Below are positions 1-48,986 of a stretch of 48,986 nt of DNA, one piece after another. Both the position numbers and the translations under genes were made by a program. A model generated the notes under the pieces. The model saw only the letters and a program-made list of their open reading frames with translations. It had not been told where the DNA came from and made no database searches. Within the stretch, counting starts at the first letter, position 1; every line of letters starts with the position of its first letter. Location: NCBI GenBank assembly GCA_021824345.1, contig JAKAKW010000010.1, positions 1 to 48,986 of the forward strand, given 5' to 3'. The DNA comes from a bacterium. GTDB lineage: Bacteria > Patescibacteriota > Minisyncoccia > Phycocordibacterales > UBA9973.

Positions 1-106
1 ATATTGTACCTGCGACATAATATTGCAAGGTTATTTCTGCTAAAAGCTCGACTGTTACAGTATAGGTGAACGCTCGTTCACTGTCAAGAAAAGGCTGTGG
101 AAAACC

Positions 107-685
107 CTAAAAGCCGATCCTTTGCGGCTTCGTTTCTTCTTTAAGCATTTGATGTATCGCTTGAAAGACGATCTTGAATTTCTTGTCATACTTTTTCTCC
201 AACTCTTCGATTTTTTCACGAAGTTCCCTATTGCCGGTAATCATTTCTCTGATTTTAGTGAAGGTGCGCATAATTTGGATATTTACTTGAATGGCCTGTT
301 CGCTTCGCAGAACGCTTGAAAGCATAGCAATGCCCTGCTCGGTGAAAACATGCGGGGCATAACGTTGCCCGCCCCAGCTTGAGGTCACAATTTGTGACCT
401 CAAGTTTTTTATATTATTTAGGTTACTAATTGAGTACTTTGAACTTGAGGTGTCAAATTGACACCTCAAGTTTTCCCACATTTTTATTTCCTGTTTGCTG
501 AGCTTAAACATAAAATCCTCGGGAAATCTTGCCCTGTTTCTGCTTACGGCTCGGTTCAAAATTTTTGTTTCCACCCCATAGAGCCCCGCCAAGTCGCGAT
601 CAAACATAACCTTTCGGCTCCTTATTAGATAAATTTTGTTTTGAATGACTTCTATGGGAGTCGTAATAATAATTTTTTCTTTCAT
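107..685 (-). CDS. ORF6N-domain (KilA-N-like) DNA-binding protein
   Basis: Motifs IYLIRSRKVMFDRDLAGLYGVETKILNRAVSRNRARFPEDFMFKLS and FTEQGIAMLSSVLRSEQAIQVNIQIMRTF are typical of ORF6N proteins. Confidence 0.85.
   Translation of the reverse strand: MKEKIIITTPIEVIQNKIYLIRSRKVMFDRDLAGLYGVETKILNRAVSRNRARFPEDFMFKLSKQEIKMWENLRCQFDTSSSKYSISNLNNIKNLRSQIVTSSWGGQRYAPHVFTEQGIAMLSSVLRSEQAIQVNIQIMRTFTKIREMITGNRELREKIEELEKKYDKKFKIVFQAIHQMLKEETKPQRIGF
378..404. repeat. Inverted repeat inside the ORF6N gene (12-bp arms, 3-nt centre)
   Basis: CTTGAGGTCACA-att-TGTGACCTCAAG. Confidence 0.9.
442..472. repeat. Perfect 31-nt palindrome inside the ORF6N gene (15-bp arms, 1-nt centre)
   Basis: AACTTGAGGTGTCAA-a-TTGACACCTCAAGTT; shares TTGAGGT/ACCTCAA ends with the palindrome at 378-404. 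Confidence 0.9.
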
Positions 686-715
686 GGCAATAATGTTGTG
701 ATTAATAACAATATG

Positions 716-754
716 CGGCGGATAACACGCGCGTTCTTCGCGTGTTATCCGCCG
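716..754 (-). terminator. Strong hairpin overlapping the comM stop codon (terminator-like)
   Basis: CGGCGGATAACACGCG / CGCGTGTTATCCGCCG 16-bp stem; the TAA stop lies within the stem. Confidence 0.6.
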
Positions 755-2274
755 AACTTCGGCCTGTATTGCAGAGCTTCCAGAACATGTTCTGGACTGA
801 CCTCGGCATCTCCGCGGAGATCTGCGATGGTGCGCGCGACTTTGATCACCCGATGATATGCCCGGGCAGACAAAGCCAGGCGTTCGGCGCTCTGATTCAG
901 CAGTCCTAAAGCCGGCGCACTTATCCGGGACAGCTTTAAAATATCTTTTGCTTTTATATCAGAGTTCAGCCTTATTCCAGGTTCCGCTTTTTCAAACCTT
1001 TTCCGCTGAGTCTCTCTGGCCGAAAGCACCCTCGCTTTGATTGAACCGCTTTCTTCCCCGTTCTTTCCTTCTCCGAGCTTTTCATAATCAATTTTTCCGA
1101 CCGAGACCCACAGATCAATGCGATCAATAATCGGCCCGGAAATTTTTTTATTGTATCTCACCAGATCAAGAGGACTGCATCGGCATATTGATTCGTCTGA
1201 AAGATAGTTTCCGCACGGGCATGGATTCATGGCTGCCACTAAGATGAAGTTGGAAGGAAATATTGCCGTTTTTCTTGCCCTGGTGATGGAAATGAAATTT
1301 TCCTCCATGGGTTCTCGCAAGGCTTCAATGGAACGCTGTTCAAATTCAGGAAATTCATCCAAGAAAAGCACTCCGCGGTGGGCCAGCGTAACTTCTCCCG
1401 GCTTCGGATAAGCTCCCCCTCCCACTAATGAAACATATGAGGCGGTATGATGCGGGGATCGAAACGGCGGACAGGTGACAATCTTGCCCGCGCCTATGCC
1501 TGCAATGGAGTGAATCCCCGTCACTTCCAACGATTCTTCCATGGATAAATCAGGCAGGATGCCGGAAAACGCCCGGGCAAGCATGGTCTTTCCTGTACCG
1601 GGCGGTCCATACATGGCGATGTTGTGCCCGCCGGCCGCCGCAATCTCCAACCCTCTTTTCGCGCTTTCTTGCCCCTTTATATCAACGAAATCTTCCAAGG
1701 CGCCCGACAAACCATCCCGCTTTGGAACGGTCAGCGGGCAAGCCGGAATTTTTTTCTCTCCTGATAAGTGGTCCAACACTTCCCTTAAACTGCCGGATCC
1801 AAACACACTTATGCCGCATAAGAGCGCGGCTTCTTCGGCATTCTCTTCGGGCAGGAAAATTTCCGTGAAGCCCCTGCGGCGCGCTTCCTCCGCGAGAGGA
1901 AGCGCGCCGCGCACCGGCCGCAATGTTCCGTCCAACCCCAATTCTCCTAAAAATATTTTTTTCTCCGGCAAAAAATGCGCGGCCTCCGCCGCCAGAAGAT
2001 ACGAAAGAGCGATAGGCAGGTCAAAAAGCGATCCCTCCTTGCGCAGATCCGCCGGAGAAAGCGACACAGTGATTTTTTGGTTCTTTGATTTTGGGGAATC
2101 AAAACCGGAATTTTTAACTGCCGAGCTTACTCTGTCTTTGGCCTCATCCACTGCCTTTCCCGGCAAGCCAACCATGGAAAAAGAATGCAGTCCTCTGGAG
2201 AGATCCGTTTCTACGGACACAATTGTTCCGGAGAGAAGATTGATTTGGGCGGAATATACTTTTGCGAAGCTCAT
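745..2274 (-). CDS. comM: YifB/ComM-family Mg-chelatase-like AAA+ ATPase
   Basis: GPPGTGKTMLARAFSGILP Walker A, HTASYVSLVGGG..PGEVTLAHRGVLFLDEFPEF, NPCPCG motif. Confidence 0.95.
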   Translation of the reverse strand: MSFAKVYSAQINLLSGTIVSVETDLSRGLHSFSMVGLPGKAVDEAKDRVSSAVKNSGFDSPKSKNQKITVSLSPADLRKEGSLFDLPIALSYLLAAEAAHFLPEKKIFLGELGLDGTLRPVRGALPLAEEARRRGFTEIFLPEENAEEAALLCGISVFGSGSLREVLDHLSGEKKIPACPLTVPKRDGLSGALEDFVDIKGQESAKRGLEIAAAGGHNIAMYGPPGTGKTMLARAFSGILPDLSMEESLEVTGIHSIAGIGAGKIVTCPPFRSPHHTASYVSLVGGGAYPKPGEVTLAHRGVLFLDEFPEFEQRSIEALREPMEENFISITRARKTAIFPSNFILVAAMNPCPCGNYLSDESICRCSPLDLVRYNKKISGPIIDRIDLWVSVGKIDYEKLGEGKNGEESGSIKARVLSARETQRKRFEKAEPGIRLNSDIKAKDILKLSRISAPALGLLNQSAERLALSARAYHRVIKVARTIADLRGDAEVSPEHVLEALQYRPKFGG

Positions 2275-2337
2275 GCCAATAAAAAAAGCGAATGACTTTT
2301 AATCATCCGCTCCAGGCGGTAAGAAAACACAGTTGTC

Positions 2338-2370
2338 CGGCAGGGCGGAGGGTTACCCTCCGCCCTGCCG
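2338..2370. terminator. 33-nt perfect palindrome between the dksA-like gene and comM, terminator-like
   Basis: CGGCAGGGCGGAGGGT-t-ACCCTCCGCCCTGCCG just after the stop of the minus-strand gene ending at 2376; no clear U-tract. Confidence 0.5.
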
Positions 2371-2375
2371 CCTAT

Positions 2376-2735
2376 TTATGCCTTATTCATATGCTTCTTG
2401 CAGGTTTCCGCGGCGGGATTGGCTTTCAGCCGATCCATCTCAATCTCCTTTCCGCACACCGCGCATTTGCCGAAGGATTCTTTCCTAATATCCTTCAGCG
2501 CCTTTTCCACCAGCTTCAGCCTCTCCTCTAATACCTTTACCGTGGAACTCCTTGATTCAAAATCTTCAAAACGATCCGCCATGGCGTTAGAATCGGACTC
2601 CGGCGAGTCTTGCTCTTCGGGAAAGGCCTCCCATTCGTCTGTTTCCTTGTTAAAACGGCCGATCTCTTTGAGCTGGTCCGTAAGGTCGGCTTTCTCTTTT
2701 TCCAGATCTTCTTTTATCTTGTCTTTATCCAACAT
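2376..2735 (-). CDS. DksA/TraR-family C4 zinc-finger-like protein
   Basis: Coiled-coil N-terminus plus ALKDIRKESFGKCAVCGKEIEMDRLKANPAAETCKKH. Confidence 0.8.
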   Translation of the reverse strand: MLDKDKIKEDLEKEKADLTDQLKEIGRFNKETDEWEAFPEEQDSPESDSNAMADRFEDFESRSSTVKVLEERLKLVEKALKDIRKESFGKCAVCGKEIEMDRLKANPAAETCKKHMNKA

Positions 2736-2808
2736 GCCAAGATACTAGCATAAAAGTTGCGCAAGGCCTAGACTTGCCTAATGCGCGTTTTCGTTGTGTT
2801 TTGGAATG

Positions 2809-3660
2809 CTACTTCGCCACCTTGGCACCGGAGAGCCTGGACAGAACCTCGTCTACCGCTGAAATACCGTTCGTTATAATCACAGAGTTGTCGTCGGCAA
2901 ATACATACATTAGAACGATATTGCCATTATTGTCATAGAGCACTCGAGCATTTTTGTTTTCTATGATGCCGTCTTGAAAATTTTCCGTAAGGAGATACTT
3001 ATTTTCCGCAGTTATGTTAATCCCGAACATTCCGGATAAATCTGAAAGCATTGTGCCTTCCCAAGCGCGCATGGATCCGAAAATATCGTCAAGTGAACTG
3101 ACTTTCAGAAGAACCAGCGGATCCTTGCCGGACGTTCCGTTATATACTCCGATCAAAAAATCGGTTATGGAAGAGACTCCGCTTGAAGGGAAACCCCATT
3201 TAAGAATGGAATTCAAATTGCCGAATGAAATGTTTCGTCCGTTGTTCGTCAAAAAAATTCCTTCTATGCCTCCGGCCTTTACGTCCGCTTCTGATATTTT
3301 TGCGTTCAAGAGCGAAGAGGTGTCCTTGGCGGACAGGTCTTTGGTTTCGTTGAATGAATTTTTGTCGACAAAAATAGCTGTCCCAAACGGAGCCTGGAGG
3401 GGTACTATGCCGGCTTTCTCGCCGAGGAATGTGGCAAACACCATGGCCCCCAGCGCCAATACGAGCAGAACCATTCCCGCTATCATGAAAATTCTGTTTC
3501 GGAGGCTTTCGGGAGAAAGATTCTTTTTTTGCCTTTCCCTTTCTTCTTCCTCCTGGATTATCTTCTTTATCGTACTTCCTTTGTCGCTCTCCAAAACCTT
3601 CACCATGTCATCGGTGTAGGTTTCAACGCTCTTTATTTTTGGCTGTTCTTCCTGTTCCAT
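2809..3660 (-). CDS. Hypothetical single-pass membrane protein
   Basis: Start chosen at MEQEEQPKIKSVETY; one hydrophobic helix IFMIAGMVLLVLALGAMVFATFLG. Confidence 0.55.
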   Translation of the reverse strand: MEQEEQPKIKSVETYTDDMVKVLESDKGSTIKKIIQEEEERERQKKNLSPESLRNRIFMIAGMVLLVLALGAMVFATFLGEKAGIVPLQAPFGTAIFVDKNSFNETKDLSAKDTSSLLNAKISEADVKAGGIEGIFLTNNGRNISFGNLNSILKWGFPSSGVSSITDFLIGVYNGTSGKDPLVLLKVSSLDDIFGSMRAWEGTMLSDLSGMFGINITAENKYLLTENFQDGIIENKNARVLYDNNGNIVLMYVFADDNSVIITNGISAVDEVLSRLSGAKVAK

Positions 3661-3714
3661 GTTTAGAATGGCGAGAAAAAAACCAGAGGGGAAGAATATC
3701 AATCGGATATGCGG

Positions 3715-5862
3715 CTATTTTCCGGAATCGGAGCTCGGCAAGGGTTTGAAAAAATCCTTGTCAGCCGCTTTTATGGACAGCGCAACTTTTCCTTGTTCCG
3801 GATCTACTCGGAGCACCTTTACCGGCACAATCATCCCCACTTTCAGTATATCGCTAACCCGTTCAACGCGAAAGGGAGCTATTTCGGATATATGCACCAT
3901 GCCGTCGGTGAATTCATTCAACCGCACAAAAGCGCCAAAGTCGGCAATACGCACCACTTCCCCTTTCAGAGATTCTCCGGGCTTCCATTCATGAGTCATG
4001 CTTCCGATGATTTCCTTGGCTTTTTCGGGGGCCTCGCCCTTGCCGGTAAGGTATACGGTGCCGTCATCTTCAATGGTAATTTCCGCGCCGGTTTTTTCCT
4101 TGATCTCTTTCACCGTTTTTCCGCCGCTGCCGATTACCATGCCTATCTGATCGGGCGTGATGGACATGATCAAAATCTTCGGAGCATTCGGAGAAATTTC
4201 TTTCCTCGGGGAAGGTATTTCTTTTTCTATCTGATCCAGTATGGCCAGGCGCGCTTTTTTCGATTGGATCATGGCTTCGTACAATATTTTTACCGGCACC
4301 CCTTCAACTTTTACGTCAAGTTGAATGGCGGTAACTCCGTCTCTTGTACCGGCAATTTTGAAATCCATATCTCCGTGATGATCTTCCGGTCCCTGAATAT
4401 CCGTCAACACTTTGTATTTTTCGTCGCTTTCATACATTAGCCCCATGGCAATGCCGGCGACCGGAGCTTTGATCGGAACTCCGCCATCCATAAGAGCCAA
4501 TGTGCTTGCGCAGATTGACGCTTGAGAAGTGGAACCGTTGGAGGCCATTGATTCGGAAACAATGCGGATGGTATACGGAAACTCTTCCAATCTTGGAAGA
4601 ATCATGGCCAGAGCTTTTTCCGCCAGCGCTCCGTGCCCCACCTCCCGGCGGTTGGTAAACCCCGCCCGGCCCGTTTCTCCGGCGGAATACGGCGGGAAAT
4701 TGTAGTGATGCATGAATCTGCGCTCCACTTTTTCTTCCATTCCGTCTACCAAAAATCTGTCCTCCGGCCCGCCCAATGTAAGCGCTGAAAATACGTGAGT
4801 GCCTCCGCGATAGAAAATCCCGGAACCGTGCAAGATGGAAGAAACGCCCCCGGCCTGGACATATAGGCCTCTAAGCTCATCCATTCCCCTGCCGTCAGCG
4901 CGCTTCCCTTCTTCTATCGCCTTTTTATGAATTATCTCATTTTCAGTTTCGTCAAAAAGATCGTCCTCTCGAGAGAAGTCGGATTTGTTCGGATCTTTTT
5001 CCTTCCAATATTCCCGGATAGTTTTGTTCCATTCAGTGTGCAATTCGTCTATCTCTTTTTTACCGGGTCCGGCAAATATTGCGTCTTCCATTTTGGATAG
5101 AATTTTTTCTTCAAAAACTTTTTTGGATTCATCAGACAAGGGCTCCTTCTCCAGTTTTCTTTTCTCTCGTCCGATTTCCTTCACGATTTTTTTCTGAAAA
5201 TCCTCCAACTTTCCGATTTCTTCACTGGCAGAAGACAAGGCTTCCTTAAGCCCATCCTCGGACTCTTCATGCGCCGAGGCTTCAATCATATTTATGTTTC
5301 CGTTTTTCCCGCAAACGGTAAGGTCAAATTTGTACATCCAGTCTTCGGCGCGAAGCTTGCGGGAAGCGTTGATTTTAAGCGCCTCATCGTCATATTTGCC
5401 TATGCGCACGGATCCTACCGGCCCGTTCCAGGGTATGTCGGAAACGGACAACGCCAAAGAAGCGGCATTTACTCCCAGCGTCACGGGGTCATTGTCTTCG
5501 TCTACGGAAATTACCGTCACAATCACCTGTACCGCGTGCCGGATAGTCTGATCGAAAAGCGGGCGCAGGGTCCGGTCTATTACGCGGGCCGCTAAAATCG
5601 CTTCCTGGGACGGCTTCCCTTCCCGGCGCACAAAACGAGAACCGAGAATTTTTCCGGAGGCGTAGAATTTTTCCATATAATCAACGGTCAAGTTGAAATA
5701 GCCTTTTGAGGCTTCAGCTTCCTTGGACATGCAAGCGGTTGCCAGCACGATAGTTTCTCCGTATTTAAGCAATACGGATCCTGAGGCCTGTTCGGCCAAA
5801 TCAGTGAAGATGGCAGTCATGGTTTTTCCGCCTATCTCCACGGAATATTCTTTCTTTTGCAT
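3715..5862 (-). CDS. pnp: Polyribonucleotide nucleotidyltransferase (PNPase)
   Basis: RNase PH domains, KH (PDQIGMVIGSGGKTVKEIKEKTGAEITIEDDG) and S1 (GEVVRIADFGAFVRL) domains. Confidence 0.98.
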   Translation of the reverse strand: MQKKEYSVEIGGKTMTAIFTDLAEQASGSVLLKYGETIVLATACMSKEAEASKGYFNLTVDYMEKFYASGKILGSRFVRREGKPSQEAILAARVIDRTLRPLFDQTIRHAVQVIVTVISVDEDNDPVTLGVNAASLALSVSDIPWNGPVGSVRIGKYDDEALKINASRKLRAEDWMYKFDLTVCGKNGNINMIEASAHEESEDGLKEALSSASEEIGKLEDFQKKIVKEIGREKRKLEKEPLSDESKKVFEEKILSKMEDAIFAGPGKKEIDELHTEWNKTIREYWKEKDPNKSDFSREDDLFDETENEIIHKKAIEEGKRADGRGMDELRGLYVQAGGVSSILHGSGIFYRGGTHVFSALTLGGPEDRFLVDGMEEKVERRFMHHYNFPPYSAGETGRAGFTNRREVGHGALAEKALAMILPRLEEFPYTIRIVSESMASNGSTSQASICASTLALMDGGVPIKAPVAGIAMGLMYESDEKYKVLTDIQGPEDHHGDMDFKIAGTRDGVTAIQLDVKVEGVPVKILYEAMIQSKKARLAILDQIEKEIPSPRKEISPNAPKILIMSITPDQIGMVIGSGGKTVKEIKEKTGAEITIEDDGTVYLTGKGEAPEKAKEIIGSMTHEWKPGESLKGEVVRIADFGAFVRLNEFTDGMVHISEIAPFRVERVSDILKVGMIVPVKVLRVDPEQGKVALSIKAADKDFFKPLPSSDSGK

Positions 5863-5874
5863 TTTTGTTTCTCT

Positions 5875-5918
5875 GCCCCGCAGGAATCCGGCGCAAACGC
5901 GCCAAATTCCTGCGGGGC
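5875..5918 (-). promoter_or_regulatory. pnp leader hairpin 1
   Basis: GCCCCGCAGGAAT/ATTCCTGCGGGGC stem with inner GGCGC-AAAC-GCGCC; 13 nt upstream of the pnp ATG. Confidence 0.7.
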
Positions 5919-5922
5919 CTTA

Positions 5923-5990
5923 GTTCTTCTTCAGACTAAAGTATTGTTCCGGCATCTATCGGGAACACTACTATCTGTCTGAAGACGAAC
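5923..5990 (-). promoter_or_regulatory. pnp leader hairpin 2 (long imperfect stem)
   Basis: GTTCTTCTTCAGAC/GTCTGAAGACGAAC (one mismatch) enclosing AGTATTGTTCC/GGGAACACTACT. Confidence 0.65.
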
Positions 5991-6013
5991 CGGTTAACTT
6001 ATAATTTGTTTTC

Positions 6014-6041
6014 ATACTAGCACCGAGGGAACAAAATGCAA
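6014..6041 (-). promoter_or_regulatory. Candidate sigma70-type promoter for pnp
   Basis: Minus strand TTGCAT-16 nt-TAGTAT upstream of the leader hairpins. Confidence 0.35.
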
Positions 6042-6195
6042 GCAGGAGCAAGCGTTTAGCCTTCTCGCTTTCCTCGCCGCCCCAGCGAGGCGGCTCAGGG
6101 GTCTCGCCCCCGCTCTCTCGTTCGCCTGCCGGCGAACTCGAACCGTGCCCGCTCGGGCTCGCAACCCGCTGCGAAGGCAAACGCTTGCTCCTGCT
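6041..6195. repeat. Palindromic element E1 (intergenic, copy-specific 17-bp arms plus shared GC-rich core)
   Basis: AGCAGGAGCAAGCGTTT / AAACGCTTGCTCCTGCT perfect arms, extended by GCCTT/AAGGC; core CTCGAACCGTGCCCGCTCGGGCTCGCAACCCGCTGCGAA at 6137-6175. Confidence 0.75.
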
Positions 6196-6206
6196 ATTGC
6201 CCTGTT

Positions 6207-6725
6207 TTAGTGCCGTCCGTTTCCCATTAAAAACTTTTTGGGGTTTTCGGAGAGATCCAGAAAGTCGTCCGCGGCTTCCTTGAGCTGCATGGAGGTGGAT
6301 TTGCCGAATGACGCCACTTCCACCAGCACTCCGGCGTAATTCTGCAGATATTCCACCAAAGGTATGAAATCCCCGTCCCCGGAGCAAATCACTACGGAGT
6401 CAAGCCGGCTGGCCATGCGCATTACATCCACGGTTAATCCTACGTCCCAGTCCGCCTTTTTCTCGCCGGAACGGAAAATCTGCAAGTTCTTCGTTTTAGT
6501 TTCAATTCCAATCTTGGTCAAAGCCTCAAAAAAATTCTTTTCGTCTCCGGCTTCAGTGGTTATCACATAGGCGATCGCCCGCACCAATTTCCGGCCGTTT
6601 ACCGCTTCCTTTAGTACCGCGCCAAAATTCACTCGCGCTTTATACAGATTGCGAGCGGAGTGGTACAAGTTTTGGGCGTCAATAAAAACGCCCACTCTCT
6701 GTTCTTTATGTTTTATTATTGCCAT
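6207..6725 (-). CDS. NYN-domain (LabA/DUF88-like) putative RNase
   Basis: RVGVFIDAQNLYHSARN, DVGLTVDVMRMA, VVICSGDGDFIPLVEYL. Confidence 0.9.
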   Translation of the reverse strand: MAIIKHKEQRVGVFIDAQNLYHSARNLYKARVNFGAVLKEAVNGRKLVRAIAYVITTEAGDEKNFFEALTKIGIETKTKNLQIFRSGEKKADWDVGLTVDVMRMASRLDSVVICSGDGDFIPLVEYLQNYAGVLVEVASFGKSTSMQLKEAADDFLDLSENPKKFLMGNGRH

Positions 6726-6742
6726 TTGGGAGCCCGGTTGAG

Positions 6743-7006
6743 TTACACCAGGTCTATTTTCTTTACCAGCGCATTATAGCGAGTTTTGTTTTTTCTCTCA
6801 AGATATTTGAGGTGCGCGCGCCGGTCCGCAACCATCTTGATCAATCCCCGGCGGGAGCTGTTATCTTTTTTGTGTTTCTTTAAGTGCTTGGCAAGTTCGT
6901 CAATCTGAGCTGAAAGTATTGCCACCTGCACTTCCGAAGAACCGGTGTCCTTCTCGTGGACCCGGCTTTTCTTGATAACAGTCTGTTTCTTTTTGGTATC
7001 TAACAT
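6743..7006 (-). CDS. rpsO: 30S ribosomal protein S15
   Basis: MLDTKKKQTVI..HEKDTGSSEVQVAILSAQIDELAKHLKKHKKDNSSRRGLIKMVADRRAHLKYL; start trimmed from the ORF track. Confidence 0.97.
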   Translation of the reverse strand: MLDTKKKQTVIKKSRVHEKDTGSSEVQVAILSAQIDELAKHLKKHKKDNSSRRGLIKMVADRRAHLKYLERKNKTRYNALVKKIDLV

Positions 7007-7081
7007 GCGTTTATCGTAGCATATATAAGGATAAATTGCAAATATATTGTGCGACATTAATGAAATGGTAGAATATAAAGC

Positions 7082-8035
7082 ATGGCGGAGGACATAGAAG
7101 AAGAAAACACAAAAAAGCCGAAAACCGACATTGAAAAAAAGAAAAGGGAATTTTTGGAGTATTTGGAACTGGAAAAAGGGTCCAGTTTGAAGACGATTGA
7201 GAATTATGACCGTTATCTTTCCCGCTTTTTTGATTTTGCGGGCATAAAAAAAGCCGGCGATATCAGCGATGAAAATATCCGCGAGTTTCGACTGTATCTA
7301 AACAGGCAGAAAGGAAACAAAGTGCGCGGCCAAACGGAAGCCACCATGAAAAAAAACACTCAGAATTATTATCTGATCGCTTTGCGCGTATTTCTGAAAT
7401 ATTTGATGAAGCGGGACACTCCCGCCCTCTCCCCTGATCGCATAGAGTTGGCAAAAATCAAAGAGAGGGGCTTGGATTTGATTTCCCCGGAGGAGCTTTC
7501 CCGTCTATTGGACAGTCCGGAAGGAAAAGAATTGGGAGACATGCGCGATAAGGCGATTCTTGAGCTTTTCTTTTCCACCGGTTTGCGCGTTTCGGAACTT
7601 GCTTCACTCAACCGGGATTTGGATTTGTCCAAAGACGAGTTCTCCGTCCGGGGAAAGGGAGAAAAAGTGCGAGTGGTTTTTTTATCAGACAGCGCAAAGC
7701 GCGCCATAAAGGAATATTTGGCAAAACGCAAAGATATGGAAGAAGCCATGTTTGTAAATTTGCCGAAACAAGAGAAGGCTCCCGTTTCGCGCTTGACCAC
7801 GCGTTCAATTCAGAGGATCGTGAAACATTACGCAACCAAGGCTGGAATATCAAAGAAGGTAACTCCCCATATCCTGCGCCATTCTTTTGCTACCGATCTT
7901 CTGCGAAACGGAGCCGATATCCGGAGCGTGCAGATGATGCTGGGGCACGCAAACATATCTACCACTCAGATATATACTCATGTAACGGATAAACAATTAT
8001 TGGAGGTTCACAAGAAGTTTCACAGCAGGAAGTAA
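7082..8035 (+). CDS. Tyrosine recombinase, XerC/XerD-like
   Basis: LFFSTGLRVSELASL, TPHILRHSFATDLLRNGADIRSVQMMLGHANISTTQIYTHV. Confidence 0.95.
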   Translation: MAEDIEEENTKKPKTDIEKKKREFLEYLELEKGSSLKTIENYDRYLSRFFDFAGIKKAGDISDENIREFRLYLNRQKGNKVRGQTEATMKKNTQNYYLIALRVFLKYLMKRDTPALSPDRIELAKIKERGLDLISPEELSRLLDSPEGKELGDMRDKAILELFFSTGLRVSELASLNRDLDLSKDEFSVRGKGEKVRVVFLSDSAKRAIKEYLAKRKDMEEAMFVNLPKQEKAPVSRLTTRSIQRIVKHYATKAGISKKVTPHILRHSFATDLLRNGADIRSVQMMLGHANISTTQIYTHVTDKQLLEVHKKFHSRK

Positions 8036-8157
8036 GCACAGAGGGCAAGATATGTTCTTCTTCGGGTACGGGATTTTTCTTGCTAGAAAAATCCCTGAAG
8101 TTCTCGCGCCGTCGCGCTCGAAACCCCCTGCGAAAAACATGTCTTGCCCTCTGTGCT
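8035..8157. repeat. Palindromic element E2 (intergenic, between xer and exonuclease III)
   Basis: AGCACAGAGGGCAAGA / TCTTGCCCTCTGTGCT 16-bp arms, extended by ATGTT/AACAT; inner hairpin GGGATTTTTC-TTGCTA-GAAAAATCCC; core CTCGCGCCGTCGCGCTCGAAACCCCCTGCGAA at 8103-8134. Confidence 0.75.
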
Positions 8158-8168
8158 ACAATTTACTT

Positions 8169-8963
8169 ATGCGAATAATTTCCTGGAACGTAAACGGCAT
8201 ACGGGCGGTGCATAAAAAAGGATTGTTTTTGCCGTTTGTAAAAAAATACAAGCCGGATATTCTTTGCCTGCAGGAAACCAAAGCGGAGCAGAATCAGAGC
8301 CCGATTGACTTGCCTGATTACGAAGAGTATTGGAACTCGGCCGAGCGCAAAGGATACAGCGGGACAGCCATCTTCACCCGCGTGAAACCTAAAAAAATCA
8401 TGCTCGGTTTGCCGGAGGGGATAGAGAAAAAATACGATCTGGCTGATGATTATGGAGATCCGAACAAGGAGGGCAGGGTAATCGCTGCAGAATATGAAAA
8501 ATTTTTTGTGGTTTCCGTTTATACGCCAAACGCCAAAGATGATCTTTCTCGCCTTCCTCTTCGCCATAAGCAATGGGATCCGGCCTTTCTCGAATATATG
8601 AGATCACTGGACAAGAAAAAACCGGTAATATTTTGCGGGGATTTGAATGTCGCCCATACTCCGGACGATCTTGCTCATCCTAAAGCAAATGAAGGGAAGA
8701 AAGGTTTCACGAAGGAAGAGCGCGAAGGAATTGACAGAATTATCTCGGCCGGTTTCACGGATACGTTTCGCCTGTTTACAAAAGGCAACGGACACTACAG
8801 CTGGTGGAGCCATTTCGCCAACTCCCGCGCCCGGAACGTCGGCTGGCGCATAGACTACATTTTTGCGAGCATACGTTTGTCAAAAAAAGTGAAACAGGCG
8901 AAAATTTTGCCGGAAGTAATGGGCTCCGACCATTGCCCGGTGATGATTGAGATTTCGGAATAA
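8169..8963 (+). CDS. xth: Exodeoxyribonuclease III
   Basis: MRIISWNVNGIRAVHKKG..PDILCLQETKA, VFCGDLNVAH, GSDHCPVMIEI; start chosen downstream of E2. Confidence 0.95.
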   Translation: MRIISWNVNGIRAVHKKGLFLPFVKKYKPDILCLQETKAEQNQSPIDLPDYEEYWNSAERKGYSGTAIFTRVKPKKIMLGLPEGIEKKYDLADDYGDPNKEGRVIAAEYEKFFVVSVYTPNAKDDLSRLPLRHKQWDPAFLEYMRSLDKKKPVIFCGDLNVAHTPDDLAHPKANEGKKGFTKEEREGIDRIISAGFTDTFRLFTKGNGHYSWWSHFANSRARNVGWRIDYIFASIRLSKKVKQAKILPEVMGSDHCPVMIEISE

Positions 8964-8990
8964 AATGATAGAATAGCGAAGCGAAAGCAT

Positions 8991-9072
8991 GCCGCGGTGG
9001 TGAAATTGGTAGACACGTACGCTTCAGGTGCGTATGGAGCAATCCATGGGAGTTCGAGTCTCCCCCGCGGCA
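8991..9072 (+). tRNA. tRNA-Leu (CAG)
   Basis: Acceptor GCCGCGG/CCGCGGC, anticodon stem-loop TACGC-TTCAGGT-GCGTA, T-loop GTTCGAGTC. Confidence 0.95.
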
Positions 9073-9078
9073 CAAGGT

Positions 9079-9558
9079 CTACCCGTTTATTTTTACATTC
9101 AGTGAAATATCGGATTTTTTCTCTAAGGATCCATCGGGTCTTTTTTCTGATATCTTGTATGTGTAGACACCCGGTTTCGTTGCCGCAAAGACGTTTAAGG
9201 TAATTATGATTCGCAATCTACTTTTCCCGGTTTCAAATTTTATCTGATTTTCACTTGGGATCAATACTTTGTTTTCGGAGTCAATTATTTCAATAACTAG
9301 GGTTGAAATAAATTCATCCTCTGTCTCAGAAATATTCCTCTCAAGTAAAACAACAAGCGAATGTTCGAAGGGAACTAAAATCTTGTCCTGGGAATGACCG
9401 GTTTCTTGCCCGGGTAGCGCAGAACTTTGGGTTTTATTGATGGAAACTTCCTCAAGAACATTAAATATGCTCAATTGATTAGTTTGTTGATCCACAGAAG
9501 CGTTTTTGCATATTATTGACCAGAGCGCTTTAAAATGATTTTTTGTTTTCTTGTCCAT
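9079..9558 (-). CDS. Hypothetical protein, DUF6941-like
   Basis: [35 protein letters not shown] pattern; family name is a guess. Confidence 0.4.
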
Positions 9559-9563
9559 AATAA

Positions 9564-9947
9564 TTATTTATGCGTTAAGACACTAAACCGGGAAGAGGAT
9601 GAATCAGACTTGCTAACTGTGCAATATGGTGAGAGCATTTCCCTATCGTTAATTATCTCCAATCTCTCAGTTCCTTCCCTATTTTCCATAAAACCGAATT
9701 TTGGAAAAAGAAAATCGGTTTTAATCGCTTTGGCAATCTTATAAAGAAATTCAATGCTTGCGATCATTTTTCCATTTTCTGCTCTTGCCACACTCGGCTG
9801 CTGAGTCCCAATTTTTTCAGCAAGCTCCGCTTGAGACAAACCTGAGTGAATTCTGGCAGCGGTAATAAGTCCTCCTACCTTTATAGCAATTATTTCCTTA
9901 TCAGATAAATTGACACTATTCTCTTTAAAGTATTTCTTGAAGTCCAT
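9564..9947 (-). CDS. XRE-family HTH regulator, probable HigA-like antitoxin
   Basis: GLITAARIHSGLSQAELAEKIGTQQPSVARAENGKMIASIEFLYKIAKAI; overlaps the upstream toxin-like ORF. Confidence 0.85.
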   Translation of the reverse strand: MDFKKYFKENSVNLSDKEIIAIKVGGLITAARIHSGLSQAELAEKIGTQQPSVARAENGKMIASIEFLYKIAKAIKTDFLFPKFGFMENREGTERLEIINDREMLSPYCTVSKSDSSSSRFSVLTHK

Positions 9948-10338
9948 TTTGGTTATTTAAATAATTAATAAATTCCGCTACTCGCCCCCGTGCCGCATCC
10001 CTATGCCTATTTTTTATGCATTGTTCCTTCTTTTTGAAAGCGTATAAAGCATAAAAAGTGTGAAATCCGTCTTCTCTGATTAAGCAACCTAAAAACCTTA
10101 TCTCATTTTTCCGGTAAAGATGAAATTTTAATTCCCACATATTCCTTTCACTCTTTACCTTCTCTAGATCACCTAGAGCTTGTACGCGGGTTATTGCCTC
10201 TTGGACATATTTTTTCATTTTTTCTTCTAATGAAGCGAAAAGAAATTTATCCTTCCTGTTCATTGTTTTCAATAAGTCTCTTTCTACCCGGCAAATTCTA
10301 TCTTCGGTAATCCAAAGGTCTATTGACCACTTTTCCAT
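9925..10338 (-). CDS. RelE/HigB-like (Gp49/DUF891-type) toxin
   Basis: MWELKFHLYRKNEIRFLGCLIREDGFHTFYALYAFKKKEQCIKNRHRDAARGRVAEFI, operonic with the XRE antitoxin. Confidence 0.75.
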   Translation of the reverse strand: MEKWSIDLWITEDRICRVERDLLKTMNRKDKFLFASLEEKMKKYVQEAITRVQALGDLEKVKSERNMWELKFHLYRKNEIRFLGCLIREDGFHTFYALYAFKKKEQCIKNRHRDAARGRVAEFINYLNNQNGLQEIL

Positions 10339-10418
10339 TTGATATTTTCGACCTTAATAATAACATATAAGGTATATATACCAAATCCGTTATATAAATG
10401 CAATATTGACTACAAAGT

Positions 10419-11222
10419 CTAGGTATGATGTAAAAAAATTCGAATAATCCGAGTTTTTTCCAAAAACCATTTGGCGGAAAGTTTTTTTACGTTGGCGGTG
10501 ATGTCGGTCACTAAAATTTTTGCGGTGCTCTTTTGGGAAAGCTTGCCGGATATTTGGGAGTGCAGACGAAGATATTCTTTCAATTTCCGCGGGACTATCT
10601 CGTCTTGGGAAATTATTTTCACTTTCTTGCCGGCGATCCGGCGTATTTGCGATTTAAAAAAAGGATAATGGGTGCATCCGAGCACTATCGCTTCCGGTTT
10701 TTTGGCAAGGAGCGGTTTCAAGTATTTGCCGATAAATTTTTCCGCCAGTTTTTTTTCTCCTTCCTCGGCCAAAGGCACCAGCATCGGAGCGGGGTTTTGA
10801 AAAACTTCCGCTTTTCGGTTTTTCTTCAAAATTTCTCTGGAAAAACTGCCGGAAGCCACGGTGCCGGCGGTGGCCAATACTCCGATCCGCGAGTATTTTG
10901 CCGCCTCTTCGGCGGCGGGAATGAGAACGCCCAAAATTTTCCGGCCTGGAAAATTTTGGGCCAGGTATTCCTTCTGCAATTTTCGCAATGCTCTGGCAGA
11001 AGCGGTATTGCAGGCCACGATTACGACGGCGCAATTTTCTTTCCGGAATAGATAGTCCACGCATTCTCGGGCAAATTCATATACCGCATCATGGGAACGG
11101 TTCCCGTATGGCACTCTTTTGGTATCGCCCAAATACGCGTAGTCATATTTAGGCATTTCCCGGCGTATGGCTTTGGCTATAATCAGTCCGCCCAGCCCCG
11201 AATCAAAAATTCCTATCTTCAT
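10419..11222 (-). CDS. murI: Glutamate racemase
   Basis: MKIGIFDSGLGGLIIAKAI..YLGDTKRVPYG..VIVACNTASA..VLGCTHYPFF. Confidence 0.96.
   Translation of the reverse strand: MKIGIFDSGLGGLIIAKAIRREMPKYDYAYLGDTKRVPYGNRSHDAVYEFARECVDYLFRKENCAVVIVACNTASARALRKLQKEYLAQNFPGRKILGVLIPAAEEAAKYSRIGVLATAGTVASGSFSREILKKNRKAEVFQNPAPMLVPLAEEGEKKLAEKFIGKYLKPLLAKKPEAIVLGCTHYPFFKSQIRRIAGKKVKIISQDEIVPRKLKEYLRLHSQISGKLSQKSTAKILVTDITANVKKLSAKWFLEKTRIIRIFLHHT
10929..10961. repeat. Perfect inverted repeat inside murI (14-bp arms, 5-nt loop)
   Basis: GCCCAAAATTTTCC-ggcct-GGAAAATTTTGGGC. Confidence 0.9.
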
Positions 11223-11400
11223 GAGTTTAATATTAGCACACCTTGCAAATCGCCTTATCGTTTTTATTAAAAAACTTGACATTATCTTTACACAGTTATA
11301 CTATTAATAGTGTAATTAATTTCTACCTGCCCGGCAGTTCAGATCGGATACTCACGCATAATGGGCCCTCCCGAGTCCAAATAAATCGGGACAAAGAGCT

Positions 11401-11709
11401 ATGCATAAACGTATCGAGTGCGGAATGGCCGGAAAATCAATAAGGTTTGATTATCTTTTATGGGTCAAAAAACTGGCTGACCGCTACGGCCTTTCCGGCA
11501 TCGCTTTCATTAAGGAAGACGGAAGCATAAAAGTGGTGGCGGAAGGAGAAGAAAAACCGCTTTATAAGTTTGCTTGCAAGCTTAACAAAGGGCACCTATG
11601 GCATGATATCGAGAATTTTTACATTGACTGGTCGGATGCCAGCGGAGAATTCCCGGATTTCCGGGTAGTGGAAGGAGAGGAAGCGGAAAAATTTGAAGAC
11701 ATGATGTAA
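11401..11709 (+). CDS. Acylphosphatase-like protein, catalytic residues apparently degenerate
   Basis: LADRYGLSGIAFIKEDGSIKVVAEGEEKPLYKFACKLNKGHLWHDIENFYIDWSDASGEFPDFRV follows the acylphosphatase pattern. Confidence 0.6.
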   Translation: MHKRIECGMAGKSIRFDYLLWVKKLADRYGLSGIAFIKEDGSIKVVAEGEEKPLYKFACKLNKGHLWHDIENFYIDWSDASGEFPDFRVVEGEEAEKFEDMM

Positions 11710-11739
11710 AAAGGGAAACACTGGAGTTTCCTTTTTTTA
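11707..11739 (+). terminator. Intrinsic terminator
   Basis: GGAAAC-ACTGGA-GTTTCC followed by a T-tract. Confidence 0.7.
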
Positions 11740-11756
11740 TTTCCTAAAATATAACT

Positions 11757-13433
11757 GTGCAAAAAACCTGCCAAAACTGCGGAAAAAATTTTGAAATCCC
11801 GAAAAAGGATCAGGACTTTTACGAACGGGTAAGCTCCCCCGCCCCGAATTACTGCCCCGATTGCCGAATGCAGAGGCGCCTATCTTTCCGCAACGAGCGC
11901 ACCTTGTACAAAAGGCCTTGCAGTATGTGCAAAAAATCGATTGTTTCCCTGTATCCTGAGAACACAGAGTTTCCGGTATACTGCCACGACTGCTGGTGGA
12001 GCGACAAATGGGACGGCCGGGATTCCGCCTTGGACTATGACTCGTCCAAGCCGTTTTTTGATCAATTCGCGGAACTCATTAAAAAAGTGCCTCGCCTGGC
12101 CCTGAATGTGATCACTAGCACAAACAGCGAATACACCAACAATTCCGGAGACAACAAGAACTGCTATTTGATTTTCGCAGCTGAACAAAACGAAGATTGC
12201 ATGTACGGCCGGCTTATACAGCATTGCAAAGGTTCCGTAGACTGCGCTTTCCTATATGATTCCGAATTGTGCTACGAGTGTCTGGACTGCCGGGGACTTT
12301 ACAATTCCATGTACTGCGAACGATGCCAGTCCAGCACGGATCTATGCTTCTGTTTTGACATGCGAGACTCCAACAACTGCCTTTTCTGCTCGGGCGGACG
12401 GCATATGGCCAATTCCGTCTTTAACAAAAAAGTTTCCAAGGAGGAATTTCTGGAAAAGAAAAGGGAAATCTTTTCTTCACATGAGAAGCTTGAAGAAGCG
12501 AAGAAAAAGTTCAAAGAGCTGAAAGGCAAGTCTTTGGTAAAATACGCTTATGCCACAAAGTGCAATGACGCTACCGGCGATTACATGTTTAACTGCCATG
12601 AGGCAAGACGGCTATTTGACGCTTCAAATGCAAAGGCATGCGCGTATTTGGCGGACGCTGAAGATCCTATAGATACTTATGACGGGAATAATATATATTA
12701 CAAACCGGAACTCTGCTATGACTTAATGGGCATATTGCAATGTTACAGCGTTAAACATTCTTCCTACGTTTTTTACTGCAATAATATTGAATATTGCGAC
12801 AGCTCCTACAACCTCGCGAACTGTTTCGGTTGCAACGGACTGAAAAAGGGAGAATATATGATTCTAAACAAACAATACGGAAAGGAAGAATATGAAAAAA
12901 TAAAATCAGAAATAGTGGAAAGCATGAAAAAGGAAAAAACATATGGAGATTTCTTCCCTCCCCGCTTAAGCCCGTTCGGTTACAATGAAACCTTGGCCAA
13001 AGAATACTTCCCGATGGAAGAAAAAGAAGCTGAAGAGAAAAAATTCAACTGGCAGAAGAACGCGACGGGTACCTACGGCAAGGAGACGATAAAAGAAATT
13101 CCGAAAACTATTGAAGAAGTGGGAGAAAATGCGCTGAAGGAAGTATTTGCCTGCGAAGAATGCAAGAAGAACTTCCGTCTGACAAAATCCGAGCTTGATT
13201 TCTACAAGCGCATGGGCATTCCCCTTCCGCACAAAGACTTTGAGTGCCGGCACCATGAACGGATGTCGGAGCGCAATCCCCGCAAGCTTTGGCATCGACA
13301 GTGCATGTGCGACAAAACCGGCCACCCGGGACACTCCGGCAGAAAATGCGGAAACGAATTTGAAACCAGCTACTCCCTCGACCGTCCGGAAACGGTCTAC
13401 TGTGAAGAATGCTATCAGCAAGAGGTATCGTAA
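11757..13433 (+). CDS. Large cysteine-rich multi-zinc-ribbon-like protein
   Basis: GTG start; many CxxC motifs (CQNCGKNFEIP, CPDCRMQRR, CSMCKK, CHDCWW, CYECLDCRG, CERC, CNNIEYC, CEECKKNF, CEECYQ). Confidence 0.75.
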   Translation: MQKTCQNCGKNFEIPKKDQDFYERVSSPAPNYCPDCRMQRRLSFRNERTLYKRPCSMCKKSIVSLYPENTEFPVYCHDCWWSDKWDGRDSALDYDSSKPFFDQFAELIKKVPRLALNVITSTNSEYTNNSGDNKNCYLIFAAEQNEDCMYGRLIQHCKGSVDCAFLYDSELCYECLDCRGLYNSMYCERCQSSTDLCFCFDMRDSNNCLFCSGGRHMANSVFNKKVSKEEFLEKKREIFSSHEKLEEAKKKFKELKGKSLVKYAYATKCNDATGDYMFNCHEARRLFDASNAKACAYLADAEDPIDTYDGNNIYYKPELCYDLMGILQCYSVKHSSYVFYCNNIEYCDSSYNLANCFGCNGLKKGEYMILNKQYGKEEYEKIKSEIVESMKKEKTYGDFFPPRLSPFGYNETLAKEYFPMEEKEAEEKKFNWQKNATGTYGKETIKEIPKTIEEVGENALKEVFACEECKKNFRLTKSELDFYKRMGIPLPHKDFECRHHERMSERNPRKLWHRQCMCDKTGHPGHSGRKCGNEFETSYSLDRPETVYCEECYQQEVS

Positions 13434-13486
13434 GATTTATTAATTACACCACACAAATAATTTCCGACGTGGCAGGTCGAAATTTT

Positions 13487-14920
13487 CTATTTTCGTCCTT
13501 CGTTTAGGTTTTTAGCTTCTTCTACTTCGGAAAAAAGCGCCGAATCCACCCAGCCGAACCCGTTCCATCTGGAATATACTGAGTGGGCAACATAGTTGTA
13601 TTCCTGCCTAGCTTTTCCAGGTTTTCTCACCTTCACGACAGGAGAATTCTCGGTTTCAGTAAGATTATGAATTATTGTCCTTTCACTTTTCCCTGATAGT
13701 TTCGCAGCATCTTTCACAAATTCCAGAAAAACAGACTCCGGGCACGCACCGTCTAGCCTTGTGCGCGCAGTGACAAATTTGACTACATTATAAGTATAAT
13801 GGTCCATCTTTCCCGTCTCGTTTTTGTTGTCGGGCGCAACCAATTGAATTTCAAATTGTCTGGCGGACTGAGCCAAAGTTATGAATTTCCCATCTTTCTC
13901 CACGGGCTGAAGAATGCCTTTTATCAAAAGCGCCTCAAAGTCTCCCATAGAAGTGGGGTTTGAATCTCCCTCCTCCATCATAAATTCATTTTTTGAAAGA
14001 ACCTCTGATAGATATTCCCCAAGTTTCGCCTTTTGTTCTTCCGATAAGAATGATTTATTTTCAACCGTAATAAAACCGGCTTTCATGGAACCGGTAAGCC
14101 ACTTGGCAAGGATTGGCGCAAGTTCTACCGCCTTGTCTCTGTCTATTGTAATTCTGGAAGCAATACCATCTTTCAAGGCAGTGGCTGCGTTAGCTTCCAC
14201 TCTGGTAATATAACGAAGCATCGCCCTTTCCAAATCTTTTCCTCTTGAGGCGATTGATCCTCTCAGCCCGCCATGAGAAGCAGCGTAGAATTTTTTGCCC
14301 TCGGAATCCTCCTTGGTAAGCACAAGTGGAGTATCTTCCTTTTTGCGAACGACGGAAACAGGCGCTACCATGCTATTCTCAAACACCGCAGTAGCTTCCT
14401 TCAGAACTTCAGCATCATTTTTCAATGTTTCGTAGGCCACTATGGTCGCTTTTACCAAACGGCAGTATAGCAATGACCTGCTTAGCCCCTTCTGCCCGTT
14501 CACTAAAACAGTCTTTTTCATTAAATCAAAAATATCTTTCTTGGAAGTTATAGATGCAGGCCCTATATTAATTTCCTCGTCTTTATATTTAAGAGTATCT
14601 TTCAAAAAATTCTTGCCCTGTTGATATGCATAATCCAGTACTTTGTAAACATCTTTTGATTCCGGGGAATCTCCGTTTTTTAGAATCATTTCAGGATCAA
14701 TATCCAGCTCCCTGTTTATCCATTTCAAAAAATCTTCCTCAGCAGACCCTTCCCTCAGCCCCTGAAAATCAATTGCTGTCGGCCTTTTCTCCGGATCTAT
14801 ATCGTCAAACTGGCCCTTCAACAGGAAAAGCATCCAATCATACTTGCGCAAGGTGACTTCCATACCCTGTTCCGGAGGCAATATTCTTTTTTCTGGAATC
14901 GCTTCAAGCTTCATGCTCAT
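13487..14920 (-). CDS. Hypothetical protein, possible divergent RelA/SpoT-like nucleotidyltransferase
   Basis: GSIASRGKDLERAMLRYITRV..ALKDGIASRITID and QFEIQLVAPDNKNETGKMDHYTYNVVK loosely match synthetase motifs; tentative. Confidence 0.35.
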   Translation of the reverse strand: MSMKLEAIPEKRILPPEQGMEVTLRKYDWMLFLLKGQFDDIDPEKRPTAIDFQGLREGSAEEDFLKWINRELDIDPEMILKNGDSPESKDVYKVLDYAYQQGKNFLKDTLKYKDEEINIGPASITSKKDIFDLMKKTVLVNGQKGLSRSLLYCRLVKATIVAYETLKNDAEVLKEATAVFENSMVAPVSVVRKKEDTPLVLTKEDSEGKKFYAASHGGLRGSIASRGKDLERAMLRYITRVEANAATALKDGIASRITIDRDKAVELAPILAKWLTGSMKAGFITVENKSFLSEEQKAKLGEYLSEVLSKNEFMMEEGDSNPTSMGDFEALLIKGILQPVEKDGKFITLAQSARQFEIQLVAPDNKNETGKMDHYTYNVVKFVTARTRLDGACPESVFLEFVKDAAKLSGKSERTIIHNLTETENSPVVKVRKPGKARQEYNYVAHSVYSRWNGFGWVDSALFSEVEEAKNLNEGRK

Positions 14921-14999
14921 ACATTATTCCACGCAATTTATATTACGCAACTGTCTCCCCTGTATGAAAGCTATCCTGTTTTTGTGCTAAAATCTCGGC

Positions 15000-15590
15000 A
15001 TGGCGGATTACAAAACATACCTCGGCATTCTGTCCGTAGCCCTTCAGCTCATAAGTTATTCAATATACTTCACCGGAATTTGGAAAGGCAGGACCAAGCC
15101 CCATGCTTTCACTTGGATGGTATGGGGATTTATCAGCGTCATCGCTTTTACGGCTATTATCTCCGCCGGCGGAGGTGCCGGAGCGTGGGTACTTGGAATA
15201 AACGCCTTGCTCTGCTTGACCATTTCAGCCATAGGGTTTAAGCAAAAGAGAGTTACCTACGACCTGTATGACTGGCTGGCTCTGATTGGAGGTCTGCTAG
15301 GCGTGTTTTTATGGTGGCAGACAAAGGACCCGCTTTACGCCGTGATATTGGTGGCTCTTTCAGACTCAACTTCCGCCATACCTACTTTCCGTAAAGCATA
15401 TCGCCTGCCGTTTGAAGAAAACGCCCTGGCCTTCTCTATAGGAATCGTCAATTACCCGATAGCAATTCTGGCTTTGAGAACTTTGAATATAACCACATGG
15501 CTCTACCCCGCCACTATCGTGCTCGTTGATGCCATTATCGTGGCAATAATATTCTTCCGCAGAAGGCAACTGGGCAAAAAACCAATGTAA
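15000..15590 (+). CDS. Polytopic membrane protein, about 6 TM (PQ-loop-like)
   Basis: Repeated hydrophobic helices; AFTWMVWGFISVIAFTAI. Confidence 0.5.
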   Translation: MADYKTYLGILSVALQLISYSIYFTGIWKGRTKPHAFTWMVWGFISVIAFTAIISAGGGAGAWVLGINALLCLTISAIGFKQKRVTYDLYDWLALIGGLLGVFLWWQTKDPLYAVILVALSDSTSAIPTFRKAYRLPFEENALAFSIGIVNYPIAILALRTLNITTWLYPATIVLVDAIIVAIIFFRRRQLGKKPM

Positions 15591-15592
15591 AG

Positions 15593-15601
15593 TTATCCAC
15601 A
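15593..15601 (+). promoter_or_regulatory. Perfect-consensus DnaA box (TTATCCACA)
   Basis: Exact TTATCCACA in the gap between convergent genes. Confidence 0.5.
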
Positions 15602-15611
15602 CATCTTTAAC

Positions 15612-17105
15612 TTATTCTACGCCGTGCTTTTTGTGGAGCTGGGAGATTTCTTTTTCTTCCAGCTCTTCTTTTTTTTCTTTTCCTCTCTCCCCCATCGTTT
15701 CAAGCGCATCATCGGGAAGCATATCCAAGGATTTTACAAGGGCGGAAAGATGTTCAACAGTATTTTTACTAGGATCGTCCAGCACCTCCTCCAAGAGCGC
15801 GTGCAAGATCCAGCCCATGCGCGGACCCGGCTTAACGCCGAGTTCTTTCATCATGAAATTGCCGTCAATTTTTAATTGGCCGACGGAAATGGGATCGCGC
15901 AGAGCTTCCTCAATCATGGCGAAGTACTTGCGAAGACGGTAAGGGGTTTCCTTTTTCTTCATTCCTACCCTGTCTGCTTCCCGTACATTCATAAGCGTCC
16001 AAATATTTTCTTTTCCAACCTTGGTTATAATCCGACGAACGGCAGAAAGGGTAATTTTTTCCGTATCGGAGAAAAACATATGGTTTCGCACCAGTTTTTC
16101 CACCAGTTCAATGTCTTTTCGGGGGAATTTCAGACGTTCCATTATTTTCTTTGCCATTCTGGCGCCGATAACTTCGTGCCCATAGAAAGTATATTTCCCT
16201 TTTCCATTGCCTTTTGTACTATCAAACCGTCTGGACCTGGGTTTGCCAATATCGTGAAACAGGGCCGCCATTCTGATCTCAAAAGGTAGACCTTTGTCCG
16301 CGGAATGCTGGACGGCATGAAGCAAATGGTTCCACACGTCGTATATATGCTCCCCTAATTGTTCACAACCCACTCCCTCCTCAAGTTCCGGAATGATATT
16401 TTTCAGCAATCCGGACTTATGTAACATCGTTATCCCTACAGCAGGGAAAGGCGACATCATTATCTTTACAAACTCATCACGGATCCTTTCGGCTGATATT
16501 TTCTTTATTAAATCGGCGTTTTTAATAATACTTTCCATGGTTTCATGCGAAACAGTGAAGCCAAGCTGTACAGAAAAACGCACCGCTCGCAGCATTCTTA
16601 ACGCATCTTCCTTGAATCTTTCGTCCGGCTTCCCTACTGTCCTTATTGTCTTTTTCTCAATGTCCTTTATACCATCAAACATGTCCGTTAGATGTCCTTT
16701 TGAATCTAAAGCCAAAGCATTCATGGTAAAATCCCTGCGTCTCAAATCGTCCTCGAGTTTGTCGCTGAATTTGACTTCGTCCGGATGGCGAAAATCGCTG
16801 TATTTTGCTTCTATCCGATAAGGAGTGATTTCAATTTGCCGGAGAGTTTCATCTTTGACATTTTCATTTATTACAAGTACGGTGCCGAAGTCATTTTCGT
16901 ATACAGTTTTCTCAAACAGGGGCATTATTTCCTCCGGCTTTGCGTTGGTGGCAATATCCCAATCTTTAGGCTTATTTTCTAAGACCAAATCCCTAACACA
17001 TCCTCCGACCATGTATGCCTCAAAACCCGCTTTTTCAAGCTTATTTATTTCATTCAGCACCCCTTTGGGAACTTTCTTTATCAGATCTTTATATTCCTTT
17101 GGCAT
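15612..17105 (-). CDS. cca: CCA tRNA nucleotidyltransferase / poly(A) polymerase family with HD domain
   Basis: FEAYMVGGCVRDLVLENKPKDWDIATNAKPEEI, RRDFTMNALALD, ALFHDIGKPRS; start MPKEYKDL chosen downstream of the tRNA. Confidence 0.93.
   Translation of the reverse strand: MPKEYKDLIKKVPKGVLNEINKLEKAGFEAYMVGGCVRDLVLENKPKDWDIATNAKPEEIMPLFEKTVYENDFGTVLVINENVKDETLRQIEITPYRIEAKYSDFRHPDEVKFSDKLEDDLRRRDFTMNALALDSKGHLTDMFDGIKDIEKKTIRTVGKPDERFKEDALRMLRAVRFSVQLGFTVSHETMESIIKNADLIKKISAERIRDEFVKIMMSPFPAVGITMLHKSGLLKNIIPELEEGVGCEQLGEHIYDVWNHLLHAVQHSADKGLPFEIRMAALFHDIGKPRSRRFDSTKGNGKGKYTFYGHEVIGARMAKKIMERLKFPRKDIELVEKLVRNHMFFSDTEKITLSAVRRIITKVGKENIWTLMNVREADRVGMKKKETPYRLRKYFAMIEEALRDPISVGQLKIDGNFMMKELGVKPGPRMGWILHALLEEVLDDPSKNTVEHLSALVKSLDMLPDDALETMGERGKEKKEELEEKEISQLHKKHGVE
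16540..16553. promoter_or_regulatory. parS-like site 1 (GTTTCATGCGAAAC)
   Basis: GTTTC-4-GAAAC palindrome, similar to consensus parS TGTTTCACGTGAAACA. Confidence 0.5.
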
Positions 17106-17116
17106 AATATCTTTTG

Positions 17117-17188
17117 TGCACCCGGAGGGATTCGAACCCCCACTAACGGTTCCGAAGACCGTTGTGATATCCATTTCACTACGGGTGC
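17117..17188 (-). tRNA. tRNA-Arg (TCG)
   Basis: Acceptor GCACCCG/CGGGTGC; anticodon stem-loop ACGGT-CTTCGGA-ACCGT; T-arm GGTTCGAATCC. Confidence 0.93.
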
Positions 17189-17297
17189 CTGTTAATTTGT
17201 AATGCAAATAGTATACACTTTTTGCGGGCAAGATTGCACTTCGAGATCGGATCAATTATAATATTCGCGGGAAAGTTTCTTGATTTGACATCCGTTT

Positions 17298-17368
17298 GCG
17301 GTCATGGTTTAGTGGTAGAACACGTCCTTGCCAAGGATGAGACGGGAGTCCGATTCTCCCTGGCCGCA
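17298..17368 (+). tRNA. tRNA-Gly (GCC)
   Basis: Acceptor GCGGTCA/TGGCCGC; anticodon region TCCTTGCCAAGGA. Confidence 0.94.
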
Positions 17369-17457
17369 CAGAGATTTTTAAAGTCCATAATCGACATTTT
17401 TTATGTCCTTTATGCGGCTTTTTAATGTCTTTAACTATTAAGTCTTTATTCACAATC

Positions 17458-17466
17458 TGTGGATAA
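17458..17466 (-). promoter_or_regulatory. Perfect-consensus DnaA box (minus strand TTATCCACA)
   Basis: Plus strand TGTGGATAA in the AT-rich gap upstream of yraN. Confidence 0.5.
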
Positions 17467-17584
17467 CTATGTGAGTATTGTTTATAAAGGACGTCTTTTA
17501 TGATGTCTTTTTGAAGTGACTTTTATAAGAAATAGCTTGACAAATAAGAATATTTTTGTAAAAGTCATTAAAAATCCTTATTTA

Positions 17585-17598
17585 GTTTCACGTGATAG
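17585..17598. promoter_or_regulatory. parS-like half-degenerate site 2 (GTTTCACGTGATAG)
   Basis: Matches canonical parS GTTTCACGTGA, with the right end degenerate. Confidence 0.45.
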
Positions 17599-17611
17599 AA
17601 TTTTAATAATT

Positions 17612-17625
17612 GTTTCGTATGAAAC
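17612..17625. promoter_or_regulatory. parS-like site 3 (GTTTCGTATGAAAC)
   Basis: GTTTC-4-GAAAC, preceded by T as in consensus. Confidence 0.5.
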
Positions 17626-17653
17626 TTTCATTAATTTACAAAATTTATAAAAT

Positions 17654-18067
17654 ATGCCAAAGGTTTTTACATCTAAAAAACAAAAAATCGGAGAGGTGGG
17701 AGAGAATATTGCTACACGGTTTCTTATGAAACATGGGTTTAAAATTATAGAAAGAAACTACACAAAACCATGTGGGGAAATAGATATTGTCGCTATAAAG
17801 TCAGGTAAGCTGTTCTTTGTCGAGGTAAAATCAATTTCTACTTTTGTATTTGGTCGCAACGAGAAACATGGTGCATGCGACAGTTATCGGCCAGAGGAGA
17901 ATATACACCCGCTCAAAATGCGTCGCATGGCCCGCACTGTCCAAACATATCTTTTACAAAGGCACGTTTCATGCGAAACTGAATGGCAAGTGGATTTAAT
18001 TGTAATATTTATGAATTTCAAGGACAGGATAGCAAGAATAAAAGTGGTAAAGGACATAATCTTATGA
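17654..18067 (+). CDS. yraN: YraN/UPF0102 family endonuclease-like protein
   Basis: KIGEVGENIATRFLMKHGFKIIERNYTKPCGEIDIVAIKSGKLFFVEVKS. Confidence 0.92.
   Translation: MPKVFTSKKQKIGEVGENIATRFLMKHGFKIIERNYTKPCGEIDIVAIKSGKLFFVEVKSISTFVFGRNEKHGACDSYRPEENIHPLKMRRMARTVQTYLLQRHVSCETEWQVDLIVIFMNFKDRIARIKVVKDIIL
17719..17732. promoter_or_regulatory. parS-like site 4 (GTTTCTTATGAAAC)
   Basis: GTTTC-4-GAAAC inside yraN. Confidence 0.5.
17966..17979. promoter_or_regulatory. parS-like site 5 (GTTTCATGCGAAAC)
   Basis: Identical 14-mer to site 1, inside yraN. Confidence 0.5.
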
Positions 18068-18098
18068 TAGAATCAGAAAGCTTTTCGGGGGATTGGAC

Positions 18099-18169
18099 CG
18101 GGGTATAGTGTAATGGTAGCACGAGTCCTTTGGGAGGATTTAGTCTCGGTTCAAATCCGAGTACCCCGA
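18099..18169 (+). tRNA. tRNA-Pro (TGG)
   Basis: Acceptor CGGGGTA/TACCCCG; anticodon loop TTTGGGA. Confidence 0.9.
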
Positions 18170-18173
18170 CATT

Positions 18174-18244
18174 GCGGGATTAGTTTATCGGTAAAATGAC
18201 AGTTTTCCAAACTGTAGTGACCGGTCCGACTCCGGTATCCCGCA
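18174..18244 (+). tRNA. tRNA-Gly (TCC)
   Basis: Acceptor GCGGGAT/ATCCCGC; anticodon stem-loop ACAGT-TTTCCAA-ACTGT. Confidence 0.93.
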
Positions 18245-18311
18245 CAAAACTTTCTGATAGCAAACAAGTATTGCGACTCTCAACGCTTGACAGGAGTAGT
18301 AAAATAAAAAT

Positions 18312-19058
18312 ATGCCCATAATAATCCTGATAAGCATCGCCACTTTCGCCTCCACCTTGCTTGGAGGGCTTTTTGCACTGAAATTTAAAGACAAGCTTCA
18401 TCTGATCCTTGGTTTTTCAGCAGGCGCAATTATTGGAGTGGCTTTTTTTGATCTTCTGCCTGAATCAATCAGCCTGGGAAGCGGAAGATATGACGTGGCG
18501 GCAATTACTTCCATCACCGCTTTGGGCTTTGTTGCTTACACCATTTTAGACAGATTCGTTTTTTTTCATTCCCACAGCAATGATGAGCACGATCATGGAG
18601 AGGAAATAAAAAATCACGTCACAAGAAGAGGAATACTCGGAGCTGGCAGCTTGTCCACACACAGTTTTCTTGATGGCGCCGCAATCGGTTTGGCTTTTCA
18701 AGTATCCGCCATGGTTGGAGCAATAGTGGCGGTGGCCGTATTGGTGCATGATTTTTCCGACGGAATAAATACGGTTAATTTGGTACTGAAAAATTACGGA
18801 ACAAAAAACCAGGCATTCAGATGGCTTTTAGCGGACGCGATAGCGCCTGTTTTAGGAGTAATTTCGACTTTGTTCTTCACGGTACCTGAATCTGTTTTAG
18901 GCATTATTTTAGCGGTATTTGCGGGATTCTTCCTATATATTGGCGCTTCGGATTTGTTGCCGGAAAGCCATCATAGTCATCCGACTGCATGGACTACCTT
19001 TGCAACTGTCATTGGAGTGACGGTGCTTTATGGCGCGATAAGACTGGCAGGGGTGTAA
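18312..19058 (+). CDS. ZIP-family metal transporter
   Basis: HSFLDGAAIGLAFQ, VLVHDFSDGINTVNLVL; His-rich loop HSHSNDEHDHGEE. Confidence 0.92.
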   Translation: MPIIILISIATFASTLLGGLFALKFKDKLHLILGFSAGAIIGVAFFDLLPESISLGSGRYDVAAITSITALGFVAYTILDRFVFFHSHSNDEHDHGEEIKNHVTRRGILGAGSLSTHSFLDGAAIGLAFQVSAMVGAIVAVAVLVHDFSDGINTVNLVLKNYGTKNQAFRWLLADAIAPVLGVISTLFFTVPESVLGIILAVFAGFFLYIGASDLLPESHHSHPTAWTTFATVIGVTVLYGAIRLAGV

Positions 19059-19068
19059 TACACAGAAC

Positions 19069-19114
19069 AATAAAAGGGAGCAATTTGCCTGTTGTCAAAT
19101 TGCTCCCTTTTATT
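19069..19114. terminator. Bidirectional terminator between convergent genes
   Basis: AATAAAAGGGAGCAATTTG / CAAATTGCTCCCTTTTATT perfect 19-bp stem. Confidence 0.85.
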
Positions 19115-19135
19115 GTATTTCAAAAACAAAAATAT

Positions 19136-20194
19136 TTATTTCTTCCAGGAAGCGTCAACGCCCGGGTTTCTGGCACCATGCACTTCAAAGTGCAGATGGG
19201 GTCCGGTAGAGTGGCCGGTAGATCCGATATATCCTATGATCTGCCCTTGAGAAACTTCCTCGCCCCAGCGAGCCACTATTCTTGATTGGTGCGCATACAA
19301 AGTTTGGGTGCCGTTTGGATGGTCAATGATTACCAAATTGCCGAACCCTCCGTTCCAACCTGTCCTGGAGAACGAAACCCGGCCGGCGGCTGCAGCATAG
19401 ATCGGAGTGCCCGTGGGCGCCGCAAGATCCACTCCATTGTTGGCGTGCAATCCTTGAGTCAGCACATATCCCGGAACCGGATTCACATAATATCCTGAAA
19501 GATTGGGCAGGGAAGAGTGCGATTGATAGTATTTAATATCTTGGGCAAGACTTTGGTTTAGATTTTTTGCAGGAGTACCGCCACCTTCATCCATCATTTG
19601 TCCATTCGGAATTATCAATTGATTGCCTACGGAAAGCTTTGCGCTATCGGCCAGGCTGTTGTATTGCAAGATGTCTTGGACATCCGCTTTATATTTTTTT
19701 GCAATACTCTGAAGAGTATCTCCTTTCTTGACCGTGTATTCAATTCCATTCACCGGTAAAATCAAAAGGACGTCACCGGGTTTAATGGTGGCGCCTTTTT
19801 TCATATCGTTGGCCCAAAGAATAGTGTTTGTGGAAACGTCATACATGTCGGCTATCTGAGACAAAGTGTCTCCATTGCGTACAACATAAACGCTTATTTG
19901 GCCGGGCGAGAAGGTTTGGTCTTGGGTAGCGCTTGTTTGGTCTTGGGGATTATTTGGGACCAGGGCGTTGTTGTCCACTATGTTGTTTGAGGTACTGGAA
20001 GACACCGGATCTGCTGGACTTTTACTTCCATTGGCGTAGGCCAAAATCTGAATAGGAGACAAGCTGTTTTCCAAAATATCCATATTTTGGGAGGTCATAT
20101 CCGTCCCTTGCCCCCCCGTGGTTTCGGCAGATACCTTGGGCCCGAAAATAGTGGAAAAAATACTGGCATTTGTCGTCTCGGGTACCAAAAACAT
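19136..20194 (-). CDS. LysM-repeat M23 peptidase (murein hydrolase); true N-terminus probably further upstream (to about 20251)
   Basis: Two LysM (YVVRNGDTLSQIADMYDVSTNTILWAN; YTVKKGDTLQSIAKKYKADVQDILQYN) and M23 (HANNGVDLAAPTGTPIYAAAAGRV..GPHLHFEVH). Confidence 0.92.
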   Translation of the reverse strand: MFLVPETTNASIFSTIFGPKVSAETTGGQGTDMTSQNMDILENSLSPIQILAYANGSKSPADPVSSSTSNNIVDNNALVPNNPQDQTSATQDQTFSPGQISVYVVRNGDTLSQIADMYDVSTNTILWANDMKKGATIKPGDVLLILPVNGIEYTVKKGDTLQSIAKKYKADVQDILQYNSLADSAKLSVGNQLIIPNGQMMDEGGGTPAKNLNQSLAQDIKYYQSHSSLPNLSGYYVNPVPGYVLTQGLHANNGVDLAAPTGTPIYAAAAGRVSFSRTGWNGGFGNLVIIDHPNGTQTLYAHQSRIVARWGEEVSQGQIIGYIGSTGHSTGPHLHFEVHGARNPGVDASWKK

Positions 20195-20266
20195 CCCTAT
20201 AGATAGGGAAATGGCTAGAAAAAGACTCAGTATTTTAAAATTAGGCTTTATAAATCAAGCGAATAT

Positions 20267-20411
20267 CGCTGAATACCCTTGGCGTGCGACCTGTCCCGGA
20301 TAGGCCGGGAAACTCCCCCTAGGGAGAAAATGTAGCTCTAAATAAGGGTTTTCTAGCGAAATTACTGTCGTTTCAAGCGTTTCAGCCGTATATTCCTGCT
20401 ATCGTTCAGCG
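20267..20411 (-). promoter_or_regulatory. Structured leader RNA upstream of the LysM/M23 gene (riboswitch-like)
   Basis: Closing stem TTCAGCG 20405-20411 / CGCTGAA 20267-20273; second stem AAGGGT 20344-20349 / ACCCTT 20275-20280; hairpins TCCCGG/CCGGGA and CTCCC/GGGAG. Confidence 0.5.
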
Positions 20412-20414
20412 CTA

Positions 20415-20443
20415 TCCATAAGGGTAGCACAAAAGGGGGTCAA
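20415..20443 (-). promoter_or_regulatory. Candidate promoter for the LysM/M23 gene
   Basis: Minus strand TTGACC-17 nt-TATGGA immediately upstream of the structured leader. Confidence 0.5.
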
Positions 20444-20553
20444 GTCAATCATTTGAGGGGAAAACGCACGTGGAAAAAAATTGACAATTTTAAAAAAAAT
20501 TAGCCTTATTTTTAACAAAAAAATGCGAAAAAATGTGTTAGTATATAAATCTG

Positions 20554-22575
20554 ATGGACCATTTATCGGAATTAAACGACAGGCAGAAAGAGGCGGCGCT
20601 TCATACGAAGGGGCCGCTTTTAATCGTGGCTGGAGCGGGAGCGGGCAAGACCAAAACCATCACCCATCGCATAATTAACCTTATAAAACAGGGCATTCCG
20701 CCGGAAAAGATCCTGGCAGTGACTTTTACCAACAAGGCGGCAAGGGAAATGCGGGAAAGGATTTTATCCGAGATAGAAAAAAACGCGAAAGGACAAGACT
20801 CTTTCCCGTTTGTCAGCACCTTCCATGCGCTCGGCGTTTTCATCATAAAGGAAAATGCCCGCCTTCTGGGCCTTACCAGGCATTTCAGCATCCTGGATGA
20901 GGCAGATTCCACCGCTATGATCAAGGAATCTATCAAAGAAATAAATCTTGATCCGAAAGAATACGAACCGCGCCGAATAAAAGGTATCATCAGCCGAGAA
21001 AAAGGAAACTTTACCGACCTGGAAGAATATAAGGAGCGCCAAGACCATATGGCGAAGATCGCCGGCCGAGTATGGGAGCTTTACGAAGAAAAAAAGAAAA
21101 AAGAGAACGCCCTGGATTTTGACGATTTGCTCTTAAAGACGGTCAAACTTCTGAAGGAAAACAAAATTGTAAGAAAAAAATATCAGAACAAATGGGAATA
21201 CTTGCATATAGACGAATACCAGGACACGAACGAAGTGCAATATAGACTCTCGCTCCTCCTTGCGGAAGGACATGGAAACATCTGCGTAGTGGGAGACGCG
21301 GATCAAAATGTGTACAGCTGGCGGGGGGCAAACCTGAAAAATATTTTGCATTTTGAAAAAGATTATCCCGGCACAAAAGTGGTCTTGCTCGAACAAAACT
21401 ATCGTTCCACCCAAAATATCCTTGAAGCGGCCAATGTGGTTATCAAAAAAAACAAATTCCGGCCGGAGAAGAATCTTTTCACCAAAAATGAAGAAGGCGA
21501 TAGGATTTCCCTGTACGAAGCTCTGGATGAAACAGATGAAGCGGATTTTGTGGCAACGAAGATTTTGGAGATTTTAGACGGAGGAGGGATCAGTAAAATT
21601 TTCTCGGGTCCTCGGGTCGGCCGCACCTCGAAAATGCGAATCAGCGGCCTCAACCAGACCGCTCGAAAATTTTCTGATCTCCCCTCCGTCAATCTCTCCG
21701 AGGTTGCCGTCCTGTACCGCACCAATTTCCAGTCGCGCGCGCTGGAAGAAGCGATGCTCCGATACAATATTCAATACCAGGTGCTCGGGATAAAATTCTT
21801 TGAAAGAAGAGAGGTGAAGGATACTCTCGCTTACTTGCGGGCCGCTCTGAATCCGGACAGCCTTTCGGACATAAGGCGGATAATAAATTTTCCGAAAAGG
21901 GGAGTGGGCAAGGTTACTTTGGCCAAGCTTTTCGCGGGGGAAGAAAAATCATTACCGGCCGGCATGAGAGTAAAAATATCCATCTTTTACAAGGTTTTAG
22001 AGGAAATCGCGGAAAAAATCCGCACGGAAAAAGCAAGCGCCGCCATTAAATTTGCGGTAAAAAAATCCGGCATAGAAACAGAGCTATCCAGCGGCACAGA
22101 AGAAGATTCAGAGCGATTGGAAAACATAAAAGAGCTGGCTACGCTCGCTCTAAAATATGATCAAATGCCTCCCGGAGAGGGAATAGAAAAACTGCTGGAA
22201 GACGCTGCTTTAGCCGGCGAACAGGACAGCTTAAGCAATAAAAAAGAGAATGAAAACAAAAATGCCGTGAAGCTCATGACGGTACACGCCGCAAAAGGTT
22301 TGGAGTTTGAATACGTGTTTGTCGTCGGGTTGGAAGAAGGACTCTTCCCAAATGAACGCGAGGGTGAAGTAAAGTCAGCAGAAGACTCGGAAGAGGAGCG
22401 CCGCCTGTTTTATGTGGCGCTTACCCGCGCGAAGAAAAAACTTTTTTTGTCTTATGCCAATTACCGCACTATTTTCGGCTCTCGTTCCATCAACGCTCCG
22501 TCAGAATTCATATACGACATTCCGGGCGATCTTCTGGAACACGAAGGGGAGAAAATCAAAACAATCTATTTATGA
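20554..22575 (+). CDS. UvrD/PcrA-type superfamily 1 DNA helicase with an in-frame palindromic insertion
   Basis: GPLLIVAGAGAGKTKTITHRI, DEYQDTNEVQY, VVGDADQNVYSWRGA, LMTVHAAKGLEFEYVFVVGLEEGLFP, RLFYVALTRAKKKL. Confidence 0.96.
   Translation: MDHLSELNDRQKEAALHTKGPLLIVAGAGAGKTKTITHRIINLIKQGIPPEKILAVTFTNKAAREMRERILSEIEKNAKGQDSFPFVSTFHALGVFIIKENARLLGLTRHFSILDEADSTAMIKESIKEINLDPKEYEPRRIKGIISREKGNFTDLEEYKERQDHMAKIAGRVWELYEEKKKKENALDFDDLLLKTVKLLKENKIVRKKYQNKWEYLHIDEYQDTNEVQYRLSLLLAEGHGNICVVGDADQNVYSWRGANLKNILHFEKDYPGTKVVLLEQNYRSTQNILEAANVVIKKNKFRPEKNLFTKNEEGDRISLYEALDETDEADFVATKILEILDGGGISKIFSGPRVGRTSKMRISGLNQTARKFSDLPSVNLSEVAVLYRTNFQSRALEEAMLRYNIQYQVLGIKFFERREVKDTLAYLRAALNPDSLSDIRRIINFPKRGVGKVTLAKLFAGEEKSLPAGMRVKISIFYKVLEEIAEKIRTEKASAAIKFAVKKSGIETELSSGTEEDSERLENIKELATLALKYDQMPPGEGIEKLLEDAALAGEQDSLSNKKENENKNAVKLMTVHAAKGLEFEYVFVVGLEEGLFPNEREGEVKSAEDSEEERRLFYVALTRAKKKLFLSYANYRTIFGSRSINAPSEFIYDIPGDLLEHEGEKIKTIYL
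21577..21690. repeat. Palindromic element E4, in-frame inside uvrD/pcrA
   Basis: GACGGAGGAGGGATCAGTAAAATTTTC / GAAAATTTTCTGATCTCCCCTCCGTC arms; core CTCGGGTCGGCCGCACCTCGAAAATGCGAA at 21611-21640; 114 nt = 38 codons. Confidence 0.8.
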
Positions 22576-23354
22576 TGCATCGCGCAAAAAAATCACTCGG
22601 GCAGAATTTTTTGAAATCACAATCGGCTTTGGAAAAGATAGCCGAGGCGGGAGAGCTTTCTCCGGCAGATACAGTGCTTGAAATCGGTCCCGGGCTCGGC
22701 GCCCTTACTGAAAGGCTCTTGGAGCGAGCCGGAAAGGTTATTGCGGTGGAAAAAGACCGCGAACTTTTCGCCATGCTAAGCGAAAAGTTCGCGCCGCAAA
22801 TTACTGCAAACAAATTGCTTCTTTTGGAAGGGGACATTCTGGATTTTGATCCGGCAAAGTATCCGGAAACGGCCGAAAAATACAAAATCGTCGCCAATAT
22901 CCCATACAATATCACCGGCGCTATCCTGAAAAAATTTTTAACCGCTGAAAAACAGCCGAACCGCATGGTGCTTCTGGTCCAGAAGGAGGTGGCGGACAGA
23001 ATCATGGCTCGCGATGGGAAGGAAAGCATCTTGTCCATATCGGTAAAGGCGTACGGCGCGCCGAAGATAGAGGGGAAAATACCGGCCGGAAGCTTCTCTC
23101 CGGCTCCAAAAGTGGATTCGGCGATCATAATAATCGGCAATATATCCAGGAAATTCTTCACGGAAAAGAAAATCGGCGAAGAAGCGTTTTGGCGCCTTAT
23201 AAGACTTTCCTTTGCCCATAAAAGGAAAAAACTGGCGGGTAATTTGCGCGGAAAAGACTCCGATTTCCCGCTTATTCCGAAGGAATTTAGAGACAAAAGG
23301 GCGGAGGATTTGTCGCTGTCCGATTGGACTCGGTTTTTTCACCAAAAAAGCTAG
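22572..23354 (+). CDS. rsmA: 16S rRNA (adenine(1518)-N(6)/adenine(1519)-N(6))-dimethyltransferase
   Basis: KSLGQNFLKSQSALEKIAEAG, VLEIGPGLGALTERLLERAGKVIAVEKD, VANIPYNITGAIL; ATGA overlap with the helicase gene. Confidence 0.95.
   Translation: MMHRAKKSLGQNFLKSQSALEKIAEAGELSPADTVLEIGPGLGALTERLLERAGKVIAVEKDRELFAMLSEKFAPQITANKLLLLEGDILDFDPAKYPETAEKYKIVANIPYNITGAILKKFLTAEKQPNRMVLLVQKEVADRIMARDGKESILSISVKAYGAPKIEGKIPAGSFSPAPKVDSAIIIIGNISRKFFTEKKIGEEAFWRLIRLSFAHKRKKLAGNLRGKDSDFPLIPKEFRDKRAEDLSLSDWTRFFHQKS
22758..22793. repeat. Perfect inverted repeat inside rsmA (14-bp arms, 8-nt loop)
   Basis: CGCGAACTTTTCGC-catgctaa-GCGAAAAGTTCGCG. Confidence 0.9.
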
Positions 23355-23386
23355 TAAATAAAACACCCAACTGATATAATATACGC

Positions 23387-23818
23387 ATGAAAAAAGGCAT
23401 TCTTGTCATTCTGCCGATAGTTTTTTGCGTATTCTTCTTTTCCGCACGCATGGCTGATGCTTCATATGGATTCAGCGGATTTTTTGGAGGAAGAATAACC
23501 AGCATCGAAGCAAAATCCGTGAAGGAAAAAGAAAATTCCGGATATCAGTGCATGGTGCCGGGAACTTCCATAACCATTAATCCTATCGGATCTCCGCCGG
23601 GCACTCCCACGGATTATTTAATACCATACTATGCATCCTATAGAACATCTTCGACCCCGGGGGAGGGCAAGCTGATTCTCGGAGCGTACTCCGGGATATC
23701 TCTGATAATCTGTTACATGGTAAATCCTCCGTATACTCCCGATGCGGTAGTGCTTCCAACCATAACAATTTTTGGAACCTCCGGCGGAACTTCCTTGCTC
23801 GGCAATTTACCGTCATAA
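23387..23818 (+). CDS. Small secreted protein, unknown; first gene of the T4SS-like locus
   Basis: Signal peptide MKKGILVILPIVFCVFFFSARMADA. Confidence 0.5.
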   Translation: MKKGILVILPIVFCVFFFSARMADASYGFSGFFGGRITSIEAKSVKEKENSGYQCMVPGTSITINPIGSPPGTPTDYLIPYYASYRTSSTPGEGKLILGAYSGISLIICYMVNPPYTPDAVVLPTITIFGTSGGTSLLGNLPS

Positions 23819-23827
23819 AAATAACTG

Positions 23828-24847
23828 ATGAAAGAAAATTTTTTACATAACAAAACTTCAAGATACTCAAAATATCTGCCCAGCAGGAAATTTTCCATCA
23901 TTATGGGATCGGTCATTGGCGCGGCAATCGTAATATTTATAATATCTTCAATATTTTCCGGAAAAGTGTCTTTTATTTCCGACAAGGCGAAAAACGACAG
24001 CGGCTTATCCGTGCAAAACAAAACCTTGGCTGACTTGATTCAGGCCGATTCGGACGGCGACGGCGTGCCGGATTGGGAAGAAGCGCTGTGGGGAACAGAT
24101 CCTCACAAGAAAGCGACCTTCAACGGCGTACCTGACGCGGAATATATTGCAAACAAAAAGAAAGAATTAAACATTGAGCAGAATAATATGCAAGACGAAC
24201 AGAACATGACCGAAACGCAGAAATTTGCGCAGGAATTTTTCACCAGCTTCGCCGCACTAAAGGCATCGGGGCAGGTGGACGCCAGCACTATCAACAATTT
24301 TTCAAACGCTTTGGGCCAGAAAGTGGTAGACGCCAATTTGCCTGATCAATATGCGGAAAAAGACGCGAAACTTGCCTCTACGGACGATGTTATGACCCAG
24401 GCAAAATATTATTCAACGATCAAATCCTTGTTTGACAAACACAAGCAAGACGGTCTGGGAAACGAGCTTGGTATAGTGAGCGGAGGTCTAGCTGTCTCAG
24501 GTGTGCCCTCCGATATTACATCCAACCAGGGCAAGGACATAACTGCTTCGGAAACAATTTCTAATATCCCTTCTTCAACCCCTGACAGCTATAATGAACT
24601 TTTAGTGATAGGGCAGTCATATCAAGATTTTGCCAAACAAGTTATGGAAACTAACGTACCAAAAGGTCTTCTACCATATCATCTGGCCATAGCAAATAGC
24701 GCTTATAACACCGGGGTAGCCGTAATAGGGATGCAAAAAATGATTGATGATCCGATAGTAGGACTTTCCGGACTTTCTCAATATCAGAAATACAGCGGCC
24801 AATTAATTACCGCAGTAACAAAGTTACAAGAGGCATTAATGAGATAA
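23828..24847 (+). CDS. Membrane-anchored protein with a Ca-binding-like acidic motif
   Basis: TM segment IIMGSVIGAAIVIFIISSIF; QADSDGDGVPDWEEALWGTDP (thrombospondin type 3/dockerin-like). Confidence 0.6.
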   Translation: MKENFLHNKTSRYSKYLPSRKFSIIMGSVIGAAIVIFIISSIFSGKVSFISDKAKNDSGLSVQNKTLADLIQADSDGDGVPDWEEALWGTDPHKKATFNGVPDAEYIANKKKELNIEQNNMQDEQNMTETQKFAQEFFTSFAALKASGQVDASTINNFSNALGQKVVDANLPDQYAEKDAKLASTDDVMTQAKYYSTIKSLFDKHKQDGLGNELGIVSGGLAVSGVPSDITSNQGKDITASETISNIPSSTPDSYNELLVIGQSYQDFAKQVMETNVPKGLLPYHLAIANSAYNTGVAVIGMQKMIDDPIVGLSGLSQYQKYSGQLITAVTKLQEALMR

Positions 24848-24884
24848 CAATGTTAAAATGGGAATAATTGTCACTATTTAGAAA

Positions 24885-27800
24885 ATGCGCAAAATAATTC
24901 CGAACAAAAAAATAATCTCCATTATTTTGGTTGTTACTACCATAACTATGCCGTTTGCCTTAATACCTACAGATACTGCAAAAGCGCAAGCTTTAAACAC
25001 AGGGGATTATGTGGCAGGAGCAGCCGGAGCAATAGGAATGCTTCCTTTGTGTAAAGACAAATTAAATAATGCCATATCTTCCCTTTTTGAGAGTTCAGCT
25101 TCATCAATAATATCCAGTCAATTCAGCCAACAGGCAAATGGTTCCCTTCCGAGCAACATAGATGCCAGTATTAATGGAGCCTCCGGGATGTCCGACTCTT
25201 TTTATGCCCAAGCTCAGAAAGAGCTTGGAACGAATACTCTTGAGAGCAAATTACAGAGCCTCGGAAATGAATACAGCAATATCGCCAATTCGGTTCAAAC
25301 TAATGACCCGAACGCAAATGCAAAATTGAAAGATATTCAAAAGAAAATAGACATAATAAAAAATGCAACTGATTCATTAAACACCAACGATACTTGCTTG
25401 CAATCAATCGGACGTCTGCTCATAAAAATACTTCTGCAAAAAATCACCCTGTCCACTGTGGATTGGATCAATCATGGATTCAACGGAGGCCCCGCCTTTG
25501 TGCAGAACCCCAGCCAGTTTTTCAAAGACATCGCCAGGGACCAAATACTTGAATTCGGATCGGAAATAAATAATCCGACTTTGTATCCTTTCGGACAGGC
25601 TTTTATGCAAAATCAAGCTGAGGCCTTCAAAAATCAGTTTGCGGTCAATGCGCAATATTCGCTGGACAGCCTTATTCAAAGCACCACTCCCCAATATACA
25701 GCCCAAGATTTTAATAATGATTTCAGCCAGGGGGGCTGGGATGCCTGGTCTTATATGACCCAGATACCGGCAAATAACCCTCTGGGCTTCCAGCTGATGG
25801 CCGCAAACGAATTGCAACGGAGAATCTCGGAAAGCCAGCAACAGACGCAGAATCAATTAATGGAATCCGGCGGGTTTCTGGGAGACATGCGCTGTGTTGA
25901 TCCATCCACCGGCAAACCGAACAACATAACCCAAGCAGACAGAAAGACCTCGCTGGACGCAAATCAACCAGACCCGTGCATAGCCAGCGGCAGCCAATGG
26001 GAATACGTAACCCCGGGCAAACTGATTGCCACGGCTGCCACCAGCGCGCTTGAATATCCGAACAACAACTTGCTGAAGGCGAGCGACCTGAACGATGCAA
26101 TTGCCGCCATACTGGATGCAGTCATCAATCACTTCACCAGCCAATGGCAGACAAACGGATTTGCCAATTTGAGTTCTCAGGGAGCAAATGGACAGCTGAT
26201 TTTCAGTTCCGGATATATCAATTCCACTCCGCAGGCTCAAAAAGACTTTACTCCGGCACAGCTTACGAGTTCCTGGCTTGCAAACAACCCGAATTTCAAT
26301 ATTCGCTCTGACTTGACCCAGGCGCTCGTAGATGAACAAAGAACATACGTGGAAAAACTGCAAAAGCAGGACGAAGAATTAATGTCCACCACCGACGGCA
26401 GAAACTATCGTGAAAACAGCAACGGCTCTACAAATGCGGCTTACAGCCTTATCCCGGCCATCTACCAGCTTGATTATTGCGTGCCCGGACCGCATCCGGG
26501 ATGGGAATATGACTCGCAGAGAGTGCTTTCCGCCGTGATAAATAATATTGTTTCCCCATCCGAAGACGAATTGAAAAACGGTTTTAACAAAAACGCCCTG
26601 CAACAGACCGCAAACGTGCTGGGGCAGACTATCGCAACAACCATTGCCGCTACTTTAAGTTCTCAAAATTCTTCCATCGGATTCATCTCAACCCTGGGCC
26701 CGGTGGCGGGAATCGCCGCCACCGTACTGGCAAAATTCCTCAGCGGTATTCTCGGCAACTTGTTTGACCAATCCAATGAGTTGGACAATAACATAAGGAC
26801 ATATTACAGCGCGCAGTTGGCGGCAATAACCGGATTAAATCCCGCAGATCATGTGGCAGATTACAACATGAGCGCTGACCCGCGCTCAATAAATATGGAA
26901 AACAAGCAGGGAGTGGCAAATGTGCTTTACACTGTCCTGAACAGGTACGCAAAGATAATGAACGAGACTTATGAAGCGGATGGGTCAATGACCGCGGATT
27001 TGGCGGCGGTGAAACAGGAATCCGACGCGGAATTCAATAAGTTGGACGGTTACAAGCAGATGATAACCCAAAACCAGGCAAAAATAGCGGAGATGGAAGG
27101 GGTAATAACCCAACTGGAAAATATTAAAAGCGATATAGATGGGCTAAATGAAAAACTGAAAAAAAAGCAATTCACGGATAGTTCAGGCATGCCACTTGCG
27201 ACAGATGAGGATCAAAATAACGCATATGAAGAGGCTTTGCAGCCCGAGATAGACGCGTTTGCCAGAGTATCTTCAAAGATGGTGAACGAAAACGACATAG
27301 CCTCGGTGGATAGCATATTAAAACAGATAACGGACGAAAGAGATTATGTTTACAACCAGCTTTTGAAAGGCCCCCATGGATGCGAACATATCCTGCAGAC
27401 TGAACCTCAACCGCACTTCCAGTGGCCGGGCGGCACGCCGGAATTTGACAGCCATCTTTGGAGCAACTTCAATGTTGATTCTGTGCAAAGAATGACTTAT
27501 CCCTCCGTCTTTCCGATATTCTACGACTACAATAAAATCCCGCCGGGGGCCGCCATTACTATTAACAATCCGGCGGAAAGCGATTCCGCAGTTTGGTCTT
27601 CATATTGCACTTCCAATGCTTCTTCTTCCGACAAATCATGCGGTGAGTCAAGTTACATGAAAACCTATATGCCTGACGCCAGCATGATATCCCCGCTGGG
27701 TTCTACCGTAAAATTACTCAATGGCAATAGTTACGAATTCGGCCCGGGATTCTTGAGCTTCATTCTATTCGGAAACAACCCGGGTGAAGATACTTCCTAT

Positions 27801-28049
27801 TCTGTAACAGACACATTGCGTGGCAGCCATACAGAAACAATAAGAGGCTGTCCGGGCACAAACGGAGTATCGTTTATAGTAGGCTGCCGAGAAGGGCCGG
27901 AGCGTTTAAAAACCAGCGATCTCATACACCCGGGAGATAATCCGGGATCAAAATACAGGGCTGTGGGGGCCGTAGAGGGCACAACCAACCAGAAAATTGA
28001 AGGAGATTATTACAGCGGACAGTTTGAAACGACAATAGGCATATATTAA
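24885..28049 (+). CDS. Very large secreted/membrane protein of the T4SS-like locus, function unknown
   Basis: 1054 aa; signal peptide KIISIILVVTTITMPFALIPTDTAKAQA; co-directional with the VirB genes. Confidence 0.55.
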   Translation: MRKIIPNKKIISIILVVTTITMPFALIPTDTAKAQALNTGDYVAGAAGAIGMLPLCKDKLNNAISSLFESSASSIISSQFSQQANGSLPSNIDASINGASGMSDSFYAQAQKELGTNTLESKLQSLGNEYSNIANSVQTNDPNANAKLKDIQKKIDIIKNATDSLNTNDTCLQSIGRLLIKILLQKITLSTVDWINHGFNGGPAFVQNPSQFFKDIARDQILEFGSEINNPTLYPFGQAFMQNQAEAFKNQFAVNAQYSLDSLIQSTTPQYTAQDFNNDFSQGGWDAWSYMTQIPANNPLGFQLMAANELQRRISESQQQTQNQLMESGGFLGDMRCVDPSTGKPNNITQADRKTSLDANQPDPCIASGSQWEYVTPGKLIATAATSALEYPNNNLLKASDLNDAIAAILDAVINHFTSQWQTNGFANLSSQGANGQLIFSSGYINSTPQAQKDFTPAQLTSSWLANNPNFNIRSDLTQALVDEQRTYVEKLQKQDEELMSTTDGRNYRENSNGSTNAAYSLIPAIYQLDYCVPGPHPGWEYDSQRVLSAVINNIVSPSEDELKNGFNKNALQQTANVLGQTIATTIAATLSSQNSSIGFISTLGPVAGIAATVLAKFLSGILGNLFDQSNELDNNIRTYYSAQLAAITGLNPADHVADYNMSADPRSINMENKQGVANVLYTVLNRYAKIMNETYEADGSMTADLAAVKQESDAEFNKLDGYKQMITQNQAKIAEMEGVITQLENIKSDIDGLNEKLKKKQFTDSSGMPLATDEDQNNAYEEALQPEIDAFARVSSKMVNENDIASVDSILKQITDERDYVYNQLLKGPHGCEHILQTEPQPHFQWPGGTPEFDSHLWSNFNVDSVQRMTYPSVFPIFYDYNKIPPGAAITINNPAESDSAVWSSYCTSNASSSDKSCGESSYMKTYMPDASMISPLGSTVKLLNGNSYEFGPGFLSFILFGNNPGEDTSYSVTDTLRGSHTETIRGCPGTNGVSFIVGCREGPERLKTSDLIHPGDNPGSKYRAVGAVEGTTNQKIEGDYYSGQFETTIGIY

Positions 28050-28051
28050 AA

Positions 28052-31000
28052 ATGGGGGATAAAAATCTTAAAATTATGGCAGGGATTCAGCGCGGAGGAA
28101 CGCGTATTCTTGCGGTTGCCGCGATGGTTATGTTCGTGTTTTTCTTTTTTGCGGGAACAGCCAAGGCTGATACCGGATTAGCGGTTACGCCATACGCGGT
28201 CGGTCAGAACTCCAACATAACTATTACCGGCTGGAATTATTCGGCGCCATATGCGCAATACAACCTGGAACTTACGCAGAGCGGAGTGCTTATAAGCAAC
28301 ATCGCCGACGTACAAGCAGACTCAAACGGATTTATAAAATACATATGGAATGTGGGAACTTCCACACTGGGGGACAACTACGCTGTTTTAATGACGAGTA
28401 AAAAGGACAGTTCCCAAATGTATTCCAACGCATTTTCAATAAGCGGAAATCCTCCTCCGATCTGCGCATCGGGTTTTATTTACGACCCAACATCCCAAAC
28501 TTGCAAGGCTATATGTTTTGCCACCCCGACTGACCCGATGGGGGCAAATTGTACAGGAAGCGGGGGTATTGTAATAACGTTGCCCAGCGGCGGGGGCGGA
28601 GGAGACAATACGCCGATTCCAGAATATATCTCGCACCTTTACGTCAAGACCTGTCCGGACAGCGCGGCAAGCGACCCGAATTGCCAAAAATCGGCAAAGA
28701 CGGATATCGGAATGAAGGTCACGGATACCAAAGCCATACTATGGGGAGAAGGAGGGCCGGATTCGGAATTGACTCCGTCTCTTCATACCACGGGATATTT
28801 CAGGTACTCTCCCATGACCATACCCCCGATATTTTGCAATGATATTTATGGCCCCGGCATGCACTCCACCGATGACTTTGATCTTGGAGACGGCACGGGA
28901 GGGGTGCGCCTTTTCAATAAACAAGTAACGGATTTGGCGCCCGACACCACATATTATTATTGCGCGGTGGTTTCAAACGCAAAAAGCATTGTTTACGGAG
29001 CGGTTAAAAGTTTTCATACCGCACAATGCATAAGTTGTCAGCAGACTAAGGTTACCACGGACAATCCGATGGTGCTCGGGCCAAATTCAGTTTCCTTAAA
29101 GGGATATTTCAGCGCCGTCCATGACGTGACTTCATATTTCCAATACAGAAAAACTCCCACAGATACAATCGCCATTCCGGAAGGAAACACGCCCTGGATT
29201 ACCGCAACGGGAAGCATCAAGAACAACCCGACCAGCTCATACACCGCAAACGGTTTTGCCAATTCCAGCGGATATCCCATGTATACTCTTTCGGGACTTG
29301 ATCCTTCCACGGATTATCAAGCCCGCCTGGTTGCCTGCGTGTCCCCCATGACTATGGACAGCAACGGAGAATGCGTCAGGCCGCAAGGAACCTCCGGGGG
29401 AGGAGAAGAAGTGGCGGGGAATATAAAGAATTTTACTACTAAGGCGGCTCCTCCTTCAGGCGGGAACGGAAACATAATCTGCCAGCAGACGGGAAACTGT
29501 CCGCCGGATCTTGTTGCGAGCGCGGTTTCTCCTTCTTCCGCCGTAGTCGGAACCACAACTGCTTTTTCAGCAACCATAACAAACCAGGGAGATCAATCTA
29601 CTGTCATTAATTTCCCGTATCTTTTCCAGAAGGAGCAGATAGTGGCCGGAGCGAGTCCGACGATAATAGACATTCCGGCTGAAAAAGCACTGGCTCTTGC
29701 CAAGGGAAGCAGGGAAACAGTTTCTTCCGCCATGTACTTCGATGCTCAAGGCACCTGGCAGGTGCGCGCTTGCGCGGACAAGACCAGCGCGTCGGACCAG
29801 TATGGGGTGGTGGACGAAGGGCCGAACCACGCGGGAGAAAGCAACAACTGCGGACCGTGGACCACGGTCACCGTTTCCAACAGGCCTATAAGCCAATACT
29901 GCTTGGATCACCCGAATGATACAAATATGTGCCCGCCGGATTTGACCGCCGGACCGGTTACTCCGAATTTTGCAAATGCGGGAACACCGGCAACATTTTC
30001 TTCAATAATAAGCAACATCGGTTCTTCTTCCGTAGAGCTTCCGTTCAAGAACCTTTTCCAACTCGACAACGACAGCAACCATGCAAACGGGGTGGCTGAT
30101 ATAGGCACTTCTACCGCTCAACCCATCGGCGCGGGAAAATCAACATCAGTGTCTATAAGTTACACGCTGCCGGCGGGAACATTCTACGTACGCGCCTGCG
30201 CGGACATGGCAAACGCAAACGACACCTATGGCTCGGTGGATGAAGGACCGGATCGCAAAGGAGAAAACAACAATTGCGGTTCGTGGACCAAGGTTACGGT
30301 ATATCCTGCTCCGCCAACTCCGCCGATGACTCCAGATCTGATCGCCGGACAAGTCAGTCCGAACGCGGTAAGCGCCGGGGTTCTGACTACTTTCTCCGCT
30401 TCAATCATAAACCAAGGCACCGCCTCCACTCGCACCGATTTCCCGTATCTTTTCCAAAAACAGCAAGTGATAGCCGGGGCAGCTCCCGTAATAACTGATG
30501 TGTATTTCGGCAGGACTTCCACCCTTGATGCAGGAACAAGCCGGACTGTTTCCGCCCCGATATCTTTGCCTTCAACAGGCACTTGGCAGGTGCGCGCTTG
30601 CGCGGACAAAGCTGGCGCAAACAATAGCGGGTTTATTAAAGAATCAAACGAGAATAACAACTGCGGACCGTGGTCAAACATCGCAGTTGCCACTCCTCCT
30701 TCCCCGGGTCCCGATCTTACGGCCAGCGTCGTTTACAGCGATAATTCTCCGGTTTCTGGTCAAAATATCACCTATCAAGCCACAATTACAAACCAGGGAA
30801 CCGCCTCTACTGGCACCGATTTCTTCAACCAGTTTCAAGTAGCGGATGCGGCAGGCGGGAAAGGGACGATTACAAAGGCTCCTTCCCAAAAAATGTCCGC
30901 CCTCCCTGCGGGAGAAAGCGGTACTATCGAATATTCATTCCTTCCTCCTTCGACCGGAACCTGGAGCATAAGAGTTTGCGCAGATGTTAATGGAGACGTT

Positions 31001-31915
31001 ACTGAAACAAATGAGAACAATAACTGCGGTTCGTGGGCAAATATTTACATCCGAACTCCATATTCTCCGCCTGGCCCTCCGAATTGGGGCGGTACAAATT
31101 GGAACGGATATTGGACAAGCCCGGATGGCACCGACTATTGGAATACAAATCCTTTCGGTAATGGAACTTTCTCCGGGTGGACGTGGCATGGAAATGACGG
31201 AAGCACTTGGCAGGGAGGCACGGTGGACAACGGGAACTTCAATGGAGGCATTTGGACTGGTCCGGATGGGCAAATATGGGATGGAGGGACACTGAACAAT
31301 GGTACTTGGAGCGGGGGAAGTTGGACGACAAGAGGAGGAAAATGGAGCGGGGGAAGTTGGAATAACGGCGTATGGAGCGGAGGAACTTGGACCGACGGAA
31401 CCAATACTTGGACCGGGGGAACTTGGAGTAACGGCACATGGTTCGGCGGTAATTGGAACGGGCAAACCGGCGGAAGCGGACAAGGGGGCGGAGGACAGAA
31501 TGGCGGGCAGGGTGGCGGACAAGGGAGCGGAGGACAGGGAACTCAAATCGGCCAGCATGCCATTCCGCCTTCGGATGCTATCGTGCGATATCACGAAGGC
31601 ATAGAAACCGTATTCGCAAGGCAAATTGTAAACCGCGCGGACTTGGCCGCCAAGCTCGGATACAAAGACGGAATGAATCTACAGCAATTCGCCTGGACCG
31701 TTGCGGACAATCTGGCTCGACACTCTTTCGCCTACATCAGCCCGCAAGGAGTGGAGGTGCGAGTCAGCTACCCGGACGTCGCGGCTTACGAACTTCGCCT
31801 TTCCGGAGACACTCTGCTGGTGTATGAATATTACAATGATGTGATCGTGGATATTCGCAATACCACTACCGTGTTCAAAAACAAATCGTATTACGAATAT
31901 TATTTCCAAAAATAA
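28052..31915 (+). CDS. Giant surface protein with about four CARDB-like repeats and a Gly/Trp (GxW) repeat region
   Basis: Repeats PDLVASAVSPSSAVVGTTTAFSATITNQG..RACAD..NNCGPW starting near 29500, 29930, 30330 and 30705; GGTWSNGTWFGGNW repeats near 31090-31460. Confidence 0.75.
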   Translation: MGDKNLKIMAGIQRGGTRILAVAAMVMFVFFFFAGTAKADTGLAVTPYAVGQNSNITITGWNYSAPYAQYNLELTQSGVLISNIADVQADSNGFIKYIWNVGTSTLGDNYAVLMTSKKDSSQMYSNAFSISGNPPPICASGFIYDPTSQTCKAICFATPTDPMGANCTGSGGIVITLPSGGGGGDNTPIPEYISHLYVKTCPDSAASDPNCQKSAKTDIGMKVTDTKAILWGEGGPDSELTPSLHTTGYFRYSPMTIPPIFCNDIYGPGMHSTDDFDLGDGTGGVRLFNKQVTDLAPDTTYYYCAVVSNAKSIVYGAVKSFHTAQCISCQQTKVTTDNPMVLGPNSVSLKGYFSAVHDVTSYFQYRKTPTDTIAIPEGNTPWITATGSIKNNPTSSYTANGFANSSGYPMYTLSGLDPSTDYQARLVACVSPMTMDSNGECVRPQGTSGGGEEVAGNIKNFTTKAAPPSGGNGNIICQQTGNCPPDLVASAVSPSSAVVGTTTAFSATITNQGDQSTVINFPYLFQKEQIVAGASPTIIDIPAEKALALAKGSRETVSSAMYFDAQGTWQVRACADKTSASDQYGVVDEGPNHAGESNNCGPWTTVTVSNRPISQYCLDHPNDTNMCPPDLTAGPVTPNFANAGTPATFSSIISNIGSSSVELPFKNLFQLDNDSNHANGVADIGTSTAQPIGAGKSTSVSISYTLPAGTFYVRACADMANANDTYGSVDEGPDRKGENNNCGSWTKVTVYPAPPTPPMTPDLIAGQVSPNAVSAGVLTTFSASIINQGTASTRTDFPYLFQKQQVIAGAAPVITDVYFGRTSTLDAGTSRTVSAPISLPSTGTWQVRACADKAGANNSGFIKESNENNNCGPWSNIAVATPPSPGPDLTASVVYSDNSPVSGQNITYQATITNQGTASTGTDFFNQFQVADAAGGKGTITKAPSQKMSALPAGESGTIEYSFLPPSTGTWSIRVCADVNGDVTETNENNNCGSWANIYIRTPYSPPGPPNWGGTNWNGYWTSPDGTDYWNTNPFGNGTFSGWTWHGNDGSTWQGGTVDNGNFNGGIWTGPDGQIWDGGTLNNGTWSGGSWTTRGGKWSGGSWNNGVWSGGTWTDGTNTWTGGTWSNGTWFGGNWNGQTGGSGQGGGGQNGGQGGGQGSGGQGTQIGQHAIPPSDAIVRYHEGIETVFARQIVNRADLAAKLGYKDGMNLQQFAWTVADNLARHSFAYISPQGVEVRVSYPDVAAYELRLSGDTLLVYEYYNDVIVDIRNTTTVFKNKSYYEYYFQK
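31090..31530 (+). repeat. Trp/Gly-rich tandem repeat coding region (GGxWxxGxWxGG)
   Basis: Recurrent ACTTGGA.../GGNGGAACTTGG units; peptide SGGSWTTRGGKWSGGSWNNGVWSGGTWTDGTNTWTGGTWSNGTWFGGNW. Confidence 0.8.
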
Positions 31916-32007
31916 CGTAAAAGGGAAGAAAAAAGCGGAACAATAGGATAAAATATAAGTGCAGGTGAAGGAGAAAGAGAACGAAAATAAAATTTAAGGA
32001 AAAATAA

Positions 32008-34725
32008 ATGAAGTTCCCGCTGAAAAAAACAATAGTATCCATCCTGGCCGCGGCGATATTGCTTGCGCCGGTTTCGCCGGTAATTCAAATAGACGAAAGC
32101 AAGCCTGCAGAATTTTCTGTGGCATTCAAAGAAAACAAGGCATCAGCGCAAGCACAATTGTTGGTCAGCGCCTTCAATAAAAGTACGTTAAAGATTGATT
32201 CCAAAAACTCCAACTCTGCAATTTTTTCCGGGACAATAATAGCCAGCGATACTGACAGTTGCCCGGACTGCACATCAATCGCTCCCAGCAAACACTTAAA
32301 AATATATGACCAGATTGCATTGCCTTCTGATTCAAACAAGGACCCGGGCACAGGCATATTTTTTGTTGTACAACAAAATTCAAATGAAATCGCCAGATTG
32401 CCTTTTTCGGGCGCAAAAGGGCTGGGATGGAATTTTGTGTCTAGCGCAACAGAAAACGATTTTCAAAGAAACACGTTGGATTTCGTAAAACTATCTCCGA
32501 ATACTACTTACACAATTCACATTGAAATAAAACTTTTTATGTACCACGGTCTGCTTGTCGGCTCTGATTATGCCACATATGACAGCGATCCTGTGTCATT
32601 TACCACTGACTCATATAACCCAAACGATCCTACTACAACCCCCTATAACGGAAACACAAGTACTACATCAAGGGGAGGGAGCTCCGACATCATAGGAGCC
32701 TGTATGACAACTACTAATATCGGTATTGCCAATGTTCCATCAGGACTGAATATTCCCAACTGTATTGCCTGGACTACATATACGATTTGGGAAGCAACTT
32801 CGCTAATTGCCAGACTGGCCGCCGAAATACTTGATTTCTTCGTCTATTATTCTACTAACAGCACTTCCTACAACAATACTTTTATCAGCAAGGGGTGGGG
32901 AGCTGTGCGCGATGTGGCAAACATACTATTCATCATCATACTGTTATACATAGCGATTGAAACGGTATTGGGGCTAAACGCGGCCCATAACAAAAGACTT
33001 ATTGCAATGGTAATAGTGGTGGCGCTGGTAATAAACTTCAGCTTGTTCGCCACCCAGCTGGTCATTGATTCCACAAACATTCTGGCAAAAGTGTTCTACA
33101 ACGGTATGAATTCAGTAAATGCAGAAGGAGGAAGCCTGGCAACGGGCGTAGAAGGACAGAAAAAAATATCCGAAGGAATAATAAGCAAATATGATCCGCA
33201 GAAGATAATAACTGATACCGCCACATATGACAGCAATAAGGGCACATTCATTCTGATAACTATAATTCTGATTGCAGTAACCCTCTATACCGCATGGATC
33301 TTCTTTGCCGTGGCATTTCTTTTCGTCGGGAGAGTGGTCTCTCTTTGGATAGCAATGGTATTTTCTCCGTTCGCTTTTGCGTCCTTTGCGCTGCCCTTCG
33401 ATATTCCCGGCGTAGGACATAAAGAATGGTGGAAAAGATTATCCGAAAATGCCCTTTTGGCTCCTTTGTTTATCTTCTTCCTTTATCTAATAGTGATGTT
33501 CACGGGTTTTCTTAACCAGGTGATCAGTTATCAAAACACCACAAACTTGGGTACGTGGGAAAATCTGATGCAACACTTGATGGCGACAATAATACCCTTC
33601 CTTATCATCGTCGGTTTGCTCAGAGAAGCAAAGAAACTGGCTGTAAAATATTCCGGAGAATTCGGTGAAGCTCTGCACAAGGCCGGCTCCGCAGTGGGAG
33701 GATTGGTGGTTGGCGGAACAATTGCGGCTGTGTCTGGTGGAACCGCATTGGCCTTGCGCGGTACGGTCGGAAAGGTAGGTTCAGCAATGCAAAATTCAGA
33801 ATATCTGGCAGGTATAGAAGAAAAAGGCGGAGCAAAAGGCTGGATGGCGGCTAGGTTAAGAGATGCGGGAAAATATACAGGCACTCGAACGTTTGACGCT
33901 AGAAATGTTAAGGTTGCCGGTAAGAGCTTGCCTTCTGGCGGACCTAAGTTCTTAAGCCAAGTGAGAGAAGGTGGTAATGAAGGAGCCATAAAGAGAAAAA
34001 CGGAAAAGAGACAAAAGAGGGCGGAAGAATTAGCGACAGTTTCATCTAGAAAAGAAAAGAAGGAACTGCATGAAGCGGAAATTGCCTTGCAAGGCATTCT
34101 GAGTAAATTCTCGCATGACCTGGCCCAGCTTGATAAGAAAATAACATCCACAGGGGCAAAATCTACTGACGCATCAAGACGGGCGAAAGATCTAAATGCT
34201 TCTGCTAAGGTTGTGGAGAAGAAAGCGCAGGAAGCAGAAGAGTATCAAAAGATCCACGATACTGATCGAGTCGCGTTCATGAATATGAAAAACGCACAGA
34301 TACAAGCCAAGAAAGCCCGAGAGGCTGCAGATAAAGCACAGGAAGAAGCTAGTCTTCTCTCTGAAAAACTAAAAGAATACAAAGACCATAAGGATGCAAT
34401 AAGAAAAGGGGAGAAATTTACTGCTACGCTTACGGAAGGTGGCCAAAAATATAATTACAGCGGCGAGGATGAACAAGAAGATGAGATAAGTAAAAATTCC
34501 AGATTCTCATATAAAGGAAGAAGCGAAACAATTGACAGCTTCCAGAGCGAAAGAATTCCTGAATATGAACATGAACTTGAAAAAGCAAGACGTGAAGCAA
34601 AAACTGATTATGCGGAAAGCATATTAAAACACTGGTGGGGAAACAACATGAATAAAGCAGACAAGGATGCGCACTACAATATAATTATGGACGTAAAATT
34701 GGATGATAAGGGCGGGCATAAATAG
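32008..34725 (+). CDS. VirB6/TrbL-like polytopic membrane protein with a long charged coiled-coil C-terminus
   Basis: Signal peptide plus about 6 TM (NILFIIILLYIAIETVLGL, LIAMVIVVALVINFSLFATQ, FILITIILIAVTLYTAWIFFAVAFLFVGRVVSLWIAMVFSPFAF) then a K/E-rich C-terminus; locus context. Confidence 0.65.
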   Translation: MKFPLKKTIVSILAAAILLAPVSPVIQIDESKPAEFSVAFKENKASAQAQLLVSAFNKSTLKIDSKNSNSAIFSGTIIASDTDSCPDCTSIAPSKHLKIYDQIALPSDSNKDPGTGIFFVVQQNSNEIARLPFSGAKGLGWNFVSSATENDFQRNTLDFVKLSPNTTYTIHIEIKLFMYHGLLVGSDYATYDSDPVSFTTDSYNPNDPTTTPYNGNTSTTSRGGSSDIIGACMTTTNIGIANVPSGLNIPNCIAWTTYTIWEATSLIARLAAEILDFFVYYSTNSTSYNNTFISKGWGAVRDVANILFIIILLYIAIETVLGLNAAHNKRLIAMVIVVALVINFSLFATQLVIDSTNILAKVFYNGMNSVNAEGGSLATGVEGQKKISEGIISKYDPQKIITDTATYDSNKGTFILITIILIAVTLYTAWIFFAVAFLFVGRVVSLWIAMVFSPFAFASFALPFDIPGVGHKEWWKRLSENALLAPLFIFFLYLIVMFTGFLNQVISYQNTTNLGTWENLMQHLMATIIPFLIIVGLLREAKKLAVKYSGEFGEALHKAGSAVGGLVVGGTIAAVSGGTALALRGTVGKVGSAMQNSEYLAGIEEKGGAKGWMAARLRDAGKYTGTRTFDARNVKVAGKSLPSGGPKFLSQVREGGNEGAIKRKTEKRQKRAEELATVSSRKEKKELHEAEIALQGILSKFSHDLAQLDKKITSTGAKSTDASRRAKDLNASAKVVEKKAQEAEEYQKIHDTDRVAFMNMKNAQIQAKKAREAADKAQEEASLLSEKLKEYKDHKDAIRKGEKFTATLTEGGQKYNYSGEDEQEDEISKNSRFSYKGRSETIDSFQSERIPEYEHELEKARREAKTDYAESILKHWWGNNMNKADKDAHYNIIMDVKLDDKGGHK

Positions 34726-34732
34726 GCTTAAT

Positions 34733-35287
34733 ATGAATATAAAAGCGGAAAAAAATATACAGGATAAAATTAAAAAACTTCCAAAGGAAACAGGAGAGGC
34801 AATTAACGCTTTTGATTGGGAAAAAACAACGGGGGACATAGGGAAAGAGTATATTCATGACGATATTGGCATAAGTATTTTAGAGGCGTTGGTCGGAATG
34901 GTGCTTGCCGGAATTGATTATGCTTACGCTTTACCTTACAACATTGAACGCGAAATAGGAATCACAGAAGAAGAAGCAAAAAAAATTTATGCAGAGCTAG
35001 ACCAAAAAGTTTTCAAGCCAATATATGAAATTATGGTTCAAAAAATCAAAGCCGGATTGAAAGACAAAAAAACGACTTGGCTGCAAAATGTTGAGTTTGT
35101 TCTCTCTGGCGGAGATTACACTGTCTTTCAAGAAGAACCGGAAATGCCGGAAATAAATATGAAAAACAGCGCCAAGGGCGAGCTTCCTGTCAACCCGTCA
35201 GCTGCCGCGCAAAATAATCAAACTCCGAAGGTAAACACGGATTTCATCTCAAAAAAAGATGACCTTAGAAGCAAATTTAAGATATAA
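34733..35287 (+). CDS. Hypothetical protein, paralogous to the next ORF
   Basis: KETGEAINAFDWEKTTGD..NIEREIGITEEEAKKIYAELDQKVFKPIYE. Confidence 0.55.
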   Translation: MNIKAEKNIQDKIKKLPKETGEAINAFDWEKTTGDIGKEYIHDDIGISILEALVGMVLAGIDYAYALPYNIEREIGITEEEAKKIYAELDQKVFKPIYEIMVQKIKAGLKDKKTTWLQNVEFVLSGGDYTVFQEEPEMPEINMKNSAKGELPVNPSAAAQNNQTPKVNTDFISKKDDLRSKFKI

Positions 35288-35307
35288 TAGTAAAACGAAA
35301 AAATATT

Positions 35308-36096
35308 ATGGACAATGACACGCCAATCGACCTCTTGCAGGTGAAAATAGAGAAAGCCAAGGAAAATCTTTCGGAAGATACTCTGCAGGCCATCAGCGCG
35401 GTGGATTGGAAAAAAACCATTCTGGATATGCGCGCGAGCAGGGGTTACAGCTTCACCCAGCTTGAAGATTTGGAGCTGGAAACGGAACTGCTTCTATGCG
35501 GACTGACAAGCCCCGACGATTATCCGAAGGAAGTGGAAAAACGCCTGGGCCTTTCCAAACCGCAAACTTCAGACTTGATCAACTATCTGAACGAGAATAT
35601 ATTCAAAAAGATCAGGGAAGAGTTTATTAAAATTACGGACAAAAAGAAGCAGGGAGACACGGCAGAAAGCGAGGCTGAAACCCCGAGCCAATTAAAGCAG
35701 AGGCTTATTAGAACAGGCCCCGGCGCAAAAACTGAAGAAGAGGCAAGACAAAAAACGGAATCTGTTAAGCCTGCTGAACAGTCCAGCAACGTATCTGCCG
35801 GAGCGGCCGGCCCCGCAATGCCCCCCGAAACCCCGGAAAAGATACTGCAAACGTTAGAGAGCGAAGAAGAATTGCCATCTCCCGCGGAATCGGAGAAAAA
35901 AGAGGCAAAACCGGTTTTTGCCCAAAAACTTTCCGGCTCCTGGAAAGCGCCGGTCAATAGCACTGAATACACCTTGGGTAATCTTTCAAAAGAAGCAGGA
36001 GCGGAACATGTTTCCATTAAAGCATCCGCATTGCCGCCAACGAAGGATGCCGACGGGAAGCCGAAAGCGGACCCTTACAGGGAGGAAATACTCTAG
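35308..36096 (+). CDS. Hypothetical protein, paralogous to the preceding ORF, with an extended low-complexity C-terminus
   Basis: EDTLQAISAVDWKKTILD..EVEKRLGLSKPQTSDLINYLNENIFKKIRE. Confidence 0.6.
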   Translation: MDNDTPIDLLQVKIEKAKENLSEDTLQAISAVDWKKTILDMRASRGYSFTQLEDLELETELLLCGLTSPDDYPKEVEKRLGLSKPQTSDLINYLNENIFKKIREEFIKITDKKKQGDTAESEAETPSQLKQRLIRTGPGAKTEEEARQKTESVKPAEQSSNVSAGAAGPAMPPETPEKILQTLESEEELPSPAESEKKEAKPVFAQKLSGSWKAPVNSTEYTLGNLSKEAGAEHVSIKASALPPTKDADGKPKADPYREEIL

Positions 36097-36139
36097 AAAA
36101 TAGCTTAAAAATCTGCATAAATGCTATAATAAATACGAT

Positions 36140-36568
36140 ATGCAGTTCAAAGTCCCGCAATTTTTGGACATAGAAGACAAGATATTCGGGCCATTCACTT
36201 TCCGGCAGTTCGTGTATCTGGCGGGAGGCGCCGGCCTTTGTTATTTATTGTACAAGGTCTTGGGCCTATTGCTTGGCGTCATCCCGATGATCATTATCGC
36301 CGGCCTGTCGCTGGCCCTCGCTTTCTATAAACCGAACGGAAAGCCTTTTATAAACATGCTGGAAGCCGGATTCAAATATATCACCCGAAGCAAGCTGTAT
36401 ATATGGCAAGAGAGGAGGGGGGAGACTGCCAAGGAAAAAGCGATGCAACAGGCAGCTTCTCAGGCTCAGGCCGCGGCCGCGGCGGGAAGAAACATTCAGA
36501 AACTTTCCGGCAGCAAGCTGAAGGATTTGGCGTGGTCGTTGGACGTGCTTGATAACAAGAAACAATAG
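36140..36568 (+). CDS. PrgI-family (VirB3-like) inner membrane protein
   Basis: MQFKVPQFLDIEDKIFGPFTFRQFVYLAGGAGLCYLLYKVLGL..FYKPNGKPFINMLEAGFKYI. Confidence 0.9.
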   Translation: MQFKVPQFLDIEDKIFGPFTFRQFVYLAGGAGLCYLLYKVLGLLLGVIPMIIIAGLSLALAFYKPNGKPFINMLEAGFKYITRSKLYIWQERRGETAKEKAMQQAASQAQAAAAAGRNIQKLSGSKLKDLAWSLDVLDNKKQ

Positions 36569-36570
36569 TC

Positions 36571-37215
36571 ATGGCGCTTAAAGCAAGAGCAACTCAAGAG
36601 TTTGTTCCGATTAAAGAAGTCCGAGACGGGATAGTAGTCCTGAAGGACGGCGATTTGCGGGCCATAGTGCTGGCCAATTCCGTCAATCTTTCCCTGAAAT
36701 CGGAAGAAGAACAGCGGGCGGTTATATTCCAATTTCAAGGCTTTCTTAATACTCTGGATTTTCCGATCCAAATATCGGTGCAATCCAGAAAACTGGACAT
36801 AAGGCCGTATATACTTACTCTTGAAAATCGCATGAAGGCGCAAACCGAGCCCTTGCTTAAATTGCAGACAAAAGAGTATATAGATTTCATTAAAAATTTC
36901 ACCGACACGGTCAGCATTATGACAAAGAATTTTTTTGTGGTAGTGCCTTTTACCAACACTTTTCTAAAAGAAGCGAACGAAAACTTCCTCGGCAAACTTT
37001 TTTCAAGAAAAAGCAAACAGGAAAAAATGGCCCAGGAAGAGCTTGATTTTGAAGAAAAGAGGTCCCAATTGGACGAAAGAGTGGGGGTAATTCAGCAAGG
37101 GCTTGCCCGATGCGGAATAAAGAGCGCTCAGTTGGGCACTGAAGAAGTGGTGGAAGTGTTCTATAAAGTATTCAACCCCGGAGAGACGGAGGGTAAAATA
37201 AGGACGGAACAATAA
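36571..37215 (+). CDS. TraC-like domain protein (VirB4 N-terminal-like partner)
   Basis: TQEFVPIKEVRDGIVVLKDGDLRAIVLANSVNLSLKSEEEQRAVIFQFQGFLNTLDFPIQI. Confidence 0.8.
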   Translation: MALKARATQEFVPIKEVRDGIVVLKDGDLRAIVLANSVNLSLKSEEEQRAVIFQFQGFLNTLDFPIQISVQSRKLDIRPYILTLENRMKAQTEPLLKLQTKEYIDFIKNFTDTVSIMTKNFFVVVPFTNTFLKEANENFLGKLFSRKSKQEKMAQEELDFEEKRSQLDERVGVIQQGLARCGIKSAQLGTEEVVEVFYKVFNPGETEGKIRTEQ

Positions 37216-37219
37216 AAAA

Positions 37220-39064
37220 ATGTCAATTTTGGATTCATTTTTAAGCAGAAACAAGAAGGGGGAAGAACCGAAAGGAACGGCGGATGTTTCCATCATGCCT
37301 GTACTGCCCGAGGAAATATACGAGTCCGCCAAGCTGGAATTGCAGGACATAGTGGCTCCCTCCGCTTTAAAGATCGAGCCTAAATCCATAAACCTTGGAG
37401 ACAAAATCGCCCGCACTTTCTTCATTATTTCCTACCCGCGCTATCTGACCGACAATTGGTTCTCGCCCATAATTAATTTGGACAAGGTGTTTGACGTATC
37501 AATATTCATTGAACCGGTGGACACTTCCATGGCCCTGCGGCAATTTCAGAAGAAAGTGGCCGAGGTGGAAAGCCAGATCAACACCCGCGCGGCCCGCGGA
37601 ATGGTCCGCGATCCCATGCTGGACACCGCTTATCAGGACCTTGAATCCCTGCGGGATAACCTGATTCAAGCGCAAGAAAAGCTGTTTGACGTTTCCGTAT
37701 ATATAACGGTGTACGCCGACAGCGATATGGAGCTTTTCAAAATAGAAAACGAAATAAAATCAATCCTCGAATCAAAGCTGATTTACATAAAACCGGCTCT
37801 TTTCCAGCAGGATACCGGCTTTAAGAGCGTGATACCGATAGGTAATGACGACCTCAAGGTGTATCAAAAGCTTAATTCCGAGCCCCTGTCCAGCATTTTC
37901 CCCTTTATTTCCCTGGACCTGACTTCGGACAAGGGAATATTGTACGGGGTAAACCGGCAAAATTCTTCTTTGGTAATCTTCGACCGTTTTTCCTTGGAAA
38001 ACTACAATTCCGTCACTTTCGCCAAATCCGGATCCGGAAAAAGCTACGCCACGAAGCTGGAGATTCTTCGCTCCCTCATGTTTGACGTGGACGTTATCGT
38101 GATAGACCCGGAAAAAGAATATGAATATCTGGCGGACGCGGTGGGAGGAAGATATTTCAACATCTCTCTTTCCTCGGAACACCATATAAATCCGTTCGAT
38201 CTTCCCATACCGCACGAAGACGAGTCGGCCGAAGACGTATTGCGCTCTAACATCATCAACCTGGTCGGCCTCTTCCGCCTGATGCTCGGAGGGCTTACTC
38301 CTGAAGAGGACGCTCTGGTGGACCGCGCCATTTCCGAGACTTACGCTTTAAAAGATATCACCCCCGATTCGGATTTTTCAAATATCGAGCCTCCGCTTCT
38401 GTCGGATTTTGAAATGGTGCTCGGCGGAATGGAAGGCACCGATTCCGTAATGCAAAGATTGGTTAAATACACAAAGGGTTCGTGGTCCACATTCCTCAAC
38501 AAGCCTTCAAATGTGGATATCAACAAAAAATTCGTGGTGTTTTCCGTAAGAGATATGGAAGACGAGCTGAAACCCGTTGCCATGTACATCGTTATGCACT
38601 ATATTTGGACCGCTGTCCGAAGAAATCTCAAGAAACGCCTTCTGGTGGTGGACGAGGCTTGGTGGATGATGAAATCCGAAGATACCGCCTCTTTTTTGTA
38701 CGGCATCGCAAAACGCGGGCGCAAATATTACCTTGGCTTGGCCACCATTACCCAGGACGTGGCGGACTTTATGCGTTCTCCGTACGGCGTGCCTATCGTT
38801 ACCAACTCCTCAATCCAGCTTTTGTTAAAACAATCTCCATCCACCATAGACGTGGTGGTAAAAACTTTCAACCTAACCGATGAAGAAAAGTATCTTCTGC
38901 TTGAATCAGGCATCGGGGAAGGAATATTTTTCGCCGGGCTCAAGCACGTGGCCATAAAGATCATTTCCTCCTATACCGAAGACCAGATTATAACTTCCGA
39001 TCCGTCCCAGATTCTGTCCATAAAGAAAGCGAAGGAAGAAATGGAAGAGGCGGAAAACAAGTGA
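37220..39064 (+). CDS. VirB4-family type IV secretion ATPase
   Basis: TFAKSGSGKSYATKLEILRSLMFDVDVIVIDPEKEYEYLADAVGGRYFNISLSSEHHINPFDLP; RLLVVDEAWWMMK; LATITQDVADFM. Confidence 0.95.
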   Translation: MSILDSFLSRNKKGEEPKGTADVSIMPVLPEEIYESAKLELQDIVAPSALKIEPKSINLGDKIARTFFIISYPRYLTDNWFSPIINLDKVFDVSIFIEPVDTSMALRQFQKKVAEVESQINTRAARGMVRDPMLDTAYQDLESLRDNLIQAQEKLFDVSVYITVYADSDMELFKIENEIKSILESKLIYIKPALFQQDTGFKSVIPIGNDDLKVYQKLNSEPLSSIFPFISLDLTSDKGILYGVNRQNSSLVIFDRFSLENYNSVTFAKSGSGKSYATKLEILRSLMFDVDVIVIDPEKEYEYLADAVGGRYFNISLSSEHHINPFDLPIPHEDESAEDVLRSNIINLVGLFRLMLGGLTPEEDALVDRAISETYALKDITPDSDFSNIEPPLLSDFEMVLGGMEGTDSVMQRLVKYTKGSWSTFLNKPSNVDINKKFVVFSVRDMEDELKPVAMYIVMHYIWTAVRRNLKKRLLVVDEAWWMMKSEDTASFLYGIAKRGRKYYLGLATITQDVADFMRSPYGVPIVTNSSIQLLLKQSPSTIDVVVKTFNLTDEEKYLLLESGIGEGIFFAGLKHVAIKIISSYTEDQIITSDPSQILSIKKAKEEMEEAENK

Positions 39065-39087
39065 TATACTTGTAAAACAAAGGGAAA

Positions 39088-40068
39088 ATGAAAAAAACAC
39101 TGCCAATCATAATTCTCTTCTTGACCGTATTTTTCACCGGGACGGCCGCCCGAGCCCAGGTGCAAAACACGGACATATCCCTGGAAATCACTCCGGCCTA
39201 CCCGGCCCCGAACCAGGATGTCACAGCCGTACTTTCCAGCCAAGCCCTTGATTTGGACAAGGCGCTTATCACCTGGTCGCAGGACGGACAGGATAAACTG
39301 AGCGGAATAGGGAAAAAACAGTTTCAATTCAATACGGGAAGTTTCGGTTCGCCCACTAATATTTCGGCCTCCATAGACACAGTCGGAGGAAACAGCCTGA
39401 TAAAAAGCGTTACCGTCTGGCCGGCGGAAGTGGATATGCTTTATGAAGCCCCGGACGCTTTTGTTCCTCCCTTCTATGAGGGTCTCGCCTTGCCTGCAAG
39501 CCAGAGCCGAATAAAAGTGGTGGCAATCCCGTTCCTTTCCTCCGGAAACGGGCAGACCGGCGGAAGCAATCTGTCTTATACGTGGTCCAAGGACGGCAGG
39601 GGACAGTCTCAAGCCTCCGGCTGGGGAAACAGTTCGTTCACTTTCAACAACAGCTACTTGGATAACGGAAATGCTATTTCCGTGCAAGTATCCGATATAA
39701 CCGGAAACTCCACTGCGGGTGGAACCATAAATATCCAAACAGTCAATCCAAAAATAATCTTCTATTCGAGAGACGAGGTTTTGGGAACGGATTGGCAGGA
39801 AGCGCTGTCGGACGGATTTTCCGTACCTTCCGGAGGCGCCACAATTACCGCAGCCCCGTATTTCTTTTCCGGACCGAACCCCGACTCCTCAAACCTGTCA
39901 TATGCGTGGACATTGAACGGCCAGGCGATTGACACGCCTAGTCCGAAAAATATCCTGTCAGTCAAACCGCAGAGCGGAACCAGCGGAACCGCGGATATCA
40001 AACTGACCATTAATAACATTGGCACGCTTTTCCAAACCATTAGCAAAACTTTAACCGTAAACTTTTAA
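39088..40068 (+). CDS. Secreted Ig/PKD-like protein of the T4SS-like locus
   Basis: Signal peptide MKKTLPIIILFLTVFFTGTAARA; beta-rich repeats LSYTWSKDGRG, LSYAWTLNGQAI. Confidence 0.6.
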   Translation: MKKTLPIIILFLTVFFTGTAARAQVQNTDISLEITPAYPAPNQDVTAVLSSQALDLDKALITWSQDGQDKLSGIGKKQFQFNTGSFGSPTNISASIDTVGGNSLIKSVTVWPAEVDMLYEAPDAFVPPFYEGLALPASQSRIKVVAIPFLSSGNGQTGGSNLSYTWSKDGRGQSQASGWGNSSFTFNNSYLDNGNAISVQVSDITGNSTAGGTINIQTVNPKIIFYSRDEVLGTDWQEALSDGFSVPSGGATITAAPYFFSGPNPDSSNLSYAWTLNGQAIDTPSPKNILSVKPQSGTSGTADIKLTINNIGTLFQTISKTLTVNF

Positions 40069-41952
40069 ATGAAAAAGGCATTTAAAAAAATCTTCGCCTC
40101 CGCTATTTTGCTTCTTCTGGCCACCGGCATGCTTTTGCCGGCAAATTATGCGTTAGCGCAGGATGTATCGCATCCTCTCATAATATCTGCTGGAAAATCC
40201 GGTAATGATATATACGTAACGGCAAAAACTTACAATCTCGGAAATAAATCAATCGTTTTTTCAGCTATTCCATCTACTGGTGTTTCTTTCACTTCCGCAG
40301 ACGGAACAAACCAGCCGTTGTGGGGAAAATGTCAAACTGGAGATACCACTCCAAGCAATTATGTCACTTCTTGTTCCGTATATTTGAAGATCAACAACTC
40401 CGGTACATACAGCGTATCCGCTTCCACAAACTATAATGGCACATTGGATTCAAATACAATCAACGTAGCGATGGGCGCCGACGGCACTGTTACAATAAAT
40501 AATTGTTCCACAGGTGAAACGCCGGATAAAAACGGAGTCTGTGTCCCAGCCACCAGCAAAGGCGTGGCGCTATCTGCCGTGTTGCCAAACAAGGGAACCA
40601 CCCTTGCCCCTGGGCTGGGAGCGACCGTAACAGCCGCTCTTGTGTCAACAGACGGAGAAGCGAAAACTTTCAAATTTTTTACGAATGGAAACGGAACATT
40701 CCAACCTGCAACTTGCGATGTGCCAGCGGTTAAATCAGGACAATCCCAGTCTTGCTCTGTCGTATTCGGGTCAATGGATGAGGGAACATACATGCTTAAT
40801 GCCAATGTATATAAAAAAGGAGACCTCACCGCAAACGGAGCTCTTGGTTATCCTTCGCATGGAGTGGAAGTAACAGTAAAGAGCCCTTATGCAGTAAATA
40901 TAAATGGCTCAACCGCAAGCCCGGAAAGTTGCGCAAGAATGAGTCCGCCGAAAGCTTATGACAGCGCCACAAATCAGTGCGTGGCGACCACAAATATGAC
41001 TTACACCCCGCTGGTCGGCTTGCCCGGCATGCCGGCGGGACAGCCGTATGACACCAGCCAGAAATGTGCGTTCGGCGACTACTTCAATATTGTATTCAAG
41101 GCGATAATAGGCCTTTGCGCAGTATTGGCAATGGTTATGCTGGTGTATGGCGGTATAGAATATATGACCGGGGGAACTATTTCTGAAAAAGAGAACGGCA
41201 AAGGGACGATCACTAACGCCATCCTTGGCCTTCTTATTGTTCTTGGAAGTTACGCCCTGCTTAACACCTTAAATCCCCAGCTCTTGAATGTATGCTTACA
41301 GTTACAACAGCAGACCGTAGTAGTAACGCCCATTCAAGAATTTGAAATAACAGGAGCCCAAAGTTCTTCTTTCAATGCCGCGCCGATCAAAATAAACTTT
41401 GACAAAGACGCTTATCCTGCAGCAAAAGCCGCTTCATTAAAAACCGGAGTAAAAATATCTCTTATACTGGCAATATTCCAACAAGAAACAAACTACGGAA
41501 AAAACGTAGGCGGTTGCAGATATAATGATGTAGCGGCCCAAATGAAACCTACAGAGCAGACCATCTTCGAAAGAATTATGAAAGACATGGGAAAAAATCC
41601 AACTGACGTACCGGTATCTTGCGCCCTAAAATCAGGCGGGGGGTATGCAGGGCACGGAGGAGCAATGGGGCTTGCCCAGGCTCTACCTTCAACCTGGCAG
41701 CAGTATGAAACTGAAGCAAAATCAAATCTTGGAAAATCTGCTCTAGACCCGTGGAATCCGAATGATGCATTGATGTTTATTGGAGTATTTATGAAACATA
41801 ACGGTGGTCTTGAAAGTCCGTACAACGGCGCGTGTAAATACTTCGGGCAATGCAGTTTTGGCGGAGTAGATTACGCTTCACAGGTGGTAGGAAAAATGGC
41901 CAGCCTTGATCAACAAATTGCTGATGAAATCAAAAAAGGGCAAATTAATTAA
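40069..41952 (+). CDS. Apparent VirB2/TrbC-like pilin domain fused to a VirB1-like lytic transglycosylase domain
   Basis: Paired TM IVFKAIIGLCAVLAMVMLVYGGIEYMTGG..GTITNAILGLLIVLGSYALLNTL (VirB2-like), then ISLILAIFQQETNYGKN..GHGGAMGLAQALPSTWQQYE (transglycosylase-like). Confidence 0.75.
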   Translation: MKKAFKKIFASAILLLLATGMLLPANYALAQDVSHPLIISAGKSGNDIYVTAKTYNLGNKSIVFSAIPSTGVSFTSADGTNQPLWGKCQTGDTTPSNYVTSCSVYLKINNSGTYSVSASTNYNGTLDSNTINVAMGADGTVTINNCSTGETPDKNGVCVPATSKGVALSAVLPNKGTTLAPGLGATVTAALVSTDGEAKTFKFFTNGNGTFQPATCDVPAVKSGQSQSCSVVFGSMDEGTYMLNANVYKKGDLTANGALGYPSHGVEVTVKSPYAVNINGSTASPESCARMSPPKAYDSATNQCVATTNMTYTPLVGLPGMPAGQPYDTSQKCAFGDYFNIVFKAIIGLCAVLAMVMLVYGGIEYMTGGTISEKENGKGTITNAILGLLIVLGSYALLNTLNPQLLNVCLQLQQQTVVVTPIQEFEITGAQSSSFNAAPIKINFDKDAYPAAKAASLKTGVKISLILAIFQQETNYGKNVGGCRYNDVAAQMKPTEQTIFERIMKDMGKNPTDVPVSCALKSGGGYAGHGGAMGLAQALPSTWQQYETEAKSNLGKSALDPWNPNDALMFIGVFMKHNGGLESPYNGACKYFGQCSFGGVDYASQVVGKMASLDQQIADEIKKGQIN

Positions 41953-41955
41953 TCC

Positions 41956-43224
41956 ATGAAAACCCGAAACATAATCTTATTGGTAATAGTGCTGGTGCTG
42001 GTCGCCGCGGGGGTGTGGGGATTTCTGCTTTCCCGCCGGCCGAGCGCGAGCCCTTCTTCTTCGGCCGGAGAAAATTTTGTTTCCACTCTTTGGCCGTTTG
42101 GTAATACGAGCCAGAACGCTCCTCAATCCGCGCAAACTCCTCCGGCAAACGTATCCGGATATCAGCCTCCGTCGGGAGGGCAAAACGCTCCGGCGGTAAG
42201 CTTGCGGCAAATATCCAGCATGCCGATTGCCGGCTATGGAGTTTTTATGAAACAGCGCTATGGAGCGGCCGGGACGGAAAATGCGCCATACGTGCGCTAC
42301 GCGGACAGAACAAACGGAAATATTTATCAGACTTTTGCCGATAATATACAAGAGCGCCAATTTTCTCAGACTGAAGTGCCGGGTTTGCATGAAGCTTTGT
42401 TCGGAGGGAGCGGGGAAGACGTAATAATGCGCTACCTGAAAAGCGATCAAGCAACCATAGAAACGTACGACGGAACCGTTCCGTCGGAAGTGTTGGGGGG
42501 AGATACTTCGGCGGCGAACAATCAGCTTACGGGAACCTTTCTGCCGGAAAATATTTCAGAAGTTTCCGTTTCTCCTGACTTTTCAAATATTTTTTATATA
42601 GTTCCTTCCGGTAATGGAGCTGCGGGGGTAACCGCAAGCATGTCGGGAGGTTCAAAAACTCAGATTTTTTCTTCATCCTTCACCGAATGGATGCCCCAAT
42701 GGCCGAACAAAAGAATGATAACGCTGACAACCAAGGCCTCCGGCACGGCAAACGGATATATGTATTCAATAGACCCGTTGACGAAGGATTTTGAAAAAAT
42801 TATTGGGGGAATAAGCGGACTGACCACCCTCACGAGTCCGAGCGGGAGGTTGGTGCTTTATGCGGACAATAATCTTTCCCTTAAAGTATACAATCGAGAT
42901 ACCGGACAGAGCGTATCCATGGGAGTCAATACTTTGCCTGAAAAATGCGTTTGGGGCGGCGCTAATGACGCAATTTACTGCGCTGTGCCGAAGTACGTGC
43001 AAAACGGTTTATACCCGGATGATTGGTACCAGGGAACCGTATCCTTTTCCGATTCAATTTGGAAGCTTGATCCATCAAACGGAAGCACAACCATGATAGC
43101 TGATCCGGGAACGGTGGCGGGGGTAGGGGATGTGGATGCTGTAAATTTAAAGCTTGATCAGAGCGAAAATTATCTTTTCTTCATGGACAAAAAAAGCTCG
43201 TATCTATACGAGCTGGCGCTATAA
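41956..43224 (+). CDS. Membrane-anchored protein, possibly beta-propeller-like
   Basis: N-terminal TM IILLVIVLVLVAAGVWGFLLSRRP; WMPQWPNKRMITLTTK, PSGRLVLYADN, LDQSENYLFFMDKK (TolB-like repeats). Confidence 0.55.
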   Translation: MKTRNIILLVIVLVLVAAGVWGFLLSRRPSASPSSSAGENFVSTLWPFGNTSQNAPQSAQTPPANVSGYQPPSGGQNAPAVSLRQISSMPIAGYGVFMKQRYGAAGTENAPYVRYADRTNGNIYQTFADNIQERQFSQTEVPGLHEALFGGSGEDVIMRYLKSDQATIETYDGTVPSEVLGGDTSAANNQLTGTFLPENISEVSVSPDFSNIFYIVPSGNGAAGVTASMSGGSKTQIFSSSFTEWMPQWPNKRMITLTTKASGTANGYMYSIDPLTKDFEKIIGGISGLTTLTSPSGRLVLYADNNLSLKVYNRDTGQSVSMGVNTLPEKCVWGGANDAIYCAVPKYVQNGLYPDDWYQGTVSFSDSIWKLDPSNGSTTMIADPGTVAGVGDVDAVNLKLDQSENYLFFMDKKSSYLYELAL

Positions 43225-43234
43225 ACATATATAA

Positions 43235-43342
43235 AGACCCCGGAACATTTCCGAGCGGGGTGTCTCGCAGGCCGGCGGGCCGAGAGGCAGCGCTGGGCCA
43301 GCAGGCCCAGACAGCGACCCCGCGAGGGAAGTTCCGGGGTCT
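43235..43342. repeat. Palindromic structured element E3 between convergent genes (multibranch fold; possible terminator)
   Basis: AGACCCCGGAAC/GTTCCGGGGTCT outer stem; GCGGGGT/ACCCCGC second stem; inner TCTCG..CGAGA and CTGGGCC-AGCA-GGCCCAG hairpins. Confidence 0.75.
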
Positions 43343-43356
43343 GTATATTAATTTTT

Positions 43357-43875
43357 TTACAATTCCCCGATATACTTGATCACCACCCGGCGTTCCCGGC
43401 CGGCTCCTTCAGACTCGGTTTTCAAATCCGTCGCGTCTGAAAGAAATTCATGAATCACCCTGCGCTCAAAAGCCGGCATCGGATCCACTTCAATGTTTGA
43501 TTTGAAATATCTGGCCCTTTCCGCCATCATGTGAGCAACAGAGCGCACGTTTTCCACTCTTCTCTTTTGAAATCCGTTTATGTCTATTACTATTCCATAA
43601 TTAGAATTCCCTTCATTTTCGCTTTCTTCTTTTTCTGCGCCTTCCTCCTCCGAAGCTTTTTTCTCCGTTTTTGCGTCTATCATTTTTCGAATCAAATGAT
43701 TAAGAGCGAACACCGCCTCTCCGCTTCTGTCAAAAAAAGGCTTGGGGTTTTCAACTTCCACCGAAAACCAGGTTGCTTTGGACCCGTCCTGCTCTTCCAA
43801 AGATACTCCCGATAGAGGCACGGAAAGCTTTTCAAAAAATTCCCTTATTAAGCTTTGAACATCATTTTTTTCCAT
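43357..43875 (-). CDS. jag: Jag/KhpB-like KH-R3H RNA-binding protein
   Basis: VIDINGFQKRRVENVRSVAHMMAERARYFKSNIEVDPMPAFERRVIHEFLSDA; adjacent to yidC. Confidence 0.9.
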   Translation of the reverse strand: MEKNDVQSLIREFFEKLSVPLSGVSLEEQDGSKATWFSVEVENPKPFFDRSGEAVFALNHLIRKMIDAKTEKKASEEEGAEKEESENEGNSNYGIVIDINGFQKRRVENVRSVAHMMAERARYFKSNIEVDPMPAFERRVIHEFLSDATDLKTESEGAGRERRVVIKYIGEL

Positions 43876-44635
43876 CTTTTTCGCTTTGTTCTTTCAGTCC
43901 CTCATTCCGCGCTTTGTTTTCCGCGTATATTTGCTGGCCTATGATGAAGATATTACTCGTAATCCAGTATAATGCAACCGCGCCGGAAACGCTGTAAGCG
44001 ATAAAGGCCACAACCAAGGGAAAAATGTATTTCATCTGCATGTTCATGCTCTTGGATAGATTTTCTTGAAATGATTTCTTTCCGTCCGGAGATGGTTGGC
44101 TTCCTGCCGGCGAGAGCACCGCGGATTTGGGCATGAAGTGCGCCTGAAAATACTGGGAAACGCCGGCCAAAATGGCCAGAGACAAACTTTTTCCGCCGAT
44201 GTCCGCAATGCCGAGAAAATTAAGGCTGGTATGGGCGGGAGCGTGAACGAAAGGATAAAGGATGGAGCTGTCAAAATTTATTCCTTTTAAAAACACGTAA
44301 TAAAGGGCGAAAATTATGGGCAGTTGAATCAATGTGACCAAGCATCCGGAAAGCGGGTTCACTTTCTTTTCCTTGTAAAGCTCCATGGTCAGCCGGGCTT
44401 GTTCTTCTTTTGATTTTCCGCTTTGTTTTATTTTATTTATTTCCGGCTCCAGCTTCTTCATCTTGATCTGGCTTTCTATGGAGTGCTGGGCGAAGGGAAA
44501 CAGAATAAGCTTTACTATTATAGTAAGCGCAATAATGGCGATTCCGACGTCCGCGCCGGGAATCACTGAAACTAAAAAGGCCAAAGCGTTCAGTAATGGC
44601 CTATACAATACATCATTCCATATTGCCGAGAACAT
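43862..44635 (-). CDS. yidC: YidC/Oxa1 membrane protein insertase
   Basis: GIAIIALTIIVKLILFPFAQHSIESQIKMKKLEPEINKIK..NPLSGCLVTLIQLPIIFALYYVF. Confidence 0.95.
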   Translation of the reverse strand: MFSAIWNDVLYRPLLNALAFLVSVIPGADVGIAIIALTIIVKLILFPFAQHSIESQIKMKKLEPEINKIKQSGKSKEEQARLTMELYKEKKVNPLSGCLVTLIQLPIIFALYYVFLKGINFDSSILYPFVHAPAHTSLNFLGIADIGGKSLSLAILAGVSQYFQAHFMPKSAVLSPAGSQPSPDGKKSFQENLSKSMNMQMKYIFPLVVAFIAYSVSGAVALYWITSNIFIIGQQIYAENKARNEGLKEQSEKDGKK

Positions 44636-44704
44636 TTCCTTATTCTATACGAAAACGCTGAAAAATCAAAGCTTTATGAATAAAACGCCGTGTTCTGTAT
44701 TTTT

Positions 44705-44914
44705 TTATTTGACTGGGTCTATGCGGTTCTTCTGCCACGGATGGCAGCGCATGATTCGCCAAACTGACTTTAAAGATCCTTTTGCGGGCCCGTATTTTCT
44801 TATTGCCTCCTTTGCGTATTCAGAACAAGTTGGATAAAAAACGCAGGAAGGTTTTTTAAGCGGGCTGATGTATTTTTGATATAAATTTATAAGGCTTATC
44901 AAAAATTTTTTCAT
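44705..44914 (-). CDS. yidD: Membrane protein insertion efficiency factor YidD
   Basis: LINLYQKYISPLKKPSCVFYPTCSEYAKEAIRKYGPAKGSLKSVWRIMRCHPW. Confidence 0.95.
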   Translation of the reverse strand: MKKFLISLINLYQKYISPLKKPSCVFYPTCSEYAKEAIRKYGPAKGSLKSVWRIMRCHPWQKNRIDPVK

Positions 44915-45234
44915 TTTATTTTTTTCAGGAGAGAATTGATTTCTTTTTCCATGTCTAATTTCGATTTCTTTATCATAAACACCCCCCTGAAACCGTCGGG
45001 GAACAGGGGAAGAAGCTTTCGGGCAGCTGAATATCCTCTTCTTCTCAATAGATTCCGCTCTGTCGCTTTTTTGAAGGCAGATTTGGGCGCTACAAATGAA
45101 ACAGAAATCCCGGAAGCGCGTTTTCCGGGTTCAAATAAATATTTCAAGGACAGGTTGGCGGAACCGGCGAACTTTCCGGCGGAAAATATCTTTTCTACGG
45201 TCTTCCGATCCGCCCGCTGTCGCTTTTGTAGCAT
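44911..45234 (-). CDS. rnpA: Ribonuclease P protein component
   Basis: Position plus SFVAPKSAFKKATERNLLRRRGYSAARKLL. Confidence 0.92.
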   Translation of the reverse strand: MLQKRQRADRKTVEKIFSAGKFAGSANLSLKYLFEPGKRASGISVSFVAPKSAFKKATERNLLRRRGYSAARKLLPLFPDGFRGVFMIKKSKLDMEKEINSLLKKIK

Positions 45235-45235
45235 T

Positions 45236-45373
45236 TTAAACGGTGGTTGTTTTAGCTCGGCCCTTCCTTCTCCTTCTTTGAATTACTCTCTTTCCATTCT
45301 TCGTCTTTGATCTGGAAAGGAAGCCGTGGGCCTTAGCTCTTTTTCTTTTTTTGGGTTGATATGTCTGCGACAT
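45236..45373 (-). CDS. rpmH: 50S ribosomal protein L34 (below the ORF-track size cutoff)
   Basis: Translated by eye: [45 protein letters not shown]. Confidence 0.95.
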
Positions 45374-45390
45374 GGGACGAGTATACCATG

Positions 45391-45399
45391 TTATCAACA
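45391..45399 (+). promoter_or_regulatory. DnaA-box-like site (TTATCAACA) upstream of dnaA
   Basis: One mismatch to TTATCCACA in the rpmH-dnaA gap. Confidence 0.5.
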
Positions 45400-45431
45400 G
45401 CTTTTCAACAGAGTTAATAAGTTTTGCTGAA

Positions 45432-45460
45432 TTTTACTAAAAATTTCATTGTAGTATAAT
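45432..45460 (+). promoter_or_regulatory. Candidate dnaA promoter
   Basis: TTTTAC-17 nt-TATAAT upstream of the dnaA ATG. Confidence 0.5.
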
Positions 45461-45509
45461 CCTTCTTTGAAAGCGAAAGAAAGTTACTAATCTTAACAAT
45501 CCCAAGAGG

Positions 45510-46853
45510 ATGGATACGAAACAATTTTGGAAAAAATGTTTGGCTGAGATAGAAACCGATTTATCAAAGGCTAATTTCAGTACCTGGTTCAAACATACCT
45601 CCATTCTGAAAGAAGAGGGGGGGACGGTGTATCTGGGCGTTCCAAACGAATTCGTTCGGGATTGGCTTAAAAATAAATATCATAAACTCATCACCAGGAC
45701 CATAGCGGAAGGCTTTGAAAATATGCGGGCGGTAGAATATGTGATTACAAAGACCGAACCGCAAAAGGAAGGCGAAGCGATAGGAAAAGAGGTTTTTGTA
45801 AACAGGGAGCTTCCCCTTAAAGACCTGTATATAAACCCCGAGGATAATTTGAACCCGCGCTATCGTTTTGACTCTTTTATCGTCGGATCCTTTAATGAGT
45901 TGGCGCATGCCGCCTCCCAAGCAATCATTGATAATCCCGGCACCAAATACAACCCTTTTTTCGTATACGGAGACACCGGCCTCGGTAAAACGCACCTTCT
46001 TCAGGCCATCGGAAACGCAATAAAGGAAAAGTATCAGAATAAAAAGGTTTATTACATGACGTTGGAAAAGTTTGCCACTGATTTTGTAAATGCCATGCAA
46101 AACAACCGGGCCAATTCATTTAAAGAAAAGCACCGGAAGTACGATCTTTTGATCATAGATGACATCCAATTCATAGATAAGATGGAAAAGATACAGGAAG
46201 AATTGTTCCACACCTTTAATACCTTCCATGAAAGCAGCAAGCAGATAATATTTTCCTCGGACAAGCATCCAAATTTCATTCCGGGTTTGGCGGACCGTTT
46301 AAAATCAAGGTTTTCTGCCGGCATGATAGTGGATATATCCAGGCCGGATTATGAGTCCAGGCTGGCCATATTGAAGATGAGGGCTAAAGAAAGCGGTTTG
46401 CCATTGGAAGAACCGGTACTGAAATACATAGCCGAATCCATAGAAGGGAATGTCAGAGAGCTTGAAGGAAACTTAAACGCTGTGGTGTGCCAATATCAGC
46501 TTAAAAACAAGCCTATCTCCCTCCTGGAAGCCAAAAACCTCATTAAAAACAACATTAGGCCAAAAAAGAACGTGGCAGTAAAGGATGTGGTAAAGGTCGT
46601 AAGCGAACACTACAACTTGGATGAAGCGTCCATTTACGACAAAACCAGAAGAAAAGAAATTGTCCGGGCAAGGCAGGTTGTGATGTATTTATTAAGAGAG
46701 GATTTTAACGTTTCCTACCCGATGATAGGCCAGAAGCTCGGGGGAAAAGATCACACTACGGTTATCCATTCTTATGAAAAAATAAAAAAGGACTTGAAAG
46801 AAGACGCCCAGCTTTTGCAAGAAATAGAAAACATAAGAGTGATGTTTAAATAG
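45510..46853 (+). CDS. dnaA: Chromosomal replication initiator DnaA
   Basis: NPFFVYGDTGLGKTHLLQAIGN, LLIIDDIQFI, YPMIGQKLGGKDHTTVIHSYEKI. Confidence 0.98.
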   Translation: MDTKQFWKKCLAEIETDLSKANFSTWFKHTSILKEEGGTVYLGVPNEFVRDWLKNKYHKLITRTIAEGFENMRAVEYVITKTEPQKEGEAIGKEVFVNRELPLKDLYINPEDNLNPRYRFDSFIVGSFNELAHAASQAIIDNPGTKYNPFFVYGDTGLGKTHLLQAIGNAIKEKYQNKKVYYMTLEKFATDFVNAMQNNRANSFKEKHRKYDLLIIDDIQFIDKMEKIQEELFHTFNTFHESSKQIIFSSDKHPNFIPGLADRLKSRFSAGMIVDISRPDYESRLAILKMRAKESGLPLEEPVLKYIAESIEGNVRELEGNLNAVVCQYQLKNKPISLLEAKNLIKNNIRPKKNVAVKDVVKVVSEHYNLDEASIYDKTRRKEIVRARQVVMYLLREDFNVSYPMIGQKLGGKDHTTVIHSYEKIKKDLKEDAQLLQEIENIRVMFK

Positions 46854-47095
46854 TGTTCATATCGCTGTTGAAAAACGACAAGAAAAGGATTGATAACTTG
46901 GTTATAAAACGAACAAAAAATTTATTGTAAAGAAAAAGTTGAATTTTAAACACATCATAAAAATAGTTATCAATAGATAATTAAAACGAGTTTTTCCAAA
47001 ATACCCTTTTAAAATAAACATTATCAAACGATATCCACATATCCACACACTTAATAATATTAATAGAATTTTATAAATATAAATTATAAACAACT
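46854..47095. other. Putative replication origin (oriC)
   Basis: AT-rich dnaA-dnaN gap with DnaA-box-like ATATCCACA (47031-47039, 47039-47047), TTATCAATA (46967-46975) and TTATCAAAC (47021-47029), followed by an AT-rich TAATAATATTAATAG tract. Confidence 0.75.
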
Positions 47096-48193
47096 ATGAA
47101 AACAGAATGCGGGGTGGAAAAAATAAGAAACGCGGTTTTTCAAGCAGAAAGGATTACCGGTAAAAATCTAACCCTGCCGGTTTTGAGTTCCATTCTCCTT
47201 ATCGCTTCCGGAAAATCTTTAAAAATAAGAGCGACCAATTTAAGCCTTGGTATTGAAATAGAAATACCGGCCAAAATAGAAAAAGAAGGAGTTGTCGCGG
47301 TAAACGGATCGGTAATGGGGGGAATATTTTCAAACATAATACAGAATGAAAATGTTGAAATAGATGGAGAGGGAGGAAATATAACCGTAAAAACCAAAAA
47401 AAATAAAATAAAGATAAAAGGCCAGCCCTCCGATGATTTTCCAACTATCCCGGCCGTTTCTGGAACTTCTTTTGAAATAAGCTCAAAAAAACTGGCGGAC
47501 GGAATAAAATCCGTATACTACAGCTCTTCCGTTTCAGACATAAAACCGGAAATTTCCAGCGTATATATATATTCAAACGGAGACAACCTGGTATTTGTTT
47601 CCACTGATTCGTTCCGCTTGGCTGAAAAAAAGATAAAACTGAAAACAGTTCCGGAGGTTCCGGGAATAATGATTCCGTTTAAAAACATACCTGAAATACT
47701 GCGCGTTTTAGGGGAGACGGACGAGGAAGCGAGGGTTTGTTTTAATAAGAATCAGATTTCTTTCTCCTTTGACGGAGTATATCTGACCTCTCGGGTGATA
47801 GACGGAGCCTTTCCGGATTACCGCCAGATAATTCCAAAGGAATATGAGACCTCCGCGGTGGTTTTGAAACAAGATTTATTAAATGCCCTGAAACTGTCAA
47901 ATATTTTTTCAGACAAATTCAATCAAATAAATCTTGAAATATATCCAAAAGAGAAAAAGTTTGAACTTTCTTCGGCAAACAGCGACGTGGGAGAAAACAG
48001 AACCGCCCTTGATGCCGCCCTTGAAGGAGAAAAAGCGGAATTAAGCTTTAATTACAAGTATTTTTTGGATTGTTTTCAGTCTCTTTCCACCGACAGCGTA
48101 TCCATAAAAGTGAAAGATTCATCTCGCCCAATGCTTGTTTCAGGGGTTTCGGATACATCCTTTCTGTATTTGATAATGCCCATGAACAGGTAG
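47096..48193 (+). CDS. dnaN: DNA polymerase III subunit beta
   Basis: NLTLPVLSSILLIASGKSLKIRATNLSLGIEIEIPA..VSTDSFRLAEKKI..MPMNR terminus. Confidence 0.97.
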   Translation: MKTECGVEKIRNAVFQAERITGKNLTLPVLSSILLIASGKSLKIRATNLSLGIEIEIPAKIEKEGVVAVNGSVMGGIFSNIIQNENVEIDGEGGNITVKTKKNKIKIKGQPSDDFPTIPAVSGTSFEISSKKLADGIKSVYYSSSVSDIKPEISSVYIYSNGDNLVFVSTDSFRLAEKKIKLKTVPEVPGIMIPFKNIPEILRVLGETDEEARVCFNKNQISFSFDGVYLTSRVIDGAFPDYRQIIPKEYETSAVVLKQDLLNALKLSNIFSDKFNQINLEIYPKEKKFELSSANSDVGENRTALDAALEGEKAELSFNYKYFLDCFQSLSTDSVSIKVKDSSRPMLVSGVSDTSFLYLIMPMNR

Positions 48194-48215
48194 GGATTTG
48201 TTTCAAAGCCGCACA

Positions 48216-48473
48216 ATGATAGAAATTAAAGACCTTCTGGCCAAATATGACAAACTCCTTTTTTTCGAGGAAAACAAGCGTATGGCGGTTTCCAGGGCCG
48301 TCTCCGAAGCTCTTTCAGTGCATGTGGATCCTAAAAAAATTAGAATAAAAAACGGAACGGTTTACATTGATCTTAAACCGATATATAAAAACGAGATTCT
48401 GATGAAAAAAAATAAAATTTTAAAAGCGCTGGAGAAAGAAAATAACGGGAAGCAATTTGAAGACCTGAGATAA
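48216..48473 (+). CDS. DciA/DUF721-like small protein
   Basis: KIRIKNGTVYIDLKPIYKNEILMKKNKILKALEKE; immediately downstream of dnaN. Confidence 0.5.
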   Translation: MIEIKDLLAKYDKLLFFEENKRMAVSRAVSEALSVHVDPKKIRIKNGTVYIDLKPIYKNEILMKKNKILKALEKENNGKQFEDLR

Positions 48474-48477
48474 TATA

Positions 48478-48986
48478 TTACTGGCCGGAGGGGGCTGAAG
48501 AAGAAGCTGAGGGAGAAGGTTGCTCCACTTTAAAGGTGGTACTGCTCTCCCCGTGGTTGTACACGCTATCGGTAAAAAGCAATTTTAAGGTGTTTACGCT
48601 CCCGAGATTTTCAAGGCCGGACGGGATGAAAGAGAAACTGAAAGGCATTCCTGAACTGCCCAAATAAGAATTATTCACAAAAACGTCCACTTTTCTGAGC
48701 GGGAAGCGGCCGGCGCTTTGTATAGCCACATCGATCTTTTGGTTTGACTGATAAACCTTGTCTTCTCTTGGGCTTTCAATGATAACAGAGGGGCTGTTGG
48801 CCGGAGTATGGATATCGTCGCTTAAGGCCGGTTTTTGGCCTTGTGTAACGACCGGATACTTATAACCGTTATTTTGCCACCAATTCTGTACCGGCACTTC
48901 CCAAAGAGAGAACTGAGGATCGCTCGCCGGATTAGAAGGCGGCGGGCCGGTAATATCGTTTTTGTTTATCCAATACAATATGTTGT
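48478..48986 (-). CDS. C-terminal part of a PBP1A-like penicillin-binding protein (truncated by window edge)
   Basis: ITGPPPSNPASDPQFSLWEVPVQNWWQNNG tail plus Ig-like domain SPREDKVYQSNQKIDVAIQSAGRFPLRKVDVFVNNSYLG. Confidence 0.6.
   Translation of the reverse strand, partial: NILYWINKNDITGPPPSNPASDPQFSLWEVPVQNWWQNNGYKYPVVTQGQKPALSDDIHTPANSPSVIIESPREDKVYQSNQKIDVAIQSAGRFPLRKVDVFVNNSYLGSSGMPFSFSFIPSGLENLGSVNTLKLLFTDSVYNHGESSTTFKVEQPSPSASSSAPSGQ

Follow-up and report, generated by a model that had tools for sequence, protein, structure and literature searches.

The gene for a pcrA/uvrD/rep-type DNA helicase carries, within its reading frame, a palindrome with a GC-rich core at a position where such proteins have a short linker. 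Is this segment an old part of the helicase, or a DNA element that has entered an essential gene and, if so, how does it persist there? We analyzed the whole stretch of DNA that contains the gene (48,986 nucleotides, hereafter called the window), the genome to which it belongs (833 kb in 16 contigs, 99.97% complete, whose named relatives are Nomurabacteria/Parcubacteria) and further genomes of the same genus and order.

Results

The in-frame palindrome of the helicase gene

The features of the window are listed in Table 1. A 114-nt palindrome with two arms and a GC-rich core had been predicted inside the gene, and its arms (27 and 26 nt), position, length and peptide were borne out: the segment is a quasi-palindrome of exactly 38 codons with no stop in the helicase frame. 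Folded as RNA in a 134-nt stretch including short flanks, it reached -67.3 kcal/mol, compared with -37.7 +/- 3.8 kcal/mol in 200 dinucleotide shuffles, none of which folded as well (z = -7.8). The best PDB match of the helicase in Foldseek is PcrA (1pjr, E = 2.4e-53, TM 0.79), and the structures of PcrA, UvrD and Rep can be aligned to either side of the segment with approximately 5 residues between (347-353 of 1pjr), just as the expectation of a short linker had it. In the predicted model of the protein (overall pLDDT 79), pLDDT falls below 50 at residues 344-377, which are flanked by a helix and a strand and are predicted to form a disordered loop. A scan of the window against Rfam at the gathering threshold returned tRNAs only.

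Table 1. Positions in the window of the helicase gene, the parts of its insert and the other palindromes
Feature	Position	Strand	Description	Evidence
pcrA/uvrD/rep-type DNA helicase gene	20554..22575	+	673 aa, carries the insert	NCBIfam pcrA 3e-202; Pfam UvrD-helicase, UvrD_C
Family C protein-coding palindromic element	21577..21690	+	38 codons in frame, residues 342-379	fold z = -7.8
Left arm	21577..21603	+	27 nt, locus-specific	sequence; pairing statistics over 63 family C copies
Right arm	21665..21690	+	26 nt, near-perfect reverse complement of left arm	sequence
Conserved core	21607..21660	+	GGTCCTCGG...CCAGACC	alignment, own-genome copies
Inner hairpin of core	21619-21624 / 21644-21649	+	GGCCGC/GCGGCC	alignment, own-genome copies
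Long intergenic palindrome	6019..6215	.		strong fold; models no better than chance, top score 10.9 bits, E = 1.7
Intergenic palindrome	8035..8157	-	related to families A/B, not C	R1 36.5, R3 31.9, R2 12.5 bits (E = 1)
Intergenic family A element	43235..43342	+		R1 90.4 bits, exact core match; copy is part of R1 alignment

Occupation of the uvrD site across the genus

We compared uvrD across some 60 congeneric genomes and several other families of the order. Ten congeners have no insert at the site, and most other uvrD genes of the genus have one at exactly the same codon. Outside the genus the site is 5-10 residues long, the sole exception being a genome from another family of the order (G117, locus L048), whose family A insert at the same site is partly masked as N. 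This comparison identifies the window segment as a lineage-specific in-frame insertion; its peptide, which is absent from the ten congeners and from nearly all of the other families sampled, is not an ancient conserved domain.

In different congeners the same uvrD codon is occupied by cores of three families in either orientation (A+, A-, B+, B-, C+ and C-) as well as by others. Family A inserts form a three-way junction and encode GVSQADGPRGSAPRARGDSDP or, in the inverted orientation, GSLSPRARGALPLGSSACETP, family B inserts encode RTLGRSDGDGQRKFSAENFRGES, and family C inserts encode FSQVLGSPGPYPGQTIRKS, the FSGPR... peptide of the window coming from a different frame. Rarer insert families are also present at this site, and in three genomes two elements follow one another. 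A quick tree, built without the inserts, requires at least 40 state changes at the insert site over 62 rows and at least 15 at a second uvrD site near residue 78; many of its forks are weakly supported, so that these numbers are rough. Since uvrD identity is about 83% even between the closest genomes, with the exception of one pair at 98% in which both members have the same insert, no insertion event has been caught together with a clean empty site.

Several further observations were made at these genes. Two uvrD genes whose DNA is 98.3% identical (L013 and L017, in genomes G035 and G067) differ by two protein-changing substitutions close to each other inside the inner hairpin of the insert, as expected for template-switch correction. 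The uvrD frames of L050 (G019) and L065 (G012), and also those of G096, G100 and G119, reach 1009-1111 aa owing to a large extra segment elsewhere, possibly an intein. A further type of palindromic repeat, with peptides that are GEGWGE-like or IPLLRGG...GTPQEENF, occurs at the same hotspots in uvrD (L031, L050 and L005) and tsaD (L327, L333 and L316).

Families, copy numbers and host genes

When the whole element was searched as DNA against its own genome, only the element itself and one 16-base match were returned, and a generic repeat search of the window also missed the family. Whole-element searches fail because the arms are variable, and covariance models are therefore needed. Three models were built from uvrD inserts (R1 for family A, R2 for family C and R3 for family B); under strict filters, and with a training set that enriches uvrD among the matches, they gave 378 matches to family A in 69 of the 80 genus genomes, 276 to family C in 65 and 215 to family B in 64. 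R2 scores the window element at 59.4 bits (21587-21683), this copy being itself among the 9 used to build the model. Seven confident family C copies are present in the own genome, six of them outside the training set, and the further homologous copies that a covariance search had been expected to reveal thus exist. Beyond the genus, family C occurs sporadically, in about 21 of 244 genomes from the order. Searches of viral contigs with the core patterns gave none, and neither plasmid records queried with family C nor phage records queried with family A contained similar DNA.

We examined 160 loci, of which 96 fall within open reading frames and 55 between genes, a ratio biased by a sample that favours high scores and uvrD-like training data. 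The hosts named by NCBIfam are UvrA, UvrB, UvrC, PcrA, RecG, LigA, PolA, PheT, IleS, LeuS, RsmA, TsaD, Fmt, MnmA, Tgt and CCA transferase, and also peptide deformylase, GlmM and a NifS-like protein. At least eight genes (uvrB, uvrC, rsmA, tsaD, fmt, mnmA, cca and recG) have different families at one position across species. These data show that unrelated families, in either orientation, have repeatedly entered fixed loops of many housekeeping genes. In tsaD, for example, a conserved R is separated from LPRP by an insert in roughly two thirds of 69 genomes, the inserts belonging to A+, A-, B+, B-, C+ or further families. Short palindromes were found at 4 of the 19 tsaD sites without a recognised core, compared with about 1 expected, and could be remnants or precursors of the elements. 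One tsaD loop without a recognised core (L358, in G009) consists of a perfect short palindrome, AGGACTTTGCT TTTAC AGCAAAGTCCT.

Conserved cores and locus-specific arms

The core can be recognised throughout 63 family C copies. Their arms are specific to the locus, yet each arm pairs with its own partner (self-complementarity score 17.7, versus 6.6 when arms are combined across loci). In genome G008, core identity of the family C copies is 0.88 and outer-arm identity 0.32, which is near chance, and the copies of the own genome likewise have conserved cores and locus-specific arms. Covariation is strong. In the family A inserts of uvrD, 126 double-change cells were counted, versus 40.7 +/- 5.3 after shuffling and at most 23 with slid partners; family C behaves similarly, with fewer sequences. 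In tsaD, one arm overlaps conserved host codons, and where it differs between species the opposite arm differs with it.

If an RNA hairpin were under selection, G-U mismatches should exceed A-C mismatches on the coding strand. Among 2253 arm positions of coding copies there are 43 G-U and 58 A-C mismatches (p = 0.16), and the intergenic copies are alike (13 and 21). Therefore, judging from the mismatch spectrum, arm pairing is maintained at the DNA level. Moreover, the core has opposite orientations within related arms in two sister pairs only, G006/G057 and G039/G054, whose arm identities rank 4 and 1 of 136; gene conversion or independent insertion could also have produced these inversions. 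Paired arm substitutions, no G-U excess and inversion of the spacer (in the two sister pairs) are what characterize an inverted repeat maintained by template switching, and all were found here.

Reading frame and the encoded peptide

On average, 4.7 of the six frames are open in the cores of coding copies and 5.0 in those of intergenic copies. A single frame is used by all coding copies of A+ (24/24), A- (19/19) and B+ (20/20), with two or three frames usually open, the copies at shared sites not being independent in these counts. Frame choice is less strict in family C (17/25 for C+), and the unused frames of family A would give more basic or more hydrophobic peptides. Such a choice fits selection at the protein level on translated inserts. 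From the open frame and the frame choice, we infer that the protein retains the insert.

Other palindromes of the window

A likeness of the core to intergenic elements at 6.1 and 8.1 kb had also been proposed. For the 6.1-kb element this is not supported: despite its strong fold, it is matched by none of the models (Table 1). The 8.1-kb element matches the models of families A and B and not that of family C, to which the helicase insert belongs. Patterns taken from these two elements show no excess in the window. Judged by model score, the clear intergenic relative of an in-gene family in the window is instead the family A element at 43.24 kb, which scores 90 bits. It is the strongest hairpin in the window, and its family is also found at the uvrD insert site in sister species.

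In addition, two adjoining and very similar hairpins (CTTGAGGTCACAATTTGTGACCTCAAG and CTTGAGGTGTCAAATTGACACCTCAAG) lie at 341-472 of the window, within or beside a minus-strand frame, and a 1287-aa frame at 28052-31915, perhaps a surface protein, has internal repeats of 29-113 nt.

Discussion

Origin and maintenance of the inserts

The inserts are probably protein-coding palindromic elements of an RPE-like kind (that is, like Rickettsia palindromic elements), which the host proteins would tolerate as disordered loops and whose arms and cores would be homogenised and flipped, respectively, by template switching. The window segment is one family C copy in a Nomurabacteria-like genus. An element comprises a core of about 45-70 nt, mostly open in 4-6 frames, between two mutually pairing arms of about 25 bp. 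The elements may be selfish or near-neutral DNA, surviving only at places where the protein can accommodate the encoded peptide as a surface loop, and mostly in the frame whose product is hydrophilic and near-neutral. During replication, template switching from one arm to the other would preserve the complementarity of the arms and flip the core, and copies may be lost by deletion between the arms. Both homogenisation of arms with spacer inversion (PMC8604942) and the creation and maintenance of stems (PMC8794818) have been described for template switching.

If the elements were ordinary MITEs, the entire palindrome would be mobilised in trans by an insertion-sequence transposase, with terminal repeats and target duplication, and the arms would differ merely by age. 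We consider this possible but somewhat unlikely. It does seem to describe one genome, G030, in which approximately 20 near-identical intergenic copies (L199-L216) of a 150-170 bp palindrome share their arms, have end repeats (TTGAATTACGAAACTC) and are bordered by 7-8 bp repeats, for example TATACAA and TTTATCA, that appear to be target duplications. These copies are apparently a recent MITE burst related to families A and B, so that the whole palindrome, arms included, is mobile in at least one relative. However, the burst is a subfamily related to A and B rather than to C. Family C shows no shared arms, no duplication outside its palindromes that is evident by eye and no clean empty sites among the compared genomes. 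The 88% identity of its cores in G008, beside outer arms near chance, is also hard to attribute to age alone, which fails to give like cores and unlike arms unless the two evolve by different rules. A more tentative idea, which we rate as unlikely, is that only the core is mobile and that the target's own flank is copied as an inverted repeat on arrival by fold-back or template-switch synthesis, the arms thus being built from the host gene. If true, this would constitute a class of mobile elements whose palindromes arise at the target instead of being brought along.

Mobilisation of single strands by a Y1 HUH transposase, as in REP/RAYT or IS200/IS605-like systems, is very improbable, even though Y1_Tnp genes above the cut-off occur in 54 of the 80 genus genomes. 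The own genome, which is nearly complete, has no Y1_Tnp, elements of each family are present in 19-20 of the 25 genomes that are free of it, copy number does not correlate with it (Spearman 0.14, 0.00 and 0.06), and no A, B or C element lies beside the six best Y1 loci. A current requirement for Y1/RAYT was rejected on these grounds; Y1 could have acted in the past. We give equally little credence to a selected mRNA structure, in which the hairpin would control how well mRNAs for repair and tRNA modification are translated or how stable they are. The very stable folds and the strong covariation of families A and C would agree with it, as would a seeming bias of the hosts towards DNA repair and translation. 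On the other hand, G-U is not preferred over A-C in either coding or intergenic copies, unrelated cores replace each other in either orientation, and ten congeners do without an insert. Least probable of all is removal or skipping at the RNA level, by an intron or by translational bypass, such that the segment never reaches the protein. Hairpins that are bypassed do interrupt genes in the mitochondria of one yeast, as cited in PMC6649704, but a skipped segment needs neither an open frame nor a choice of frame, and here one peptide-friendly frame is nearly always used and no stop occurs inside any uvrD match among the matches listed.

Significance

Protein-coding palindromes have been known mainly in Rickettsia and Wolbachia. 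The genus studied here, with its small genomes, contains hundreds of copies, which belong to at least three families and recur at the same loops of essential genes for repair and translation, and the record of their turnover is long enough for measurement. The phenomenon is much larger than the original prediction stated, as it involves several families, hotspots at fixed positions of many genes and coevolving arms, and the set also moves faster than could be seen from a single sequence. It offers a natural experiment on the entry of selfish hairpins into essential proteins, on how complementarity of inverted repeats is upheld without selection at the RNA level, and on the origin of peptide loops from DNA with open frames on both strands. 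There is also a warning for annotation: variable loops of Nomurabacteria-like proteins may be DNA repeats rather than domains.

Comparison with known systems

A literature search, which covered few subscription papers, found no precedent in CPR bacteria. The arm homogenisation and spacer inversion resemble template-switch mutation of quasipalindromes (PMC8604942, PMC8794818). That, however, is a mutation process and not an element, and it explains the upkeep and flipping but not the spread of the core. The mitochondria of nematomorphs are similar in having long inverted repeats within essential genes, which are actively maintained and gained or lost between species (PMC6649704). The passages on these repeats describe no conserved multi-copy core, whereas conserved cores recur at fixed loops here.

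Among bacterial repeats, REPs are mainly extragenic. The elements share multi-copy hairpins with REP/BIME sequences and their RAYTs, but REPs are 20-40 bp (PMC3733652) and no link to a Y1 transposase is seen here. MITEs such as Correia, RUP and ERIC are likewise short imperfect palindromes, and the G030 copies, with their end repeats and apparent duplications, come close to them; family C, in contrast, combines a conserved core with unique arms and no evident target duplication.

NCBIfam includes RPE domain models, and the insert peptides (8 and 5 compared with NCBIfam and Pfam, respectively) gave no match up to E = 10, a comparison made at the level of protein models. RPEs comprise several families, which are found in frame in conserved housekeeping genes as well as in intergenic regions and add the insert to the protein (Ogata et al. 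2000, 2002, as described in PMC2229807 and PMC10969869). The elements of this study differ from them in belonging to another phylum (a Nomurabacteria/Parcubacteria relative instead of Rickettsiales), in that a single codon of one gene is occupied, across a genus, by several families in either orientation, in their fixed hotspots, and in arms that are locus-specific and kept paired, while RPEs are reported to lose repeat identity with time (PMC6649704). Nevertheless, the analogy that had been drawn with RPEs, of an in-frame repeated palindrome from an apparently unrelated family, is supported by congeners that lack the insert and by the homologous copies found elsewhere. Like RPEs and their Wolbachia equivalent, which are palindromes of about 100-150 bp in several families with coding and intergenic copies, the window element is, at 114 nt, a stem-loop palindrome in the 105-150 bp range, and the elements described here reside both in frame within genes and between them.
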